DNA from: Streptacidiphilus jiangxiensis
GTDB lineage: Bacteria; Actinomycetota; Actinomycetes; Streptomycetales; Streptomycetaceae
Assembly (NCBI RefSeq): GCF_900109465.1
Contig: NZ_FOAZ01000002.1
Coordinates: forward strand, 496,001-560,000
DNA: 64,000 nt
Reading direction: 5' to 3'
Position 1 is the stretch's first letter. Each line of letters begins with the position of its first letter. A model generated the notes under the pieces. The model did not search any database. It saw nothing but the letters and a program-made list of their open reading frames with translations, and had not been told where the DNA came from. This document shows, piece by piece, positions 1 through 64,000 of this stretch. Both the position numbers and the translations under genes were made by a program.

Positions 1-156
1 CGGCTCACGGGCTCGGTCGCCCAGGCCACGGCCCAGGCTCACATGGCCGTGACCGAGGCCTGGCACGCGGCGATGGACGCACTCGGCGCCGCGCAGCACA
101 CCGGGTCCGCAGCGCGACCGCAGGCTCCGGGCGCGTCGGTCAGACGGCGACCTTGA
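1..156 (+). CDS. C-terminal end of an unknown protein (partial)
   Basis: An open frame enters from the left edge and stops with TGA at 154-156. It gives 51 residues, alanine-rich and helical at first (a stretch beginning SVAQATAQAH), then a Pro/Arg-rich tail. Codon use in the first 35 codons is strongly G/C at the third position and weakens toward the end. No family is recognisable from this piece. It runs convergently into the small secreted-protein gene and overlaps its end by 17 bases. It could be a chance open frame, but its position and codon bias make a real 3' end more likely. Confidence 0.45.
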   Translation, partial: RLTGSVAQATAQAHMAVTEAWHAAMDALGAAQHTGSAARPQAPGASVRRRP

Positions 157-406
157 CGGCGCCCCCGCTCGGGCTCGCGGTGTCCCACTGGTACTGGTCG
201 CCGACCCCGGCAGCGACATCGGTGTTGCCGTTCGCGGGCTGCACGGAGGGAGCCTGGATCAGCGGTCCGGCCGCGACGGCGGAGTAGGTACGGCCCGGGT
301 CGAGCGAGTCCGCGCGGGCATGGGCCGCCGGGCCGAGGAGCGCGGCCCCGGCGATGGCGGCAGCGGCGACGGCCTTCACGGCCCCGCCTGTCACCCCTCC
401 TGGCAT
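140..406 (-). CDS. small secreted protein, unknown function
   Basis: This 88-residue protein has a clear N-terminal export signal: a short start, a hydrophobic Ala/Gly stretch (residues about 9-27) and an AHARA-type signal peptidase site near residue 31. The mature part is about 57 residues, has no cysteines and is rich in Gly, Ala, Ser and Pro. The ATG at 404-406 is preceded by a G-rich stretch that can act as ribosome binding site. It points away from the STM4015 genes, leaving about 200 bases (407-604) that must hold both promoters. I do not recognise the family. It is not a chaplin, since the paired cysteines are absent. Confidence 0.7.
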   Translation of the reverse strand: MPGGVTGGAVKAVAAAAIAGAALLGPAAHARADSLDPGRTYSAVAAGPLIQAPSVQPANGNTDVAAGVGDQYQWDTASPSGGAVKVAV

Positions 407-604
407 GGTTGTCCCCCGTTCGTCTGTCAGCCCTCGGCGGGCGGACGGTTCAGGGTCCAGCGAAGCACCGGAATCGGGCGGTCAGCACCACCGAACGGCG
501 GGAACCTGTCCCGCTGCCCCGGGTCCGGTGTTGTCAGTCGTACCTGATAGGAAGAGGCCGCTGTCCCCGTCCGGCTGTCCCGTCCCCGCACTGGAGTGCC
601 ACCG

Positions 605-1552
605 ATGTCCGCACGCCATCTGACCGAGTTCCACGGCCTCCCGGTCTTCGACTTCCCTTCCGCCAGCGCCGCCGAGACGCTCCCGGAGCCCGGCGGTGTC
701 GCCTGGCGGCTGCGGTACGACTGGGACGACGAGTCCGAGCAGTTCGAGCAGATCTGGCAGCGGTTCCTCGGCGCCGTGCGCACCGAGGACGTGCGGGCTC
801 TCGTGGTCGGGGCCTGGGAGGAGGAGATGTTCGAGGACACCCTGGGCCCGGTCCTGCAGCGGGTCGTCGACGCGCGTGACCGCTTCCCGGCGCTGCGCGC
901 CTTCTTCCTCGCCGACGTGGAGTCCGAGGAGAACGAGATCTCCTGGATCCAGCAGGTCGACCTGGCCCCGCTGCTGACCGCGTATCCGCAGTTGGCGGAG
1001 CTGGGCGCGCGCGGTGGCCACCGCGTCTTCACGCCCGTCGACCACGGGGCCCTGCGCAGTCTGCGCCTGGAGTCCGGCGGCCTGGCCCGTGAGGTGGTGC
1101 GGGGCATCACCGGGAGCAAGCTGCCCGCGCTCGAGAGCCTGGAGCTCTGGTTGGGCGTGGAGGAGTACGGCGGCGACACGACCGTCGCCGACCTGGCCCC
1201 ACTGCTCGACGGCGGGGCCTTCCCGGCGCTGCGTCATCTCGGCCTGCAGGACAGCGAGCTCCAGGACGAGATCGCGGCCGCGGTCGCCACCGCGCCGGTC
1301 GTCCCGTCGCTGACCTCGCTCAGTCTCTCCATGGGCGTCCTGACCGACGCGGGTGCCGAGTCCCTCCTCGGCGGTCAGTCGCTCACCCACCTCGACCGGC
1401 TCGACCTGCACCACCACTTCCTGTCCGACGCGATGATGCAGCGGCTGCGCGACACCCTCGAACCGGCCGGCGTCGAGCTCGACCTGAGCGACCGGAGCAC
1501 GCCGAGTGAGTGGGGCGGCGAGCAGCACCGCTACGTCGCCGTCTCCGAGTGA
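605..1552 (+). CDS. STM4015-family leucine-rich repeat protein, copy 1
   Basis: This 315-residue protein is full of leucine-rich repeat segments (LPALESLELWLG, FPALRHLGLQ, LTSLSLSMGVL, LTHLDRLDLHHHF). It starts with the HLTEFHGLPVFD motif and ends exactly in YVAVSE. The family is known only from its constant neighbours (STM4011-STM4014) and has no assigned function. I chose ATG 605 because GGAG at 593-596 lies eight bases upstream; an in-frame GTG at 596 overlaps that site. It is the first gene of the run and is followed after 19 bases by a paralogue. LRR folds usually bind other proteins, so a partner or substrate role for the radical SAM enzymes is possible but is my inference. Confidence 0.88.
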   Translation: MSARHLTEFHGLPVFDFPSASAAETLPEPGGVAWRLRYDWDDESEQFEQIWQRFLGAVRTEDVRALVVGAWEEEMFEDTLGPVLQRVVDARDRFPALRAFFLADVESEENEISWIQQVDLAPLLTAYPQLAELGARGGHRVFTPVDHGALRSLRLESGGLAREVVRGITGSKLPALESLELWLGVEEYGGDTTVADLAPLLDGGAFPALRHLGLQDSELQDEIAAAVATAPVVPSLTSLSLSMGVLTDAGAESLLGGQSLTHLDRLDLHHHFLSDAMMQRLRDTLEPAGVELDLSDRSTPSEWGGEQHRYVAVSE

Positions 1553-1571
1553 CGCAGGGAGGAGCCGCATC

Positions 1572-2546
1572 ATGAGCGTCGAGAACCACCTCACCACCTT
1601 CCACGGCCTGCCCGTCGTCGACTACGCCGCCCTGATGACGAAGGGCGAGCCGCTCCCCGCACCCGACGCCGTCGCCTGGCGCCTGGCCGTCGACCCCGGC
1701 GACTGGTACAATCCCCGGCCCGGCGGGTTCGACGGCTACGACGCCGTCTGGCAGGACTTCCTGGCCCGTGTCGACGTGCACCGGGTCCGCGCGCTGGTGC
1801 TGGGCTGCTGGGACCGGTCCGCGTACGAGGGCATCGAGGACCTTCGGGACCTGCTCGTCGACCGCGCGGGGTCGTTCCCCGCGCTGCGAGCCGTCTTCCT
1901 CGGCGACCTGGTCCGCGAGGAGAGCGACATCGCCTACCTGCACCAGTGCGACCCGGTCCCGCTGCTCGACGCCTTCCCGCTGTTGGAGGAGTTCGGCGCA
2001 CGCGGCGGCCACCAGGGCTGCGGGCCGTTGCGCCACGCCGCGCTGCGCACGCTCCGCTTCGAATCCGGCGGCCTCCCGGCCGAGGTGGTCCGGGCCGTCG
2101 CCGAGGCCGAGCTGCCGGCGCTGGAGAGCCTGACGCTCTGGCTCGGCGTCGAGGACTACGGCGGCACGAACGACGTCTCCCTCCTCGCCCCGCTGCTGGA
2201 AGGCCGGCGCCTGCCCGCCCTGCGGCACCTCGGCCTCGCGGACAGCGAGGTGCAGGACGCGATCGCGGCCGCCGTCGCCACCGCACCGGTCGTCGCCCGG
2301 CTCACCTCACTCGACCTCTCCATGGGCGTCCTGACCGAGGCCGGGGCCCGGGCCCTGCTCGAGGGTCAGTCGCTGACACACCTCGAACACCTCGACCTGC
2401 ACCACCACTTCCTCAGTCAGGAGACGTCCGACGCGCTGCGCGCCGCGCTGGAGCCGGCGGGCGTCGTGCTGGACACGAGCGACCCACAGATCCCTGAGCA
2501 GTACGGCGAGGGTGACCCCTGGTTCTACGTCGCCGTCTCGGAGTGA
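1572..2546 (+). CDS. STM4015-family leucine-rich repeat protein, copy 2
   Basis: This 324-residue paralogue of the preceding gene shares the N-terminal FHGLPVVDY motif, the central block with ESGGL, LPALESL and LWLGVE, the LSMGVLTEAG and LDLHHHFLS segments, and the identical C-terminal YVAVSE. ATG 1572 is supported by AGGGAGG at 1556-1562. The two copies differ most between about residues 20 and 60 and just before the C-terminus (this one has ...PWFYVAVSE). Its TGA overlaps the GTG start of STM4014 by four bases, so translation is coupled. Tandem duplication of the LRR member suggests that two related forms act in one system. Confidence 0.88.
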   Translation: MSVENHLTTFHGLPVVDYAALMTKGEPLPAPDAVAWRLAVDPGDWYNPRPGGFDGYDAVWQDFLARVDVHRVRALVLGCWDRSAYEGIEDLRDLLVDRAGSFPALRAVFLGDLVREESDIAYLHQCDPVPLLDAFPLLEEFGARGGHQGCGPLRHAALRTLRFESGGLPAEVVRAVAEAELPALESLTLWLGVEDYGGTNDVSLLAPLLEGRRLPALRHLGLADSEVQDAIAAAVATAPVVARLTSLDLSMGVLTEAGARALLEGQSLTHLEHLDLHHHFLSQETSDALRAALEPAGVVLDTSDPQIPEQYGEGDPWFYVAVSE

Positions 2547-3745
2547 CGACGGTGTCCGCCCACTCCCCCGTGCGCTACGCGGTCGTCGGCGTGCCCGGCA
2601 ACCGCCGTGTCGCGATGTTCGCCGAGGCCGTGCGCGCGGCGGGTCTCGGCGAGCCGGTCGTCGTCCCGTGGCAGGTGGTGGTGGAGGCGGCCGCCCGCCC
2701 CGAGGTCTCCTCGGACGTGTCCGGCGGGCCGTTGGCGCTGCCGCCCGGGTGCCTGATCCGGGTGGACTCGCCCGGCGAGGACGCCGCCGTCGACCGGCTG
2801 CTGCGCGGTCACGCGCTCGGGGCCGGCTGGGCGCCGACGCGGGTCGAGGGTAGTGCGGCCTGGTACGCGGGCTTCCGTCGCGCCCTGCACACGCTGGCCA
2901 CCGCCGCGGCCGAGACGCCCGGCTGCCGTCTCCTCGCCGATCCGGACGAGATCGGCGTCATGTTCGACAAGCGGCTCACCCATGAGCGGCTCAGCGCCGC
3001 CCGGGTCCCGGTCCCGCCGGTGCTCGTCCAGGGCCCGGGCGGCCTCTCCGGTTGGGAGGAGCTACGGGAGCTGATGCACGAACAGCGCCTGCCGCGGGTC
3101 TTCGTCAAGCCGGCCCACGGCTCCTCCGCCTCCGGCGTCGTCGCCCTGGAGCTCGGCCCCGGAGGCCGGGCCACCGCCACCACCTCCGCGGAGCTGGCGG
3201 TGGCGCAGGACGGCAGCTCACAGCTGCACAACTCCCTCCGGGTCCGCCGCTACCGGTCCGAGCCGGAGCTCCGGGCGCTCTTCACCGCGCTCGCCGCCGA
3301 ACCCCTGCACGTCGAACGCTGGGTGCCCAAGGCGACGCAGGGTGGGCGCGCGGCCGACGTGCGGGCCGTGGTGACGGCGGGTCGGGCCACGCACCTGGTC
3401 GTGCGCACCAGCGGCCACCCGATGACCAACCTGCACCTGGGGGGCCGCCGAGGCGACCTGTCCGGGCTCAGGGCGGCGGTCGGCGCCGGCTGGGGGTTGC
3501 TGCTGGAGACGGCGGAACGCGCGGCGGCCTGTTTTCCCGGCAGCCCGTCCGTCGGGGTGGATCTGCTGCCCGGCATCGGCTGGCAACGCTTCCGGGTCGG
3601 CGAGGTCAACGCCTTCGGCGATCTGCTGCCCGGCCTCACCGGCTTGCCCGGCAGCGGCGCCGAGGGCCGCGACACCTACGCGGCCTTCGTCGCCGCCACC
3701 GCAACACGCCCGTCCACGCACCGAGAGCTCCTGACATGCCCCTGA
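2543..3745 (+). CDS. STM4014-family ATP-grasp protein
   Basis: This 400-residue protein has ATP-grasp features: a DKRLTHERL segment in the preATP-grasp region, a nucleotide-binding VFVKPAHGSSASG loop, an acidic VERWVPKA segment, and a late VGEVNAFGDLLPG motif with the Glu and Asn expected to hold Mg-ATP. ATP-grasp enzymes join a carboxylate to an amine or thiol through an acyl-phosphate, so ligation is the probable chemistry; the substrate is unknown. The GTG start at 2543 overlaps the previous stop (GTGA). The 3' end overlaps the next gene by ten bases. The family name follows the conserved STM4011-STM4015 neighbourhood. Confidence 0.88.
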   Translation: MTTVSAHSPVRYAVVGVPGNRRVAMFAEAVRAAGLGEPVVVPWQVVVEAAARPEVSSDVSGGPLALPPGCLIRVDSPGEDAAVDRLLRGHALGAGWAPTRVEGSAAWYAGFRRALHTLATAAAETPGCRLLADPDEIGVMFDKRLTHERLSAARVPVPPVLVQGPGGLSGWEELRELMHEQRLPRVFVKPAHGSSASGVVALELGPGGRATATTSAELAVAQDGSSQLHNSLRVRRYRSEPELRALFTALAAEPLHVERWVPKATQGGRAADVRAVVTAGRATHLVVRTSGHPMTNLHLGGRRGDLSGLRAAVGAGWGLLLETAERAAACFPGSPSVGVDLLPGIGWQRFRVGEVNAFGDLLPGLTGLPGSGAEGRDTYAAFVAATATRPSTHRELLTCP

Positions 3746-4638
3746 ACGAACCGCACCCGAGCGCTCCCAGGGGCGGTGGTGTTCCCCGCTCCCCCGATCT
3801 CGACATGAACGAGATCGTCGGCAGCCACGACATCCTCCTCGTCACCCTCGACACCCTGCGCTTCGACGTGGCCCAGGAGCTGGCCACGGCGGGCCGGCTG
3901 CCGAAGCTCGCCGCCGCCGTGCTGCCGGGCGGGCGCTGGGAGCGCCGGCACAGTCCCGGTAGCTTCACCTACGCGGCCCACCAGGCCATCTTCGCCGGGT
4001 TCCTGCCCACTCCGGCCGAGCCGGACGGCCCGCGTGAACGCCTCTTCGCCGCTCGCTTCGCGGGCAGCGAGACGACGGCCCCGGCCACCTACGTCTACGA
4101 CACCCCCGACCTCGTCTCCGGCCTGGCCACCGCCGGCTACCGCACGGTCTGCATCGGGGGGGTGGGGTTCTTCAACAAGCAGGCAGCGCTGGGTTCGGTG
4201 CTGCCCGGCATGTTCCAGGAGAGCCACTGGTCGCCCGAGCTCGGGGTCGCCTCACCCACCTCCTTCGAGTCCCAGGTCGACCTGGCCGAGCGGATCTCCG
4301 CCGGCCAGCGGCCCGACCAGCCGCTCTTCCTCTTCGTCAACGTCTCGGCGCTGCACCAGCCCAACTGGTTCCACCTCCCCGGTGCGACTCGCGAGCACGG
4401 CGACAGCCGTGCCTCGCACGCCGCCGCGCTGGAGTACGTGGACGCTCATGTCGGTCGGCTGTTCGCGGCGATGCGGCGTCGGCGCCCGTGCCTGGCGATC
4501 GTCTGCTCCGACCACGGCACCGCCTACGGCGACGACGCGTACCACGGTCACCGGCTCGGCCACGAGGTCGTGTGGACCGTCCCGTACGCGCACGCCGTGC
4601 TGCCTGCCTCCCCCTTCGCCGCCGAGGAGACACCGTGA
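3736..4638 (+). CDS. STM4013-family sulfatase/alkaline-phosphatase-fold protein
   Basis: This 300-residue protein has the alkaline phosphatase superfamily layout in a compact form: an N-terminal strand ILLVTLDTLRFD with the metal-binding Asp and candidate Thr nucleophile, and a C-terminal metal site VCSDHGTAYGDD followed by HGHRLGHE. It lacks the CxPxR formylglycine motif of true sulfatases, so a phosphoesterase- or transferase-like reaction is more likely. ATG 3736 overlaps STM4014 by ten bases; ATG 3805, where family-like sequence (MNEIVGSHD) begins, is an alternative start. The stop overlaps the STM4012 start by four bases. The substrate is unknown. Confidence 0.87.
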   Translation: MPLNEPHPSAPRGGGVPRSPDLDMNEIVGSHDILLVTLDTLRFDVAQELATAGRLPKLAAAVLPGGRWERRHSPGSFTYAAHQAIFAGFLPTPAEPDGPRERLFAARFAGSETTAPATYVYDTPDLVSGLATAGYRTVCIGGVGFFNKQAALGSVLPGMFQESHWSPELGVASPTSFESQVDLAERISAGQRPDQPLFLFVNVSALHQPNWFHLPGATREHGDSRASHAAALEYVDAHVGRLFAAMRRRRPCLAIVCSDHGTAYGDDAYHGHRLGHEVVWTVPYAHAVLPASPFAAEETP

Positions 4639-6080
4639 CCGTCACCGATCTGCCGTTCCCCGCGACATCCCGTCCGGCGTCACCCGCGAGCCTGCCCGCA
4701 CGCCTGCCCGCACGCCTGCCCGCCGGCGAATCCCCCTACCAGAGCTACGTCTACGCCTACCCGCACAAGACGGCGTACCGCCCGCTGGCACCACGCCCCC
4801 GGCTCGCGGCCCTGTGGGCCGAGGAGCCGAAGCACGCCCTCTCGCTCTACGCGCACATCCCCTTCTGCGAGGTGCGCTGCGGCTTCTGCAACCTCTTCAC
4901 CAGGATCGGCGCGCCGGACGGCCTCAGCACCGCGTACCTCGACGCGCTCGACCGACAGGCGGCCCGCACCGCCGAGGCCCTCGCCGCCGGGACGGGCGGC
5001 GAGCCGCGGTTCGCGCAGGCCGCTTTCGGCGGCGGCACGCCCACCTTCCTGACGGCGGACGAGCTCGCCCGTCTCTGCGACATCATGGAACACCGCCTGG
5101 GCGCCGACCTCCGGGCCGTCCCTCTCTCCGTCGAGGCCTCCCCGAGCACCGCGACGGCCGACCGGCTCGCGGTGCTCGCGGAGCGTGGTGCCACCCGGCT
5201 CAGTCTCGGCGTGCAGAGCTTCGTGGCCGCCGAGGCCCGCGCGGCGGTGCGCCCCCAGCACAACGCGGACGTGGAGGCGGCGATCGCCCGGGTCCGGGCC
5301 GCGGGCATCCCGGTGCTCAACCTGGACCTCATCTACGGCATCGACGGGCAGACGCCCGCCAGTTGGCGTCAGTCGCTGGACGCCGCCCTCGCCTTCGAGC
5401 CCGAGGAGCTGTACCTGTACCCGCTCTACGTCCGCCCGCTGACGGGCCTCGGCCGCCGGACCGAGGGCGACGCGTCGTCGGCGGTCGACGCCGACCGGGC
5501 CTGGGACGCCCAGCGGCTGGCGCTCTACCGGCAGGGCCGGGACCACCTGCTGGCCTCCGGATACGAGCAGGTGTCCATGCGGATGTTCCGCCGCTCCGCG
5601 TCCCCGCAGGCGGGTGGCACCGAGTACTGCTGCCAGACCGACGGCATGGTCGGGCTCGGCTGCGGTGCCCGCTCGTACACGCGCGCGCTGCACTACTCCT
5701 TCGACTACGCCGTCTCCACCGCTGAGGTCCGCGGCATCGTCGACGACTACGTCGCCCGCCCCGCCGAGGATTTCGCCTTCGCCGAGGTGGGCTTCGCGAT
5801 GACGCCGGACGAGGCCCGGCGCCGGCACCTGGTGCAGTCCCTGCTCCAGGCCGAGGGCCTGGACACCGGCGACTACCGGGCCCGCTTCGGCAGCGACCCG
5901 GCCGCCGACTTCTCCCCCGAGCTGACCCGGCTGCACGAGCGGGGCTGGCTGGACGCGGACGCCGCGCCCTCGAGCCGGATCCGCCTGACCGCCGAGGGTC
6001 TGGCCCACTCCGACGCGATCGGCCCGGCGTTCTTCTCCGGCCCGGTGCGGGCCGCGATGGCCGCCTACGAGGCGAGGTGA
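4635..6080 (+). CDS. STM4012-family radical SAM protein (HemN-like fold)
   Basis: This 481-residue radical SAM enzyme carries the 4Fe-4S cluster motif CEVRCGFC (Cys78, Cys82, Cys85; CX3CX2C) and the HIPFC and FGGGTPTFL segments typical of the HemN/HemW branch. Such enzymes cleave S-adenosylmethionine to start radical chemistry. GTG 4635 overlaps the STM4013 stop (GTGA), with GAGGAGA at 4624-4630. The N-terminus contains a short tandem repeat (LPAR-LPAR-LPAG) that looks dispensable. It is not a haem-synthesis gene by context: all neighbours belong to the STM401x set and no other porphyrin genes are near. Confidence 0.9.
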   Translation: MTVTDLPFPATSRPASPASLPARLPARLPAGESPYQSYVYAYPHKTAYRPLAPRPRLAALWAEEPKHALSLYAHIPFCEVRCGFCNLFTRIGAPDGLSTAYLDALDRQAARTAEALAAGTGGEPRFAQAAFGGGTPTFLTADELARLCDIMEHRLGADLRAVPLSVEASPSTATADRLAVLAERGATRLSLGVQSFVAAEARAAVRPQHNADVEAAIARVRAAGIPVLNLDLIYGIDGQTPASWRQSLDAALAFEPEELYLYPLYVRPLTGLGRRTEGDASSAVDADRAWDAQRLALYRQGRDHLLASGYEQVSMRMFRRSASPQAGGTEYCCQTDGMVGLGCGARSYTRALHYSFDYAVSTAEVRGIVDDYVARPAEDFAFAEVGFAMTPDEARRRHLVQSLLQAEGLDTGDYRARFGSDPAADFSPELTRLHERGWLDADAAPSSRIRLTAEGLAHSDAIGPAFFSGPVRAAMAAYEAR

Positions 6081-6084
6081 CCAG

Positions 6085-6999
6085 GTGGTGACCGCCCCGC
6101 TCCTGCCGCCCGCGCACCAGGGGCCCCCGGGTACGCCGGAGTCGCTGACGATCCTGTACCGGGGCCCGCTCGCCTCCTGCGACTACGACTGCCCCTACTG
6201 CCCGTTCGCCAAGCATCGCGACAGCCGGGCCGAGCTGACCGCGGACCGCGAAGCCCTGGCACGCTTCGCGGGCTGGGTACGCGAGGAGAGCGGCCGCACC
6301 CGGCTCTCGCTGCTCTTCACGCCCTGGGGCGAAGGACTGGTCCGATCCTGGTACCGGCGCACCCTGGCCGAGCTGAGTCGGCTCCCGCACGTGCACCGCG
6401 TGGCGATCCAGACGAACCTGAGCGCACGCACCGACTGGGTCGACCAGGCGTGCCCGCGGACGTTGGCCCTCTGGACCACCTACCACCCCGGCCAGGTGAG
6501 CCACGACCGGTTCCTGGCCAAGTGCCGTGAGCTGGACGGCCGGGGCATCCGCTACAGCGTCGGCGTGGTCGGCGATCCGGCCCACCTCGACGCGGCTCGG
6601 CGGATGCGCGCCGCGCTGCCCGCCCACGTCTACCTCTGGGTCAACGCCCAGGAGGGCCGCCGGTACAGCGAGGCCGAGGCCGCGCCGTGGGCGGAGCTCG
6701 ACCCGCTCTTCCCGTTCAGCCGCGATCCGCACCCGAGCGCCGGGCGGTCCTGCCGCACGGGCGAGTCGGTCGTCTCCGTCGACGGCGAGGGCACGGTACG
6801 GCGCTGCCATTTCGTGAAGCAGCCCCTCGGCAACCTCTACGACGACTCGTTCCGCGCCGCCCTGCGTCCCCGTCCGTGCCCGCTGGGCGTCTGCGACTGC
6901 CACATCGGCTACGTGCACCTGGAGTCGCTGCCGCTCTACGACGTGTTCGCCGGCGGCGTGCTGGAGCGGATCCCGGCCGCCTGGCCGCGTCCCGCGTAG
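6085..6999 (+). CDS. STM4011-family radical SAM protein
   Basis: This 304-residue radical SAM protein has the cluster motif CDYDCPYC (Cys32, Cys36, Cys39). Its C-terminal third carries further cysteines (SCRTGE, RRCHF, CPLGVCDC) arranged like a SPASM/twitch domain, which in related enzymes binds auxiliary Fe-S clusters and often serves peptide or protein modification. Two adjacent GTG codons (6085, 6088) are possible starts, four bases after the STM4012 stop. It is the last gene of the rightward run. With a second radical SAM enzyme, an ATP-grasp and LRR partners, modification of a protein or small peptide is a reasonable guess, but no substrate is known. Confidence 0.88.
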   Translation: MVTAPLLPPAHQGPPGTPESLTILYRGPLASCDYDCPYCPFAKHRDSRAELTADREALARFAGWVREESGRTRLSLLFTPWGEGLVRSWYRRTLAELSRLPHVHRVAIQTNLSARTDWVDQACPRTLALWTTYHPGQVSHDRFLAKCRELDGRGIRYSVGVVGDPAHLDAARRMRAALPAHVYLWVNAQEGRRYSEAEAAPWAELDPLFPFSRDPHPSAGRSCRTGESVVSVDGEGTVRRCHFVKQPLGNLYDDSFRAALRPRPCPLGVCDCHIGYVHLESLPLYDVFAGGVLERIPAAWPRPA

Positions 7000-7017
7000 G
7001 CCGCCTCGGGCCGGCCG

Positions 7018-7063
7018 GCCAGGCCGGTCCAGGCCGTCCAGCCCGCCAGGCCCGTCAGGCCGG
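7018..7063. repeat. imperfect short tandem repeat between convergent genes
   Basis: About five imperfect copies of a CCAGGCCGT-like unit lie between the stop of the STM4011 gene (6999) and the convergent ABC-transporter gene, running into the latter's last codons. A GGCCGGCCGGCC stretch just before it can fold. It may serve as a two-way terminator, but there is no clean long stem. Simple slippage in GC-rich sequence is an equal explanation. Confidence 0.45.
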
Positions 7064-9136
7064 GTCGCCGGTCAGGGCAGGTGAGGCGTCCGGGAGCGGG
7101 GTCTGCAGCGGGAAGTGGCAGGCGGCCGTGTGACCGGTGGCAAAGAGGCGAGGGGTGGGTTCCTCCAGGGCGCAGAGATCCTGGGCGAGGGGGCAGCGGG
7201 TGCGGAAGCGGCAGCCGGAGGGTGGGGCCAGCGGGCTGGGCAGCTCGCCCCTGACGCCCGCGCCGTGCTTGGCGCGCTCCACGTCCGGGTCCGGGACCGG
7301 GACGGCCTTGAGCAGGCCGGCCGTGTAGGGGTGGGCGGCGCGGAGGTGGATGTCGTCGGCGCTGCCGACCTCCACCATGCGGCCCAGGTACATGACGCCG
7401 ATCCGGTCGGCGAGGTAGCGGACCACCGCGAGGTCGTGGGAGATGACGACGTAGGACAGACCGTGCGAGACCTGGAGGCCCCGCATCAGGTTGAGCACCT
7501 GGGCGCGGACGGAGACGTCCAGGGCCGAGACCGGTTCGTCCGCGACGATCAGCTTCGGGGTGAGGGCCAGGGCCCGGGCGAGGCCCACGCGTTGGCGCTG
7601 GCCGCCGGAGAACTCGTGCGGGTAGAGGTCCGCGGCGTGCGCGGGCAGGCCGACCTCGGCGAGGAGTTCGGCGACGCGCTCGCGCTGCTCGCTCGTGGTC
7701 CCGAGGCCCTGGATCTGCAGCGGTTCCCGCAGGATGCTGCCGACGCGCATGCGGGGGTCGAGGGAGGAGAACGGGTCCTGGAACATCATCTGCAGGTCGC
7801 GGCGGCGTTGCCTCAGCTCGCGGCCGCGCAGTCGGCCGAGGTCGGTCCCGTCCAGGGTGACGGTGCCGGAGTCGGGCCGGTCCAGGCCGACAAGGAGGCG
7901 GCCGAGGGTCGTCTTGCCGCAGCCGGACTCGCCGACGATGCCGAGCGTCTCGCCGTGCCCGATGGTGAGCGAGACGCCGGAGAGGGCGTGCACGACGCGT
8001 CGCTCCCGGCCGGGCAGCCAACTGCCGCGGACCGGGAACTCGCGCACCAGGTCACGGGCTTCCAGCACCGGGCGTTCGGCGACGGCCGCGGAGGCCACGG
8101 CGGCGGCCTGGGCGGGGAGGACCACCTCCACGTCCATCGGCGTGTCCACCGGTTCGGCCGGGCGGGGGCCGTCCGTCGGGTGCCAGCAGGCGTACCGGTG
8201 CGTGGCCGGGCCGGTGAGCTCCGGTTCCGCGGTGCGGCACCGGTCGGTGGCGTACTGGCAGCGCGCGGCGAAGCGGCAGCCGCTCGGCGGGTCCGTGAGG
8301 TCCGGCGGCAGGCCGGGGATGGTGGGGAGTTGGCCCGTCGGCCCCCGGTCGAGCCGCGGCACGGAGGCGAGCAGGCTCTGTGTGTAGGGGTGGCGCATCG
8401 CGCGGAACAGCGGGCCGGTCCCGGCGCTCTCGGCGATGCGGCCGGCGTACATGACGTTGACGCGGTCGGTGTGTCCGGCGGTGACGCCCATGTCGTGGGT
8501 GATCAGGATCATCGCCATCCGCAGCCGGGCCCGCAGGTCCGCCAGGAGGTCGAGGATCTGCGCCTGGATGGTGACGTCGAGGGCCGTGGTGGGCTCGTCG
8601 GCGATCAGCACCTTGGGCTCGTTGACGAGTGCCATGGCGATCAGCACACGCTGGCGCAGGCCGCCGGACAGCTGGTGCGGGTAGTCACCCAGGCGCTCGC
8701 GCGGGTGGGGCAGGCCGACGAGCCCGAGCACCTCCGCGGCCCGGTCGGCCGCCTCGGCGCGGGTGCCGCCGCGGTGCAGGAGTACGGACTCGGCGACCTG
8801 GTGACCGATGGTCTTGGTGGGGTCCAGAGCGCTCATCGGGTCCTGGAAGACCATGGCGATCTCGTTGCCGCGCACCCGGCGCAGATCGCTCTCGGGCAGC
8901 CCGACCAGCTCGCGGCCGCCCAGCCGCACCGAGGAGTCGCCGACGATCGAGCCGCCGCGCGGCAGCAGTCCCATGACGGACAGTCCGGTCATGGACTTGC
9001 CGCAGCCGGACTCACCGACCAGGCCGAGGGTCTCGCCCTCCTCCAGGGTGAACGAGACACCGTCGACGGCGCGGACGACCCCGCGGCGGGTCCGGATGTG
9101 GGTGGTCAGGTTGCTGACCTCAAGGAGCGGTGGCAT
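7055..9136 (-). CDS. peptide ABC transporter, fused double ATP-binding protein (DppD-DppF type)
   Basis: This 693-residue protein contains two complete ABC ATPase domains. The first has Walker A GESGCGKS (about residue 40), signature LSGGLRQR and Walker B LIADEPT. The second, from about residue 350, has GESGCGKT, signature FSGGQRQR and LIVADEPVS. Each is followed by the oligopeptide-type C-terminal extension with clustered cysteines ([20 protein letters not shown]). It supplies ATP hydrolysis for import of peptides, or possibly nickel. It is the last gene of the leftward operon SBP-permease-permease-ATPase, 48 bases after the second permease. Fusion of both ATPases into one chain is common in actinomycetes. 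Confidence 0.95.
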
Positions 9137-9184
9137 GCGTGGTGTCCTCAGGTGCAGACGCGGCGGACGGGGCGGACGGGGTGG

Positions 9185-10114
9185 TCACGGTTGGTCGAGT
9201 CGGACGTCCAGGGCGTCGTGGACGGCGTCGCCGACCAGGTTGAACGCCACGACGGTGACGATCAGCAGCCCCGCGGCCGGATAGACCTGCCACCAGTAGC
9301 CGTCGTAGAGGGAGTTGAGGCCGGCGGAGAGCATGGTGCCCCAGTCGGCGTGCGGCGGCGGGAGGCCGAGCCCGAGGAAGCTCAACGCGGAGAGGGTGAG
9401 GATCGAGTCGGCCACGGTGAACGTGCCGCTGACGATGACCACGCCCGCGGCGTTCGGCACCAGGTGGCGCAGCACGATGCGCCGTCCGGTGCCACCCATC
9501 ATCCGCGCCGCCTGCACGAACTCCCGGGTGCGCAGCGTGAGCACCTCGCCCCGCACCAGGCGGGCCGCCCCGAGCCAGGAGAGCAGCGACAGCAGCAGGA
9601 TGATCCCCCAGAGCGTGGGGGTGAACATGCTGACCATCATCAGCAGCAGGACGATGGTGGGCACGGCCAGGAAGACGTCGATGACGCGCATCATCAACGC
9701 GTCGACGAAGCCGCCGAGATAACCGGCGACGGCACCGTAGAGGGTGCCGATGACGGTCGTGGTGACGGCCACGGCCAGGCCGAGTTCGAGCGAGGAGCGT
9801 CCACCGGTCATCAGCCGCCCGAGCACGTCGTAGCCCGAGGCGTCGGTGCCGAGCGGATTCGCGGCGCCCGGCGGCAGGTCGGCCAGGTCCAGTCGGACGG
9901 TGACCTGGTCGGTCCGGTAGAGCAGTGGTCCGAGGAAGCAGAACGCGGCGACCACCGCGATCAGGACCAGCCCGACCAGGGCCCGCCGATTGTGCAGGAA
10001 GGCGGGCATGGAGAAGCGACGCCGCCCCGGGGCGGCAAGCTCGGGCGCGGGCGTTGCCGGGGAGTCGGACGGCGAGTCGGGCGGGGAGTCGAGTGGCGAA
10101 TCAAGCGTCGACAT
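9185..10114 (-). CDS. peptide ABC transporter permease (DppC type)
   Basis: This 309-residue inner-membrane permease has a cytoplasmic Ser/Asp/Pro repeat leader (residues about 5-25), a first membrane span around residues 45-65, and a BPD-transp-1 domain with the EAA-loop region ([21 protein letters not shown]) that contacts the ATPase. ATG at 10112-10114 was chosen over longer frames because it overlaps the end of the upstream permease by 14 bases and starts a family-like leader. It forms the channel with the DppB-type partner. Confidence 0.93.
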
Positions 10115-11054
10115 AGCGGATCCGGGGGTCGAGGAGGCTGTAGGCGATGTCGGCGAACAGGCTGCCCAGGACGGTCGCCACACCGACCACCAGCGTCGAC
10201 CCGAGCATGATCGGGTAGTCCTTGCTGGTGGCGGCCTGGTAGAAGAGCAGCCCCATGCCCGGGTAGTTGAACACGGACTCGGCGATGACGGCGCCGGCCA
10301 CGATGCTCGGCGCGGACAGCCCGAGGATGGTGATGACGGGCAGCATCGAGTTGCGCAGCACGTGCCGGCGCAGGACCAGCCGCTCCGGCAGGCCCTTGGA
10401 CCGGGCGACCTGGACGTAGTCCTGGGCCAGCGTGGTGAGGGCGGAGGCACGCATGTAGCGGCTGAAGCCCGCCAGGCTGACCAGGGTCAGCGTGACCACG
10501 GGCAGCACCAGCCCCTGCGGGTCGGCGAGGATGCCGCCGACGGACTCCGCCTGCGGGGCCTCCGAGGGCAGCAGGTGGAACTGCACCGAGAAGACCGCGA
10601 TCAGGACCAGCGCGAAGAAGAAGTCCGGCATCGAGTACAGCACGAAGGAGACGACGGTGAAGACGTGGTCGGCGATCCGGCCGCGGCGCACCGCCTGGTA
10701 GATCCCCATCGGCAGCGCGATCGCGAGCGCGAGCAGGGTGGAGAGCCCGAGCAGCAGTCCGTCGCGCGGCAGTCGCTGCGCGATCAGCGTGGAGACGGGC
10801 TGCTGCATGGAGTAGGAGGTGCCGAAGTTCCCCCGGGCCGCCTGCTCCACGAAGGTCAGGAACTGCGTGGAGAGCGGCTTGTCCAGGCCGTAGGCGGCGT
10901 TGAACATGGCGATCCGCTCGGCGGTGGCCCGGGTCCCGAGGGTGGCCCGGGCGGCGCTGCCCGGCACCATGTGGATCATGAAGAAGGTCAGCACCATGAC
11001 GCCGAGCACCACCACGACGGCCTGACCGATCCGGCGGACGAGATACGCGGTCAC
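10101..11054 (-). CDS. peptide ABC transporter permease (DppB type)
   Basis: This 317-residue permease begins with the canonical YLVRRIGQAVVVVLGV first span and shows the DppB/OppB fingerprint with the VPGSAA segment, the periplasmic loop and the EAA motif (QDYVQVARSKGL). About six membrane spans are visible. It lies 40 bases downstream of the binding-protein gene and overlaps the next permease, consistent with one transcript. Confidence 0.95.
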   Translation of the reverse strand: MTAYLVRRIGQAVVVVLGVMVLTFFMIHMVPGSAARATLGTRATAERIAMFNAAYGLDKPLSTQFLTFVEQAARGNFGTSYSMQQPVSTLIAQRLPRDGLLLGLSTLLALAIALPMGIYQAVRRGRIADHVFTVVSFVLYSMPDFFFALVLIAVFSVQFHLLPSEAPQAESVGGILADPQGLVLPVVTLTLVSLAGFSRYMRASALTTLAQDYVQVARSKGLPERLVLRRHVLRNSMLPVITILGLSAPSIVAGAVIAESVFNYPGMGLLFYQAATSKDYPIMLGSTLVVGVATVLGSLFADIAYSLLDPRIRYVDA

Positions 11055-11094
11055 CGCGCCCCCACCAGGGGGGCGCGGTCCGACGCGGGTGACG

Positions 11095-12945
11095 TCACGA
11101 GGTGTACGCCCAGTCCTCGTAGTCCTGACCGGCGGAGAAGGGGTTGAGCGGGACGACGCCCTGCAGCTTGGTCCGGTAGACCAGCAGGCCGTTGCGCAAC
11201 GGGAGCCACAGCCACGGCAGTTGCTGGGCCGCGTAGTCCTCGTACTGGGTGAACGCCTGCTGCGAGGAGCCGTACTCGGTGGCCTTGATCAGCTGGTCCA
11301 TCGTCGGGTCGGAGTAGCCACCCGCGTTGTTGGCGCCGTTGGTGTCGAAGAAGCCGGTGCCGTTGGGGTAGAGCGAGTACGGCTGGTAGCCGAACTCCGA
11401 CAGCTGCCAGCCGCAGGTGGACGCGGGGTGCGACGCCGCCGTGCAGGTGCCGATCTGGCTGATCAGGGTGTTGAACGGCTCCGACTTGAGGTTCAGGGTG
11501 ATGCCGGCCTGCGCCTCGGAGGACTTGATGGCGGCGTTCTGCACGTCCGTGGTGGCCCGGCCCGACGAGTAGAGCAGCTCGAAGGTGAGCGCCTGGCCGG
11601 CCGTGATGCCGGCGCCGCACTGGGTGGGCCCGGAGCCGGGGTTGCTGCAGGTCGTCACTCCGTTGGGCACGACCTTCCAGCCGTGCGCCTGGAGCAGGGC
11701 GACGGCCTTGCCCGGGTTGTACGGGTACGGGCCGCCGGACTTCTCCAGCGGCGAGGCCCACGCCGCGGCCGCCTTGACCGGCACGGGACCGTTGCCGGGG
11801 TCCGCGTAGCCGTTGTAGACCTTGGCGACGATCTGGTTCCGGTCGATCAGGTACTCCATCGCCTGCCGGACGTACAACTGCTGCAGCAGCGGGCCGACCT
11901 GGGCGTTGTACAGGTTCGGCTGGATCTCGGCGACGCCGGGGATGGGAACGCTGGCGATCGAGTAGCCGCTCGACTCCAGCGCCTGGGCCTGCTTGATGTC
12001 GTTCTGCGGCAGCGAGGCGACATCGAGCGAGCTGCCCGAGCGCAGCGCGTTGATCTCGGGGGTGTCCGAGGTGAAGGGCGAGAAGACGACCTTGTCGAGC
12101 ATCGGCTTGGTGGTGCCCGAGTAGCTCTTGTTCGGGATGTACCTGTAGTAGCCGTTGCTCCGGAACTCCGAGAGCTTCCAGGGCCCGTCGACGACCTGCC
12201 AGAGCGGGTTGGTGGCGAACTCGGCTATCTTCGCCCCCTCCTGCTGCAGGTAGGCGTAGACGGCCTTGGCGCCCGCGGTCGTGGTGTCGTTGTCGCCGAC
12301 GGCCCCGCTCGCGGAGGTCTTGTCCCAGGCGTGCTGGGGCAGCAGCGGAATGGTGCTGAGGACGTCGTCGGTGTAGAAGTCCGGGTTGTAGGCCTGAGTG
12401 AGGTCGAGGACCACGGTGTGGGCGTCCGGGGTGGTGACGTTCGCGACGTCCTCGGGGAAGAGCCCGACGAGGTGGGCGTTCCAGTTCGACGCGTTCGCCT
12501 TCAGCAGGTTGTAGACGAAGGTGAAGTCCCGACTGGTGACCGGCTGCCCGTCGGACCAGTTCCAGTTCTTCAGCGTGATGGTGATCCGCTTGTCGCCGTT
12601 GCTGTAGTCCAGCGAACTGAACAGGCTCTTCTGCTTGTTGACGACGGATGCGCCGCCGTCGCCCGCGTAGACGAGGGTCGGCCACAGCGGTTGGGTGAGG
12701 TTGGCGTTCCAGCCGTTCTGGTTGGTCGCCGGAGGGAGCGGGAAGACGAAGTCGGGCGTCGCGGCCAACTCCGCGATGGTGACCGTCCCGCCCTGCTTCA
12801 CCGGCCCCTTGGCCGCAGTGGCGCTCTCGCCGTTGTTGATGGCCCCGCTGCCGCCGCTGCCCGAGCAGCCGGCGGCTGCGAGCGCCAGGGCGGTCACGGC
12901 CACAGCGGCTCTGAACCGGTGGCCCCTCCGTGTGCGCGTCCCCAT
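11095..12945 (-). CDS. extracellular solute-binding lipoprotein, family 5 (peptide-type)
   Basis: This 616-residue lipoprotein has a twin-Arg/Lys-rich start, a hydrophobic signal and the lipobox LAAAGC (Cys at about residue 27), so it is anchored outside the membrane. The rest is a family-5 binding protein, including KQGGTVTIAELA near the mature N-terminus, an internal NWNWSDGQPVTS segment and a C-terminal lobe with several cysteines. ATG at 12943-12945 is preceded by AAGGGAG at good spacing. It captures peptides (or another small ligand) for the permeases and ATPase downstream. As first gene it should carry the operon promoter in 12946-13173. Confidence 0.95.
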   Translation of the reverse strand: MGTRTRRGHRFRAAVAVTALALAAAGCSGSGGSGAINNGESATAAKGPVKQGGTVTIAELAATPDFVFPLPPATNQNGWNANLTQPLWPTLVYAGDGGASVVNKQKSLFSSLDYSNGDKRITITLKNWNWSDGQPVTSRDFTFVYNLLKANASNWNAHLVGLFPEDVANVTTPDAHTVVLDLTQAYNPDFYTDDVLSTIPLLPQHAWDKTSASGAVGDNDTTTAGAKAVYAYLQQEGAKIAEFATNPLWQVVDGPWKLSEFRSNGYYRYIPNKSYSGTTKPMLDKVVFSPFTSDTPEINALRSGSSLDVASLPQNDIKQAQALESSGYSIASVPIPGVAEIQPNLYNAQVGPLLQQLYVRQAMEYLIDRNQIVAKVYNGYADPGNGPVPVKAAAAWASPLEKSGGPYPYNPGKAVALLQAHGWKVVPNGVTTCSNPGSGPTQCGAGITAGQALTFELLYSSGRATTDVQNAAIKSSEAQAGITLNLKSEPFNTLISQIGTCTAASHPASTCGWQLSEFGYQPYSLYPNGTGFFDTNGANNAGGYSDPTMDQLIKATEYGSSQQAFTQYEDYAAQQLPWLWLPLRNGLLVYRTKLQGVVPLNPFSAGQDYEDWAYTS

Positions 12946-13015
12946 GTCCCCCGCTCCCTTCGTCCGTCGTCCGGCGCGACCGTCGGCCGCGCCAATTCGG
13001 GCATAGCGGCATGCT

Positions 13016-13045
13016 CATGACATACCAGGCCGTGCACATGTCATG
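13016..13045. promoter_or_regulatory. inverted repeat upstream of the peptide importer
   Basis: CATGACAT (13016-13023) and ATGTCATG (13038-13045) form a perfect 8-base inverted repeat with a 14-base gap, centres about two helical turns apart. A second dyad, GTGCA...TGCAC (13032-13048), overlaps the right arm. It lies about 70-100 bases upstream of the binding-protein start, a good place for a repressor or activator site. The regulator is not evident. Confidence 0.4.
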
Positions 13046-13173
13046 CACTGGCGCGACTTCTACCCCACGGGTCTCGCGTTCATGCCGCTGCCACCACACG
13101 CGGTGCGGTCATGATCGCGGACTATTTCTATCCGCGGCCGACGGGCCCTCACAATGCTTGGAATATTGCAGGA

Positions 13174-14028
13174 TTACGAAATGTCGCGGCGGGCGGTCCA
13201 GACGGTGCGCTCGGTGCGGAGAGCGAGATCGGAGCGGCCTCGCAGGGCGTGAGGGGAGTCGGCGTCGAGGAGGCGGTCGAGCGCGGCGAGGTCGGCGGCC
13301 GGGAGGGTGTCGGCAACGGCACCACGTAGGCGCTGGAATCCGGCCAGGGCGTAGCGCCCGATGGAGGCGGAGCGGGCGGAGTCGACCGTGACGGCGAGCG
13401 TGCGCGTGTCCTCGACGGTGAAGCCGGCCGCCGTCAGCATGGGGCCCCAGTCGGCGCCGCGGTGGGGGACGTGCGCGGCATGGCGACGGTCGGCGGCGGC
13501 GTGGCAGCGCTCCTCCAGGCCGGGTGCCTCCTCGGGTGCGTCGACCGGCAGGAAGCGGGGGAAGCCCGCCAACTCGACGACGGCGAAGAGGCCGCCGGGC
13601 GCGAGCAGGTCGCGGACACGGCGCAGGGCGCGGTCCGGGTCGGCCAGGTGGTGCAGCGAGGCGGACGCCCAGACCAGGTCGGGGCCGCCGGCCACCGGGT
13701 CGGCGAGCTCGGGCCAGTCGGCGTCCAGGTCCGCCTCGACGGTGGTGATCCGGTCGGCGACGCCGCGCTCGCGCGCCTTCTCCCGCAGCCGGTGCAGGTG
13801 ACCGGCGGAGGCGTCGACGGCCGTCACCCGCGCGTCCGGGAAGCGGTCCAGGAGAGCAAACGTGCCGGCCCCGGTGCCGCAGCCGAGATCAACCACTCGG
13901 CGCGGTCCGGCGATGGCGACGGGCAGCTCGGAGACGATCGAGGCGAGGTGGTCGGCGAGCACCACGGCGTCCAGATCGAGGATCTCGGCGTGGTCGGATT
14001 CCTGGGGGGAGGTGTGTACGTGGTTCAT
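13174..14028 (-). CDS. class I SAM-dependent methyltransferase
   Basis: This 284-residue protein has the Rossmann methyltransferase motif I VVDLGCGTGAGT (about residues 45-56), an acidic motif II (VTAVDAS), a motif with DLVWASASLHHLADP and the LRDLLAPGGLFAVVEL strand. The substrate cannot be told. I use ATG 14028 (MNHVHTSP); a longer frame reaches 14136 but would run almost into the upstream regulator gene and adds an unlikely Arg/Ala leader. It follows the XRE-cupin regulator gene by 88 bases on the same strand, so the two may be co-transcribed. Confidence 0.85.
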   Translation of the reverse strand: MNHVHTSPQESDHAEILDLDAVVLADHLASIVSELPVAIAGPRRVVDLGCGTGAGTFALLDRFPDARVTAVDASAGHLHRLREKARERGVADRITTVEADLDADWPELADPVAGGPDLVWASASLHHLADPDRALRRVRDLLAPGGLFAVVELAGFPRFLPVDAPEEAPGLEERCHAAADRRHAAHVPHRGADWGPMLTAAGFTVEDTRTLAVTVDSARSASIGRYALAGFQRLRGAVADTLPAADLAALDRLLDADSPHALRGRSDLALRTERTVWTARRDIS

Positions 14029-14116
14029 GCGCCCACCGTGGCATGGGCTTGCGCCAGAGGCACCATCCCTTGCCAGAAACGCAAGACGATGGTCGAGGGC
14101 GCTGCGCTCCGCGCAA

Positions 14117-14692
14117 TCAGGCGCCCGAGCCCTCACCGCCCTGGTGGCCGCGACGCGCGTCGCGGTCGAAGATGCCGAGGATCTCGCACGGGCCGCCCTC
14201 GGCGCCGATGGCGTGCGGAAGCATGGTGGGGAACTCGGCCGCCTGGTTGGTCTCCACGCGGAAACGCCGGTTGCCGAGCAGCAGGACCGCGGTGCCGGAG
14301 AGGACGACGAGCCACTCGCGGCCGGGGTGGGCGCGCATCCGCGCGAGGCTGTCCGGCGGCGGATCGGTCATCCGCTGCCGCACCACGCTGAGCCCCGGAT
14401 CGGCCCTCACGGTCCAGCGCATCAGCTCATGGGCTGCGTCGATCACCGGACTGGAGACGACGTCGTCCGCGGCGGTCTCCACGAGTTGGTCGAGCGTGGT
14501 GTCCAGCGCGCGGGCCAGGGTGACGAGTTGGTCCAGGGCAAGGCGGCGCTGACCGTTCTCGATCCGGCTCAGCGTGGACTGGCTGAGCCGCGACCGGGTG
14601 GCGAGCTCCTCCAGCGACAGGCCCCGGGCCACCCGTAGGGCCCGGATCCGCTGCCGGACCAGGGTGTCCAGCTCGCCTTCGTCGTGCGTCAT
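14117..14692 (-). CDS. XRE-family regulator with C-terminal cupin domain
   Basis: This 191-residue protein has an N-terminal helix-turn-helix (RALRVARGLSLEELATRS then LSQSTLSRIENGQRR) and a C-terminal cupin barrel (GREWLVVLSGTAVLLLGN ... TMLPHAIGAEGG). Proteins of this form are small-molecule-sensing repressors that often control the adjacent gene. ATG 14692 (MTHDEGE) is used; ATG 14701 three codons earlier is equally open. Its target may be the downstream methyltransferase or its own promoter. Confidence 0.87.
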   Translation of the reverse strand: MTHDEGELDTLVRQRIRALRVARGLSLEELATRSRLSQSTLSRIENGQRRLALDQLVTLARALDTTLDQLVETAADDVVSSPVIDAAHELMRWTVRADPGLSVVRQRMTDPPPDSLARMRAHPGREWLVVLSGTAVLLLGNRRFRVETNQAAEFPTMLPHAIGAEGGPCEILGIFDRDARRGHQGGEGSGA

Positions 14693-14739
14693 GGCGCCCA
14701 TTCTTCCCCGGCGGCAGCGTTCCCGCCGGGGCCGGTCGC

Positions 14740-16368
14740 TCAGCCACCGCTGTCGGCGGAGCCTGCGAGCGCCTCGGGGCGGTCGGTGTCGCCGTGCCAG
14801 GTGGGCCAGCCCAGCAGGCGGGGGCGTTCGGTGACCCAGGCGCGGGTGTCGGCGCCGATCTCGGCGTCGATGAGGCTCTCCAGACGGGCGCGGTAGCGCT
14901 CGACCAGCTCGCGTGCGTCGGGGTCGGCGGCCAGGTTCCGCACCTCGCCCGGGTCCTGCTCGCGGTCGTAGAGGACGACGTCGTTGTCGGCGAGCAGGGC
15001 CTCGGTGCTCGCCGGGCGGTTGGGCCGCAGCGGGGAGAAGTAGCGGCCGAAGGTGTAGCGCTCGTCGGAGTACCCGCGCAGGAAGCCGCGCTTGTCCCAG
15101 TCGGGTCGCAGGTCGCCCGAGGCGATCCGCTCGGGCGCCTCGGGGTCGGCGAACTCGAACCAGAACGAGGCGTCCAGGGTCGTGATGGACTCCACGGCGG
15201 TCAGCACCCCCTCGCGCACGGAGCCGCCGTGCAGCACCGGCATCAGCGAGTGGCCCTTGAGCCCGGGGTGCCGCTCGGCCGTCTCGGCCGCGTCCACGCC
15301 GGCGACCTCCAGCAGCGTCGGCGCGAGGTCCACCGCGGACGCCAGCGCACCGGTGCGTCCACCGCCGCGGAGGTCCGGGTGGGCGAGCACGAACGGCACG
15401 TGGAAGTTCTCGTCGTAGACGAGGTTGCCCTTCTGGCGCAGCCCGTGGGAACCGGCCATCTCGCCGTGGTCGGAGGTGAGGACGACCACGGTGCGGTCCG
15501 CCTGGCCCGAGGCCTCCAACGCGTCGAGGACGAACTCGACGCTCCGGTCCACGTCGCGGATCGCGTTCAGGTAGAAGTTCAGGCCGTCGTACCAGTGCTG
15601 GTCGTCCGCGACCGGGCCGAACACGGTGTCGAGCATCCGCGCGTACTCCGTGACGGCCGGAGCGGCGCCCGAGAGGTCGTCGTGCAGGCTCGCCGGCAGG
15701 TCGAAGTCCCAGCGGCGCTGGTAGACGGGAATGTTCGCCGCCGCGCGGGCCACCACCGCGTGGGCGAGCCCGAACGGAAGCTGCACCTGGGACCGGCCGC
15801 CGTAGTCGAAGCTCATGATGTCGTGCGGGTTCACGAAGTTGACAGCCATGAACCACGGCTGGTCCTCGGAGACGACCGGCGCACGGTTGCGCAGCCAGCC
15901 GACCGCCTGCCCGGCGATCACCGGGTCGATCTTCAGCCCGGCCCAGGCGCCGCCGTCGATGTCGCCCCAGTCGTTGAACTCGCTGAACCCGTAGGGCTCC
16001 AGGGCGTCCGTCGTCGGGCCGGGGTGCTCCGGCGTGATGTACGCGTTCGAGAGGTGCCACTTGCCCTGGTACGTGGTGTAGTAGCCGGCCGAGCGCAGCA
16101 TCGTCCCGAGGGTGCCCAACTGCGGGTCGAGCGGGCGGATGTACGGCATGTTGTCGTTGTCGTAGATCTCGGTGAGCGGCAGGTGCTGCCCGGTGTAGAT
16201 CACCGAACGGGCGGAGCTGCACATCGCCGACGCGGCGTAGTAGCGCTCGAAGGTGGTGCCTCGGGTGGCGATCCGTTCCCGCGCGGGCAGGGAGTAGCCC
16301 TCCGGTCGGGGGAGCGAGACGCGCTCCTCGTCGGTGACGATCAGGAGGATGTTGGGGCGACCGCTCAT
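14740..16368 (-). CDS. sulfatase (type I, formylglycine-type)
   Basis: This 542-residue protein has the arylsulfatase architecture: N-terminal PNILLIVTDEE with the metal Asp, the modification motif at residues 50-54 reading CSSAR, YQGKWHLS with the active-site Lys/His, and the second metal site VVLTSDHGEMAGSHG. The usual motif is CxPxR; here the proline is replaced by serine, but Cys and Arg are kept. ATG 16368 (MSGRPNILLIV) is chosen because an AGGGCAGG-like site precedes it and longer versions add unrelated sequence. No signal peptide is present, so it is probably cytoplasmic. It is divergent from the methyltransferase at 16451. Confidence 0.9.
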   Translation of the reverse strand: MSGRPNILLIVTDEERVSLPRPEGYSLPARERIATRGTTFERYYAASAMCSSARSVIYTGQHLPLTEIYDNDNMPYIRPLDPQLGTLGTMLRSAGYYTTYQGKWHLSNAYITPEHPGPTTDALEPYGFSEFNDWGDIDGGAWAGLKIDPVIAGQAVGWLRNRAPVVSEDQPWFMAVNFVNPHDIMSFDYGGRSQVQLPFGLAHAVVARAAANIPVYQRRWDFDLPASLHDDLSGAAPAVTEYARMLDTVFGPVADDQHWYDGLNFYLNAIRDVDRSVEFVLDALEASGQADRTVVVLTSDHGEMAGSHGLRQKGNLVYDENFHVPFVLAHPDLRGGGRTGALASAVDLAPTLLEVAGVDAAETAERHPGLKGHSLMPVLHGGSVREGVLTAVESITTLDASFWFEFADPEAPERIASGDLRPDWDKRGFLRGYSDERYTFGRYFSPLRPNRPASTEALLADNDVVLYDREQDPGEVRNLAADPDARELVERYRARLESLIDAEIGADTRAWVTERPRLLGWPTWHGDTDRPEALAGSADSGG

Positions 16369-16450
16369 GACCTGCCCTTCGCTGGTGGTTCCCAGCCTTG
16401 TGGATCTCAGCAAAGCCCGCCGGGCGGGCGGCTGCGACAGGTGCTCCTCC

Positions 16451-17269
16451 ATGTGGGGCACTACTCTCGACCGAGTGGGCGACGACACCTGGGCAAGCCT
16501 GGCCGACCTGTTCGCCGACGAGGCCTACGCCTCGGTCAAGGGGCAGATCCGCACCTACGTCATGCACCAGCAACTGCTGGAGCACCTCCCGCCGCCGCCG
16601 GCGGCCCTCCTCGACGTGGGCGGCGGGGCCGGCCACCAGTCGTTCCCGCTCGCTCTGGCGGGCTACCGGGTGACGCTGCTCGACTCCTCCGCCGCGATGC
16701 TCGACAAGGCGCGCCTCCGCCTCGGCCGGCTCCCCGAGGAGGCACGGCAGCGGGTCACCCTGCTGGAGGCCGACGGCGAGCACGCCGCCGAGGCGGTGGC
16801 GGGGCGCCGCTACGACGCCGTGCTCTGTCACGGCGTGCTGGGTTACCTGGCGGATCCGGCGCCGCTGGTCGAGCAGCTGTGCCGCTGCGCCGCGCCCGGT
16901 GGACTCGTCTCGGTCATGTCCGGCAACGCGCACGCCTCGGCCGTCCGCCCCGCGCTCGAGCGGCGTTGGGAGGACGCGCTGGCCTCGTTCGACGCGCGCC
17001 ACGAGATCGGTGTGCTGGGCGTGCCGACGCGCGGCGACACCGTGGAGGAGCTGGGCGCGCTGCTGCGGGCGGGCGGCGTGGAGCCGGTCCGGTGGTACGG
17101 GGTGTGGCTGTTCGCCGACTGGTTGGAGTTCGGCGGGACGGCTCTGGACCCGACCGACGCCGCGCAGGTGGAGGCGATGGCCCGGGTGGAGCTGGAGGCG
17201 GCCCGCCGCGATCCCTACCGGCAGCTCAGCCGCGCCTTCCACCTGCTGGGACGCCGCCGCGCGGACTGA
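16451..17269 (+). CDS. class I SAM-dependent methyltransferase
   Basis: About 272 residues with motif I LLDVGGGAGHQS, motif II VTLLDSSAAMLDKA, an acidic post-II strand (VTLLEADGEHA) and a DAVLCHGVLGYLADP motif IV. The C-terminal part (YGVWLFADWLEF, RDPYRQLSRAFHLLGRR) resembles the CmoA/UbiG-like actinobacterial methyltransferases. The start is uncertain: ATG 16451 and GTG 16475 are both in frame and neither has a strong ribosome site. It is divergent from the sulfatase gene, 82 bases away. Confidence 0.85.
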   Translation: MWGTTLDRVGDDTWASLADLFADEAYASVKGQIRTYVMHQQLLEHLPPPPAALLDVGGGAGHQSFPLALAGYRVTLLDSSAAMLDKARLRLGRLPEEARQRVTLLEADGEHAAEAVAGRRYDAVLCHGVLGYLADPAPLVEQLCRCAAPGGLVSVMSGNAHASAVRPALERRWEDALASFDARHEIGVLGVPTRGDTVEELGALLRAGGVEPVRWYGVWLFADWLEFGGTALDPTDAAQVEAMARVELEAARRDPYRQLSRAFHLLGRRRAD

Positions 17270-17364
17270 CCGGGGCCAAAGTCCCACGGCGCGGTGACCG
17301 AGGCCGGGTCGTCGGTCGGCCGGAAGCGTCGTGGAATGGAGGCAGGCGCCGCGAGGAGGATGTG

Positions 17365-20300
17365 ATGGTCGAGGAGAAGCACGGGTTCTGCACGCTGTGC
17401 AAGTCGCGGTGCGGCGCGGTCTTCACCGTCGAGGACGGCCGGATCTCCGGCGTCCGCCCCGACCCGGACCACCCCACGGGCGCCGCGATGTGTCCGAAGG
17501 GCCGCGCCGCGGCGGAGATCGCGCACAGCAGCCGCCGCCTCACCACGCCGCTGCGCCGCACCCGGCCCAAGACGGACCCGGATCCGGGCTGGGAGCCGAT
17601 CTCGTGGGACGAGGCGATGACGGAGATCTCCGCCCGGCTCGCCGCCGTCGCGGCGCAGGACGGGCCGGAGGCGGTCGCCTTCGCGGTCGCCACCCCGAGC
17701 GGCACCATGGTCAGCGACGCGACCGAGTGGATCGAGCGGTTCGTCCGCCGGTTCGGCAGCCCGAACACCGTCTACAGCGCCGAGCTGTGCAACTGGCACA
17801 AGGACTTCGCCCACGCCTTCACCTTCGGCTGCGCGCTGCCGCCGCCCGACTACGAGGGTGCCGACCTCGCCCTGCTCTGGGGCTTCAACCCCGCCAAGAC
17901 CTGGCTGGCCCAGTCGGCCGCGCTCTCCGCCGCGCAGGCGCACGGCACCCGGCTGGCGGTGGTCGACCCGCGCCGCTCGACCAGCGCGCTGCACGCCGAC
18001 CACTGGCTGCGGGTCCGCCCCGGCACCGACGCCGCGCTGGCACTGGGCCTGGCCCACCTGCTGATCGAGAGCGGCGGCTACGACGAGGCCTTCGTCCGCG
18101 CCTGGACCAACGGCCCGCTGCTCGTCCGTTCGGACGACGGGCGCTTCCTGCGCGCGACGGACCTGGACCCGACGGACCGGGGCGCAGCAGACCCGGGCAG
18201 AGCGGACCCGGGCGCAGCGGACCCGGGCGCAGCGGTCCCGGGCGCGGCTGACGTCGGCGCCACGGATCCGGGCGCGACGGGCCTGCCCGAAACGGACCTG
18301 TCCGAAGCGGAGCCTGGCGACGGTGACGACGCGACGCGCTTCGTCGTGTGGGACGAGACCACCGGCCGCCCGGAGGTGTACGACACCCGCGCGGCGGCCG
18401 TCGCGCCCGAGCACTTCGCGCTGCGCGGGGTGCGACAGGTGCGCACCCGCGACGGGCACACCGTCCCCTGTGTGCCGGCCTTCGAGCGGTACGCCCAGGC
18501 CTGCGCCCGCTGGCCGCTCGACCGGGTCGCCGCGACGACGTGGATCCCGGAGGCGGAGATCCGGGCGCTGGCGGAGGAACTGGCCCGGGCCCGGCGGGTG
18601 ACGTACTACGGCTGGACCGGCGTGGGCCAGAGCGCCAACGCCAGTCAGACCGAGCGTGCCCTCGCCACCCTCTACGCCCTGACCGGCTCGTTCGACGCCG
18701 TCGGCGGCAACCGGCTCGCTCCCCCGCCGCCCTACCGCCCGGCCACGTCCTTCTCGGACTTCGCGCCCGAGCAGCGCGCCAAGGCCCTGGGACTGGGCAA
18801 GCACCCGCTCGGGCCGCCCTCGTTCGGCTACGTCAACGCCGGGGACCTGTGCCGGGCGATCACGGAGCACCAGCCCTACCGGGTCCGTGCGTTGGTCGGG
18901 TTCGGCGCCAACCTGGTGGTCGCCCAGCCCGACTCGGACCGGGTCGCGGCGGCACTGCGCTCGCTGGACTTCCAGGTGCACCTGGACCTGTTCCCGAACC
19001 CCACCAGCGCGAGCGCCGACATCGTGCTGCCGGTCAACAGCGCCTACGAGCACGAGGCGCTGCGCTTCGGCTTCGAGATCAGCCACCGGGCCCAGGAGCA
19101 GGTGCAGTTGCGGCCCCGGATCGTCGAACCGCTGGCGGGGACGCGCTCGGACACGGAGTTCGTCTTCGACCTCGCCTGCCGGCTGGGCCTCGGTGGGGAG
19201 TTCTTCGACGGCGACATCGAGGCCGCCTGGGACTGGCAGTTGGCCCCGCTCGGGCTGACCGCGGCCGAGCTGCGCGGGCACCCCGGCGGTGTCCGGATCC
19301 CGCGCGCGGAGGGCGAACACCGCTACGCGGCCGTGCAGGACGGCACGGTCACCGGCTTCGCCACCCCGACGCGTCGCGTCGAGCTCTACAGCGAGCGACT
19401 GTTGGAGCACGGCTACCCGGCCGTGCCGGAGCACCGGTCCACGCCCGGGGGTGACGACCCGGCGTTCCCGCTCGTACTCACCTGCGCCAAGCACGGCACC
19501 TACATGCACAGCCAGCACCGGGGCGTCGCCGGCCTGCGCCGCCGGTCCGCCGATCCCCAGCTCGACCTGCACCCGGACACGGCCGCCGCACGCGGCATCC
19601 GCGAGGGCCAGTGGGTGGAGCTCAGCACCCGCCTGGGCAGCATCCGGCAGCGGGCGCGCTTCGACGCCGACCTGCATCCGGGCGTCGTCGTCGCCGAGTA
19701 CGGCTGGTGGGAGGCGGCGCCGGACCTCGGCCTGCCCGGCGGCGACCCGCTCGGTCCGCGCGGCGGCAACATGAACCGGCTCGTCGACCACAGCGTGAGC
19801 GACCCGCTCAGCGGGTCGGTGCCGCTGCGCTCGGCGGCCTGCGAGGTCCGGCCGGCCGCGGACGACGCCTCCTGGAGCGGCACCCGCCCGTTCACGATCA
19901 CCGCGCTTGGCTCGGAGGGGCGCGGTGTGCGGACGGTCCGCCTGGAGCCGGCCGACGGCGGCCCGCTGCCGGACCACCGCCCCGGCCAGCACGTCACCGT
20001 CCGCACCACGCCGGACGCGGACCCCGCCGAGGCGCGCAGCTACTCGCTCACCGGCGCGGCGCATGAACCAGGCAGAAGGGGATACGAACTGGCGGTGCGT
20101 CATCTGCCGGACGGCGTCTTCTCGTCCTGGCTGCACGAGACGGCGCGGGTCGGCGACACGCTCCAACTGACCTGTCCGACGGGCACGTTCTGCCTGCCGA
20201 CGGGTATCGACCACCCGGTCGTGCTGCTGGCCGGCGGCATCGGCATCACGCCGTTCCTGGGTCTGCTGAACACGCTTGCCTCGGAGCCGGACGACGCACC

Positions 20301-20913
20301 GGAGGTCCTGCTGCACCTGGGCGTCGCCGACTCCGGCGACCATCTCTTCCGCGAGCGGCTGCGCGAGCGGCTGCGCGAGCTCCAGCGGCGCCTGCCGCGG
20401 CTGCGCGTCGTCAGGCACTTCTCCGCGCCCCGACCGGGTGACCGGCCCGGACGCGACTTCGACGTGAACGGCCGGATCACCGCCGACGACATCGACCCCG
20501 AGCTGATCGCCCGCCGTGCCCGCTTCTACCTGTGCGGCCCGGAGGCGATGATCGGCGACCTGACGGACGGCCTGGTGGCGCGCGGCGTGCCGCGCTTCGA
20601 GATCTTCAGCGAGCGGTTCAGCCCCGCGCGACGCCACGTCACCATCCCCGACGACGCGCGCTTCACCGTGCGGTTCGCCCGCTCGGGCGTCGAACGCGTC
20701 TGGACGCCCGCGGACGGCACGCTGCTCGAGCTCGGCGAGCGGGCGGGCGTGCCGCTGCGCAGCGGGTGCCGGGTCGGGCAGTGCGAGAGCTGCGCGTGCG
20801 CGCTGATGGAGGGGGAGGTCACGCCACTGGTGACCCTGTCGGAGGAGTTGCCGGACGGCGAGACGCTGACCTGCCAGTCGGTCCCGGCGAGCGACGTCGT
20901 CCTGGACGCCTGA
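17365..20913 (+). CDS. molybdopterin oxidoreductase fused to FNR-type reductase and 2Fe-2S ferredoxin
   Basis: This 1182-residue protein starts as a DMSO-reductase-family enzyme: 4Fe-4S ligands Cys9, Cys12, Cys16 and Cys43, then bis-MGD domains with a likely Mo-ligand cysteine in AELCNWHKDF and the C-terminal cofactor domain (LDLHPDTAAARGI). From about residue 835 a flavin/NAD(P) reductase follows (RSYSLTGAAHE, then LLAGGIGITPFLG). The end is a plant-type 2Fe-2S domain with CRVGQCESC plus a distant Cys. The fusion should move electrons between NAD(P)H and the Mo site in one chain. Substrate is unknown; nitrate or an organic oxyanion are guesses. An odd ADPGA-type repeat insert occupies about residues 268-315. 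AGGAGG at 17354-17359 supports ATG 17365. Confidence 0.9.
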   Translation: MVEEKHGFCTLCKSRCGAVFTVEDGRISGVRPDPDHPTGAAMCPKGRAAAEIAHSSRRLTTPLRRTRPKTDPDPGWEPISWDEAMTEISARLAAVAAQDGPEAVAFAVATPSGTMVSDATEWIERFVRRFGSPNTVYSAELCNWHKDFAHAFTFGCALPPPDYEGADLALLWGFNPAKTWLAQSAALSAAQAHGTRLAVVDPRRSTSALHADHWLRVRPGTDAALALGLAHLLIESGGYDEAFVRAWTNGPLLVRSDDGRFLRATDLDPTDRGAADPGRADPGAADPGAAVPGAADVGATDPGATGLPETDLSEAEPGDGDDATRFVVWDETTGRPEVYDTRAAAVAPEHFALRGVRQVRTRDGHTVPCVPAFERYAQACARWPLDRVAATTWIPEAEIRALAEELARARRVTYYGWTGVGQSANASQTERALATLYALTGSFDAVGGNRLAPPPPYRPATSFSDFAPEQRAKALGLGKHPLGPPSFGYVNAGDLCRAITEHQPYRVRALVGFGANLVVAQPDSDRVAAALRSLDFQVHLDLFPNPTSASADIVLPVNSAYEHEALRFGFEISHRAQEQVQLRPRIVEPLAGTRSDTEFVFDLACRLGLGGEFFDGDIEAAWDWQLAPLGLTAAELRGHPGGVRIPRAEGEHRYAAVQDGTVTGFATPTRRVELYSERLLEHGYPAVPEHRSTPGGDDPAFPLVLTCAKHGTYMHSQHRGVAGLRRRSADPQLDLHPDTAAARGIREGQWVELSTRLGSIRQRARFDADLHPGVVVAEYGWWEAAPDLGLPGGDPLGPRGGNMNRLVDHSVSDPLSGSVPLRSAACEVRPAADDASWSGTRPFTITALGSEGRGVRTVRLEPADGGPLPDHRPGQHVTVRTTPDADPAEARSYSLTGAAHEPGRRGYELAVRHLPDGVFSSWLHETARVGDTLQLTCPTGTFCLPTGIDHPVVLLAGGIGITPFLGLLNTLASEPDDAPEVLLHLGVADSGDHLFRERLRERLRELQRRLPRLRVVRHFSAPRPGDRPGRDFDVNGRITADDIDPELIARRARFYLCGPEAMIGDLTDGLVARGVPRFEIFSERFSPARRHVTIPDDARFTVRFARSGVERVWTPADGTLLELGERAGVPLRSGCRVGQCESCACALMEGEVTPLVTLSEELPDGETLTCQSVPASDVVLDA

Positions 20914-20949
20914 GGACCGCGCGCCGCCAGCGCCCGCGCTTCGTGGCGG

Positions 20950-21486
20950 TCAGCCCGCTGCCCCCGACGCGTCGGCCCGCCCGTCGCCGTCAGGCCGGAG
21001 GTCGCCGTCGGGCCGGAGGTCGCCGTCGGCGCGGGCGTCGCAGACGCGGACGGAGACGACCCGGCGGATGTAGCGGGTGCCGCAGCGGTCCTGCGGAACG
21101 ACGAGCTGTGGCCCCTCGCCGCCCAGCGGCGCGCCGTCGAGGGCCACGGCCAGCAGCACGGGGGCGGCGGCGAACTCGGGGTCGATCTCGGCCCAGGTGA
21201 GCAGCGCCAGATGGCCGTCGGCGCCGCGCACCCGGATCAGGTAGCGGGCGCGCTCCTTCCGTCTGGCCGGGTCGAAGCCGGGCCGCGCGGCGGCCAGCAC
21301 GTCGTGCAGGAGCGGACCGGTGAAGGTGTGGCGGTGCGGGCCCGTCCGACCGCAGGTGTAGAGCGCCTCGGTGGTGTGCTGCGGCCAACCGCGCAGCGCC
21401 TCGGCACTCAGCCTTCCGACACGCTCCAGATCTCCCGCCAGCTCGATCCCGTCGCGCATCCGCAGGTCCTGATCCGTCGCCGTCAT
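20950..21486 (-). CDS. small sulfite-oxidase-fold molybdopterin-binding protein
   Basis: This 178-residue protein matches the Mo-cofactor (SUOX-fold) domain of YedY-like proteins: TFTGPLLHDVLAAA, then DGHLALLTWAEIDP, then GPQLVVPQDRCGTRYIRRVVSV. A possible Mo-ligand Cys is in LYTCGR. It has neither the signal peptide nor the haem domain found in many relatives. The C-terminus ends in a short DGDLRP repeat encoded by tandem duplication. ATG 21486 has GGGGAG upstream. It converges with the large molybdopterin oxidoreductase gene, 36 bases away, so both may rely on the same cofactor supply. Confidence 0.8.
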   Translation of the reverse strand: MTATDQDLRMRDGIELAGDLERVGRLSAEALRGWPQHTTEALYTCGRTGPHRHTFTGPLLHDVLAAARPGFDPARRKERARYLIRVRGADGHLALLTWAEIDPEFAAAPVLLAVALDGAPLGGEGPQLVVPQDRCGTRYIRRVVSVRVCDARADGDLRPDGDLRPDGDGRADASGAAG

Positions 21487-21563
21487 CGCCGCTCCCCTCG
21501 CCGGACGGTCGGGTGGCCGTCGCAGGGAGTGGTTCCCACCTGCGAACCGGACCACACGCGTGG

Positions 21564-21602
21564 CCTTGCATCTGCCAAGGTGACAGGCCATCAGTCCTTG
21601 CA
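21564..21602. promoter_or_regulatory. paired CCTTGCA sites upstream of alpha-galactosidase
   Basis: CCTTGCA occurs at 21564-21570 and again at 21596-21602, 32 bases (about three helical turns) apart, with an inverted CAAGG at 21576-21580. The pair lies 135-170 bases before the alpha-galactosidase start, in the 249-base intergenic region. CTTGCA-type repeats are what I remember for LacI-type maltose/polysaccharide regulators in streptomycetes; that link is from memory. Confidence 0.35.
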
Positions 21603-21735
21603 GGTGCGGACTTAGTTCAATCCTGCTTATTTGAGCCGCAGTCTTGTCAGAAGTGCGCAGCATCCCCTAGAACGGTGTCGGCTGATCACACGTCAGCCAC
21701 CATGCCCTGACCCCGAACACCCGTGAGGTCGAAGC

Positions 21736-23910
21736 GTGCCCACTCCCCTCCCGTCCTGGCTCCGTGCCACCGTCGCCGGCGCGGCCGCGCTGGCCGCCAC
21801 CACCACCGGGCTGCTGCTCGCACCGCCCGCCGGCGCGGCCACCGGCGCGGCGACCGGCGCCACGACGCCGTATCCGAACTACGCCCCGACCCCGCCCATG
21901 GGCTGGAACGACTGGTCGTACTACCAGTGCGGGATCGACGAGCAGACCATCCTCGGCAACGCACACGCCCTGGTCACCACGGGATTGGCGAAGAAGGGGT
22001 ACGACACGGTCACCATCGACGACTGCTGGATGGCCCAGCAGCGCGACGCCAGTGGCCGGTTGGTGGCCAACCCCAAGCTCTTCCCGGACGGCATGGGCTA
22101 TGTCGGGCAGCAACTGCACAAGCTCGGGCTGAAGTTCGGCATCTACGAGGACGCCGGCACCAGCACCTGCGGCGGCTACCCGGGTTCGCTCGGCCACTGG
22201 CAGCAGGACGCGGACCTCTTCGCCTCCTGGGGCGTGGACTACGTCAAGCTCGACGGCTGCAACGTCCCCAGCAAGGCCGGGGAGAGCGACGAGCAGAGCT
22301 ACCGCGACACGTACACCGCGATGAGCCAGGCGCTGCGCAACACCCACCGCCGGATCGTCTACTCGATCTCCGCCCCCGCCTACTTCCAGGGCGAGTCGAA
22401 CTGGGACTCGGTGATCCGCTGGTCCTCGCAACTCGGCAACCTGTGGCGCGAGGGCGCCGACATCGCACTCGGCCAGGACACCGGCGCCGACAAGTGGGCG
22501 TCGATCGACTACAACTACGGCTACAACGTGGGGCTCGCCGGACTCCAGCGGCCGGGCCGCTGGAACGACCCCGACTTCCTGCTCGCCGGGGACTCCGGGC
22601 TGACCCGCGACGAGATCCAGAGCCAGGTCTCGCTCTGGTCGATGATGGCGGCGCCGCTGATCTCCAGCACCGACCTCACCCACCTCTCCCCGGCCGCGCT
22701 GGCCGTGCTCGGCAACCGCGACGTCATCGCCGTCGACCAGGACCGCCTCGGCGTCCAGGGCCGGATCGTCCAACACGGCGCCGGCTACGACGTGCTGAGC
22801 AAGCCGTTGGCGGGCGGCGACCGCGCGGTCGCGCTGTTCAACTCCTCCGACCGCGCGCAGACCGTGACCACCACCGCCACCCGGGCGGGCCTGCACGCCG
22901 CCGCCGGATACCGGCTCGAGGACCTGGTGAGCAAGCAGGTCACCGAGACCACCGGCGTGATCGCCGCGGACGTGCCGCCGCACGCGACGGTGCTGCTGCG
23001 CGTCCACCCGGGCGCCGGCCGCGGCCTGGCTCCGTCCACCGCACTCACCTGGCACGACGTCAGCACGGCCAAGAGCCCGGGCACGTACCGCGTCACCCTG
23101 GCGGACCACGGCGCCACCGCGCTCAGCGCCCCGCAGCTGCACCTCACCGCGCCCCACGGCTGGACGGTCAGCCCCACCACGATCACGCTGCCGCGGATAC
23201 CGGCAGGCGGCGCGGCCTCGGCCACAGTGCATGTCCACGGCCCCCAGGCGGCCCCCGGCACGACGGTCACCGCGATCCACGCGACCGCGAGCTACCGGGC
23301 CGGCTCGGCCAGGGTCGACACGGTCGCCGGCGAGCAGACGATCGTCGAGGTCGTCCCCTTCCCCTCGCTGGCCGCCGCGTTCGACAACGTCGGCGCCACC
23401 TCGGAGAGCGACACCACGCCCGGCAACTTCGACGGCGGCGGCGACAGCTACTCCACCCAGGCGCTCGCCAAGGCCGGGGCCACGCCCGGCGCCACGATCA
23501 GCGCCAACGGCCTGACCTTCAGCTGGCCCTCGGCGGCGCCCGGCACGCCGGACAACGTCTCCGCCTCCGGCCAGGCGATCACCCTCGGCGGCAAGGGCAG
23601 CGCCCTGGGCTTCCTCGGCGCGGAGGCCGGGTTCGTCTCCGGCACGGTCACCGTCACCTACACCGACGGCACCACCAGCACCGGCCAACTCGGCTTCCCC
23701 AACTGGTGCTGCGCGCCGACCGACGCCTACGGCGCGAAGACCGCGTTCACCACGGACCACCGGAACACCCCGACCGGTCCGGCCAACTTCGGCATCAGCT
23801 ACGGGGTGTTCACCAACACCGTGCCGCTGACACCCGGCAAGACCGTCGCCACGGTGACCCTGCCGAACGCCCCGGCGATCCACGTCTTCGCGCTCACCGT
23901 CCAACCCTGA
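21736..23910 (+). CDS. secreted alpha-galactosidase, GH27
   Basis: This 724-residue exported enzyme has a signal peptide (residues 1 to about 35, ending in AGAA), then the GH27 barrel: MGWNDW at 55-60, TIDDCW at 93-98, nucleophile Asp173 in YVKLDGCN and acid/base Asp278 in GRWNDPD. The beta-sandwich domain of the family follows to about residue 435. A NEW3-like domain comes next, then a C-terminal beta domain of about 170 residues that looks like a carbohydrate-binding or NPCBM-like module. It should remove terminal alpha-galactose from plant oligosaccharides and galactomannans. The start is GTG 21736 (no ATG fits). Confidence 0.92.
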   Translation: MPTPLPSWLRATVAGAAALAATTTGLLLAPPAGAATGAATGATTPYPNYAPTPPMGWNDWSYYQCGIDEQTILGNAHALVTTGLAKKGYDTVTIDDCWMAQQRDASGRLVANPKLFPDGMGYVGQQLHKLGLKFGIYEDAGTSTCGGYPGSLGHWQQDADLFASWGVDYVKLDGCNVPSKAGESDEQSYRDTYTAMSQALRNTHRRIVYSISAPAYFQGESNWDSVIRWSSQLGNLWREGADIALGQDTGADKWASIDYNYGYNVGLAGLQRPGRWNDPDFLLAGDSGLTRDEIQSQVSLWSMMAAPLISSTDLTHLSPAALAVLGNRDVIAVDQDRLGVQGRIVQHGAGYDVLSKPLAGGDRAVALFNSSDRAQTVTTTATRAGLHAAAGYRLEDLVSKQVTETTGVIAADVPPHATVLLRVHPGAGRGLAPSTALTWHDVSTAKSPGTYRVTLADHGATALSAPQLHLTAPHGWTVSPTTITLPRIPAGGAASATVHVHGPQAAPGTTVTAIHATASYRAGSARVDTVAGEQTIVEVVPFPSLAAAFDNVGATSESDTTPGNFDGGGDSYSTQALAKAGATPGATISANGLTFSWPSAAPGTPDNVSASGQAITLGGKGSALGFLGAEAGFVSGTVTVTYTDGTTSTGQLGFPNWCCAPTDAYGAKTAFTTDHRNTPTGPANFGISYGVFTNTVPLTPGKTVATVTLPNAPAIHVFALTVQP

Positions 23911-23926
23911 GGCCCGAGACGGGGGT

Positions 23927-24946
23927 TCACCACTCCCGGGGCCCGTGGGTCTGCAGGAAGACGATCGGGCCGTCGCCCAGCGATCCGGCGGCATCGAGAT
24001 CCTGGAGCGCGGCCAGCGCCTTGGCGGTGTAGGTGCGCTCCAGGGTCAGCCCCGCGTCGGACGCCGCCCGGGCCAGGGCGGCGTCCGCGCGGGCGGTCGG
24101 GTGCGCGTAGCCGTCGCCCAGCCAGGCCGTCTCGGTGCGGATCGTCTCCGCCGGGAGCGGAAGGGCCACGCCCGTGAGGTCGGCGCCACGGGAGCGCAGC
24201 AGGTCCGCGCTCCTGCGGGCCAGGCCCAGCAGTGTCCGGGTGTCCAGCGGGAGCGTGTCGTTGACGACGACGCCGAGGACCCGCGTGCGCAGCCCCGCCA
24301 GACGCAGGCCCAGCGCGAGTCCGGCCGTGGTGCCGCCGGAGCCGACGGCGGTGACCACCCAGGCGGGCTCCGGCAGCTCCCCCGCCGCGACCTGCTCGCC
24401 CAGCTCCAACGCGATCTCGGCGGCGCCCAGCACGCCGAGCGGCGAGGAGCCGCCCGCCGGCAGGTAGGCGGGCGGGCGCAGGCCGCGGGTGTGGCGGGCG
24501 AAGAGCCAGGGCGCGGCCAGGATCAGCCGGGTCTTGGAGTGCAGGAAGTGCAGCGTCGCGCCGGAGGCGCGCAGCCGGTCGAGCTGCCCGCGCACGTGGT
24601 CGTCGACGGGGTGGTCGATCAGGCCGAGCGCCACGTCGATGCCCTGCTCGCGGGCGTAGCAGGCCGCCGCGAGGCCCCAGTTGGTACCGAGCCCGCCGAC
24701 GGTGAGCAGGGTGCGGGTGCCGCGCCGCCGCGCGTCCGGCAGCAGCCACTCCAGTTTGCGGACCTTGTTGCCGCCCCAGCCGCCCTCGCCGTAGCCGCTC
24801 TCGTCCTTGACCCACAGCGGGCCGCGCGTGCCCAGCCCGTCGAGTGCCTGCACGGGCGTCGGGGCCTCACCCAGCCGGAGGAAGGGCAGCGTCCCGACCA
24901 GCTCGGGGAACCTCCGGTGCAGCAGCGGGGGCGTCGGTGCCGTCAT
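23927..24946 (-). CDS. PLP-dependent D-cysteine desulfhydrase / ACC deaminase-family protein
   Basis: This 339-residue fold-type II PLP enzyme has the cofactor lysine in GGNKVRKLE (about residues 60-68), LLTVGGLGTNWG, and the glycine-rich phosphate loop TAVGSGGTTAG. These are shared by D-cysteine desulfhydrase and 1-aminocyclopropane-1-carboxylate deaminase; sequence alone does not separate them. ATG 24946 is chosen because the preceding in-frame sequence is unlike the family. It converges with the alpha-galactosidase gene (16-base gap), and its start faces the GH15 gene across a 140-base divergent region. Confidence 0.82.
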   Translation of the reverse strand: MTAPTPPLLHRRFPELVGTLPFLRLGEAPTPVQALDGLGTRGPLWVKDESGYGEGGWGGNKVRKLEWLLPDARRRGTRTLLTVGGLGTNWGLAAACYAREQGIDVALGLIDHPVDDHVRGQLDRLRASGATLHFLHSKTRLILAAPWLFARHTRGLRPPAYLPAGGSSPLGVLGAAEIALELGEQVAAGELPEPAWVVTAVGSGGTTAGLALGLRLAGLRTRVLGVVVNDTLPLDTRTLLGLARRSADLLRSRGADLTGVALPLPAETIRTETAWLGDGYAHPTARADAALARAASDAGLTLERTYTAKALAALQDLDAAGSLGDGPIVFLQTHGPREW

Positions 24947-25086
24947 GCGCACACGGTAGGGCACGCTCGCCCCGGAGGGAGCACCTGCGCGTGCGCGGAC
25001 CGGCATGCCCTGATATGTCTCGGAGGGTTGCCCATCGGCCACCAATCGGCCGCAGCTCAGCCGGAGCACCTCAGGAGGACCCCGCG

Positions 25087-26922
25087 ATGCGCCGTTACCC
25101 GCCGATCGCCGACCACGGACTCATCGGCGACCTGCAGACCTCCGCGCTGGTCTCGGCCGAGGGCTCGATCGACTTCTTCTGCGCCCCGCGCTTCGACTCC
25201 CCCACCCTGTTCGCCTCGTTGCTCGACCACGACAAGGGCGGGCACTTCGCCATCACCCCGGACGTCGACGACCCGGCGGAGGTGACGGTGCGGCAGCTCT
25301 ACCTCCCCGACACCGCGATCGTCGTCACCCGGTTCCTCACCGTCGACGGTATCGGCGAGCTGATCGACTTCATGCCCCTGCACGACCCCGCCACCGCGCA
25401 CGACCGGCGGCGCATCGTCCGGGGCGTCCGGGCCGTGCGCGGCACCGTCCGGTTCCGGCTCGAGTGCCGCCCGCGCTTCGACTACGGCCGGGCCGAGCAC
25501 GAGACCGTCGCCCTCGCCGACGGCGTCAGCTTCCGCTCCGCGGCGGGAACAGCCCACCTCCAGGCGATCGGTCCGGTCTTCCTCGACGTCGACAGCCGCG
25601 ACGCGGTCTCCCGGTTCACCCTCCACCAGGGCGACCTGGCCGGTGTCGTGCTGACGACCGGCGCTCCCGGCGACCCCGCGCCACCCGCCCTGGTCGAGGC
25701 GCCGCTGCGGCGGGAGTTCACCGACACGATCGCCTTCTGGCAGGACTGGACCGGCCGCTGCCGGTACAAGGGCCGGTGGCAACAGGTCGTGAACCGCTCC
25801 GCAATCACGCTGAAGCTGCTCAGCTACGCCCCCAGTGGCGCTTTCCTGGCAGCGGCGACGGCGGGCCTGCCCGAGCAGGTCGGCGGCGAGCGCAACTGGG
25901 ACTACCGCTTCACCTGGGTCCGCGACGCCTCGCTCTCGGTCGGCGCGTTGATCGCGCTGGGCTACGACGAGGAGGCCGACGCCTTCCGCCGCTGGCTGGG
26001 TGGCCGACTGGCGGCCGGCGCGAGCGCCTCCGGCGAGCCGCTGCAGATCATGTACCGCATCGACGGCGACCCCCACCTGGTCGAGGAGACCCTCGACCAT
26101 TTCGAGGGCTACCGCGGCTCCGCCCCGGTCCGCATCGGCAACGGCGCCGCGGACCAGCTCCAGCTGGACATCTACGGCGAGGCCGTCTACGGCCTCGCCC
26201 ACGCCGCGCACATCTCCGAGCTCGCCGGCTACGACGGCTGGCTGCGCGTCGCCGGGCTGCTGGACTGGCTCTGCGACCACTGGGACCGCCCCGACGAGGG
26301 CATCTGGGAGACCCGCGGCGGCCGCCGCGACTTCACCTACAGCCGCCTGATGTGCTGGGTCGCCTTCGACCGCGGCATCCGCGCCGCACAACGCCTGGCC
26401 CGCCCCGCCGACCTGGCGCGGTGGACGGGCGTCCGCGACGACATCCTGCGGCAGGTGATGGAGAAGGGCTGGAACGAGAAGCGGCAGGCCTTCGTCCAGT
26501 CCTACGACAGCGACGTCCTGGACGCCTCCCTGCTGTGGATGCCCCTGACCGGCTTCATCAGCCCGCGCGACCGGCGCTGGCTGGCCACGCTCGACGCGAT
26601 GGGCGAGGAGCTGGTCTCCGACAGCCTCGTCTACCGCTACAACCCGGAGGCCTCCCCCGACGGCCTGCGCGGCAGCGAGGGCACCTTCTCGCTCTGCAGC
26701 TTCCTCTACGTCAGCGCCCTGGCCCGCGCGGGCCGCGTCGACGAGGCCCGCTACGCCTTCGCGAAGATGCTCACCTACGCCAACCACGTCGGCCTCTTCG
26801 CCGAGGAGATCGGCCCGACGGGCGAGCAACTCGGCAACTTCCCGCAGGCCTTCACCCACCTCGCCCTGATCGAGGCCGCCTTGGCGCTGGACGAGGAACT
26901 GGACCGCAAGGATCGGACCTAG
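25087..26922 (+). CDS. GH15-family glycoside hydrolase (glucoamylase/trehalase type)
   Basis: This 611-residue cytoplasmic protein has the GH15 layout: an N-terminal beta-domain (IADHGLIGDLQTSALVS, IDFFCAPRFDSP), then an (alpha/alpha)6 barrel with GGERNWDYRFTWVRDAS, the LQLDIYGE segment and a C-terminal EEIGPTGEQLGNFPQAF that carries a catalytic Glu. Mycobacterial relatives of this type hydrolyse trehalose, and others maltodextrins, so either is possible. No signal peptide is present. AGGAGG about eight bases before ATG 25087 fixes the start. Confidence 0.9.
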   Translation: MRRYPPIADHGLIGDLQTSALVSAEGSIDFFCAPRFDSPTLFASLLDHDKGGHFAITPDVDDPAEVTVRQLYLPDTAIVVTRFLTVDGIGELIDFMPLHDPATAHDRRRIVRGVRAVRGTVRFRLECRPRFDYGRAEHETVALADGVSFRSAAGTAHLQAIGPVFLDVDSRDAVSRFTLHQGDLAGVVLTTGAPGDPAPPALVEAPLRREFTDTIAFWQDWTGRCRYKGRWQQVVNRSAITLKLLSYAPSGAFLAAATAGLPEQVGGERNWDYRFTWVRDASLSVGALIALGYDEEADAFRRWLGGRLAAGASASGEPLQIMYRIDGDPHLVEETLDHFEGYRGSAPVRIGNGAADQLQLDIYGEAVYGLAHAAHISELAGYDGWLRVAGLLDWLCDHWDRPDEGIWETRGGRRDFTYSRLMCWVAFDRGIRAAQRLARPADLARWTGVRDDILRQVMEKGWNEKRQAFVQSYDSDVLDASLLWMPLTGFISPRDRRWLATLDAMGEELVSDSLVYRYNPEASPDGLRGSEGTFSLCSFLYVSALARAGRVDEARYAFAKMLTYANHVGLFAEEIGPTGEQLGNFPQAFTHLALIEAALALDEELDRKDRT

Positions 26923-26942
26923 GCCCGGCCGCGGCCTGCGGC

Positions 26943-27977
26943 TCAGCCCTCCCCTCGGAGCGGGAGGCCGGCGGCGCGGTAGATCGCGTCGAGGACGGCC
27001 ATGGTCGCCACCGCGTCCCGGGCCGGGGTGAGGTTGGGGCCGCCGTCGAGGGCGGCGGCGGTGAAGGCGGCCAGCTGGGCGGCGTAGCTGGAGGGGTGAC
27101 GCGGCAGCCGCTCGCGGCGGACGAGGGCGCCGCCCGCGGTGCGGGGACGGCGCAGGGTGAGGCGGTGGAAGAGTTGCGGTGCCACGAAGTTGGTGACGCA
27201 CAGCTCGGCCTCGTCGCCGATCGCGCGGGCCCGGATCGCGAGCAGGCGCCCCGACCACATCGAGGCGCGGACGCGCCCGGTCGCGCCGCCGGGGAAGGCG
27301 AGTTCCGCGCTCATCGCCCGGTCGACCCGCGGGTCGCGGCGCAGGGTCTGCAACCGCGCGGACGTGACCTGCGGCTCCTCCCCCGCGAGCAGGCGGGCGA
27401 CGTGGACGGCGTAGCAGCCGGCGTCCATCGTGGCGCCGCCGGCGAGGCCGTAGTCGTAGCGGATGTCACCGAAGCGCGGCAGCGGGAAGGCGAGTTCGGC
27501 CTCGACGCGGCGCAGGCGGCCCAGCTCGCCGCTCGCCACGACGGTCTTCATCCGCTCGGCGAGGGCGTGGTGGCGATAGTGGAACGCCTCCATCACCACC
27601 AGCCCGCTGCGCGCGTACGCCGCGTCCGCGGCGTCGGCGACGCGCTCGGCCTCGGCGCGGTTGGCGGTGAACGGCTTCTCGCACAGCACGTGCTTGCCCG
27701 CGTCCAGCGCGGCCAGCGTCCAGTGGGCGTGCAGGCCGTTGGGCAGCGGCACGTAGACGGCGTCCAGCTCGGGATCGGCGAGCAGGTCGGCGTAGCTGTC
27801 GTGCACCCTCCCGATACCGTGCCGCCGCGCGAACGCCTCCGCCCGCGCCCGGTCCCGCGCCGCAACGGCGGCGACCCGCACCCGCGGCGTCCGCCGCGCC
27901 GGCTTGATCAGCGCCGTGGGCGCAATGGCGGCCGCTCCGAGCAGCCCGATCCGCAGTTCCTCTGCCACGGGAACCAC
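26943..27977 (-). CDS. Gfo/Idh/MocA-family oxidoreductase
   Basis: About 344 residues with an N-terminal NAD(P) Rossmann fold (GLLGAAAIAPTAL), the family motif CEKPF (catalytic Lys-Pro) and a C-terminal alpha/beta domain with the GGATMDAGCYAVH segment. Such enzymes oxidise or reduce sugar, inositol or diol hydroxyls. GTG 27977 or GTG 27968 are possible starts. It converges with the GH15 gene, and the next gene upstream is a separate regulator on the same strand, 24 bases away, so the two could share a transcript. Confidence 0.9.
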   Translation of the reverse strand: MVPVAEELRIGLLGAAAIAPTALIKPARRTPRVRVAAVAARDRARAEAFARRHGIGRVHDSYADLLADPELDAVYVPLPNGLHAHWTLAALDAGKHVLCEKPFTANRAEAERVADAADAAYARSGLVVMEAFHYRHHALAERMKTVVASGELGRLRRVEAELAFPLPRFGDIRYDYGLAGGATMDAGCYAVHVARLLAGEEPQVTSARLQTLRRDPRVDRAMSAELAFPGGATGRVRASMWSGRLLAIRARAIGDEAELCVTNFVAPQLFHRLTLRRPRTAGGALVRRERLPRHPSSYAAQLAAFTAAALDGGPNLTPARDAVATMAVLDAIYRAAGLPLRGEG

Positions 27978-28001
27978 TCTGCCAGGCCCTCCGGGTGGGG
28001 C

Positions 28002-29219
28002 CTACACCCCGCCGCGCCAGCGCAGCACGGCCAGGGCCGCGGAGACCTCCGGCACGGCGTCCGCGAGTGGGCGTGGCAGGAGGTCGTCGGCGCGGGCGAG
28101 GCGGCGGAGGAGGGTGTTGCGGTGGACGTAGAGGCGGTCCGCCGCCTGGGAGGCGTTGCACTGGCAGGCGATGAACGTCCGGACCGCCTCGACGAGTTCG
28201 CGGTCCGCGTTCGCCAGCGCGCCGAGGACGCGGTGGACGAAGCGGTCGGCCGCCTCGGGGTCGGCGGTGAGCAGGGCGACGAGCTCGACCTCGTCGTGGG
28301 TGGCGAGCTGGTGGGGGGAGTCGAGGCGAGCAAGCATCCGCTGGACGGTGAGGGCGTCGAGATGGCCGCGGCGGAAGCCGTCGACGCCGTCGCCCGTGGA
28401 GCCGACGGCGACGCGCACGCCGGCGATCGCGGCGACGCCGGGTCGCAGGCGCTCGGGGTCGGGGCGGCCGTGGGCCCAGACCCAGCGGGTGGCGACGCCG
28501 GCCTGGACGGTCAGCGGGCGCGGGTCGCCCGTCGCGGCGGCGACCAGCTCCGCGGCGCGGTCCAGCGCGCCGAGCGCGGTCTCGGGGGCGTCGCTCCAGA
28601 CGACCGCGGCGGTGTGCTCGCCGCCGAGGCGGTAGCCGAGCCGCTGTTCGGCGCGGGCGGCCGCGATGGGGGCGCCGTCGAGCAGCAGGGTGACCGTCTC
28701 CAGGCGCTCGGCGTTGCTGCCCCGGGTCAGCTCCTCGCGCTCCCGGGCGATCTGCACGGCGGTGGCGGCGATGGTGTCCTCGACGAACGCCGAGATCGAG
28801 CGGCTGGAGATGTCGAGCAGCTCGCGCAGCTCGTCCCGGTCGGCGGCGAGGCTGAAACAGATGTCGGTCCACAGCCGCAGCGCGGCCATCTGCCCGGAGC
28901 GGTAGGAGTCCAGCACGGAGTGGTCCAGGCCGCGCCGCACCAGGTCGCGGGCGATCAGCACCTGCGGCTCGGAGACGTTGGCCGGCACCCGCTCCCCCGG
29001 CGCCTGGACGTTGGCCGCCGCCCAGAACAGCAGGTTCGAGCGGTTGGCACGGCGGGTCGCGGCGGCCAGCACCGGGTCGTCGGCGATGTCCCTGCGGTGG
29101 GAGCCGAAGAGCGTCGCCTCGTCGATCTGCTCCAGCCAGCCCTCGGGCGCGCGCACGGCGCGCTCCGCGCCCAGACGGATCAGCTCCCGCACCCGGGGCG
29201 ACGGTGGTTCCCACAACAT
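28002..29219 (-). CDS. PucR/CdaR-type transcriptional regulator
   Basis: This 405-residue protein ends in the PucR-family helix-turn-helix (CNASQAADRLYVHRNTLLRRL), which is diagnostic. The middle holds a GGDEF-like/CdaR sensor region (RLGYRLGGEHTAAVVW) and the N-terminal half is a helical RsbRD-like segment. Proteins of this group usually activate nearby catabolic genes. It is divergent from the flavin monooxygenase operon across 140 bases containing a perfect inverted repeat, so control of that operon is likely but inferred. Confidence 0.88.
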   Translation of the reverse strand: MLWEPPSPRVRELIRLGAERAVRAPEGWLEQIDEATLFGSHRRDIADDPVLAAATRRANRSNLLFWAAANVQAPGERVPANVSEPQVLIARDLVRRGLDHSVLDSYRSGQMAALRLWTDICFSLAADRDELRELLDISSRSISAFVEDTIAATAVQIAREREELTRGSNAERLETVTLLLDGAPIAAARAEQRLGYRLGGEHTAAVVWSDAPETALGALDRAAELVAAATGDPRPLTVQAGVATRWVWAHGRPDPERLRPGVAAIAGVRVAVGSTGDGVDGFRRGHLDALTVQRMLARLDSPHQLATHDEVELVALLTADPEAADRFVHRVLGALANADRELVEAVRTFIACQCNASQAADRLYVHRNTLLRRLARADDLLPRPLADAVPEVSAALAVLRWRGGV

Positions 29220-29243
29220 GCCGTCACCCTACCCGGCGACTGG

Positions 29244-29278
29244 TGCACTGTGTCGCAGCGCGGAACCAGGGCAGTGCA
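29244..29278. promoter_or_regulatory. inverted repeat in the pucR-like/monooxygenase divergent region
   Basis: TGCACTG (29244-29250) and CAGTGCA (29272-29278) are exact inverted repeats, 28 bases apart start to start. They lie between the divergent regulator gene (start 29219) and the monooxygenase gene (start 29360). A TATAGG hexamer near 29284 could be a -10 element for the operon. A site for the PucR-type regulator is the simplest reading. Confidence 0.45.
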
Positions 29279-29359
29279 TCCTGCCTATAGGCCCGGACCC
29301 GGTCGCACAGCGACGATGTGCTCACCCACCCTGGAGCCCTGAGCACGGGAGCCGCCCCC

Positions 29360-30940
29360 ATGGCCACGCAGGACCTACCCGACCGTACGACCACGGCCTT
29401 CGACGTCCTCGTCGTGGGCGCCGGCATCTCCGGCATCGGTGCCGGCTACTACCTGCAGCGCGAGCACCCGGGCCGCAGCTTCGCGATCCTGGAGGCCCGT
29501 GAGGCCTCCGGCGGCACCTGGGACCTGTTCCGCTACCCCGGCATCCGCTCCGACTCCGACCTGCACACCTTCGGCTACGAGTTCAAGCCGTGGCGGGACG
29601 AGGACGCCATCGCGGGCGCGGACAAGATCCTCGCCTACCTGCGCGAGACCGCCGCCGAGCACGGCATCGACCACCGGATCCGCTACCGCACCCGTGTGGT
29701 GGCCGCCTCGTGGAGCTCCGCCGACGCCCGCTGGAGCGTCGAGACGGAGGACACCGCGACCGGCGAGCGCACCACCCTCACCTGCAACTGGCTCTTCGCC
29801 GCCGCCGGCTACTACCGCTACGACGAGGGCTTCACGCCGCACTTCGAGGGACGCGAGCGTTACCGCGGCACCCTCGTGCACCCGCAGCACTGGCCCGAGG
29901 ACCTCGACGTGACCGGCAAGCGGGTGCTGGTCGTCGGCAGCGGCGCCACCGCCGTCACCCTGGTGCCGGCGCTCGCGGGCACCGCCGCGCACGTCACCAT
30001 GCTGCAGCGCACCCCGACGTACATCCTGCCGCTGCCCGCGCAGGACAAGGTCGCCAACACCCTGCGCCGGGTGCTGGGCGAGGAGCGCGCCTACCGACTG
30101 ACGCGGCGCAAGAACATCGCGCAGGCCCAGGCCGTGTGGCGGCTGTGCCAGAAGTACCCGAAGGCCGCCCGCCGGGTGATCCGGCGGACCAACAGCAGGC
30201 TGCTGCCGCCGGACTATCCCGTCGACGAGCACTTCAACCCGCCGTACAACCCGTGGGACCAGCGGCTGTGCGTGGTCCCGGACGGGGACCTGTTCCGCGC
30301 GATCCGGCACGGCGACGCCTCGGTGGTGACCGACCGCATCGCCACCTTCACCGAGAACGGCGTGCTGCTCGCGTCGGGGCGGGAGCTGGAGGCGGACGTC
30401 GTCGTCACGGCGACGGGTCTCAACGTGCAGGCGATGGGCGGCATCGCGCTCGGCGTCGACGGCCGGGAGGTGAGCCTGGCCGACACCGTGGCCTACAAGG
30501 GCATGATGCTCTCCGGTGTGCCGAACTTCGCCTACACCATCGGCTACACCAACTCCTCCTGGACCTTGAAGGTCGGGCTGCTCTGCGAGCACTTCTGCCG
30601 CCTGCTCGCCCACATGGACGGCCAGGGCTTCGACACCGCCGTGCCCGTCGTCGCCGACCCGGCCATGCCGACGCGGCCGCTGCTCGACTTCGGCGCCGGG
30701 TACATCCAGCGCGCCATCGACCGGCTGCCCCGCCAGGGCGACCGCGCACCATGGCTGACCTCGATGAACTACGCCGCCGACGTGAAACTGCTGCGCCACC
30801 TGCCGGTGACCGACCCCGAGCTGCGCTTCTCGACGAGCACGGCAGCGGGCGCGGCAGGGAGCACGGGAACGGGAGCCGGCGCGGGAGAATCGAACGACGC
30901 CATGGGCACCGCACCCGCCACCCGAGAGGTCACCGCCTGA
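29360..30940 (+). CDS. flavin-containing monooxygenase (Baeyer-Villiger type)
   Basis: This 526-residue enzyme has an FAD-binding [10 protein letters not shown] (residues 20-29), [15 protein letters not shown], the Baeyer-Villiger fingerprint at 168-179 as [12 protein letters not shown] (Tyr in place of Phe) and an NADPH site [12 protein letters not shown]. It should insert oxygen next to a carbonyl of a fatty or cyclic ketone using NADPH and O2. ATG 29360 follows GGGAG at eight bases. The C-terminal about 35 residues are a low-complexity Gly/Ala/Thr tail. Its TGA overlaps the ATG of the SDR gene by one base. Confidence 0.92.
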
Positions 30941-31773
30941 TGGACCGCTTCGACTTCACCCGCGGCACCGCCGTCGTCACCGGCGCGGCCGGCGGCATCG
31001 GTGAGCAGCTCGCCCTCGCCCTCGCCCGCCGGGGCAGCGCGCTGGCGCTGGTGGACCGCGACGCCGAGCGACTGGAGCAGGTCGCGCGCCAGGCGGGCAA
31101 GCTCTCCGGCCGGCCGGTGACGACGTACCTCGCCGACCTCTCCGACGACGCCGCGACCCACGCGCTCGGCGAGCGGCTGGTGGTCGCGCACCCCGACGCG
31201 ACGCTGCTGGTCAACAACGCCGGCGTGGCGCTGGGCGGCACCTTCGAGCAGGTGAGCGAGGAGGAGTTCGACTGGGTGATGGCGGTCAACTACCGCGCCG
31301 TGGTGACGCTGACCCGGGCCCTGCTGCCGGTGCTGCGGGCGAACCCCGGCTCGCACCTGGTCAACCTCTCCAGCCTGTTCGGCCTGATCGCCCCGCCAGG
31401 CCAGGTCGCCTACGCCACCAGCAAGTTCGCCGTCCGCGGCTTCACCGAGGCGCTGCGGGCGGAGCTGGCCGGCAGCGTGGGGGTGACGGTCGTGCACCCG
31501 GGCGGCATCCGTACCGGGATCGCCACCTCCAGCCGGATCGCCGCGAGCGTCCCGGCGGCCGAGCACGAGGCCGGGCGGAAGGCCTTCAACAAGCTGCTGA
31601 CCTACCCTCCGGAGCGGGCGGCGGCCGAGATCGTCAGCGCCGTCGAGCGACGCCGCGGGCGGCTGCTGATCGCGGTGAGCGCGCGCGTCCCCGACGTGCT
31701 CGCCCGGCTCTTCCCGGCACACTACTCGTCGGTACTGGCGCTTGTTCTCAAGCGCGTCGGTCCGCGAAAGTGA
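30940..31773 (+). CDS. short-chain dehydrogenase/reductase
   Basis: This 277-residue classical SDR has the cofactor loop VTGAAGGIGEQ, the LVNNAGVA strand, catalytic Ser in LVNLSSLFG and the YATSK (YxxxK) pair. The C-terminus, RLFPAHYSSVLALVLKRV, is hydrophobic and may contact membrane. Translation is coupled to the monooxygenase (TGATG). In mycobacteria a similar monooxygenase/SDR/lipase grouping (mymA region) acts on long-chain lipids; a ketone-to-ester or alcohol step fits here by analogy. Confidence 0.92.
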   Translation: MDRFDFTRGTAVVTGAAGGIGEQLALALARRGSALALVDRDAERLEQVARQAGKLSGRPVTTYLADLSDDAATHALGERLVVAHPDATLLVNNAGVALGGTFEQVSEEEFDWVMAVNYRAVVTLTRALLPVLRANPGSHLVNLSSLFGLIAPPGQVAYATSKFAVRGFTEALRAELAGSVGVTVVHPGGIRTGIATSSRIAASVPAAEHEAGRKAFNKLLTYPPERAAAEIVSAVERRRGRLLIAVSARVPDVLARLFPAHYSSVLALVLKRVGPRK

Positions 31774-31803
31774 ACCGAAGATCACATCCCCGGAGGGAGC
31801 TTC

Positions 31804-32871
31804 ATGCACGAGCCCGACTGGCAGCCCGACATCCTCGGCGACGGCTACGCCCGGCACGACCTCGACCTGGGCGCGGACCCGGACGGAGAGGGCACGGTCC
31901 AGGCGGTGCTGGTACGACGTGAGCCGCGCCCGCAGGAGGCCGTGAACGGCGCCCTGCTGTACGTGCACGGGTTCTCGGACTACTTCTTCCAGACCGAGCT
32001 GGCCGACTTCGCCGCCGCCCGCGGCCTCGCCTTCTACGCCCTCGACCTGCGCAAGTGCGGCCGTGGCCGGCGCCCCGCGCAGACCGCGCACTACGTCTCC
32101 GACCTCGCCCTCTACGACGTCGAGCTGGAGCGCGCGCTGACGATCGTCACCGAGGCCCACCCCGACCTGCCCGTGCTGCTGGCCGCGCACTCGACCGGCG
32201 GCCTGGTGCTGCCGCTCTGGCTGGACCGCCGCCGCGCGGCCGGGCGCGTCGCGCCGGTCGCGGGCGTGATCCTGAACAGCCCCTGGTTCGACCTCCAGGG
32301 CACCTCGGTCCAGCGCGGGCCGCTGACCCAGGCGCTGCGGGTGCTGGCCAAGGTGGCGCCGTTCCGCGCGCTGCCGCTGCCGCCCAGTCCGTACGGCGAG
32401 ACCCTGCACGTCGGCGCGCGCGGCGAGTGGGAGTTCGACGTCGACATGAAGCCGCTGGCCGGCTTCCCGGTCACGCCCGGCTGGCTGAACGCCGTGCGAC
32501 GCGGCCACGCTCGGCTGCACCGGGGCCTGGACATCGGCGTGCCCTCGCTGGTGCTGCGCTCGGACAGGACGCACTTCTCCTCCAGGTGGTCGGAGCTGTG
32601 CGACAGCGCGGACACCGTGCTGGACGTCGCCCAGATCGCCCGCTGGTCGGGCTGCCTCGGCAGCGAGACGACCGTCGTCCCGGTCCCCGGCGCCCGCCAC
32701 GACGTCTTCCTGTCCACGCCGGACGTGCGCGAGCAGGCCTACGCGACCGTCGCCGACTGGCTCGCACGCCAGGGCTTCCCCCTCACCGGGACCGCGACCA
32801 CAGCCACGCCCGAGCCGACCGCCGCGACCGAGCCGACCGCCGCGACCGAGCAGGCCCCGGCAACGACCTGA
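31804..32871 (+). CDS. alpha/beta hydrolase (lysophospholipase/monoacylglycerol lipase-like)
   Basis: This 355-residue protein has an alpha/beta hydrolase fold with LLYVHGFSDYFFQ (oxyanion region), nucleophile Ser130 in AAHSTGG (Ala replaces the usual first Gly of GxSxG) and a C-terminal catalytic His in GARHDVFLS. It is the third gene of the operon, 30 bases after the SDR, with GGAGGG ahead of the ATG. It may cleave the ester made by the monooxygenase. The last 25 residues are a Pro/Thr/Ala repeat tail (PTAATE twice). A strong terminator hairpin follows. Confidence 0.9.
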   Translation: MHEPDWQPDILGDGYARHDLDLGADPDGEGTVQAVLVRREPRPQEAVNGALLYVHGFSDYFFQTELADFAAARGLAFYALDLRKCGRGRRPAQTAHYVSDLALYDVELERALTIVTEAHPDLPVLLAAHSTGGLVLPLWLDRRRAAGRVAPVAGVILNSPWFDLQGTSVQRGPLTQALRVLAKVAPFRALPLPPSPYGETLHVGARGEWEFDVDMKPLAGFPVTPGWLNAVRRGHARLHRGLDIGVPSLVLRSDRTHFSSRWSELCDSADTVLDVAQIARWSGCLGSETTVVPVPGARHDVFLSTPDVREQAYATVADWLARQGFPLTGTATTATPEPTAATEPTAATEQAPATT

Positions 32872-32892
32872 TCCACCCGCACCACCGTGACC

Positions 32893-32929
32893 ACGGTGCC
32901 GGAGGCGACCGCCCCGCCTCCGGCACCGT
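32893..32929. terminator. intrinsic terminator after the monooxygenase operon
   Basis: A perfect 14-base stem (32893-32906 with 32916-32929, starting ACGGTGCC and ending GGCACCGT) encloses a 9-base loop and is followed by TTCACGTTTCGTTC. It lies 21 bases after the hydrolase stop, where the operon should end. Confidence 0.8.
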
Positions 32930-32966
32930 TCACGTTTCGTTCAGGGAACCCCCAGGAGCATCGGCC

Positions 32967-34514
32967 ATGCTGCCGCCGTACAGTGCTCGGGGGATCCAGC
33001 AAGGAGGCCCACCCATCGTTGCGACCTCGACGCGGGCGGCAGGCTCGGCCCGGTCGGCACCGCTGAGCGCGCTGCGCTCCCGGCTGCCGGGCGGCGACTC
33101 CGTCCTCTGGCTCGCCCTGGTGGCCGCCCTCTACGCCGCCTCGCAGTTGCTGCTCGTCCCTCCGTCGATGGGCCTGGGCTGGGACGAGACGGTCTACGTG
33201 AGCCAGGTCTCCGCGCACGTGCCCGCGGAGTTCTTCAGCGCGCCACGCTCGCGCGGGATCACCCTGCTGGTCGCGCCCGTGGCCCTGCTCGGCCACTCGA
33301 CGGCGGCGCTGCGCGTCTACCTCTCCCTGCTCTCCGCGCTCGGGCTGTTCCTGGCGTTGCTCGCCTGGCGGCGGGTGCGCGACACCCGGGTGCTCGCGCT
33401 GGCCGGAGCGCTGTTCGCGAGCCTGTGGATCACCGAGTACTACGGCCCGCAGGCCATGCCGAACCTGTGGATCGCCCTGTCCGGCCTGGCGGCCGTCGGT
33501 TGCTTCCTCGACGCCTGGCGCCGCCCCGGCGCGCGTCTGTCGCAGGCGGGCCTGGCCGTCTCGGTGGCCCTCGCCGCGCTGATGCGCCCGACCGACGCCG
33601 TCTTCCTCGCCCTGCCACTCCTCGCCGTCGCCCTGCTGCGACGGCGGCTCGCCCTGCTCGTGGCCGTCGGCGGCGGGCTGTTGGCCGGCAGCGCCGAGTG
33701 GATCGTCGAGGCGTACGTCCGGTTCGGCGGCGTCGGCGAGCGGCTGCACCTGTCCAGCCTCAACGAGGGCGGACTCGGCCTGCACTGGGCCGTCGGCGAC
33801 GTGCTGCGCTCCGTCAACGGCCCGATTCTCTGCCGGCCCTGCGACGTGTCCTGGAACCACAAGCCGCTGGCGCTCGCCGCCTGGTGGCTGCTGCTGCCGC
33901 TGCTGGTCGTCGGCGGCGTGCTGGTCGAGCGGCGGGCGGGCCGTTTCGGCACCGCCCTGCTGCCCGCGCTGTGCGGGCTGTCCGTGGCCGTCCCCTACCT
34001 GTTCCTGATCGACTACTCCGCGCCGCGTTTCCTGCTGCCCGCCTACGCGCTGCTGCTCGTGCCGGCGGCAGGCCTGCTCGCCTGGCTGGTCACCTCCGGG
34101 CCGCCGCGTCGGCGCCGGCTGCTGCTGCTCGTGGTGGGCGTCGGCCTGGCCACCCACCTCGTGGGGCAGTACCGGCAGCTCAACCAGGAGGTGGCGTACA
34201 CGGTCGCCTCCCGGGCCGACCAGCCCTATGCGGTCCCCCAGCTCGCGCGGCTCGGCCTGACCGGCGACTGCCTGCTCACCGGCGAGGACGCCGAACCGCT
34301 CGGCTGGTACACCGGCTGCCGGGCCGTGGAGACCAGCGGCAACGACACCAACATCACCACCGCCGAGCTGCTGCGCGAGGCGACCCGGCAGCCGACCGCC
34401 CTGCTGCTCTACCCGGGCGACGAGGTCCCCGGGTACGCCCGCACCTGGACGGTCCACACCGTCGTCGGCCGCGACGGCCGTCCGAACTACCTCGTCCACC
34501 TGCCGCCGCGCTAA
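32967..34514 (+). CDS. GT-C-fold membrane glycosyltransferase (ArnT/PMT-like)
   Basis: This roughly 515-residue integral membrane protein has around ten spans and an early acidic loop GLGWDETVYVSQV, where GT39-type enzymes hold their catalytic Asp. A C-terminal soluble part of about 120 residues follows. Such enzymes move a sugar from a polyprenyl-phosphate donor on the outer face of the membrane. ATG 32967 is supported by AGGAG at 32954-32958. However, a stronger site AAGGAGG (33001-33007) stands seven bases before an in-frame ATC at 33015, so a shorter protein begun at a rare codon is possible. Its TAA overlaps the convergent gene's stop. Confidence 0.8.
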   Translation: MLPPYSARGIQQGGPPIVATSTRAAGSARSAPLSALRSRLPGGDSVLWLALVAALYAASQLLLVPPSMGLGWDETVYVSQVSAHVPAEFFSAPRSRGITLLVAPVALLGHSTAALRVYLSLLSALGLFLALLAWRRVRDTRVLALAGALFASLWITEYYGPQAMPNLWIALSGLAAVGCFLDAWRRPGARLSQAGLAVSVALAALMRPTDAVFLALPLLAVALLRRRLALLVAVGGGLLAGSAEWIVEAYVRFGGVGERLHLSSLNEGGLGLHWAVGDVLRSVNGPILCRPCDVSWNHKPLALAAWWLLLPLLVVGGVLVERRAGRFGTALLPALCGLSVAVPYLFLIDYSAPRFLLPAYALLLVPAAGLLAWLVTSGPPRRRRLLLLVVGVGLATHLVGQYRQLNQEVAYTVASRADQPYAVPQLARLGLTGDCLLTGEDAEPLGWYTGCRAVETSGNDTNITTAELLREATRQPTALLLYPGDEVPGYARTWTVHTVVGRDGRPNYLVHLPPR

Positions 34515-35728
34515 CGCAGCACGGCGAGGTCCACGCCCCACTGGGCCGTGGTGGTGCCCGTCGCCGCGCAGCGGCCGTCGGTGGGGGCGATCTGGTAGGC
34601 CGTGATGAGGTGGTAGGAGGAGAGCTTCAGATCCGCGAGCTTCGTCCAGCCGGTGACGAGGGTCGGGGCGGGACCCGTGTTGCTGCCGACCGCGGCCACC
34701 ATCAGCTCCCCCGCGCGGCACTCGACCGGGTCGGCCCCCGTCGAGAAGGCCGCGCTGCCGACCTCGCCGTGGGCGTGGCCGTGGGCAGTCACCGCGCTGA
34801 CGCCCCGGAACTCCTCGACGTCGATGTGGTACTTGCTCGCGTGCGGGTAGGTCACGTGGATCGCGTCGGCGTCGGTCAGCGGTCGGACGCCGAAGGCGAC
34901 GAAGATCATGGTGCGGTGCCGGGCGGTGTCGGTGTCGTCGACGGCCACGCTGTAGCTGTCGCCGAGGGTGTCGGTGACCCTGACCGGGCCGGGGCAGGTG
35001 CTGGTGAGCATCAGGGACACGACGAGGGCGTCCCCGGCGGTCACCTGACGGACGACGGGCAGCGACACACCCGGGACGGTGAGGATCTGCGCGTCGGAGG
35101 CCGGTCGGCCCACCCAGCTCGGAGTCGTGGCGGCGGAGGCGGACTCCGCGTAGGCCGCCGGCACGACCTTCGGCGGCTGCACCGCCGCCGCGCCCGCCGC
35201 GAGGTCCGCGTCCGAGGTCGGGCAGACGACAGGTGTGGCGCCGTCGCCCAGCGCTGTGGTGACGCCCACCGCCACGCCCGCGCCGACGACCGCGCCGACC
35301 AGTGCCCCGACCAGGAACGTCCGCACCCGGCCGGCCCGCCCGACGGAGAGCTCGTGCGTCTGAGCGGGCGCAGGCGGCTCGGGCGCCGAAGAGCCGGGCA
35401 GCGGGTGCGCGAGAGGTTCGGCGCGCTCGCCCTCGCACTCCGGCTCGGGGCGGGCCACCTCCGCCGCGTCCAGCCAGCGCTGCCGCCAGAAGGCGAGATC
35501 GCCACCGCAGGCCTGGACGAAGGCGGCGACGGTCGGCCAGGTCGGCAGGCGCGCACCGGACAGCGCGTCGTGCAGGGTGGCGTGCGAGACCTTGCCCGAG
35601 GACTTCGCCATCGCCCGGAAGGCCGGCTGCCCGGCTTCGAGGCGCAGCAGTCGCAGCCCCTCGACGAACTCCTCGATGGCGGCCCGGCGTGTACGAATTC
35701 CCTCGTCGGCCCCGTTGTCCGGTGTCAT
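34511..35728 (-). CDS. membrane-anchored helix-turn-helix protein
   Basis: This 405-residue protein combines an N-terminal XRE-like HTH (FRAMAKSSGKVSHATLHDALSG) with a Glu/Pro-rich linker, one hydrophobic span (FLVGALVGAVVGAGVAVGV, about residues 140-160) and a 240-residue outer domain with cysteines. This is a common streptomycete layout for a regulator tied to the membrane that may read an envelope signal. The outer domain is beta-rich (VTDTLGDSYSVAVDD) and of unknown fold. It faces the small gene at 35846 across a divergent region of about 117 bases. Confidence 0.8.
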   Translation of the reverse strand: MTPDNGADEGIRTRRAAIEEFVEGLRLLRLEAGQPAFRAMAKSSGKVSHATLHDALSGARLPTWPTVAAFVQACGGDLAFWRQRWLDAAEVARPEPECEGERAEPLAHPLPGSSAPEPPAPAQTHELSVGRAGRVRTFLVGALVGAVVGAGVAVGVTTALGDGATPVVCPTSDADLAAGAAAVQPPKVVPAAYAESASAATTPSWVGRPASDAQILTVPGVSLPVVRQVTAGDALVVSLMLTSTCPGPVRVTDTLGDSYSVAVDDTDTARHRTMIFVAFGVRPLTDADAIHVTYPHASKYHIDVEEFRGVSAVTAHGHAHGEVGSAAFSTGADPVECRAGELMVAAVGSNTGPAPTLVTGWTKLADLKLSSYHLITAYQIAPTDGRCAATGTTTAQWGVDLAVLR

Positions 35729-35845
35729 CGACCGCCCCCGCTGTCGTCTTTTGTCGTATGGCCTTGTCAGGCCCTACCGGACACCCGGCAGACGTGGATC
35801 ATAGAGCGCAGAAGCCGATGCACAGGAGAGGTCTTGATTTCCGGT

Positions 35846-36076
35846 ATGGCCGCCATGGGTCCCGATCACGGGCAGCTCGTCCCGATCCGTCTGATCGGCG
35901 GACCCTCGGACGGCCGGACGATCCTGCACGTGCATCCGCCGGGCACGCCGCTGCCGGACGTGATCCACTACGGGCCGGGCGCGGACGCCGGCGCCTATCG
36001 GCACCACCCGGACCACCCCGCGGGCCACCCGGAACCCGCCTACGTGTGGGAGCCCGGGGCGGACACCGCCCCCTGA
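35846..36076 (+). CDS. small conserved hypothetical protein
   Basis: The protein is 76 residues with a core PIRLIGGPSDGRTILHV, a short motif also seen in many small actinobacterial and phage proteins, and a His/Pro-rich C-terminus. No catalytic motif is visible. The start is uncertain: ATG 35846 is used, but AGGAG at 35824-35828 fits better to an in-frame TTG at 35834. It has no obvious partner, being divergent from the membrane-anchored HTH gene and convergent with argG. Confidence 0.65.
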   Translation: MAAMGPDHGQLVPIRLIGGPSDGRTILHVHPPGTPLPDVIHYGPGADAGAYRHHPDHPAGHPEPAYVWEPGADTAP

Positions 36077-36154
36077 GCCATCTCGCGGCGAGACCGAAGG
36101 GCCGGCCGACCACCGGGGAGTCGGCGGGCCCGAACCGGCCCGGTCTCGCGAGGC

Positions 36155-36187
36155 GGCGGCACGCACCTCATCCCCGTGCGTGCCGCC
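36155..36187. terminator. intrinsic terminator between argG and the small gene
   Basis: A perfect 12-base stem, GGCGGCACGCAC (36155-36166) pairing with GTGCGTGCCGCC (36176-36187), has a 9-base loop. It sits 24 bases beyond the argG stop in the convergent gap and can act in both directions. Confidence 0.8.
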
Positions 36188-36211
36188 GTCACTCCTCCGC
36201 CCGACGCGCGG

Positions 36212-37690
<1,479 letters not shown>

Positions 37691-37844
37691 AAAGCCTTCC
37701 CGAACCGCGCCCCCGCACCCCCGACCAACTCCTCGGGATCTCCACACAAAGGGCATACAAAGGGCATCGGGCCCCCAAATCGCCGGGCTAGGGTGAACGG
37801 ACTCCTGACGTCCGCATGTCCGGCGCTTCCCAGGTCGCGCCTTG

Positions 37845-37892
37845 GCATGCCCATGACCCATGCCCGCATGCCTGCCTGCATGCCGGCATGCC
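37845..37892. promoter_or_regulatory. array of five (G/C)CATGCC elements upstream of hmp
   Basis: Five (G/C)CATGCC heptamers start at 37845, 37858, 37866, 37878 and 37886. The last four form two pairs, 8 bases apart within each pair and 20 bases from pair to pair. They stand just before the flavohemoprotein start and about 190 bases from argG. CATGCA/CATGCC-rich ARG boxes are what I recall for ArgR in streptomycetes, so arginine-responsive control of NO genes is a possible reading. Confidence 0.5.
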
Positions 37893-37917
37893 CGAGCCGC
37901 GAAGGAACCGACCGTTC

Positions 37918-39117
37918 GTGAACGACGCACAGCCCGCGCCGGCCGGACCCCTGCGCGCGGACGAGATCGCCCTGCTCCGCGCCAGCGTGGAGCTGGTCGG
38001 CCCGCTGGCCGACGACATGACCGTCTACTTCTACGCGATCCTGTTCCAGCGCCACCCCGAGACGAGGGAGCTCTTTCCGGCCAACCTCGACGTCCAGCGG
38101 GACCGGCTGCTGCGCGGCCTGCTGCGGATCGTCGACCTCGTCGACGATCCCGAGAACCTGGTCCGCTTCTGCGGCCGACTCGGCCGCGACCACCGCAAGT
38201 TCGGCGCCCTGAACGACCACTTCCCGGCCGTCGGCGCCGCCCTGCTCGACTCGCTCGCCCGCTACGCCGGGGACGCCTGGTCACCGCGACTGGCCGACAT
38301 CTGGGCCCGCGCCTACGGCGTCGTCTCCCAGGTGATGATCCAGGCCGCCGAGGAGGACGCCGCCGTCCGGCCCGCCGTGTGGCAGGCCCGGGTCATCGAC
38401 CACCGTATGCGCGCGCCCGGCATCGCGGAGATCACGCTGCTGCCGGACTCCCCCTACCCCTTCGTCGCCGGACAGTACGCGAGCGTCGAGACGCCCTGGC
38501 AGCCGCGCCTGTGGCGTCACTACTCCCTCTCCCACGCGCCGCGCCAGGACGGCACCTTGACCTTCCACGTGCGGGCCACCCGCGACGGACGGGTCAGCTC
38601 TGCCCTGGTGCACCAGGCACGCCCCGGCGACATGCTGCGGCTCGGCGCCGCGCAGGGCGAGATGGTGCTGGACCCGCGGATGGAACGCGACGTGCTGTGC
38701 GTGGCCGGCGGCACCGGCCTGGCCCCCATCCAGGCGCTGGTCGAGCAGGCCGTGCGCAACGGCGGACGCCGCTTCGTCGACGTGTTCGTCGGCGCCCGCA
38801 CCGCGGACGAGCTCTACGGCTTCGAGGACCTGCTGCGGCTCGCCCAGCGCAACCACTGGCTCTCCGTCCGGGCGGCCGTCTCCGACGAGAACATCCCCGG
38901 GCTGAACGGCTCCCTGCCCCAGGTGCTGCGCCAGTTCGGCCCGTTCTACCGGCACGAGGCCTACGTCTCCGGCCCGGTCGAGATGGTCAGCAGCGCGGTC
39001 CGGGTGCTGCTGAACCAGGGTGTGCCGCAGGCGCGGATCCACCACGACCCGTTCGACGTCCCCGTGCTGGAGGCGGCCCTGCTGCCCCGGCAACTGCGCC
39101 GGGAGGCCCACGCGTGA
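37918..39117 (+). CDS. hmp: flavohemoprotein (nitric oxide dioxygenase)
   Basis: This 399-residue, three-part protein has a globin domain with B10-type Tyr39 in VYFYAILF and proximal His92 in RDHRKFG, then an FAD domain with RHYSLSH and an NAD(P)H domain with VAGGTGLAPI and YVSGPVEM. It turns NO and O2 into nitrate using NAD(P)H. GTG 37918 (AAGGA eleven bases before) is preferred; ATG 37888 is an in-frame alternative lying inside the CATGCC array. The stop overlaps the NOS start (GTGA), so the two are made together: either self-protection from NOS product or electron supply to NOS. Confidence 0.92.
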   Translation: MNDAQPAPAGPLRADEIALLRASVELVGPLADDMTVYFYAILFQRHPETRELFPANLDVQRDRLLRGLLRIVDLVDDPENLVRFCGRLGRDHRKFGALNDHFPAVGAALLDSLARYAGDAWSPRLADIWARAYGVVSQVMIQAAEEDAAVRPAVWQARVIDHRMRAPGIAEITLLPDSPYPFVAGQYASVETPWQPRLWRHYSLSHAPRQDGTLTFHVRATRDGRVSSALVHQARPGDMLRLGAAQGEMVLDPRMERDVLCVAGGTGLAPIQALVEQAVRNGGRRFVDVFVGARTADELYGFEDLLRLAQRNHWLSVRAAVSDENIPGLNGSLPQVLRQFGPFYRHEAYVSGPVEMVSSAVRVLLNQGVPQARIHHDPFDVPVLEAALLPRQLRREAHA

Positions 39118-40265
39118 CCACGACCGCTTCCTCCGCCTCCTCCGCCCGGAACCGGGCGGCGCTGCTCTGGGCGGCCGAGTCCTTCGTGCGGCAGTTCGCG
39201 CGCGAGGACCCCTCCTGCGGCGACCCGGAGGCGCGGGTCCACGAGATCGCGGCGTCCATCGCCACGTTCGGCACCTACGAGCACACCCCCGAGGAACTCG
39301 CCTACGGCGCACGGGTCGCCTGGCGCAACTCCGCCCGCTGCATCGGACGGCTCTACTGGCAGAGCCTGTCGGTCCGCGACCTGCGGCACGTCACCCACCC
39401 CGACGACATCGCCCGCGCGTGCTTCGACCACCTGCGGCTGGCCACCAACGGCGGCCGGATCCGCCCGATGATCAGCGTCTTCGCCCCCGACCGACCGGAG
39501 CGGCCCGCCGCCCGGCTGCTCGGTGAACAGCTGGTGCGCTACGCGGACGACCCGCGCAGCGCCCAGCGGGTGGAGCTGCTGCGGCAGCTGGGCTGGAAGG
39601 GCGGCCGCGAGCGGTTCGAGGTGCTGCCGCTGATGGTCCAGACCGCGCCGGAGCGGGCACCGGACTTCTACGAGCTGCCCGAGGACGCCGTGCTGGAGGT
39701 GCCGCTGACGCACCCCCAGCACCCCGGCTTCGCCGCGCTCGGGCTGCGCTGGTACGCCGTGCCCGCCGTGTCCGACATGACCCTGGAGATCGGCGGCCTC
39801 AGCTACCCGGCCGCCCCCTTCAACGGCTGGTACCTGGGCACCGAGATCGGCTCCCGCAACCTCGGCGACGCCGACCGCTACGACCTGCTCCCCACCGTGG
39901 CCGGGTTGTTCGGCTGGGAGACCGGCGACGACCGCACCCTGTGGCGTGACCGCGCCCTGGTGGAGCTGAACCTCGCGGTCCTGCACTCCTTCGAACGCGC
40001 GGGCGTGACCATGGCCGACCACCACACCGAGTCCCGCCGGTTCCTGACCCACATCGACCGCGAGGAGCGTCGCGGCCGGCGGGTCCCGGCGGACTGGAGC
40101 TGGATCGTGCCGCCCCTGTCCGGCTCGGCGACGGCGGTCTTCCACCGCTACTACACCCCGCCGGACCCGTTCGCCACGCCCTCCTTCCGTCACCGCCCCA
40201 CCCCGTGGGCCGCGGCCCAGGCCGACTCCTGCCCGTTCATCACCGGAGGCGGCCCAGCGGGCTGA
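39114..40265 (+). CDS. nos: bacterial nitric oxide synthase, oxygenase domain
   Basis: This 383-residue NOS oxygenase has the haem-thiolate Cys76 in WRNSARCIGR and Glu244 in WYLGTEIGSRNL, which binds the guanidinium of arginine, plus the ADHHTESRRF region near the pterin site. Length fits bacterial NOS (about 360-390). It has no reductase domain and must borrow electrons; the co-translated flavohemoprotein carries one. It oxidises arginine to citrulline and NO. In plant-pathogenic streptomycetes a NOS (TxtD) feeds thaxtomin nitration, but no nitrating P450 or NRPS is visible here. Confidence 0.95.
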   Translation: MTTTASSASSARNRAALLWAAESFVRQFAREDPSCGDPEARVHEIAASIATFGTYEHTPEELAYGARVAWRNSARCIGRLYWQSLSVRDLRHVTHPDDIARACFDHLRLATNGGRIRPMISVFAPDRPERPAARLLGEQLVRYADDPRSAQRVELLRQLGWKGGRERFEVLPLMVQTAPERAPDFYELPEDAVLEVPLTHPQHPGFAALGLRWYAVPAVSDMTLEIGGLSYPAAPFNGWYLGTEIGSRNLGDADRYDLLPTVAGLFGWETGDDRTLWRDRALVELNLAVLHSFERAGVTMADHHTESRRFLTHIDREERRGRRVPADWSWIVPPLSGSATAVFHRYYTPPDPFATPSFRHRPTPWAAAQADSCPFITGGGPAG

Positions 40266-40267
40266 GC

Positions 40268-40396
40268 CGCCTCGCGGGCGCGCTGCACCTGCCGGCCGAC
40301 AAGCTGAAGAACGTGCCACTGCCGGGCCACGACCACCTGATCACCGACCGCAACTCCCACCGGCCGGAGTGGTGGCCGGTCTCCGTCACCAGGCGG
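40268..40396 (+). pseudogene. coding-like fragment after nos
   Basis: Directly after the nos stop, in a different frame, about 43 codons read as a plausible protein (LAGALHLPADKLKNVPLPGH, then DRNSHRPEWWPV) with G or C at almost every third position. There is no start of its own; the frame opens inside nos. It then runs into the end of the convergent MFS gene. It looks like the remaining end of a lost gene. It does not resemble a NOS C-terminus, and I cannot name its family. Confidence 0.4.
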
Positions 40397-42460
40397 TCAC
40401 GGTGCCCAGCCGGGCGTCCCGTCCTGCGGGGCGCCCGCCGGGGCAGCGGGCCGCGCGGTGATCGTCAGACCGGCCACCAGGCCGCCTAGGGCGAGCAGGC
40501 CGGCCGCCACCCACAGGGCCGTGGCGTAACGGTTGTCGAACGCCAGCAGCGGAACCGAGAACGCAGCCCCGCCGATGGCTGCCCCCACCTGCAGCGCCGC
40601 GCCGACGGTCGAGGACGCGGCACCGGCGCGGGTGGAGGCGAGCCCGGACGTGGCGACGGCGAACAACGGCAGCAGCGCCCAGCCCGTGCCGAGGCCGACG
40701 ACGAACAGGCCGGGCAGGATCACCGACAGACCGCCACCGTTCCAGGCGAAGGTCAGCAGCACGAGCCCGAGCCCGGCCGGTACCAGCCCCTGGACGAGCA
40801 GGGCACGAGGGGCGACGCGGTCCGACAGGCGACCGGAGACGAGCGCGCCGACGAACACCGCGACGACGAACGACAGGAACACCAGTCCCACCACGAACGG
40901 CGAGAAGCCCTCCCGTAGCTGCAGCAGGACGCCCACGGACGAGAACACCGCGAAGGGTGCGGCGCCGACGGACACCAGGGCGATGCCGGCGCCGAAACGG
41001 TTCGCGTCCGTGCCTGCCTGCGGCATTTGGGCGTCCGCCCGCGCGGACCGACGCCACAGGAAGGCGGCGAACAGGGGCAGGCCGGCCAGCACGACCAGCG
41101 CCAGCACCAGGCCCGCGCCAAGGTACAAGGCCCGGCTCAACGCGAAGGCGATGACGAGCATCCCACCGGTGCCGAACGCGACCGCGGCCGGATCCACCCT
41201 GGCACCTCGGCCGGGCGCCTCGTCACCCAGCAGCGTGAGCGCCCCGACCAGAGCCAGCACGGCGAGGGGCACGACGGCGAACTCGCTCACACGCCAGCTC
41301 AGGAACGCCTCGGCCGAGCCACCGACGAGAAAGCCGAGCGCGGTCCCGCTGCCGGCGATGGCGGCATAGATCCCCAGCGCCGTGCGACGCTCCCTGCGGT
41401 CGGGGAAGTTCGTGACGACCAGGGCGAGCGCCGCCGCCGTCACCAACGCGCCGCCCATCCCCTCCAGCGCCCGCGCCACGAACATCATCACGTCGGTCGG
41501 GGCCAGGCCCTCGATCGCGGAGCCCAGTGCGAGGACGACGAGTCCGACGGCCAGGACCGGCCGACGGCCTGTGACGTCGGAGACCTGACCGCCGAGCACG
41601 ACCAGCGCGGCGAACGCCAGCGCGCTGGTGGTGGCCAGCCAGGACAACTGGCCGAACCCCATGTGCAAGGTCCTCGCGATCTCCGGCACCGAGACGTTGA
41701 AGGACCCCACCTGCAGGCCGACCAACAGCTGCGCCAGCACCAGCGCCACCAGACCGGCCCAACGGCCGGGGTGCGGGACCCCGGGACCGCGCGCGGGGGC
41801 CGGCGCCGGAAGGGGACCCCAGCCGCCGGGGCCCGGGCCTCCGGGCGGTCCGAAGCCGCGCTGGGCGCCACCGACCGGGGTCGTCGGGGTGTAGCCCGGA
41901 TGGGGCGGGTACGCGGGGTAACCCTGGGGCGGCGTCCCGGCCGCGTAGCCGGGCGGCGGTGTCCCCGGCGCGTACCCGGGCGGCGGTGTCCCCGGCGCGT
42001 AGCCGGGCGGCGGTGTCCCCGGCGCGTAGCCGGGGGGCGTGGGCATGCCCGCGGGCATCGGGGTCGGCGCCGGGGCTTGGGCCGGGATGGGCGGCGCCGC
42101 CGGCGTCTGCTGCGACGCCGGCGGCGCGAAGTCGAGCAACTCGGCTGCATGACGGCCAAGTTGCGCGAGCACCGGACTGGGCAGCCACTCCGTGGCCCCG
42201 TCCGTCTGCGTCTGCTCCGCCACCTGCTGCGGCGTGGGCCGTTCGGCGGGCGTCTTGTGCAGGCAGGCCCGCACCAGGTCGACGAGGCTCTCCGGGATGC
42301 CGTCGAGGTCCGGCTCGTCCTCCGCGACCCGGAAGAGGTGGGCGTGCAGGCCCGAGTCGCCCGCGCCGAACAGGAGCCGCCCGGTGGCGGCGTAGACCAG
42401 GACCGCGCCGAGGCAGAACACGTCGCTGGCCGGGGTGAGTTCGAGGCCGCGGACCTGCTC
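40397..42460 (-). CDS. 3' part of a split gene: kinase C-lobe, Pro-rich linker and MFS transporter
   Basis: In this frame the chain continues from the kinase lost at the G6 run: [19 protein letters not shown] and the rest of the C-lobe ([11 protein letters not shown]), then a Pro/Gly repeat linker of about 130 residues, then an MFS transporter of about 450 residues. The MFS part starts [16 protein letters not shown], has the [12 protein letters not shown] motif A loop and shows about 14 spans, as in drug:H+ antiporters (DHA2). The only strong start in frame is GTG 42421, inside the kinase C-lobe, so a free-standing protein would keep a useless kinase tail. Base deletion at 42461 would restore one 873-residue protein. 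Confidence 0.8.
41924..42031 (-). repeat. 27-base tandem repeat encoding GYAPGTPPP
   Basis: Four head-to-tail 27-base units (41924-41950 degenerate, then 41951-41977, 41978-42004 and 42005-42031) encode [13 protein letters not shown] nonapeptides in the linker between kinase and transporter. Two units are identical in DNA, indicating recent slippage or expansion. Confidence 0.9.
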
Positions 42461-42461
42461 G

Positions 42462-43019
42462 GGGGGACATGAAGCCGGGCGAGCCGATCAGCATGCCCGT
42501 GCGGGTCAGCAGGCTCTCCGCCGTCAGGCTGTCCATGGCGCGGGCGATGCCGAAGTCGATGACCCGCGGCCCGTCGACCGTCACCAGCACGTTGGACGGC
42601 TTGAGGTCACGGTGGATCAGGCCCGCGCCGTGGACGGCCTGCAGGGCGAGACCGAGCCGGTTGCCGAGGACACGGACGGAGTGCTCCGGCAGCGGGCCGA
42701 AGTCCTTGCCGACCACGCTGTGCAGGTCGGGGCCCGGGATGTACTGGGTCGCGACCCAGGGCACGGCGGCCTCCGGATCACCGCCGAGCACGGCCGCCGT
42801 CCAACTCCCGCCCACCTGTTGGGCCGCGGCCACCTCGCGGGCGAAGCGCCGCCGGAACTCGGGGTTGCCTGCGTACTCGGCCTGGACGACCTTGACGGCC
42901 ACCGTCCGGCCCTGTTCGGAACGGCCCAGGTACACCAGGCCCATGCCGCCCGCGCCCAGACGGGCGATGAGTCGGTAGGGGCCGATGAAGGGCGGGTCTC
43001 CGGCGATCAGCTGGTCCAC
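42462..43019 (-). pseudogene. 5' part of a split gene: Ser/Thr protein kinase N-lobe and catalytic loop
   Basis: The 186 codons give a Hanks-type kinase: P-loop [12 protein letters not shown], catalytic Lys in [15 protein letters not shown] and DFGIARAMD, ending at GSPGFMSP just before the P+1 region. At 42461-42466 the plus strand has six G; one fewer would join the frame to the C-lobe coded below. After the shift the frame reads arginine-rich non-kinase sequence down to 41223. It could be a real mutation, a sequencing slip in a homopolymer, or programmed slippage. GTG 43019 or ATG 43043 may be the start. Confidence 0.8.
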
Positions 43020-43109
43020 CCGAGCAACATATCGAACCCGCACCCCGCTCCGGTCCAGAAATCTGAGGCCGGGTCAGCCCGGAACACGGCCGGGTGCCAC
43101 CTGAAAGTC

Positions 43110-43193
43110 CCTTGCCCGCTTTTGGCAAGGACCCGTCACGCCTTGCGGCGGGCTCACCACCGGCGACAGCTGCTTGCTGCTTTCTTGCGCAAG
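43110..43193. promoter_or_regulatory. CTTGC-type inverted repeats upstream of the beta-helix gene
   Basis: CCTTGCC (43110-43116) and GGCAAGG (43124-43130) form a 7-base inverted repeat. Further on, CTTGCGCAAG (43184-43193) is a perfect 10-base palindrome, with lone CTTGC copies between them. An AT-rich stretch with TATATT (43223-43228) follows and may hold the -10. The sites lie 100-180 bases before the start, in the divergent gap with the kinase gene. The motif resembles the pair upstream of the alpha-galactosidase. Confidence 0.4.
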
Positions 43194-43292
43194 TTCGTGA
43201 CTTTTTCTCAATTCATGTTCTCTATATTGCGCGTGGACTTCGCGGAAGTTACGGTTCCAGCCGCCTGGTCCCCACCCATGAAGGAGCCACCG

Positions 43293-46200
43293 TTGTCCGC
43301 AAGATCCCTACGGCAACTGAGACGAGCCGTCGCCCTCGCCGGCGGCGCGCTGCTCGTGACGGCCGGGGTACTCCCCCTTGCCGCGCAGGCGGCCTACGCC
43401 GCGACCCCGATCGCGACCGGTGGCAGTGGCGCGAGCCTGCCCTACACGGAGGTGCAGGCGGAGAACTCCGCCACCAACGGCACCGTCATCGGCCCGAGTT
43501 ACACCCAGGGCCAGCTCGCTGACGAGGCGTCGGGCCGCAAGGCCGTCACCCTGTCCGGCAACGGCAGCGGACAGTACGTCACCTTCACCACGCCGGTGGC
43601 GACCAACTCGATCGACTTCCGCTACTCGATCCCCGACACATCCGACGGATCGGTCTACACCGCGCCGCTCTCGCTCTACGTCAACGGCACCAAGCAGAGC
43701 GACTTCACGCTCACCAACGCCTACAGCTGGTTCTACGGCAGCTACCCCTTCACGAACACTCCGGGCAGCGGCAACCCGCACCACTTCTTCGACGAGACCC
43801 ACCGCCTGTTCACCACCACCTATCCGGCGGGCACCACCTTCAAGCTGCAGGTGGACTCGGGCGACAGCGCCGCCTCCTACACCATCGACTTCGCCGACTT
43901 CGAGAACGTCGGCGCCGCCCTGCCGCAGCCCTCCGGCTCGGTCTCGGTCACCAGCGAGGGTGCCGACCCGACCGGCGCGGCCGACTCCACCAGCGCGTTC
44001 AACGCGGCCATCAGCGCGGCCGGTTCGGGCGGCACGGTGTGGATCCCGCCGGGCACCTACAACATCCCGGGGCACATCGCCGTCAACAACGTGACGGTCG
44101 CCGGCGCGGGCATGTGGTACTCCACCGTCACCGGTGCCGCGCCGGGCTTCTACGGCAACTCCGCGCCCAACCCCAGCACGGGCGTGCACCTGCAGAACTT
44201 CGCGATCTTCGGCAACGTCCAGGACCGCAACGACAGCGCGCAGGTGAACGGCATCGGCGGCGCGATGTCCAGCTCGACCGTCTCGAACGTGTGGATCGAG
44301 CACGACAAGGTCGGGGCCTGGATGGACGGGCCGATGGACTCGCTCACCTTCTCCGGCATGCGGATCCGCGACACCACCGCCGACGGCATCAACTTCCACG
44401 GCGGGGTCACCAACTCGAAGGTGACCAACAGCGACATCCGCAACACCGGTGACGACGGCATCGCCACCTGGGCCGACTCCGGCATCGGCGCGGACGCCAA
44501 CGACACCATCTCGAACAACACCGTGCAGCTGCAGATGCTGGCCAACGGCATCGCCATCTACGGCGGCCACGACAACACCGTCACCGGCAACCTGGTCCAG
44601 GACACCGGCATCACCCAGGGTGGCGGCATCCACGTCGGCCAGCGGTTCACCTCCACGCCGGTCGGCACCACGACGATCTCGAACAACACCCTGATCCGGG
44701 ACGGCAGTCTGGACCCGAACTGGCAGTTCGGCGTGGGCGCGCTCTGGTTCGACGGCAGCCAGGGTGCGATCACCGGCCCGATCAACGTCTCCAACACCCT
44801 GATCCAGCAGAGCCCGTACGAGGCGATCCAGTGGGTCGAGGGCACGATCAGCGGCGTCAACCTCAACACCGTGACCATCGAGGGCACCGGCACCTTCGCG
44901 CTGCAGGAGCAGACCGGCGGCGCCGCGTCCTTCACCAACGTCACCGCGACGGGCGTCAACGGCCCGGCGCCGGTCTACAACTGCGAGGGCGGCAACTTCG
45001 TCGTCACCGACAACGGGGGCAACTCCGGGATCAGCGGCACCCCGTACTGCAGCGGCTGGCCGGCTCCGGTCTACCCGCCCTACCCGGCCACCGGCGTCAC
45101 CGCCTCGCCGAGCGCGCTGAACTTCGGCTCCGTAGCGACCGGCGCGACGAGCGCGGCGCAGACCGTCACCGTCAACAACCCGACCTCGTCCGCCGCCTCG
45201 GTCTCCTCCATCGCCACCACCGGTGACTTCGCGCAGACCAACACCTGCGGCGGCTCCATCGCGGCGAACGGCTCCTGCACGGTCAGCGTCACCTTCTCGC
45301 CGACCGCGTCGGGCAGCCGGAGCGGCAGTCTGACGGTCAACGCCGGCGGGGTCACCAACACCGTGAGCCTCTCCGGCACCGGCACCGCCCCCGGCCCGGT
45401 GCTCGGGGCGAACCCCGCGAGCCTGACCTTCGCCCGCACCGTCGTCGGCGCGAGCGCGGCCACGCAGACCGTCACCCTCACCAACTCCGGGACCAGCTCC
45501 GCCACGGTCTCGAACATCGCGGCGAGCGGTGACTTCAGCCAGACGAACAACTGCTCCTCGATCGCGGCCGGCGCCTCCTGCACCGTCACCGTCGGCTTCA
45601 CCCCGACGGCGGCCGGTACCCGCACCGGGACGCTCACCGTCACCAGCAACGCCAACAACAGCCCCACCAGCATCGGCCTGACCGGCACCGCGATCGACAG
45701 CACCACGAACATCGCCGCCGGCCAGCCCGCATCGGCCAGCTCCAGCAACGGCTCCTACGTCCCGGCCAACCTGACCGACACCGACCCGTCGACCTACTGG
45801 GAGAGCGCCAACGGCTCCTTCCCGCAGTGGGCGCAGGTCGACCTCGGCCAGAGCTACAGCATCGGCAAGGTGGTGCTGCGCCTGCCGCCGTCCACCGCGT
45901 GGAATGCCCGCACCGAGACGCTGTCGGTGCTCGGCTCGACCGACGGCACCAACTTCACCACCGTCGTCGGCTCGGCGGGCTACAACTTCGACCCGACCGC
46001 CAACAACAACACCGTCACCATCCCGTTCAGCGCCACCACCGCCCGCTACGTGCGGGTCAACATCACCGCCAACACCGGTTGGTCGGCGGGCCAGCTCTCC
46101 GACTTCGCGGTCTACCCGAGCGCGGGCGGCTCCTCGTCCGCGACGCTCACGGCGGTGCCGACCTCGCTCAGCTTCGCCGGGCAGGCCGTGGGCTCGACCA

Positions 46201-46874
46201 GCGGCGCGCAGTCGGTGACCGTCACCAACACCGGCACGGCCACCGCGTCGATCTCCTCGGTCACGGCCACCGGGGACTTCGCGCAGACCAACACCTGCGG
46301 CAGCTCGCTGGCCGCGAACGCCTCCTGCACGGTCAGCGTCACCTTCAGCCCGACCGCCGCGGGCACCCGCAGCGGCAGCGTCAGCGTCAACGGCAACGCG
46401 TCCAACAGCCCGCTGACGATCGCCCTCACCGGCACCGGCACGAGCACCACGCCGACGAACCTGGCGCTGAACAAGGCGACGAGCGAGTCCAGCAACACCC
46501 AGAGCTACGTCTCGGCCAACGTCACCGACGGCAACCAGGCCAGCTACTGGGAGAGCGCCAACGGCAGCTTCCCGCAGTGGGTCCAGGTCGACCTCGGCTC
46601 GGCGCAGAGCGTCGGCCGGGTGGTCCTGCAGCTGCCCGCCAGCACCTCGTGGGGCGCCCGCAACCAGACGCTCTCGCTGCTGGGCTCGAGCGACGGCACC
46701 AACTTCACCACCGTCGTGGGATCGGCGACCTACACGTTCGACCCGAACGTGAACAGCAACACGGTCACCATCACCTTCCCGGCGACCACCCAGCGGTACT
46801 GGCGGGTCAACATCACCGCCAACACCGGCTGGGCGGCGGGCCAGCTGTCGGAGTTCCAGATCTTCAACAGCTGA
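43293..46874 (+). CDS. large secreted beta-helix polysaccharide-active protein with SPD-2 and discoidin domains
   Basis: This 1193-residue exported protein has a signal peptide (to about residue 40, AAYAA), a CBM6/35-like beta domain (TEVQAENSATNG), then a right-handed beta-helix that starts SVTSEGADPTGAADST and includes NTGDDGIATWAD, as in GH87 mycodextranase/alpha-1,3-glucanase-type proteins. The C-terminal half has three ASPM/SPD-2/Hydin-like repeats (ALNFGSVATG, SLTFARTVVG, SLSFAGQAVG) and two discoidin (F5/8C) domains that are near copies. TTG 43293 is chosen because AAGGAG at 43281-43286 is well placed for it; the in-frame ATG 43278 has no ribosome site. The substrate is inferred. Confidence 0.88.
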   Translation: MSARSLRQLRRAVALAGGALLVTAGVLPLAAQAAYAATPIATGGSGASLPYTEVQAENSATNGTVIGPSYTQGQLADEASGRKAVTLSGNGSGQYVTFTTPVATNSIDFRYSIPDTSDGSVYTAPLSLYVNGTKQSDFTLTNAYSWFYGSYPFTNTPGSGNPHHFFDETHRLFTTTYPAGTTFKLQVDSGDSAASYTIDFADFENVGAALPQPSGSVSVTSEGADPTGAADSTSAFNAAISAAGSGGTVWIPPGTYNIPGHIAVNNVTVAGAGMWYSTVTGAAPGFYGNSAPNPSTGVHLQNFAIFGNVQDRNDSAQVNGIGGAMSSSTVSNVWIEHDKVGAWMDGPMDSLTFSGMRIRDTTADGINFHGGVTNSKVTNSDIRNTGDDGIATWADSGIGADANDTISNNTVQLQMLANGIAIYGGHDNTVTGNLVQDTGITQGGGIHVGQRFTSTPVGTTTISNNTLIRDGSLDPNWQFGVGALWFDGSQGAITGPINVSNTLIQQSPYEAIQWVEGTISGVNLNTVTIEGTGTFALQEQTGGAASFTNVTATGVNGPAPVYNCEGGNFVVTDNGGNSGISGTPYCSGWPAPVYPPYPATGVTASPSALNFGSVATGATSAAQTVTVNNPTSSAASVSSIATTGDFAQTNTCGGSIAANGSCTVSVTFSPTASGSRSGSLTVNAGGVTNTVSLSGTGTAPGPVLGANPASLTFARTVVGASAATQTVTLTNSGTSSATVSNIAASGDFSQTNNCSSIAAGASCTVTVGFTPTAAGTRTGTLTVTSNANNSPTSIGLTGTAIDSTTNIAAGQPASASSSNGSYVPANLTDTDPSTYWESANGSFPQWAQVDLGQSYSIGKVVLRLPPSTAWNARTETLSVLGSTDGTNFTTVVGSAGYNFDPTANNNTVTIPFSATTARYVRVNITANTGWSAGQLSDFAVYPSAGGSSSATLTAVPTSLSFAGQAVGSTSGAQSVTVTNTGTATASISSVTATGDFAQTNTCGSSLAANASCTVSVTFSPTAAGTRSGSVSVNGNASNSPLTIALTGTGTSTTPTNLALNKATSESSNTQSYVSANVTDGNQASYWESANGSFPQWVQVDLGSAQSVGRVVLQLPASTSWGARNQTLSLLGSSDGTNFTTVVGSATYTFDPNVNSNTVTITFPATTQRYWRVNITANTGWAAGQLSEFQIFNS

Positions 46875-46892
46875 CGGCCCGATCCACGAGTG

Positions 46893-46930
46893 ACCGTGCC
46901 GCCGCGGGGTGCCTCCCGCGGCGGCACGGT
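46893..46930. terminator. strong bidirectional terminator
   Basis: A perfect 16-base stem, starting ACCGTGCCGCC at 46893 and ending GGCGGCACGGT at 46930, has a 6-base loop (46909-46914). It lies between the stop of the beta-helix gene (46874) and the stop of the convergent PepSY gene (46939), so it can end both transcripts. Confidence 0.88.
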
Positions 46931-46938
46931 GTCGCTTG

Positions 46939-47574
46939 TCAGCCCTGCACGGTGTTGGACGTGACCGTTCCCGACGCGCCGTCGAGGGTGACCAGGTGGT
47001 GCACGCCGTCCGGGCCGACCACGACCGCCTGCCAGGCGCTGCCGCCGCCCTGCTCCGGCACGGAGCTCAGCGACTCGACCTTGCCGCCGGTGACGGCGGC
47101 CTCCGCCTTGGCGACGGCCTGGTCGGCGGAGAGCGAGGGCAGCGGGGCCGGGGCGAGCGAGGCGCCGTCGGTGCCGGGCGTGGGCAGCTGCACGGCGCCG
47201 CCCGCGGCGAACCCGCCGGGCACCGCGATGACCTGGCCGTTCTTCACGACCACGGCGCCGGGGCCACCGGGAACGCCCTGGGCCTGCACCATGATCCGCT
47301 TGAGGCCCGGCAGCCCGTCCGGCCCGACCGCGACGGCGACACGCTCGCCGAAGCCGTCGTGGTGGTGGACGACCGCCGCGGTCGCCGCGACCGCGCCGCC
47401 GACCACGACCACCGCGGCCACGCCGCCCACGACCCAGCGCGACCGGCGTCCGGTGACGACCCGGCGCACCGGTCCGCGCCGGCGGGGCGCGGGCTCCGGC
47501 GCGGGCAGGGTCGCCATGTCCTCGTTCTCCTCGGGTTCGTCGGGCTCCCGGCCCGGCGTGAGCGAATCGCTCAT
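46939..47574 (-). CDS. PepSY-domain membrane protein
   Basis: This 211-residue protein has an acidic N-terminus, an Arg-rich patch, one span (WVVGGVAAVVVVGGAVAATA, about residues 47-66) and an outer part ending in a PepSY-like domain (LSADQAVAKAEAAVTGG ... WQAVVVGPDGVHHLVTLDG). PepSY domains are thought to restrain proteases or sense envelope conditions. ATG 47574 has AAGGAG five bases upstream. It is divergent from the response regulator, with direct repeats between, so it is probably part of that two-component regulon. Confidence 0.85.
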   Translation of the reverse strand: MSDSLTPGREPDEPEENEDMATLPAPEPAPRRRGPVRRVVTGRRSRWVVGGVAAVVVVGGAVAATAAVVHHHDGFGERVAVAVGPDGLPGLKRIMVQAQGVPGGPGAVVVKNGQVIAVPGGFAAGGAVQLPTPGTDGASLAPAPLPSLSADQAVAKAEAAVTGGKVESLSSVPEQGGGSAWQAVVVGPDGVHHLVTLDGASGTVTSNTVQG

Positions 47575-47626
47575 CACGGCTCCTTCGTCAAAGTCGTTGT
47601 TCAGGGGCCGAGAATCCCGCAGCGAC

Positions 47627-47664
47627 GCTGAAGCCCCGCTGAAGATCTTGAAGACCTCTTCAGC
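47627..47664. promoter_or_regulatory. direct and inverted GCTGAAG repeats between the PepSY and regulator genes
   Basis: GCTGAAG occurs at 47627-47633 and 47638-47644, an 11-base step (one helical turn). CTTGAAG follows at 47647, and the inverted TCTTCAGC ends at 47664. OmpR-type regulators bind just such helically phased direct repeats. The array is 33 bases before the regulator start and 53 bases before the PepSY start, so the encoded regulator may control both. Confidence 0.55.
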
Positions 47665-47696
47665 TTCCCGCCGACCGGGCCTGTCACCCTGGTCGC

Positions 47697-48374
47697 GTGC
47701 GCGTACTGATAGTGGAGGACGAACGGCGGCTCGCCGCCGCGCTGCAGCGCGGCCTGGAGGCGGAGGGCTTCGCCGTCGACATCGCCCACGACGGCGTCAC
47801 CGGGCTGCGGCAGGCCACCCGCAGCCCCTACGACGTGGTCATGCTCGACATCATGCTGCCGGGTCTGAACGGCTACCGGGTCTGCTCGATGCTGCGGGCC
47901 GAGGGCTTCCAGGCGGGCATCCTGATGCTCACCGCCAAGGACGGCGAGTGGGACGAGGCCGAGGCGCTGGACACCGGCGCCGACGACTTCCTCTCCAAGC
48001 CCTTCTCCTACGTCGTGCTGGTCGCCCGGCTGCGCGCGCTGGCGCGACGCGTGGGCGGACGGCAGCCGCGGCAGGTCAGCCTCGGCGACCTGGCCGTGGA
48101 CCTCGGCGCCCGCACCTGCACCCGGGGCGGGACTCCGGTGCGACTGACCGCACGTGAGTTCGCGGTGCTGGAGCATCTGGCGCTGCGGGCCGGGGACGTG
48201 GTCTCCAAGCGCGACATCCTCGAAGCGGTCTGGGACGAGCACTACGACGGCGACCTGAACGTCGTCGAGGTGCACGTCAGCGCGCTGCGCCGGAAGATCG
48301 ACGCCCCCTGGGGGCGGGCCGCGGTGCAGACCGTGCGCGGCGTCGGCTACCGGCTGGCGGTGGACGGTGGCTGA
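47697..48374 (+). CDS. OmpR-family response regulator
   Basis: This 225-residue regulator has a receiver domain with the acidic pocket VEDE (residues 6-9), phospho-acceptor Asp51 in VVMLDIMLPG and Lys in LSKPFSY, followed by a winged-helix DNA-binding domain (LTAREFAVLEHLALRAG, VVEVHVSALRRKID, VRGVGYRL). It starts with GTG 47697. Its end overlaps the kinase gene by 8 bases. The partner and the direct repeats upstream suggest autoregulation. Confidence 0.95.
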   Translation: MRVLIVEDERRLAAALQRGLEAEGFAVDIAHDGVTGLRQATRSPYDVVMLDIMLPGLNGYRVCSMLRAEGFQAGILMLTAKDGEWDEAEALDTGADDFLSKPFSYVVLVARLRALARRVGGRQPRQVSLGDLAVDLGARTCTRGGTPVRLTAREFAVLEHLALRAGDVVSKRDILEAVWDEHYDGDLNVVEVHVSALRRKIDAPWGRAAVQTVRGVGYRLAVDGG

Positions 48375-49776
48375 CGCTCCCGCCCGGCGCCCCCGCGGCC
48401 GCCTCCGCCGCGGCCTGTCCGCGCTGCGCACGCGGGTCACCCCCGGTTCCGTGCGGGCCCGCGCCACGCTCGCCGCGTGCACGGTGGTGGCCGTCGCGCT
48501 GACGGTCGCCTCGCTGGCCATGCTGAGCCTGCTCCGCGCGGACCTGCGCGGCAACGCCGAGGCGAGCGCGCGGGTGCAGGCCGGGACGGTCGTCAAACTC
48601 GCCATGGGCGGACGGCTCGGCAAGGTCGTGCCGCTCGGCTACGACACCGACTTCGTGCAGGTGGTGAACGGCAAGGGTGTGGTCGTGGCGGCGAGCCAGA
48701 ACATCGCCGGCCGCCCGGCGCTGCCGCTCGTCCCGAATCCGGTCGTGGAGGTGCCGGGTCTCAAGCCGTTCGGCATCGAGGCCCGGCAGCAGATCACCAG
48801 CGTGGTCACGGAGACGCCCGAGGGCCCGGTGATCATCCGCACCGGCGTCTCGCTGATGGCGGCCGACGACGCCGTCCACACCACCGCGCTCACCCTCGTC
48901 GTCGGCTGCCCGCTGCTGCTGCTCACCGTGGCCCTGGTGACCTGGAGGGTCACCGGCCGCGCGCTGCGGCCGGTGGAGGCCATCCGCAGCGAGGTCGCCG
49001 CGATCGGCGAGCAGGAGCTGCACCGACGGGTGCCGGTTCCGCGCGGGGAGGACGAGATCACCCGCCTGGCCCGGACCATGAACGGCATGCTCGACCGGCT
49101 CGACCTGGCCGGGCGCCGCCAGCGCCAGTTCATCGCCGACGCCTCGCACGAGCTGCGCAGCCCGATCGCGGTGCTGCGCACCCAACTGGAGGTCGCCCTC
49201 GGCCATCCCGATCCGCAGGTCCGCGTCGAGCTGGTCGAGGGGGCGCTGCAGGACGCCGAGCGGCTCCAGGATCTGGCCGCCGACCTGCTCTTCCTGGCCC
49301 GTCTGGATGCGGGACCGGCAGCCCGTCCGGACGATCCGGTCGAGCTGGCGGAGCTGGTGCGCGCGGCGGCCCGGGGCCGTGACGTCACCCTCGACCTGGA
49401 CCGGGAGGCGCTGGTCCCCGGCCACCGGCTGTGGCTGACCCGCCTGGTGACGAACCTGCTGGACAACGCCGAACGGCATGCCCGGACCGAGGTCCTGGTC
49501 GGTCTGCGCGTCGACCGGACCACCGGCTGGGCGGTGCTGGAGGTGCACAACGACGGCGAACCCCTGGCCCCGGCGGACCGGGAGCGGATCTTCGAACGCT
49601 TCACCCGCCTCGACGACGCCCGCAGCCGCGACGCCGGCGGCGCGGGCCTGGGTCTGCCCATCGCGCGCGACATCGCCCAGCACCACGGCGGCACGCTCAC
49701 CGTCGTCGACGCGCCGACGGGCGCGACCTTCCGGGTCCGTCTGCCGGTTCTGACCGCTCAGGCGGGTTCGCGGTAG
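48367..49776 (+). CDS. sensor histidine kinase
   Basis: This 469-residue kinase has two membrane spans (about residues 35-60 and 178-200) flanking a 120-residue outer sensor domain with no cysteines, then HAMP, a HisKA box with the phospho-His in IADASHELRSPIAVLR, and a HATPase domain with N-box LLDNAERHA and GAGLGLPIARDIA. It starts with GTG 48367, overlapping the regulator gene. The last 19 bases overlap the convergent DUF1275 gene. The signal is unknown; the PepSY neighbour hints at cell-envelope stress. Confidence 0.95.
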   Translation: MADAPARRPRGRLRRGLSALRTRVTPGSVRARATLAACTVVAVALTVASLAMLSLLRADLRGNAEASARVQAGTVVKLAMGGRLGKVVPLGYDTDFVQVVNGKGVVVAASQNIAGRPALPLVPNPVVEVPGLKPFGIEARQQITSVVTETPEGPVIIRTGVSLMAADDAVHTTALTLVVGCPLLLLTVALVTWRVTGRALRPVEAIRSEVAAIGEQELHRRVPVPRGEDEITRLARTMNGMLDRLDLAGRRQRQFIADASHELRSPIAVLRTQLEVALGHPDPQVRVELVEGALQDAERLQDLAADLLFLARLDAGPAARPDDPVELAELVRAAARGRDVTLDLDREALVPGHRLWLTRLVTNLLDNAERHARTEVLVGLRVDRTTGWAVLEVHNDGEPLAPADRERIFERFTRLDDARSRDAGGAGLGLPIARDIAQHHGGTLTVVDAPTGATFRVRLPVLTAQAGSR

Positions 49777-50453
49777 AGGAGAGCGACGAGCGCCACGAGT
49801 GCGGTGCCGGCCAGCAGCGCCCAGCGGGCTTGGTCGTGCAGCACCAGCGCCGCGCCCGGGGCGGCGCCTGCGATCATCGCGACGACCGTCAGCACCCGTC
49901 GGCGCAGCCGGGGGTTGGCGCCGCCCGCGAGGGAGGAGTCCGCGGCGATCCCGGTCAGGGTCATGGTCAGCACCGTCGTGGAGATGTCCAGGACGCCGAG
50001 CTTGCGGACGGTGCCGTTGCGCATCCCCATGGCCAGGGCGAGCAGGGCGATCAGCACCAGCTGCGTCCCGTGCCCCAGCCCGGCGGTGAACGCCAGGACG
50101 GTGGCCACGGCGGTCAGCGTCGCCTCCAGCAGCAGCGCGGTGCGGAACCACCGGGCACGTGGCCGCTCCCGGTGCCGCTGGGCCAGGCGTCCGGCCCAGG
50201 CGGAGCCGACGAGGAACGCGCCCAACGAGGTGAGCGACCCGGCCGCGGAGAAGCCGGGCGCACCCGCGATCGCGAAGCCGACGACCACCACGTTGCCGGT
50301 CATGTTGGCGGTGAAGACGTGCCCGAGCCCGAGATAGCTGACCGCGTCCACGACCCCGCTGACGGCGGTCAGCACGAACAGCGCGAGCGTCAGCGGGTAG
50401 CCGTCGCCGATCTGGGCGCCGGTCGGGACGGGACGACTCTGCGCGGTGGCCAT
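49758..50453 (-). CDS. DUF1275 (YoaK-type) membrane protein
   Basis: This 231-residue protein has about six spans and the DUF1275 signature VSGVVDAVSYLGLGHVFTAN followed by MTGN near the start, and MGMRNGTVRKLGV in the middle. The family is widespread and its transport or other function has not been settled. The start is ATG 50453. Its 3' end overlaps the histidine-kinase gene, and its 5' end faces the GNAT gene. Confidence 0.9.
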   Translation of the reverse strand: MATAQSRPVPTGAQIGDGYPLTLALFVLTAVSGVVDAVSYLGLGHVFTANMTGNVVVVGFAIAGAPGFSAAGSLTSLGAFLVGSAWAGRLAQRHRERPRARWFRTALLLEATLTAVATVLAFTAGLGHGTQLVLIALLALAMGMRNGTVRKLGVLDISTTVLTMTLTGIAADSSLAGGANPRLRRRVLTVVAMIAGAAPGAALVLHDQARWALLAGTALVALVALLYREPA

Positions 50454-50469
50454 CCCCCGAGCATCTCAG

Positions 50470-50489
50470 GTTGACGTATCAACTATAGT
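50470..50489. promoter_or_regulatory. palindrome plus TATAGT element upstream of the GNAT gene
   Basis: GTTGA-CGTA-TCAAC (50470-50483) is a perfect 14-base palindrome that abuts TATAGT (50484-50489), a good -10 hexamer 28 bases before the GNAT start. It also lies 17 bases from the divergent DUF1275 start. A MarR- or TetR-type operator blocking the promoter would look like this. TTGACG within it is too close to TATAGT to be its -35. Confidence 0.45.
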
Positions 50490-50517
50490 GATCGCAACGC
50501 CAGCGAGTGGAGGACCG

Positions 50518-50823
50518 ATGGACCAGCGCGTAGTGGACAGCCCGGACAAGTCGCGGTTCGAGATCTACGACGGTGAGCTGCTCGCCGGCTTCGCCGAGTA
50601 CCACCTTTTCCGCGACGAGATCGCGTTCATCCACACCGAGATCGACCCGGCCTTCGGCGGTCGCGGCCTCGGCGGCGTCCTCGCCCGCGGCGCCCTGGAC
50701 GCGGCGCGCGACGCCGGGCTGAGCGTCCTGCCCTACTGCCCGTTCATCCGCGCCTGGATCACCAAGCACCCGGACTACGTGGAGCTGGTCCCCGAGGCCC
50801 AGCGCGCCCGCTTCGGGTTCTGA
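50518..50823 (+). CDS. small GNAT-family N-acetyltransferase (YjdJ type)
   Basis: This 101-residue minimal GNAT of the COG2388 kind has IAFIHTEIDPAFGGRGLGGVLARGAL, which includes the acetyl-CoA pyrophosphate loop (GGRGLGG), and SVLPYCPFIRAWITKHPDY, typical of the group. It probably acetylates a small amine or a protein end, but substrates of this type are unknown. GGAGGA five bases before ATG 50518 fixes the start. Confidence 0.88.
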   Translation: MDQRVVDSPDKSRFEIYDGELLAGFAEYHLFRDEIAFIHTEIDPAFGGRGLGGVLARGALDAARDAGLSVLPYCPFIRAWITKHPDYVELVPEAQRARFGF

Positions 50824-50839
50824 TCCGGTCCTCGGACCG

Positions 50840-51256
50840 TCAGACCACGGCCTGGGCGTCGATCTCCACGAGCATCGACTCCTGCGGCAGCTCGACGAAG
50901 ACCGTGGTGCGGCACGGCTTCACGCCGTCGGCGCCGATGTTCTCGGCGATGAACTCCGCGTAGGCCTCGTTCATCTCGGCGAAGTGCGCGCGGGTGGTGA
51001 GGTAGACCCGGAACATCACCACGTCGGCGATGGTCGCGCCGCCGGCCTCGACGATCGCCTTGACGTTCGCCAGGGTCCGCCGGGTCTGCGCCTTCACGTC
51101 GCCCGGGTAGAGGTACGCTCCGGTCGCCGGGTCCTGCGGGCCCTGGCCGGAGACCTGCAGGATCGGGCCCTTGCGGACGCCCTGGGAGAAGAGCCAGGCC
51201 GGTGCGGGCGCGCCGTCGGTGCGGATCTCGGTCTTCTGGTCGGTCACGTCGCTCAT
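50840..51256 (-). CDS. ridA: RidA-family enamine/imine deaminase
   Basis: This 138-residue Rid protein has the core ILQVSGQGPQDP, the helix TRRTLANVKAIVEAGG and the active-site Arg in KPCRTTVFVEL. RidA hydrolyses reactive enamines formed by PLP enzymes; some Rid branches act on pathway intermediates instead. ATG 51256 is used; the longer frame to 51325 runs into the iclR gene. It follows the IclR regulator by 34 bases on the same strand and is probably the last gene of a leftward kdgK-iclR-ridA unit. Confidence 0.88.
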   Translation of the reverse strand: MSDVTDQKTEIRTDGAPAPAWLFSQGVRKGPILQVSGQGPQDPATGAYLYPGDVKAQTRRTLANVKAIVEAGGATIADVVMFRVYLTTRAHFAEMNEAYAEFIAENIGADGVKPCRTTVFVELPQESMLVEIDAQAVV

Positions 51257-51290
51257 GGTCGGTCGGGCGCCTTTCGTCGGTGGTCGGGGT

Positions 51291-52043
51291 TCAACGGTGA
51301 GGGGAGCGGAAGCCGGCGTCCTCACTGATCGCGCGGGCGGTGGCCAGCAGCTGCGGCAGCAGCTCCAGGACCTGCTCGTAGGGCAGCACCACGTCCGGCA
51401 CGGAGAGCGAGACGGCGGCGGCCACCCGCCCGGAGGCGTCGCGGACGGGCGCCGCGACGCAGTTGATGAAGGTCTCGTGCTCGGCCCGGTCCTGCGCCCA
51501 GCCCTGCTCGGCCACCGTCTCCAGCTCCGCGAGCAGGGACCGGGCGTCCGTCAGGGTGCGCGGCGTGGAGGGCGTGTAGGTGATCGACCGGGCCACCCGG
51601 CGGCGTTCGGCGAGCGACAGGTCGGCGAGCAGGACCTTGGCCACCGCGGTGTTGTGCAGGCCGGCCCGCAGGCCGATCCTCGAGTACATGCGCACGGCGT
51701 GCCGGGAGTCGTACTTGTCGATGTAGACCACCTCGCCCGCCTCCATCGCGGCCAGATGGACCGTCTGCCCGGTCGCGGCGTTGAGCTCGGCCAGGTGCGG
51801 CGCGGCGAGCCGCCGGATCGGGCGCTGTTCCAGTGCGAGCGAGGAGAGCGCGAACAGACCCGCGCCCAGGTGGTAGCGGAAGGCCTGGTCGCGGTGGACG
51901 AAGCGCTCCTCCTCCAGGCTCTGCAGCAGCCGCAGCGCGGTCGTCTTGTGGACGCCCAGCACCTCGGCCAGCTGGTCCAACGAGCGCTCACCCGCGCCCA
52001 GCTCGGCCAGCAGGCGCAGCGCGCGGGACACGGTCTGGCTCAC
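51291..52043 (-). CDS. IclR-family transcriptional regulator
   Basis: This 250-residue regulator has an N-terminal winged HTH (RSLDQLAEVLGVHKTTALRLLQ) and a C-terminal IclR effector domain (GLHNTAVAKVLLADL, ETFINCVAAPVRDASG). GTG 52043 overlaps the kdgK stop by four bases. IclR proteins near sugar-acid genes commonly repress them until a keto-deoxy acid binds. Overlapping inverted repeats at 53148-53172 between kdgK and eda are the likely site. Confidence 0.9.
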   Translation of the reverse strand: MSQTVSRALRLLAELGAGERSLDQLAEVLGVHKTTALRLLQSLEEERFVHRDQAFRYHLGAGLFALSSLALEQRPIRRLAAPHLAELNAATGQTVHLAAMEAGEVVYIDKYDSRHAVRMYSRIGLRAGLHNTAVAKVLLADLSLAERRRVARSITYTPSTPRTLTDARSLLAELETVAEQGWAQDRAEHETFINCVAAPVRDASGRVAAAVSLSVPDVVLPYEQVLELLPQLLATARAISEDAGFRSPHR

Positions 52044-53086
52044 GGTCCGACCTCCTCCCTCGGCGGCCCGGCGGCAACGGTCGCGCCGGAGGCCGTGACC
52101 ACGGTATCGGCCCAGGTCGCGTCGGACGCGGCAAGGAGGACGTCGACGGTCTCCGGTCGCGGCGGGCGGCCCTGGTCCCCCGGAGAGGTGAGCGCACAGG
52201 CGGCGGCGAGATGGCCGAGCCGCAACCGGCCGCGTTCGTCCAGCCCGCGCAGCAGCCCGGCCAGATAGCCGCCGGCGAAGGCGTCGCCCGCGCCCGTCGG
52301 CTCCACGACCTCGACGCGCAGGGCCGGTTGCCGGGTGAGGCCGCCCTTTCGGTCGACGGCGAGGGCCTGGTACGCGCCGTCCTTGACGACGAGGGTGCGC
52401 GGGCGCGGCAGCAGCCGCCGCAGGGCGAGCGGGTCACCGGTGCCGAGCACGGCCTCGGCCTCGTCGGCGCCGAGCAGCACCACGTCGGCGGAGTCGAGCA
52501 GTTCGCGCAGCACGGCGGGGTCGCGGTCGCGCCAGAGCGCGGGCCGCCAGTTGAGGTCGAAGGAGATCGTCCGCCCGGACCGCGGGGCGGCCAGCAGCGC
52601 ACGGAGCAGGGCCAGGCAGCCGTCGGCGAGCGCCGCGGTGATCCCGCTCAGGTGCAGCAGCCGGGCTCCGGCGAGCAGGCGCGCGGCGGCGGGCTCGGCG
52701 AGCAGGTCCGGCGAGAGCGCGGAGGCGGCCGAGCCGGCCCGGTAGTAGTGCAGGCGGCTGCGGTCCGCGCCGAGGTCGTCCGGGTGCGCGCTGCCGCCGA
52801 CCTCCTTGACGTACAGGCCGGTGGGCCGGTGCGGGTCGACGGCCACGCCGGAGACGTCGACGCCGCGTGCCGCGAGCTCGTCGAGCAGTCGGCGGCCGAA
52901 GCCGTCGGCGCCGACGCGGCTGATCCAGGCGCTGCGCACGCCGAGGTCGGCGAGAACGCACGCGGTGTTGGACTCGGCGCCGCCGACGGCGCTGCGGAAG
53001 CCGGGCACCGCGTCGAGCGGCCCGGGGGCGTCCGGCAGCAGCACCGCCATCGACTCCCCCAGGCACACCGCCTCCGCGCTCCGCAT
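52040..53086 (-). CDS. kdgK: PfkB-family sugar kinase, probably 2-keto-3-deoxygluconate kinase
   Basis: This 348-residue ribokinase-family enzyme has CLGESMAVLLP and the GGAESNTA substrate region near the start, and the signature PTGAGDAFAGGYL with the catalytic Asp. The pairing with a divergent KDPG aldolase points to phosphorylation of 2-keto-3-deoxygluconate to KDPG. ATG 53086 is used; GTG 53095 is possible. It is the first gene of the leftward unit with iclR and ridA. Confidence 0.85.
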   Translation of the reverse strand: MRSAEAVCLGESMAVLLPDAPGPLDAVPGFRSAVGGAESNTACVLADLGVRSAWISRVGADGFGRRLLDELAARGVDVSGVAVDPHRPTGLYVKEVGGSAHPDDLGADRSRLHYYRAGSAASALSPDLLAEPAAARLLAGARLLHLSGITAALADGCLALLRALLAAPRSGRTISFDLNWRPALWRDRDPAVLRELLDSADVVLLGADEAEAVLGTGDPLALRRLLPRPRTLVVKDGAYQALAVDRKGGLTRQPALRVEVVEPTGAGDAFAGGYLAGLLRGLDERGRLRLGHLAAACALTSPGDQGRPPRPETVDVLLAASDATWADTVVTASGATVAAGPPREEVGP

Positions 53087-53147
53087 CGCCCGCACCCCCT
53101 CGTTGACCCGTGATGGCGGCGATGCTAGAACTCTCGGCGCATTATCC

Positions 53148-53172
53148 GCAACAGAGGTTGCACATGTTGCAA
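53148..53172. promoter_or_regulatory. overlapping inverted repeats between kdgK and eda
   Basis: GCAAC-AGAG-GTTGC (53148-53161) and TTGCA-CATGT-TGCAA (53158-53172) are two perfect dyads sharing an arm, in a 115-base divergent promoter region. This is a compact operator for one regulator acting on both genes, most likely the IclR protein coded nearby. Sequence in the region is also relatively AT-rich (GCATTATCC). Confidence 0.6.
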
Positions 53173-53201
53173 TCTTGATCTTCGAAGGGAACCCGCGCCC
53201 G

Positions 53202-53867
53202 ATGAGCCTGCTCGCCCAGCTCGCCGACTCCCCCGTCATCGCCGTGGTCCGCGCCCCCGCGATCGCCGACGCGGCGCGCCTGTGCGTGGCCCTGGCAGCC
53301 GGGGGCATCACCTGCACGGAGCTGACCTTCACCACACCCGGGATGACGACCCACCTCCGGCGCGCGGCCGAGGCCGGGCACCGGGTCGGGGCGGGCACCG
53401 TCCTCACCGCCGACCAGGCCCACGCCGCGATCGACGCCGGGGCCTCCTTCCTGGTCACCCCCGGCCTGCGCCCGGAGGTCGCGGCCGTGGCCACGCGCCG
53501 GGCCGTGCCCGTCGTCCTGGGCGCGCTCACCCCCACGGAGGTCGCGCAGGCGGTGGACCTGGGCGCCGACGCCGTCAAGATCTTCCCGGCGAAGGCCTTC
53601 GGCCCCGGCTACCTGGGGGACCTGCACGGGCCGTTCCCCGGCGTCCCCCTGATCGCCTCGGGCGGCGTCCACCAGGGCAACGCCGCCCAGTTCCTCGCCC
53701 ACGGAGCCGCCGCCGTCTGCGCCGGCACCGACGTCGTCCCGCCCGCTGCGGTCGCGGACGGCGACTTCGCCGCCCTGACCGAGCGGGCGACCGCCTTCAG
53801 CGCGGCGCTGCGAGGGGCAGCCGTCGACGCCGGGGAGCCAGGCGCGTACAGTGACGCGCGCTCGTAG
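53202..53867 (+). CDS. eda: 2-keto-3-deoxy-6-phosphogluconate aldolase
   Basis: This 221-residue class I aldolase splits KDPG to pyruvate and glyceraldehyde 3-phosphate. It carries Glu40 in CTELTFTTP and the Schiff-base Lys126 in DAVKIFPAKAFG, plus the phosphate-binding ASGGV loop. ATG 53202 follows GAAGGGA at about twelve bases. Divergent from kdgK, it completes the last two steps of hexuronate or gluconate breakdown; upstream dehydratases are not in the window. Confidence 0.92.
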   Translation: MSLLAQLADSPVIAVVRAPAIADAARLCVALAAGGITCTELTFTTPGMTTHLRRAAEAGHRVGAGTVLTADQAHAAIDAGASFLVTPGLRPEVAAVATRRAVPVVLGALTPTEVAQAVDLGADAVKIFPAKAFGPGYLGDLHGPFPGVPLIASGGVHQGNAAQFLAHGAAAVCAGTDVVPPAAVADGDFAALTERATAFSAALRGAAVDAGEPGAYSDARS

Positions 53868-53894
53868 AGATCATGACGTCGTTGGGGGACGGCC

Positions 53895-55925
53895 GTGGCC
53901 GAATCAGTGCGTGGTGGGGGTGCCGGCAAACCGGCCACGGACACGAGCCCGGCCCGCCTCCCGCCATGGCGACGGGCCGACGACCAACCCGCCTATGCCA
54001 CCACCGCGTTGCTGTTGATCTGTGTGCTCGCCGCAGTTCTCTACGCACGGGGGATCACGCAGAGCCAGTACCGCGACTACTACGCCGACGCGGCCCGCAG
54101 CATGAGCGGGAGTTGGAAGGCGTTCTTCTTCGGCTCCTTCGATCCGGGCAACTCGATCACCATCGACAAGCTGCCGGGATTCCTGTGGCCGCAGGCGCTC
54201 GCAGCGCGGCTCTTCGGCTTCCACCCCTGGGTGCTGACGCTGCCACAGGTACTGGAGGGCATCGCCTGCGTGCTGGTCCTCCACCGGGCCGTCCGCCGGT
54301 GGACGGGCGTGAACGCGGCACTGATCGCCGCGGCCGTGTTCCTGGCGACACCCGCCACAGCCGGCCTGTTCCGCACGCAGGTGGAGGACCCCCTGCTGAC
54401 CCTCTGTCTGCTGCTCGCCGCCGACGCCACCCAGCGGGCGGCGCTCAGCGGGCGGCTGCGCTCGCTCGTCCTCGCGGGCGTCTGGGTGGGCGTGGGATTC
54501 CAGGCCAAGATGTTGGAGGCCTGGGCCGTGCTGCCCGCGCTCGGGCTGGTCTACCTGGTCTCGGCTCCCGCCCCGGTCCGCAGGCGGCTCGCCCATCTCG
54601 GGATCGCCGCGGCGGTGGCCGTGGTGGCGTCCGCGTCCTGGGTCCTCGCGGTCAGCGCCACTCCGGCCGACGACCGGCCGTACGTCGACGGCACCACGAA
54701 CAACTCCGCGGTCAGCATGGCTGTGGGCTACAACTTCCTGAGCCGCTTCTCCTCCGTCGGGCTGAGCGCGGCCGGCTCCGGCAGCGTCGTCTCGGGTCCG
54801 GACGGATCGGAGGCCCCCTCCGAGCAGGCGGACGCGTCCGGGAGCGGTCGCCTGGGGGCACCGCTGCCAGGGGACTTCGGGTCGGACGAGAGCGGCTGGG
54901 GCAAACTGCTCGGCTCCTCGCTTGCCTCGCAGACGGGCTGGCTCTACCCCTTCGCGGCCGTCGCGCTCGGCTGCGGACTGTGGTGGCGCCGGGGCAAGCC
55001 GCGCACCGACGGGCTGCGCGCCGGTCTGCTGCTCTGGGGCACCTGGCTGGCCACGTACTTCCTGGCCTTCAGCGCCGGCAGCGTAGGCGGACACATCTAC
55101 TACCTGGGCGTCATCGCGGTGCCGCTCGCCGCGCTGACCGGCGCCGGAACCGTCCTGATGTGGCGGGAGCACCGCACTGGCGGCAGACGTGCCTGGGCCC
55201 TCCCGCTCGCGATCGCGACGACCGCGGCGTGGAGCGTCCACCTCTCGATGCAGTACCCCTCCCCCCTGTCATGGCTCGGCCCTGCCACGCTCGTGCTCGG
55301 CATCGCCGGGTGCCTGCTGCTGGCCCTGGCCCTGGCCGGAACACGCACCACGACGAAGACCAGGATCGCCGTGGCCGGGCTGACGGCCGGGCTGTGTGCC
55401 GTCGTGGTCACACCGGGGGCCTGGGCCACCCAGGTCTTCAACCCCTGGAACACCTACCCGCTGCTCGGCTCGGTCGGGCCGACGTCCGACTTCGGACAGC
55501 CGGGTGGCTTCGTGCCGACCGACGACGCCCTCACCCCGTCCCAGCAGCGACTGCTGGCGTACACCACGGCGCATCGGGGGACGGCACGCTACCTCTTCGC
55601 CAGCACCAACGAGACCAATGCGTCCCCGTTCATCCTGGACGCCGGAGCCGAGGTCCTGCCGCTGGGCGGATTCACCGGTCGCGTCCCCTACCCGACCCTG
55701 CCCGGGTTCCAGCAACTGGTGGACTCCGGGCAGTTGCAGTACGTGCTCGTCAACAGCGAACGCGGCATGGGGGGCTTCGGCGGCGCCGAGTCCGGCAGTG
55801 CGACGACCACCACCTCGGAGATCACCGTCTGGGTCCTGGCGCACTGCGCCACCGTTTCGGCCGGTGACTACGGCGCGGACCTGTACTTCTACGGCGACCT
55901 CTACCGGTGCGGCCCCGGGCGGTAG
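53895..55925 (+). CDS. GT39-family membrane mannosyltransferase-like protein
   Basis: This 676-residue membrane protein has about twelve spans. Its first outer loop begins YRDYYADAARSMSGSWKAFF with the acidic residues of PMT_2 enzymes, followed by SITIDKLPGFLWPQALAARL. A low-complexity outer loop (about residues 290-330) and a C-terminal soluble domain of about 170 residues follow. It is of the YkcB-like type common in actinomycetes, thought to transfer sugars from polyprenyl-phosphate donors to wall polymers or proteins. The start is GTG 53895. Confidence 0.9.
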   Translation: MAESVRGGGAGKPATDTSPARLPPWRRADDQPAYATTALLLICVLAAVLYARGITQSQYRDYYADAARSMSGSWKAFFFGSFDPGNSITIDKLPGFLWPQALAARLFGFHPWVLTLPQVLEGIACVLVLHRAVRRWTGVNAALIAAAVFLATPATAGLFRTQVEDPLLTLCLLLAADATQRAALSGRLRSLVLAGVWVGVGFQAKMLEAWAVLPALGLVYLVSAPAPVRRRLAHLGIAAAVAVVASASWVLAVSATPADDRPYVDGTTNNSAVSMAVGYNFLSRFSSVGLSAAGSGSVVSGPDGSEAPSEQADASGSGRLGAPLPGDFGSDESGWGKLLGSSLASQTGWLYPFAAVALGCGLWWRRGKPRTDGLRAGLLLWGTWLATYFLAFSAGSVGGHIYYLGVIAVPLAALTGAGTVLMWREHRTGGRRAWALPLAIATTAAWSVHLSMQYPSPLSWLGPATLVLGIAGCLLLALALAGTRTTTKTRIAVAGLTAGLCAVVVTPGAWATQVFNPWNTYPLLGSVGPTSDFGQPGGFVPTDDALTPSQQRLLAYTTAHRGTARYLFASTNETNASPFILDAGAEVLPLGGFTGRVPYPTLPGFQQLVDSGQLQYVLVNSERGMGGFGGAESGSATTTTSEITVWVLAHCATVSAGDYGADLYFYGDLYRCGPGR

Positions 55926-56081
55926 CGGCGGTTCCTGCCCGGGGCGTCGCGAGCATCACACCCCTGAACGGGACCTTCGTCCTGTGCTCAGCACGCGGGT
56001 CCCGGTGACGATGGCAGCAGGCCACGTCGACGGAACCGCGACGGGCCTGCCACCCGGGCACCTCACGGAAGCAGGTCTTCG

Positions 56082-57176
56082 ATGTCGACGTTCTCCCCCT
56101 CGTTGCAGGCACCGCCGGGCCGCGTGCGCGGACGACGGCGGCTGCACTGGGCGCCGCTGCTGCTGCTCGCCGTCGACCTGGTGCTGGAGACGGCCGTGTC
56201 GCACGTCGTGGCCGCCGGCTTCCTGCTCACCGTGCTGCCCGTGGTCACCGCTTTCACCCTCGGGCCGCTCGTCGTGGGCGGCGCCACGGTCCTCGCCCTG
56301 GGCCTGGAGCTCGGGCTGGCGGAGCGGGTCGGGCACCTCACCGAACAGCACCACGTCTGGGTCTACATCGCCACCGCCCTCGCCGGGGTGCTGGGCGCGG
56401 CGCTGGCCGAACAGCGGCGGCGGCAGTCGCGGGACCTGGTCCGGGTGCGGACCGTCGCGGAGACCCTGCAGCGCGCCGTCCTGCGGCCGGTCCCCGCGCA
56501 GGCGGGCGGGCTGCGGGCGGCCGGCTTCTACCACCCCGCCGAGGCGGACGCCGGGGTCGGCGGCGACCTGTACGAGGTCTGCCGGACCCGGTTCGGCACC
56601 CGGGTGCTGCTCGGCGACGTCCGCGGCAAGGGCCTGGACGCGGTCCGGACCGTCGCCGACGTACTCGGTGCGTTCCGCGCCGCCGCCCACGAGACACCGG
56701 ACCTGACCGCCCTCGCCGCGCAGCTCGACCGCCAGGTCGCCCGGCACGCGGCCGAGACCGGGGACGACGAACTGTTCGTCACCGCGGTGCTGGTCGAGCA
56801 CGACCCCGACTCGGGCCGGTTCTCGATCGTCAACCGCGGCCACCTCGACCCGCTGCTGCTCTCCGCCTCCGGTGTCACGACGCTGACCTGCGCGGAGGCA
56901 CTCCCGCTCGGCCTCGGCGCGCTCGCACCGAGCACCGTCGAGCCGACCACCCTCCGACTCGACCCCGGCGAGACCCTGCTGCTCTGCACCGACGGCGTCA
57001 CCGAGGCCCGCGACGACGCCGGCACCTTCTACCCGCTCGCGGCCCGGCTGGACGGGCTGGACGCCACCGATCCGGGCGCGGTCATCGCGCACCTGCGCAG
57101 CGACGTGCCCGCCTACGCGCGCCGGCTGGACGACGACGTGACGGCACTGGCGCTCAGTCCGGCCGCCTCGGGCTGA
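56082..57176 (+). CDS. SpoIIE-type PP2C phosphatase with N-terminal membrane domain
   Basis: This 364-residue protein has about four spans at the N-terminus (to residue 110) and then a PP2C/SpoIIE catalytic domain with GVGGDLYEV, LGDVRGKGLDAV and LLLCTDGVTEARDD, where the Asp residues hold Mn or Mg. In streptomycetes such phosphatases act on anti-anti-sigma factors and thereby on stress sigma factors. No PAS, GAF or kinase domain is fused, and no anti-sigma partner is adjacent. The start is ATG 56082; 156 bases precede it without a gene. Confidence 0.9.
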   Translation: MSTFSPSLQAPPGRVRGRRRLHWAPLLLLAVDLVLETAVSHVVAAGFLLTVLPVVTAFTLGPLVVGGATVLALGLELGLAERVGHLTEQHHVWVYIATALAGVLGAALAEQRRRQSRDLVRVRTVAETLQRAVLRPVPAQAGGLRAAGFYHPAEADAGVGGDLYEVCRTRFGTRVLLGDVRGKGLDAVRTVADVLGAFRAAAHETPDLTALAAQLDRQVARHAAETGDDELFVTAVLVEHDPDSGRFSIVNRGHLDPLLLSASGVTTLTCAEALPLGLGALAPSTVEPTTLRLDPGETLLLCTDGVTEARDDAGTFYPLAARLDGLDATDPGAVIAHLRSDVPAYARRLDDDVTALALSPAASG

Positions 57177-57182
57177 ACCACC

Positions 57183-57629
57183 TCAAGCAGCGGTCGGGAC
57201 CGTCGCGAGCTCCAGAGCCGAGGCCACCTCGGCCCGCGTCGGCGGGCCCGAGGCGCGACGCAGGACCCGACCGTCGCGGTCGAGCACGAGCACGGTCGGC
57301 GTGCGCATCACCTCCGCGCGGCGGACCAGGTCGAGGCGCTCCTCGGCGTCGATCTCGACGTGCCGCACGCCCGGCGTGCCGTCGGCCACCTCGGTGAGCA
57401 GGCGCCGGGTTCCCGGGCACGTCGCGCAGAAGGACGTCGAGAACTGCACCAGGGTCGCCCGGTCGCCGAGCGACTGACCGAGGTCGCGCGCGGTCAGCCG
57501 CAGTGGCCCGTCGGCGCGGAGCGCCCGGAGCCGGCCGTCGCGGCTGCGGCGGACGAGCCCGAAGGCGGTCGCGGCGAGCAGGACGACTGCCGCGACGACC
57601 AGCCCGGTGGGATCGGCCACGCCGCTCAC
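57183..57629 (-). CDS. membrane-anchored thioredoxin-like protein
   Basis: This 148-residue protein has one N-terminal span (GLVVAAVVLLAATAFGLV) then a thioredoxin fold with the redox pair in SFCATCPG, cis-Pro in MRTPTVLVLD and a C-terminal helix. The pair of cysteines suggests thiol exchange. GTG 57629 overlaps the end of the DUF4395 gene by four bases. This thioredoxin/DUF4395 pairing is frequent in actinomycetes, where DUF4395 may supply or receive electrons in the membrane. Its stop lies six bases from the convergent phosphatase gene. Confidence 0.85.
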   Translation of the reverse strand: MSGVADPTGLVVAAVVLLAATAFGLVRRSRDGRLRALRADGPLRLTARDLGQSLGDRATLVQFSTSFCATCPGTRRLLTEVADGTPGVRHVEIDAEERLDLVRRAEVMRTPTVLVLDRDGRVLRRASGPPTRAEVASALELATVPTAA

Positions 57630-58075
57630 CCCTGTCCCAGACGGGCCCGGCCGCGCACGGCGAGCAGGTAGACCTCGCAGCCCAGGCAGTAGCCGAACGC
57701 CGCGTTCAGGAACGCCGCGGCGAGCGCGAACGCGGTGGCGGCGATGCCGAGCCAGGTCGCGCCGGTGAGGTAGCCGAGGGCGCCGACCGCGGCGAAGGTG
57801 AAGCCGACCGCCTGGGCGAAGCGCGGCGGGCGCTCGTCCTCCATTTCCACGGGCGGGCCGAGCCGCGGTCGCACGAAGCGCCGGAAGAGCCAGCCGTAGG
57901 GCGAGAAGCGCAGGCCGAACCCGGCCGCGACGGCGAAGACGGCGGCCTGCGCCACGAGCAGCACACCGCTGCCGGTCGCGAGGACGACGAGAAGGACGAG
58001 GGTGGTCAGCACGGCGGCGAAGCGAGGTCCGCGCGGATCGACGCGAACAGGCGCCCCGGCAAGGGGGACGGACAT
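57626..58075 (-). CDS. DUF4395 membrane protein
   Basis: This 149-residue protein has about four spans, a VDPRGPRFAA start motif and the AFGYCLGCEVYLL segment with paired cysteines typical of DUF4395. The cysteines could exchange electrons with the co-translated thioredoxin-like protein. ATG 58075 is chosen because GGAG precedes it by about eight bases; a longer frame to 58156 adds an unlike sequence. The 200 bases upstream (58076-58278) show no gene. Confidence 0.85.
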   Translation of the reverse strand: MSVPLAGAPVRVDPRGPRFAAVLTTLVLLVVLATGSGVLLVAQAAVFAVAAGFGLRFSPYGWLFRRFVRPRLGPPVEMEDERPPRFAQAVGFTFAAVGALGYLTGATWLGIAATAFALAAAFLNAAFGYCLGCEVYLLAVRGRARLGQG

Positions 58076-58278
58076 GACGGGACTCCGGAGGGGGACGAAC
58101 GGAACCTGGGTCGGGTGTCGGGCGCGCGCGTCAGCGACACGCGGCGGACCACACACGACCGAAGTCGATGTGGGCCCTGATCACCAGGAACGTCGTCACG
58201 GGGAGCATCTCTCCATTCCAGCAGCCGCCCGAGAGCCGGTCAAACAGCGGTCACCTGGCGGACGCCCGCCCTCCGCGG

Positions 58279-59724
58279 TCAGGCCGCGACGGGCGGCGCG
58301 GCAGCGTGGGCGAGCAGCTCGTCCAGTTCGGTCCGCAGGGAACGCTCGAGCCCCCGTGGGTCGCGCAGCTCGTCGGCGAGGCCGTGGACACCGATGTTGA
58401 CCTGGCCGCGGAAGCGGCTCACGGCGAGGGCCAGGGCGTGGCCCCGGGCCAGCGGGGCGAGCGGGTGCACCGCGCGGAGCGGGGCGCCGACGAGGGTGAA
58501 CGGAAGCCCGGGGATCGGCACGTCACTGACGAGCGCGTCGAAGAGGAGGGGCGCGGTGGGAGCCAGGAGCGGACCTGCGAGGCGGTGGACACCCGGCGGT
58601 ACCAGGTCCGACAGCAGGGGCAGCGCGCCGGCGCCCTGCTGCGCGCCGCGGTCCTTGTGCTCGTTCAGCACCTGCCGCATCCGCAGCAGTCGCGTCACCG
58701 GATCGGGTTCGTCGACCGGCAGGGTGACCAGGTAGCCGGAGAGCTGGTTGCCGAGCGCGGCGTCCCCGGCCCTGGGTCGCTGCCCGACGGGTACCAGCAC
58801 CTGGGTGCGGCGGCGGGCCGGGTCGACGCCGAGCTCCAGGTACCAGCGCCGCAGCGCGCCGCTGATCAGCCCCAGGCTGACGTCGTGCAACGTCCCTCCG
58901 AACCAGCGGCGCAGCGTCTGCAGTTCCACGGTCGGCAGGGCCGCCAGGGCGACGACGCGCGTGCCCGGCCCGGCCGCCGAGGTCGTGTGGAGGGGGTGGT
59001 CCAGGGGGCCGCGTGCGGTGCCGAGGAGGCGGGGGCGCAGCCTGTCGCCGAAGCGCAGACCGACACCCGCGGCGACGTCCGCGAGCACGTCGGCGGAGCG
59101 CGCGGTGCGCCGGGCCACCTCCTCCATCCGGGTCCAGGGCGCGGGAACCCGCCACTCGCCGTAGGCGGGTACCGGCGGTTCAGCGGTACCGGAGGAGTCG
59201 ACGTCGGAAGGGTCGACGTCGGCGGTGGCGGCGCGGCGGACGGAGGAGCGTTGGAGCCGGTCCAGGAGCCGGACGCCCAGCTCCACGGCGCGCAGACCGT
59301 CCGCGGCGGCGTGGTGCAGCTTGAGCAGCAGGTGGAAGCCGGACTCGGGGTGACCGTCGGTCAGCAGGTGGATCTCCCAGGGGGCGCGGTCCCGGCGCAA
59401 CGGCGCGGCCATCAGCTCGGCCGTCACCCGCTCCAGGGCGCCGCGGCCGACCAGGCCGTGGACCCGGACGTGCCGCAGCGCGTCGAAGGCGCGGTCCTCG
59501 ACCCACCGGGGTGACTCCAGCGGGTTGCGCGGGACGTGCACCCGCTGCCGCAGTCGGGGCGCCCGGGCGGCGCGTCCGGCGAGCAACACGGCCAGGGCGG
59601 CCGGGTCGGCGCCACCGCCGGGGCCGAACTGCAGCAGTGCCCCCAGGTGCATCGGCGCCTCTGGGGATTCCAGGCTCCAGAAGGCCGTGTCCAGCGCGCT
59701 GAGCTTTCTGGTGGGGGTCGTCAC
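58279..59724 (-). CDS. wax ester synthase/diacylglycerol acyltransferase (WS/DGAT)
   Basis: This 481-residue WS/DGAT has the N-terminal LSALDTAFWSLESPEAPMHL family start, catalytic HHAAADG (His137, His138, Asp142) and the C-terminal NIGVHGLAD segment. It transfers an acyl group from CoA (perhaps ACP) to an alcohol or diacylglycerol. GTG 59724 is used. It is the last gene of the leftward biosynthetic run, 89 bases after the PPTase gene. It could store lipid or acylate the cluster product; the context allows both. Confidence 0.9.
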   Translation of the reverse strand: MTTPTRKLSALDTAFWSLESPEAPMHLGALLQFGPGGGADPAALAVLLAGRAARAPRLRQRVHVPRNPLESPRWVEDRAFDALRHVRVHGLVGRGALERVTAELMAAPLRRDRAPWEIHLLTDGHPESGFHLLLKLHHAAADGLRAVELGVRLLDRLQRSSVRRAATADVDPSDVDSSGTAEPPVPAYGEWRVPAPWTRMEEVARRTARSADVLADVAAGVGLRFGDRLRPRLLGTARGPLDHPLHTTSAAGPGTRVVALAALPTVELQTLRRWFGGTLHDVSLGLISGALRRWYLELGVDPARRRTQVLVPVGQRPRAGDAALGNQLSGYLVTLPVDEPDPVTRLLRMRQVLNEHKDRGAQQGAGALPLLSDLVPPGVHRLAGPLLAPTAPLLFDALVSDVPIPGLPFTLVGAPLRAVHPLAPLARGHALALAVSRFRGQVNIGVHGLADELRDPRGLERSLRTELDELLAHAAAPPVAA

Positions 59725-59813
59725 GGTGGCCGCCTCTTCGGAGTGGGGTCGCGCTGGCGGGGCCCACAGTGGCGAACGGCGCTTGTACGGCGGCAAAGGG
59801 GAACCGCAGGGTG

Positions 59814-60740
59814 TCACCAGGCGTCGTCGGCGCCCGATCCCTGTTCCTCCTCGCCCAGCACCAGGGCCACGGCGTCGACGATGGTCGTCTCCAGCATGGT
59901 GTGCACGGCGGTGTCCTCGGTGCGGCCGAATCCCGCGTCGTAGACGGCGACCGAGAGGGTGTGGTCCGCGCCGGCCGGGAAGGTCGCGAAGCTCCAGCCG
60001 TCCTCCCCCGTCGGCCCGTGCGGAAGCTGTCCCCCCGGGCCGCCCGGGTCCTGCCCCTCCACGCCGTAGACCGACACGGGATCCCGGTCCAGTCGGAAGC
60101 CGAAGTCGGTGAAGCGCAGCTGCATGCCGAGCCCGAGCGCCTTGGTGTAGGCCTCCTTGAGCGTCCACAGGCGCACGAGCTCGGGGTCACGCCGGGCCGG
60201 GGGCAGGGCGTCGACCCAGGCCAGTTCCGCGGGGGTGCACCAGTGGCGGGCCAACCCCGCCTCGTAGAACTCGCGCCGCGCGTCCTCGACGTCGACGCCG
60301 ACGAACCCGCGCGTGGTCAGGCCCACCAGCAGCAGGCCGTCGGTGTGGCTGAGGCTGATGTCCAGGGCGTCGTTGCCGCGCAGGTAGGGGCGACCGGTGG
60401 TCCGGTAGCCGAGCTCCACCGAGTCGGGGGGCACCTGCAGGGCCTCCCCCGCCGCGTACTTGAGCAGGATGCGGGAGGCGGCGAAGCGGTTGCGCACGTC
60501 CGGCCTGGCCAGATCCAGGTACCTGTTCCAGTCCCGGCCGAGGAGACGGCGGAGCCGAGGACCGGCCGCCTCCTGGGGCCGCCAGTCCTCGGACCGGGCG
60601 TAGACCAGCGCGGTGCCGCGCAGGGCCAGGTCAGCGCTGAGCTGCTGCCATGGCCCCTGCGGTCCGCTGATCCGGATCGGCCGGCCGATCGGCTCGGGCA
60701 CCCTCATGGGGCTGCCGGGCCTCGGAACCGCCGTGTTCAT
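59814..60740 (-). CDS. 4'-phosphopantetheinyl transferase (Sfp type)
   Basis: This 308-residue PPTase has the Mg-binding VGVDVED (Asp150, Glu152), WTLKEAYTKALGLG (Lys195, Glu196) and an RPYLRGNDALDISLSHTDG substrate-binding region. It loads phosphopantetheine onto carrier proteins and so should activate the PKS ACP and the free ACP coded in the same run. ATG 60740 lies inside the end of the E2-type acyltransferase gene (110-base overlap), which implies tight co-expression. Confidence 0.93.
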   Translation of the reverse strand: MNTAVPRPGSPMRVPEPIGRPIRISGPQGPWQQLSADLALRGTALVYARSEDWRPQEAAGPRLRRLLGRDWNRYLDLARPDVRNRFAASRILLKYAAGEALQVPPDSVELGYRTTGRPYLRGNDALDISLSHTDGLLLVGLTTRGFVGVDVEDARREFYEAGLARHWCTPAELAWVDALPPARRDPELVRLWTLKEAYTKALGLGMQLRFTDFGFRLDRDPVSVYGVEGQDPGGPGGQLPHGPTGEDGWSFATFPAGADHTLSVAVYDAGFGRTEDTAVHTMLETTIVDAVALVLGEEEQGSGADDAW

Positions 60741-61521
60741 CGAAGTCCTCCACGTTCTGCTTGAGCGCGCCCAGCACCTCCGCGGCGAGCGCGCCGTCGA
60801 TCACCCGGTGGTCGAAGGCCAGGCCGAGCCGGAGCACCGGCGCGACGACGACCCGTCCCTCGCGGACCACGGGACGCTCCAGGACCCGGCCCAGGTTGAC
60901 GGTGACGGCGGTGCCGCCGACGGAGTGGAACCCGTCCACCACGCCGTTGCCGAGCGAGCTGACCGACACCGTGCCGAAGACCTGCTCGCGCCGGCGCGGG
61001 TCCCGCAGCGCCCGCCCGAAGGCCAGCCGGCCGAGCGGTGCGGGCGCGCGGCCGAGCGCGCGGACCCCGGCGAACTCCGGAAGGCCGTCGAGATCCGTCG
61101 CCCGGTAGCGCTCGAGACGTTCCTGGATCTCGTCCAGGCCTGCCTGCTCCAGGCGCGGGAGCAGCGCCGACAGCACCCGTCGCTCGCCGTCGAGCCGCCG
61201 GTCCAGGGCGAGCTTGGCGGTGACGCCGCCGAACACGGTGATCCGCGGGGCGCGCAGGCGGCCGGGCCAGCCCGGCGCCATGACGGCGTTGGCCCGCGGG
61301 TACACGGCCAGGGTGCGGCCGAGCGCATGCAGCACGTAGCTCACGTACGCGTAGCGGCGCCCCTCCGCCCGGGCGGCCGCGCGGTGCGCGAGCACGCGCG
61401 TCATGTCCGCCTCGGTGTCGAGGAAGACGGCCCGCTGCCGGTCGGCCTGCTCCAGGAAGTAGAGCGTGTGCCGCCGGCCGCGGACCTTCTCCGTCCGCGG
61501 GACGGCTTCTTCGGCCGTCAC
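60631..61521 (-). CDS. 2-oxoacid dehydrogenase E2-type acyltransferase without lipoyl domain
   Basis: This 296-residue protein is only the E2 catalytic core: GTVSVSSLGNG and the active site DHRVIDG (His238, Asp242). No lipoyl or E3-binding domain is present, and no E1 or E3 gene is near. Stand-alone enzymes of this type (Agg4, AbyA4) acetylate the hydroxymethyl group of tetronates before elimination to the exocyclic methylene. Its position directly after a free ACP and a KASIII supports that role. GTG 61521 overlaps the ACP stop by four bases. The C-terminal 40 residues, coded in the overlap with the PPTase gene, are unlike E2. Confidence 0.87.
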   Translation of the reverse strand: MTAEEAVPRTEKVRGRRHTLYFLEQADRQRAVFLDTEADMTRVLAHRAAARAEGRRYAYVSYVLHALGRTLAVYPRANAVMAPGWPGRLRAPRITVFGGVTAKLALDRRLDGERRVLSALLPRLEQAGLDEIQERLERYRATDLDGLPEFAGVRALGRAPAPLGRLAFGRALRDPRRREQVFGTVSVSSLGNGVVDGFHSVGGTAVTVNLGRVLERPVVREGRVVVAPVLRLGLAFDHRVIDGALAAEVLGALKQNVEDFDEHGGSEARQPHEGARADRPADPDQRTAGAMAAAQR

Positions 61522-61757
61522 GCCGCGGTCGCTATCGCGCGGATCTCGTCCAGGGTGCGGGCCTGCAGCACCTGGCCGACCGGCACGCGGCGGCCGGTGG
61601 CCCGCTCCAGCGAGGAGACGAGCTTGAGCAGGTGCAACGAGTCCCAGCCGGCCAGGGCGTCGAAGTCCCGGTGCACGGAGGCCTCGTCGAGGTCGAGGCC
61701 GGTGGCCTCGCGCAGCAGGGCGAGGTAGTCCTCGGGGGTGGTGAGCGGGGTCGTCAC
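61518..61757 (-). CDS. acyl carrier protein
   Basis: This 79-residue free-standing carrier has the phosphopantetheine serine Ser40 in GWDSLHLLKL. GTG 61757 is preferred because GGAG stands six bases before it; an in-frame TTG at 61769 is the longer option. In tetronate pathways such an ACP carries the glyceryl unit made by an FkbH-like enzyme, which would have to lie outside the window. It is flanked by the KASIII-like and E2-type genes. Confidence 0.9.
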   Translation of the reverse strand: MTTPLTTPEDYLALLREATGLDLDEASVHRDFDALAGWDSLHLLKLVSSLERATGRRVPVGQVLQARTLDEIRAIATAA

Positions 61758-61806
61758 GGCTGGCTCCAACGGGTCGTCACGGGCGGGTCGGGAAGGGGCG
61801 TGGTGG

Positions 61807-62838
61807 TCACAGCTTCTCCAGCGCGAAGCCGGCCTTGATCCACTTGCTGGACTCCACCGCGACGGCCAGCGCCCGCTGACCGCTCGTCATCTGCCGCAGC
61901 AGCTTCTCGGTCTGCAGGAACGGCAGCGCGTTGCCGTTGTTGCCGGTGTCGGCGACGCAGGAGATCTCCGTCGCGCCCGGCACGTCCAGCTCGGCGACGA
62001 TCCGGGAGGTCATCACCCCGGACAGCTGCGGCGGCAGCAGGTAGTCCAACTCGTTCACCTCCCAGCCGAGTTCGCCGAGCAGCTCCCAGAGGATCTCGGC
62101 GGCCATCACCGGCACGCCCTCCTCGATGGCCTTGTAGTCCTCGTGGACGGCCTGCTTGTCGCTGTGGCGGTCGGCGACGCCGAACCACTCGATCACCTGG
62201 CCGGGCTTGCGCCCCAGCCCGGTGAGCCGGTTGAGCACCCGGCGCACCGCGACCGCCTCGCCCACGGGCTCCGGGCCGAGCACCGCCGCGCCCGCTCCGT
62301 CGCCGAACAGGACGTAGTTGACCAGTTCGCTCGGCGCCGCCTCGCCGAGGTCCTCGCGCAGCTCCAGGTGCTTGCTGCACACGTCGCCGCCGAGCACCAG
62401 CCCCGTCCCGCCGGTCTGGGCGACCAGGGTGCGGGCCAGGTCCAGCGCCTGCACCGCACCGGCGCAGCCGGACTGCAGCTGGTAGGTGGGCACCTGGTCC
62501 AGGCCCAGCTGATCGGCGACGTGGTTGACCGTCGCCGGCATCAGGGTGTCCGGGGTGGCGGTGCCCATCACCACGAAGTCGATCTGCGCGGGGCCGTAGC
62601 CGGCCGCGTCCAACGCCCGCTGCCCGGCGGAGGCGGCGAGGTCGGCGAGGCTCCAGCGGACCTCGCCGGTGGCGAAGTCCCGGGCGAAGTAACGGGTCTT
62701 CGTGCCGATGAAGACCTCGATCCACTCCTCGCTGACCCCGAGCGCCTTGGCCAGCTGGGCGTTGTCCACCGGGTCGCCGGGCAGGGCGGTCCCCAGGGAG
62801 ACCAGGAAAGCGTCCTGAGTCTGCGTCACCTTCTCCAC
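61807..62838 (-). CDS. KASIII-like (FabH-type) condensing enzyme with altered active site
   Basis: This 343-residue KASIII relative has nucleophile Cys125 in LQSGCAGAVQAL and an Asn in TGNNGNALPF, but where FabH has the PHQAN histidine it reads LLPPQLSGV. Loss of that His speaks against normal decarboxylative priming and for a transacylation or special condensation. In tetronate clusters a FabH-like enzyme joins glyceryl-ACP to the polyketide. GTG 62838 or GTG 62829 may be the start. It lies between the PKS end (26-base gap) and the ACP gene. Confidence 0.88.
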   Translation of the reverse strand: MEKVTQTQDAFLVSLGTALPGDPVDNAQLAKALGVSEEWIEVFIGTKTRYFARDFATGEVRWSLADLAASAGQRALDAAGYGPAQIDFVVMGTATPDTLMPATVNHVADQLGLDQVPTYQLQSGCAGAVQALDLARTLVAQTGGTGLVLGGDVCSKHLELREDLGEAAPSELVNYVLFGDGAGAAVLGPEPVGEAVAVRRVLNRLTGLGRKPGQVIEWFGVADRHSDKQAVHEDYKAIEEGVPVMAAEILWELLGELGWEVNELDYLLPPQLSGVMTSRIVAELDVPGATEISCVADTGNNGNALPFLQTEKLLRQMTSGQRALAVAVESSKWIKAGFALEKL

Positions 62839-62864
62839 CTTCTTGTCGGGTCTTGTCGAGAGAG

Positions 62865-64000
62865 TCAGGCCAGGGAGGCGGCGTCGGCGGCGACGTCGCT
62901 GCGGGCCTCGTAGAAGGCGATCAGCTCGCCCAAGGAGCCGAGCACCGGGATCAGTTCGGGCACCGACACCTCGCCCGTCTCCGGCAGGGCCTTCTCCAGG
63001 TCCTTCTTCAGCTCCATCAGCGTCACGGAGTCGAAGCCCAGGTCCTCGTAGAGGCGCGAGCGCAGGGACAGCTCGTCGAGGCTGTAGCCGCCGACGGCCG
63101 CCACCGCCGCCGCGACCTTCTCGGCCACCCGGCCGCGGAACGCGGCCCGGCCGGCCGGTGCCAGCCGCACCACGTGGTCGTCGTCCACCTGCCCGCCCGA
63201 GCCGTCCGCGGCCTCGGCGGTGGTCACGGTCAGGCCCGAACGGCCGTTCCGCGTAGGGGGCTTGACCCAGAAGCGGTGCGCGTCGGAGAAGGCGTAGGGC
63301 GCCAGACGCGTCAGCGTCCGCTGCTCCTCGCCGTACAGCGCGTCCCAGTGCGGGTCGAGGCCGTCCTGATAGAGCTGGGCCAGCAGGGCGCCCAGGTCGG
63401 GGCGGCCGGACTCCCGGGTGGGCAGCGGGTGCAGGGTGCGCAGACCCGCCGGCGGGCGCAGCCGCCGCACCAGGCCGCCGAGCACCGGCTGCGGGCCGAT
63501 CTCCACCACGTGGGTGGGCCCGGCCGCGAGCAGCGCCTCGGCCGCGTCGGCGAAGCGGACGGCGGCGGAGACGTGCTCCGTCCAGTAGTCGGCGTCGAGC
63601 GGCTCGCCGGGACGCAGCAGCCGTCCACGGACGGTGGAGTAGAAGGGCAGCCGGGGCACGCCCGCGATGCCGCGTGCCACCTCGGCGAACTCGGCCAGCA
63701 TCGGCTGCATCAGCGGCGAGTGGAAGGCGTGCGAGACGGTCAGCCGTCGCATGTCCAGGTCCGCCTCGCCCAGCTCCAGGGCGACCCGGTCCAGCACCTC
63801 CAGATCCCCGGACAGGACCGTCTGGCGCGGGCCGTTCACGGCGGCGACGCCGATCAGCGGCTCGTCGTGGATCAGCGGCAGGATCTCGGCCTCCGGCGCG
63901 AAGACGGAGAGCATCCCACCGCCGTCCGGCAGCGCCTCCATGAGTCGACCGCGGGCCGCGATCAGGCGGGCCGCCTCGTCCAGTGTCAGCGCGTCGGCCA
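62865..64000 (-). CDS. type I polyketide synthase, C-terminal AT-ACP (partial)
   Basis: The gene runs off the right edge; the visible 377 codons hold the end of an acyltransferase domain (SHAFHSPLM, of the HAFH malonyl-CoA-selective type), the post-AT linker (FYSTVRGRLLRPGEPLDADYW begins it), and a terminal ACP with the phosphopantetheine Ser in DLGFDSVTLMELK. No ketoreductase or dehydratase stands between AT and ACP, so the last unit keeps a beta-keto group. No thioesterase follows, so release needs another enzyme; the KASIII/ACP/E2 genes downstream are candidates. Confidence 0.92.
   Translation of the reverse strand, partial: ADALTLDEAARLIAARGRLMEALPDGGGMLSVFAPEAEILPLIHDEPLIGVAAVNGPRQTVLSGDLEVLDRVALELGEADLDMRRLTVSHAFHSPLMQPMLAEFAEVARGIAGVPRLPFYSTVRGRLLRPGEPLDADYWTEHVSAAVRFADAAEALLAAGPTHVVEIGPQPVLGGLVRRLRPPAGLRTLHPLPTRESGRPDLGALLAQLYQDGLDPHWDALYGEEQRTLTRLAPYAFSDAHRFWVKPPTRNGRSGLTVTTAEAADGSGGQVDDDHVVRLAPAGRAAFRGRVAEKVAAAVAAVGGYSLDELSLRSRLYEDLGFDSVTLMELKKDLEKALPETGEVSVPELIPVLGSLGELIAFYEARSDVAADAASLA

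Follow-up and report, generated by a model that had tools for sequence, protein, structure and literature searches.

RESULTS

Gene content of the operon

The window (i.e., the whole 64,000-nucleotide stretch of Streptacidiphilus jiangxiensis DNA that was analyzed) carries, on its + strand at positions 605 to 6999, a compact operon of six genes, namely two copies of STM4015 and one copy each of STM4014, STM4013, STM4012, and STM4011:

605..1552, + strand: STM4015 copy 1, LRR protein of 315 aa (NF038076, 380 bits; cut-off, 275)
1532..1549, + strand: codons for YVAVSE at the C terminus of copy 1, ending on the codon of the near-invariant Glu (from the translation)
1572..2546, + strand: STM4015 copy 2, 324 aa (NF038076, 333 bits; cut-off, 275)
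2526..2543, + strand: codons for YVAVSE at the C terminus of copy 2, with the final base shared with the first base of STM4014 (from the translation and coordinates)
2543..3745, + strand: STM4014, predicted RimK/LysX-type ATP-grasp of 400 aa (NF038074, 404 bits; cut-off, 175)
3805..4638 (alternative start, 3736), + strand: STM4013, alkaline-phosphatase superfamily (NF038075, 418 bits; cut-off, 250)
4635..6080, + strand: STM4012, HemN/NocN-like radical SAM protein (NF006067, 630 bits; cut-off, 380)
6085..6999, + strand: STM4011, radical SAM protein carrying a putative SPASM/twitch-like Cys cluster in its C-terminal region (NF038073, 407 bits; cut-off, 200)

In profile searches, all six proteins exceeded the NCBIfam cut-offs of the five STM4011-STM4015 families (NF038073, NF006067, NF038075, NF038074, and NF038076), which bears out the proposal of an initial sequence-only reading that this is a complete set with a duplicated LRR member. 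The single-strand gene order 4015-4014-4013-4012-4011 is that of the STM4011-STM4015 cassette, from which the window differs in having two STM4015 copies. The frames overlap or nearly touch, as also read from the sequence: a 19-nt gap separates the two STM4015 copies, the GTG start of STM4014 overlaps the stop of copy 2 (4-nt overlap), STM4014 and STM4013 overlap by 10 nt (start at 3736) or are separated by 59 nt (start at 3805), STM4013 and STM4012 overlap by 4 nt, and a 4-nt gap precedes STM4011. The same reading knew of no assigned function for the cassette, and our literature searches found none in print.

The two STM4015 copies share 176 of 314 residues. Both are under purifying selection when compared with their orthologues in another genome, G010 (dN/dS of about 0.34 for copy 1 and about 0.38 for copy 2, the orthologue of the latter being 75% identical). 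At residue 256, copy 2 has Glu, where all 142 homologues compared have Asp; copy 1, which ends in RYVAVSE, is the more canonical protein and copy 2 the diverged one. STM4015 occurs in two or four copies in 9 of 99 full cassettes, and no enzyme gene exceeds one copy in any of them (counts cover the fetched stretches; one genome, G181, has a second STM4013-family gene elsewhere).

A near-invariant C-terminal Glu on an acidic tail

For comparisons across genomes, 470 STM4015 sequences were thinned by shared 4-mers of the protein body to 142 nonredundant proteins. The protein searches drew on the best 120 of 2060, of 235, and of 1528 matches, and 12 of 360 database STM4015 proteins, being short or broken, had been removed in advance (7 end in Glu and 5 otherwise; judging by their lengths and ends, these 5 are truncated or chimeric). 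The full cassettes numbered 99 among 109 loci examined, 80 of them from a genome-contig scan, and included one E. coli locus in which STM4015 is annotated as frameshifted and was counted by its C-terminal piece.

The last residue is Glu in 140 of the 142 proteins, and its column ranks 17th in entropy among 279 alignment columns (n = 142). It is preceded by an acidic and variable stretch: the last 26 residues carry a net negative charge in 141/142 proteins (mean, -6.4), the commonest letter at positions -2 to -8 is found in only 56 to 96 of 142, and the tail follows approximately the pattern [YFN]x[AM]x[TSGA]E. Conservation at the very end thus lies far above that of the stretch before it, and the other cassette proteins served as controls. 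In the 99 full cassettes, 110 of 112 STM4015 copies end in Glu, while the ends of STM4014, STM4013, STM4012, and STM4011 are ragged (commonest last residue in 25, 60, 26, and 39 cassettes, respectively). Since 80 of the 99 cassettes stem from one genome-contig scan, the counts were repeated on a thinned set of 40 cassettes, giving 47/48 for the STM4015 Glu and 5, 21, 11, and 11 for the four enzymes. One exception is a STM4015 paralogue in two four-copy cassettes, which ends in GIGA without the Glu. The importance of the C-terminal tail of STM4015 is well supported. The earlier emphasis on YVAVSE holds for the two window copies, in which it is identical; across the family, near-invariance is limited to its last residue. 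An HHHF segment, also put forward as a recognized element, did not survive the comparison, its three His positions being H in 80, 76, and 128 of 142 proteins.

A solved homologue exists (PDB 2ra8; Bacteroides fragilis Q64V53; E = 2e-86), which is itself an LRR protein; a literature search found no paper naming it. Like STM4015, its aligned part ends in Glu (YPMITE); unlike STM4015, it has an extra N-terminal part left over, the alignment starting at residue 68. An N-terminal WGR domain is present in some STM4015 homologues.

Distribution and gene neighborhood

Among the matches listed, STM4015 occurs in Actinomycetota, Bacillota, Pseudomonadota, Deinococcota, Bacteroidota, and Cyanobacteriota. 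The cassette is present in 154 of 5426 complete E. coli genomes (60 to 80% identity to the Salmonella query), and its hosts range from actinobacteria living in soil to bacteria of the gut; E. coli and Salmonella are among them. In the genome-contig scan, loci were picked by STM4015 alone (the best 80 of at least 561 relatives; Paenibacillus, Saccharibacillus, and two named Bacillus). All 80 carried the four other genes in unchanged order, and the enzymes therefore normally belong with the tail.

No universal sixth gene was found among neighbors of at least 110 aa within 6 kb, the largest families reaching 18 of 98 loci, and the cassette contains no release peptidase. An adenylyl-sulfate kinase gene follows STM4011 in 18 of the best 80 of at least 561 scan loci (pattern based; three family checked), and a HAD-IIB phosphatase gene neighbors the cassette in Salmonella and E. 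coli (family checked for Salmonella); both are optional neighbors with phosphoryl chemistry. A DUF6745 gene and a gene for a protein of about 100 aa, the latter matching a phage family of unknown function (PHROGs; E = 6e-16), often adjoin the cassette. Of 13 actinobacterial genomes that contain STM4015, 11 also have DUF6745, versus 2 of the 17 used from those lacking STM4015 (Fisher P = 1.1e-4, relatedness ignored), and DUF6745 also adjoins Deinococcus and Methylobacterium cassettes. As it lies beside none of the 80 scan loci (again the best 80 of at least 561), we regard it as optional and reject it as part of the cassette core. The window cassette has no such adjoining pair; one is located on another contig of the same genome.

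STM4014 and its possible acceptor

The best PDB profile matches of STM4014 are 3vpd and 1uc8 (E = 7e-6), making LysX the top solved match; the alignment takes in the D-x-R stretch as well as ITN...GG. Close behind LysX come biotin carboxylase (8e-5), cyanophycin synthase, and D-Ala ligases. The strongest secondary family match of STM4014 is RimK (TIGR00768; E = 4e-6), at 26.4 bits against a membership cut-off of 143.4, followed by LysX (TIGR02144; E = 4e-4; 19.7 bits against 275.6). Both D-x-R and N-x-x-G-D are present in 99/99 cassettes, and GSWGR is replaced by a GSSASG-like stretch (pattern matched in 76/99); here and below, motif counts rest on simple patterns, applied to a single protein from each cassette. 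On these grounds, STM4014 is best described as a distant RimK/LysX-type ATP-grasp protein. It lies far from LysX and RimK, and other ATP-grasps score nearly as well, so that its ligase function and its partner are predictions.

Two precedents are relevant. LysX charges the carrier LysW with its substrate at the C-terminal Glu, joining AAA to the gamma-carboxyl of that residue within the motif EDWGE, and the LysW/ArgW carriers combine EDWGE with zinc-binding Cys residues (PMC10433800). RimK adds Glu to the C terminus of S6 (a reference cited in PMC8939145). The near-invariant terminal Glu on an acidic tail, together with an adjacent relative of these ligases, suggests that STM4015 may be a carrier. 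STM4014 probably acts on the STM4015 tail. That STM4015 is an LRR carrier or substrate, to whose terminal Glu STM4014 ligates an amino compound ahead of radical SAM and STM4013 steps, we judge to have a little under an even chance.

The RimK precedent allows another scheme, in which STM4014 would extend the STM4015 C terminus by Glu or some other amino acid as a lasting regulatory modification and the radical SAM enzymes would act elsewhere. The strongest secondary match of STM4014 favors it, as do two-gene units (L045, L048, L050, and L053) in which STM4015 is paired with a divergent STM4014 relative (E = 6e-18, 8e-17, and 3e-21 against NF038074 for three of the four; DVD where STM4014 has EVN) and no STM4011, STM4012, or STM4013 gene was found within the 15 to 16 kb fetched. 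However, all four genomes hold a full cassette elsewhere (L042, L043, L044, and L051), so the unit cannot be claimed to work alone. In G015, which has lost the cassette (no STM4013 above the cut-off; STM4011 a remnant), the ligase of the unit is cut to about 59 residues, while its STM4015 is still open. The two-gene unit is thus not borne out as an independent system, and a regulatory tailing reaction is also difficult to reconcile with the invariable presence of the four other genes in the scan; we consider it unlikely.

STM4013, STM4012, and STM4011

STM4013 matches Sulfatase (PF00884; E = 3e-10), and its profile aligns with 2gsn, a nucleotide pyrophosphatase (E = 5e-8). The nucleophile position of this sulfatase/NPP fold is occupied by Thr. 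The Thr..His motif is present in 99/99 homologues and the formylglycine motif (CxPSR type) in 0/99, in agreement with the initial description of a sulfatase-fold protein lacking that motif; a type I sulfatase is rejected. STM4012 resembles HemN (1olt; E = 1e-53) and the methyltransferase NocN (9p2u; E = 4e-32). CxxxCxxC is found in 99/99 sequences and CxxxCxxCxC in 0/99, so the idea that STM4012 is a genuine HemN that attacks the side chain of the Glu was discarded. As for the SPASM-like Cys cluster noted in STM4011, C(x4)CxC is present in 98/99; the match of the protein to the SPASM family itself is weak (PF13186; 16.7 bits, below the cut-off of 21.5). For the first half of such a cluster, the pattern CxxG-(7-12 letters)-C matched 0/99, although C223, G226, and C241 are invariant in a 17-row alignment, with 14 letters between the G and the next C. 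Among the cassette proteins, the sole PHROGs match was that of STM4011 (E = 3e-5). A PADLOC scan of the five proteins (STM4015 copy 1 only) returned one match, the candidate model PDC-M51A for STM4012 (E = 1e-7), and the cassette is not assigned to a known anti-phage defense system.

The radical SAM enzymes might instead modify residues of the STM4015 tail itself in the manner of RiPP maturation (e.g., by cross-linking, methylating, or decarboxylating it close to the Glu), and STM4014 would then only assist. The Cys cluster of STM4011, the C-terminal region of which matches the peptide maturase SkfB (6efn; E = 5e-4), is consistent with this scheme, as is the likeness of STM4012 to HemN and NocN. 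However, the tail offers one near-invariant residue among variable neighbors, STM4012 lacks the HemN CxC motif, and the partner of STM4015 in the two-gene units is an ATP-grasp rather than a radical SAM gene; this alternative therefore appears improbable. PQQ- or mycofactocin-like chemistry was considered; the tail has no near-invariant residue besides the Glu.

DISCUSSION

We tentatively propose that the cassette encodes a pathway in which an LRR protein is the scaffold and carrier, an amino compound being attached to its terminal Glu, remodeled there by the radical SAM pair and the phosphoesterase-like protein, and then used or released; we judge this fuller scheme possible, at less than even odds. 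The LRR body of STM4015 would be recognized by the cassette enzymes, and its acidic, probably flexible tail would present the final Glu as the attachment point. STM4014 would spend ATP to join an amino compound in amide linkage to a carboxyl group of this Glu (gamma or alpha), in the way that LysX acts on LysW and RimK acts on S6. The attached group may next be altered by the radical SAM chemistry of STM4011 and STM4012, and STM4013 may act on a phosphate or similar ester of this group, by hydrolysis or transfer. The observed features behind the scheme are the conserved gene set and its order, the intact motifs of the proteins, the acidic tail, and its near-invariant last residue; to these it adds tail flexibility, ligation, an order of steps, and release as predictions. 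Further points in its favor are the two-gene units, the multiplication of STM4015 but of no enzyme within the 99 cassettes, and the optional neighbors with phosphoryl chemistry. Against it stand the missing release peptidase, the lack of a universal accompanying gene, the paralogue ending in GIGA, the distance of STM4014 from LysX and RimK, the DVD of the ATP-grasps in the two-gene units, and the existence of STM4015 genes with no ATP-grasp beside them (L049, L052, L055, L056, and the Calothrix plasmid locus L145).

LRR proteins generally serve in binding. The Glu tail could accordingly be a docking or stability signal that binds STM4014 or another partner, STM4015 being a scaffold or regulator and the pathway substrate a free small molecule; the WGR domains, the DUF6745 and ~100-aa gene pairs, and the retention of Glu in STM4015 genes without an adjacent ATP-grasp are compatible with this, but docking motifs would rarely need one residue at the exact end amid variable neighbors, and the nearest known ligase relatives, LysX and RimK, use a C-terminal Glu or C terminus as the acceptor, which makes such a role quite unlikely.

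The proposed carrier pathway resembles the LysW/LysX and ArgW/ArgX pathways in its C-terminal Glu on an acidic tail, in its LysX-related ATP-grasp, and in having several further enzymes. It differs in that STM4015 is an LRR protein of about 300 aa without the fold or zinc Cys of LysW (the carriers there being zinc proteins of about 54 aa), in a tail that departs from EDWGE, and in its radical SAM and phosphoesterase-like enzymes; the ligation here is also conjectural. Given a tail other than EDWGE and a solved homologue that is an LRR protein, we do not file STM4015 with the amino-group carrier proteins (AmCP). STM4014 shares with RimK the ATP-grasp relationship and a protein C terminus as the presumed acceptor, but it scores under the RimK cut-off and the acceptor would be other than S6. 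Pearlin pathways (PEARL plus carrier peptide; e.g., 3-thiaglutamate) likewise build on a carrier C terminus, some using radical SAM chemistry, as the cassette enzymes might, and carrier-pathway enzymes bind negatively charged carrier residues (PMC9303977). However, none of the six cassette genes encodes a PEARL, and STM4015 is a folded LRR protein.

With a relative of such ligases encoded next to a protein whose last residue is near-invariant, an open annotation becomes a proposal that mass spectrometry can test directly. If the proposal is correct, STM4015 would represent a kind of carrier whose fold has no relation to that of LysW and which is distributed over several phyla, E. coli and Salmonella included. 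Amide-tethered biosynthesis would thereby gain an unrelated carrier fold, and the cassette would point to an undiscovered metabolite or protein-bound group.

Organization of the operon

Six genes on the plus strand of the window (605-6999), each over its curated NCBIfam cut-off, overlap or stand short gaps apart:

605-1552, plus strand: STM4015 copy 1 (leucine-rich repeat [LRR] protein), above cut-off
1572-2546, plus strand: STM4015 copy 2, above cut-off
2543-3745, plus strand: STM4014 (ATP-grasp), above cut-off
3736 or 3805 to 4638, plus strand: STM4013 (sulfatase/phosphodiesterase fold), above cut-off
4635-6080, plus strand: STM4012 (radical SAM), above cut-off
6085-6999, plus strand: STM4011 (radical SAM), above cut-off

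The complete STM4011-STM4015 system with a duplicated LRR member that the sequence-only reading had described is borne out, as all five families exceed their cut-offs and STM4015 does so twice; a search of the 9.5-Mb genome (93 contigs) found no STM4015 copies beyond these two. Proteins from two genomes of the same genus are identical to database entries of Streptacidiphilus anmyonensis and S. melanogenes, which makes Streptacidiphilus the probable genus. The minus-strand region at 7055-12945, which faces the cassette, resembles by eye a set of genes for oligopeptide ABC transport; one of its products, of 693 amino acids, looks to have two ATPase-like halves.

A conserved C-terminal Glu in STM4015

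We compared STM4015 C-termini in four sets (i.e., relatives of copy 2, of the Salmonella protein, and of a Paenibacillus protein, and the 142 sequences that remained once redundancy had been removed by similarity of the body alone). A terminal Glu was present in 120/120 relatives of copy 2 (best 120 of 2060), 115/120 relatives of Salmonella STM4015 (best 120 of 235; the remaining 5 are truncated or chimeric, judged by lengths and ends), 120/120 relatives of Paenibacillus STM4015 (best 120 of 1528), and 140/142 members of the thinned set. Proteins with the Glu come from Salmonella, E. coli, Methylobacterium, Deinococcus, Paenibacillus, Bacteroides, and Calothrix; 2ra8, a solved homologue from B. 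fragilis, has it too, at the end of its aligned part (YPMITE). The two exceptions are one same paralogue, ending GIGA, in the four-copy cassettes of two genomes, where the sister copies retain the Glu:

L042:9716-10612, GIGA-ending STM4015, one copy naturally lacking the terminal Glu
L043:8570-9424, GIGA-ending STM4015, one copy naturally lacking the terminal Glu

Of the YVAVSE end that the sequence-only reading noticed in both copies, the last residue holds up across homologues and the remainder does not: positions -2 to -8 vary (e.g., Y/N/F/S at -6 and T/S/G/A at -2), and the preceding stretch is more variable still (n = 142). Of 279 alignment columns, the final one is 17th most conserved, and the other polar residues present in ≥90% of the 142 proteins fall between positions 80 and 279. 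Net charge over the last 26 residues is negative in 141/142. As a control, the last residues of STM4014, STM4013, STM4012, and STM4011 are scattered in the 99 full cassettes. The terminal Glu is very probably functionally essential. Some STM4015 proteins (P0191, P0218, and others) have an N-terminal WGR domain.

STM4014 as a putative ligase

RimK and LysX were the only secondary NCBIfam matches of STM4014 at E 0.01. Among solved structures, its family profile matched 3vpd and 1uc8 best (E 7e-6; D-x-R and ITN...GG aligned), followed by biotin carboxylase (8e-5), cyanophycin synthase, and D-Ala ligases. The PDB names of the top two are S6 modification protein (3vpd) and lysine biosynthesis enzyme (1uc8); both are LysX. 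The motifs D-x-R and N-x-x-G-D each occur in 99/99 cassettes. LysX attaches its substrate, through the amino group, to the gamma-carboxyl of the Glu that ends the carrier protein LysW; the LysW tail, EDWGE, is recognised by GSWGR of LysX/ArgX (PMC10433800). The aligned STM4014 loop instead reads GSSASG or similar (the pattern matches 76/99), as might be expected had ligase and tail changed together. We consider it fairly likely that STM4014 acts on the terminal Glu of STM4015.

In four genomes of a neighbouring family, the gene after STM4015 encodes a divergent relative of STM4014 that is shorter (L045, L048, L050, and L053), with STM4011, STM4012, and STM4013 absent from the 15-16 kb fetched around these units. 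Three of the relatives match NF038074, the STM4014 family, under its cut-off (E 6e-18, 8e-17, and 3e-21). These units tie STM4015 to an ATP-grasp; they are no proof of independence, because all four genomes also hold a full cassette (L044, L042, L051, and L043). In a fifth genome, G015, one such unit (L054) has an open STM4015 and a putative ligase reduced to about 59 residues; the sole trace of STM4011 in this genome is a 53-residue remnant next to a DUF6745 gene, and no STM4013 scored above cut-off. STM4015 also stands without an adjacent ligase at four actinobacterial loci (L049, L052, L055, and L056) and on a Calothrix plasmid.

Duplication of STM4015

The window copies share 176/314 residues, both are under purifying selection, and genome G010 holds a separate close relative of each. 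Copy 2 is the more diverged, with Glu at residue 256 versus Asp in 142/142 homologues. Downstream of copy 1 in genome G006, all that matches copy 2 is a segment equivalent to its final 41 residues (54% identity), as though this genome once had a second copy and lost it. Since the tree separates the window pair from the copies of Deinococcus, those of genome G224 (support 93/92), and those of family f3, STM4015 was probably duplicated several times. Two or four STM4015 copies occur in 9/99 full cassettes, while 0/99 have more than one of any enzyme inside the fetched stretch; multiplication of STM4015 only would fit a protein that acts as substrate or carrier for enzymes used in common.

Other enzymes and partial cassettes

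STM4013 can be aligned with sulfatases and with nucleotide pyrophosphatase/phosphodiesterase; Thr occupies its nucleophile position, and DHGT occurs in 96/99 cassettes. Most of STM4012 aligns with HemN, whose fourth Cys it lacks, and part of it aligns with NocN, a radical SAM methyltransferase; STM4011 resembles SkfB in its C-terminal Cys region. An adenylyl-sulfate kinase gene directly follows STM4011 in 18/80 loci of the genome-contig scan (pattern search; best 80 of at least 561 relatives; family models bear out three of them), and in Salmonella and E. coli the gene in that place encodes a HAD-IIB phosphatase (family model applied to Salmonella). These neighbours hint at phosphorylated or sulfated intermediates.

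A DUF6745 gene and an approximately 100-amino-acid gene flank the cassette at L034, L035, L036, L039, L040, L042-L044, L046, L047, L051, L057, L059, and L061, and lie on another contig of the window's own genome (L148:5094-6929); the L034 DUF6745 protein is LRR-like in its N-terminal part. A second kind of locus has an STM4013-family protein, and no other cassette families were found in the following three examples:

L037:7738-9309, NF038075 (STM4013 family) 341 bits, with a NUDIX hydrolase and a small protein (annotation)
L041:5816-8771, 349 bits, with MoaA-like radical SAM and dTMP-kinase-like proteins
L150:447-3838, 338 bits, with frames that look alike by eye

A Bacteroides finegoldii plasmid (L144:8001-12018) keeps STM4015, STM4014, and STM4011, with STM4013 and STM4012 as fragments. 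In one E. coli genome (L146:4001-4848) among 154 E. coli carriers, STM4015 is annotated as frameshifted and the four enzyme genes are not. OR845521.1 and OR850900.1, short records of enterobacterial phages (2.2 and 5.9 kb), each contain an STM4013-like stretch, possibly host DNA.

Proposed pathway

We tentatively favour a pathway in which STM4015 is a carrier or substrate: STM4014 would load an amino compound onto its terminal Glu, and the radical SAM and phosphoesterase-like enzymes would process the compound while it is held there. Lasting, RimK-like tailing of the STM4015 C terminus, which the RimK match of STM4014 brings to mind, seems unlikely, and we hold direct radical modification of the tail by the enzymes of the cassette to be equally improbable. 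A tail used for docking only is rated slightly lower still.

We found no functional study of the STM4011-STM4015/SEN3800 genes, 2ra8/Q64V53, or DUF6745 in the open-licence literature, nor one combining an LRR protein, radical SAM, ATP-grasp, and a precursor or carrier in such a system. Two papers name the genes: STM4015 is tabulated in a study of positive selection, and a sigma54 site is given at STM4013.S (PMC2784778 and PMC3844500). The cassette is therefore already known, without a function in the literature searched, and what is new is a testable feature of it.
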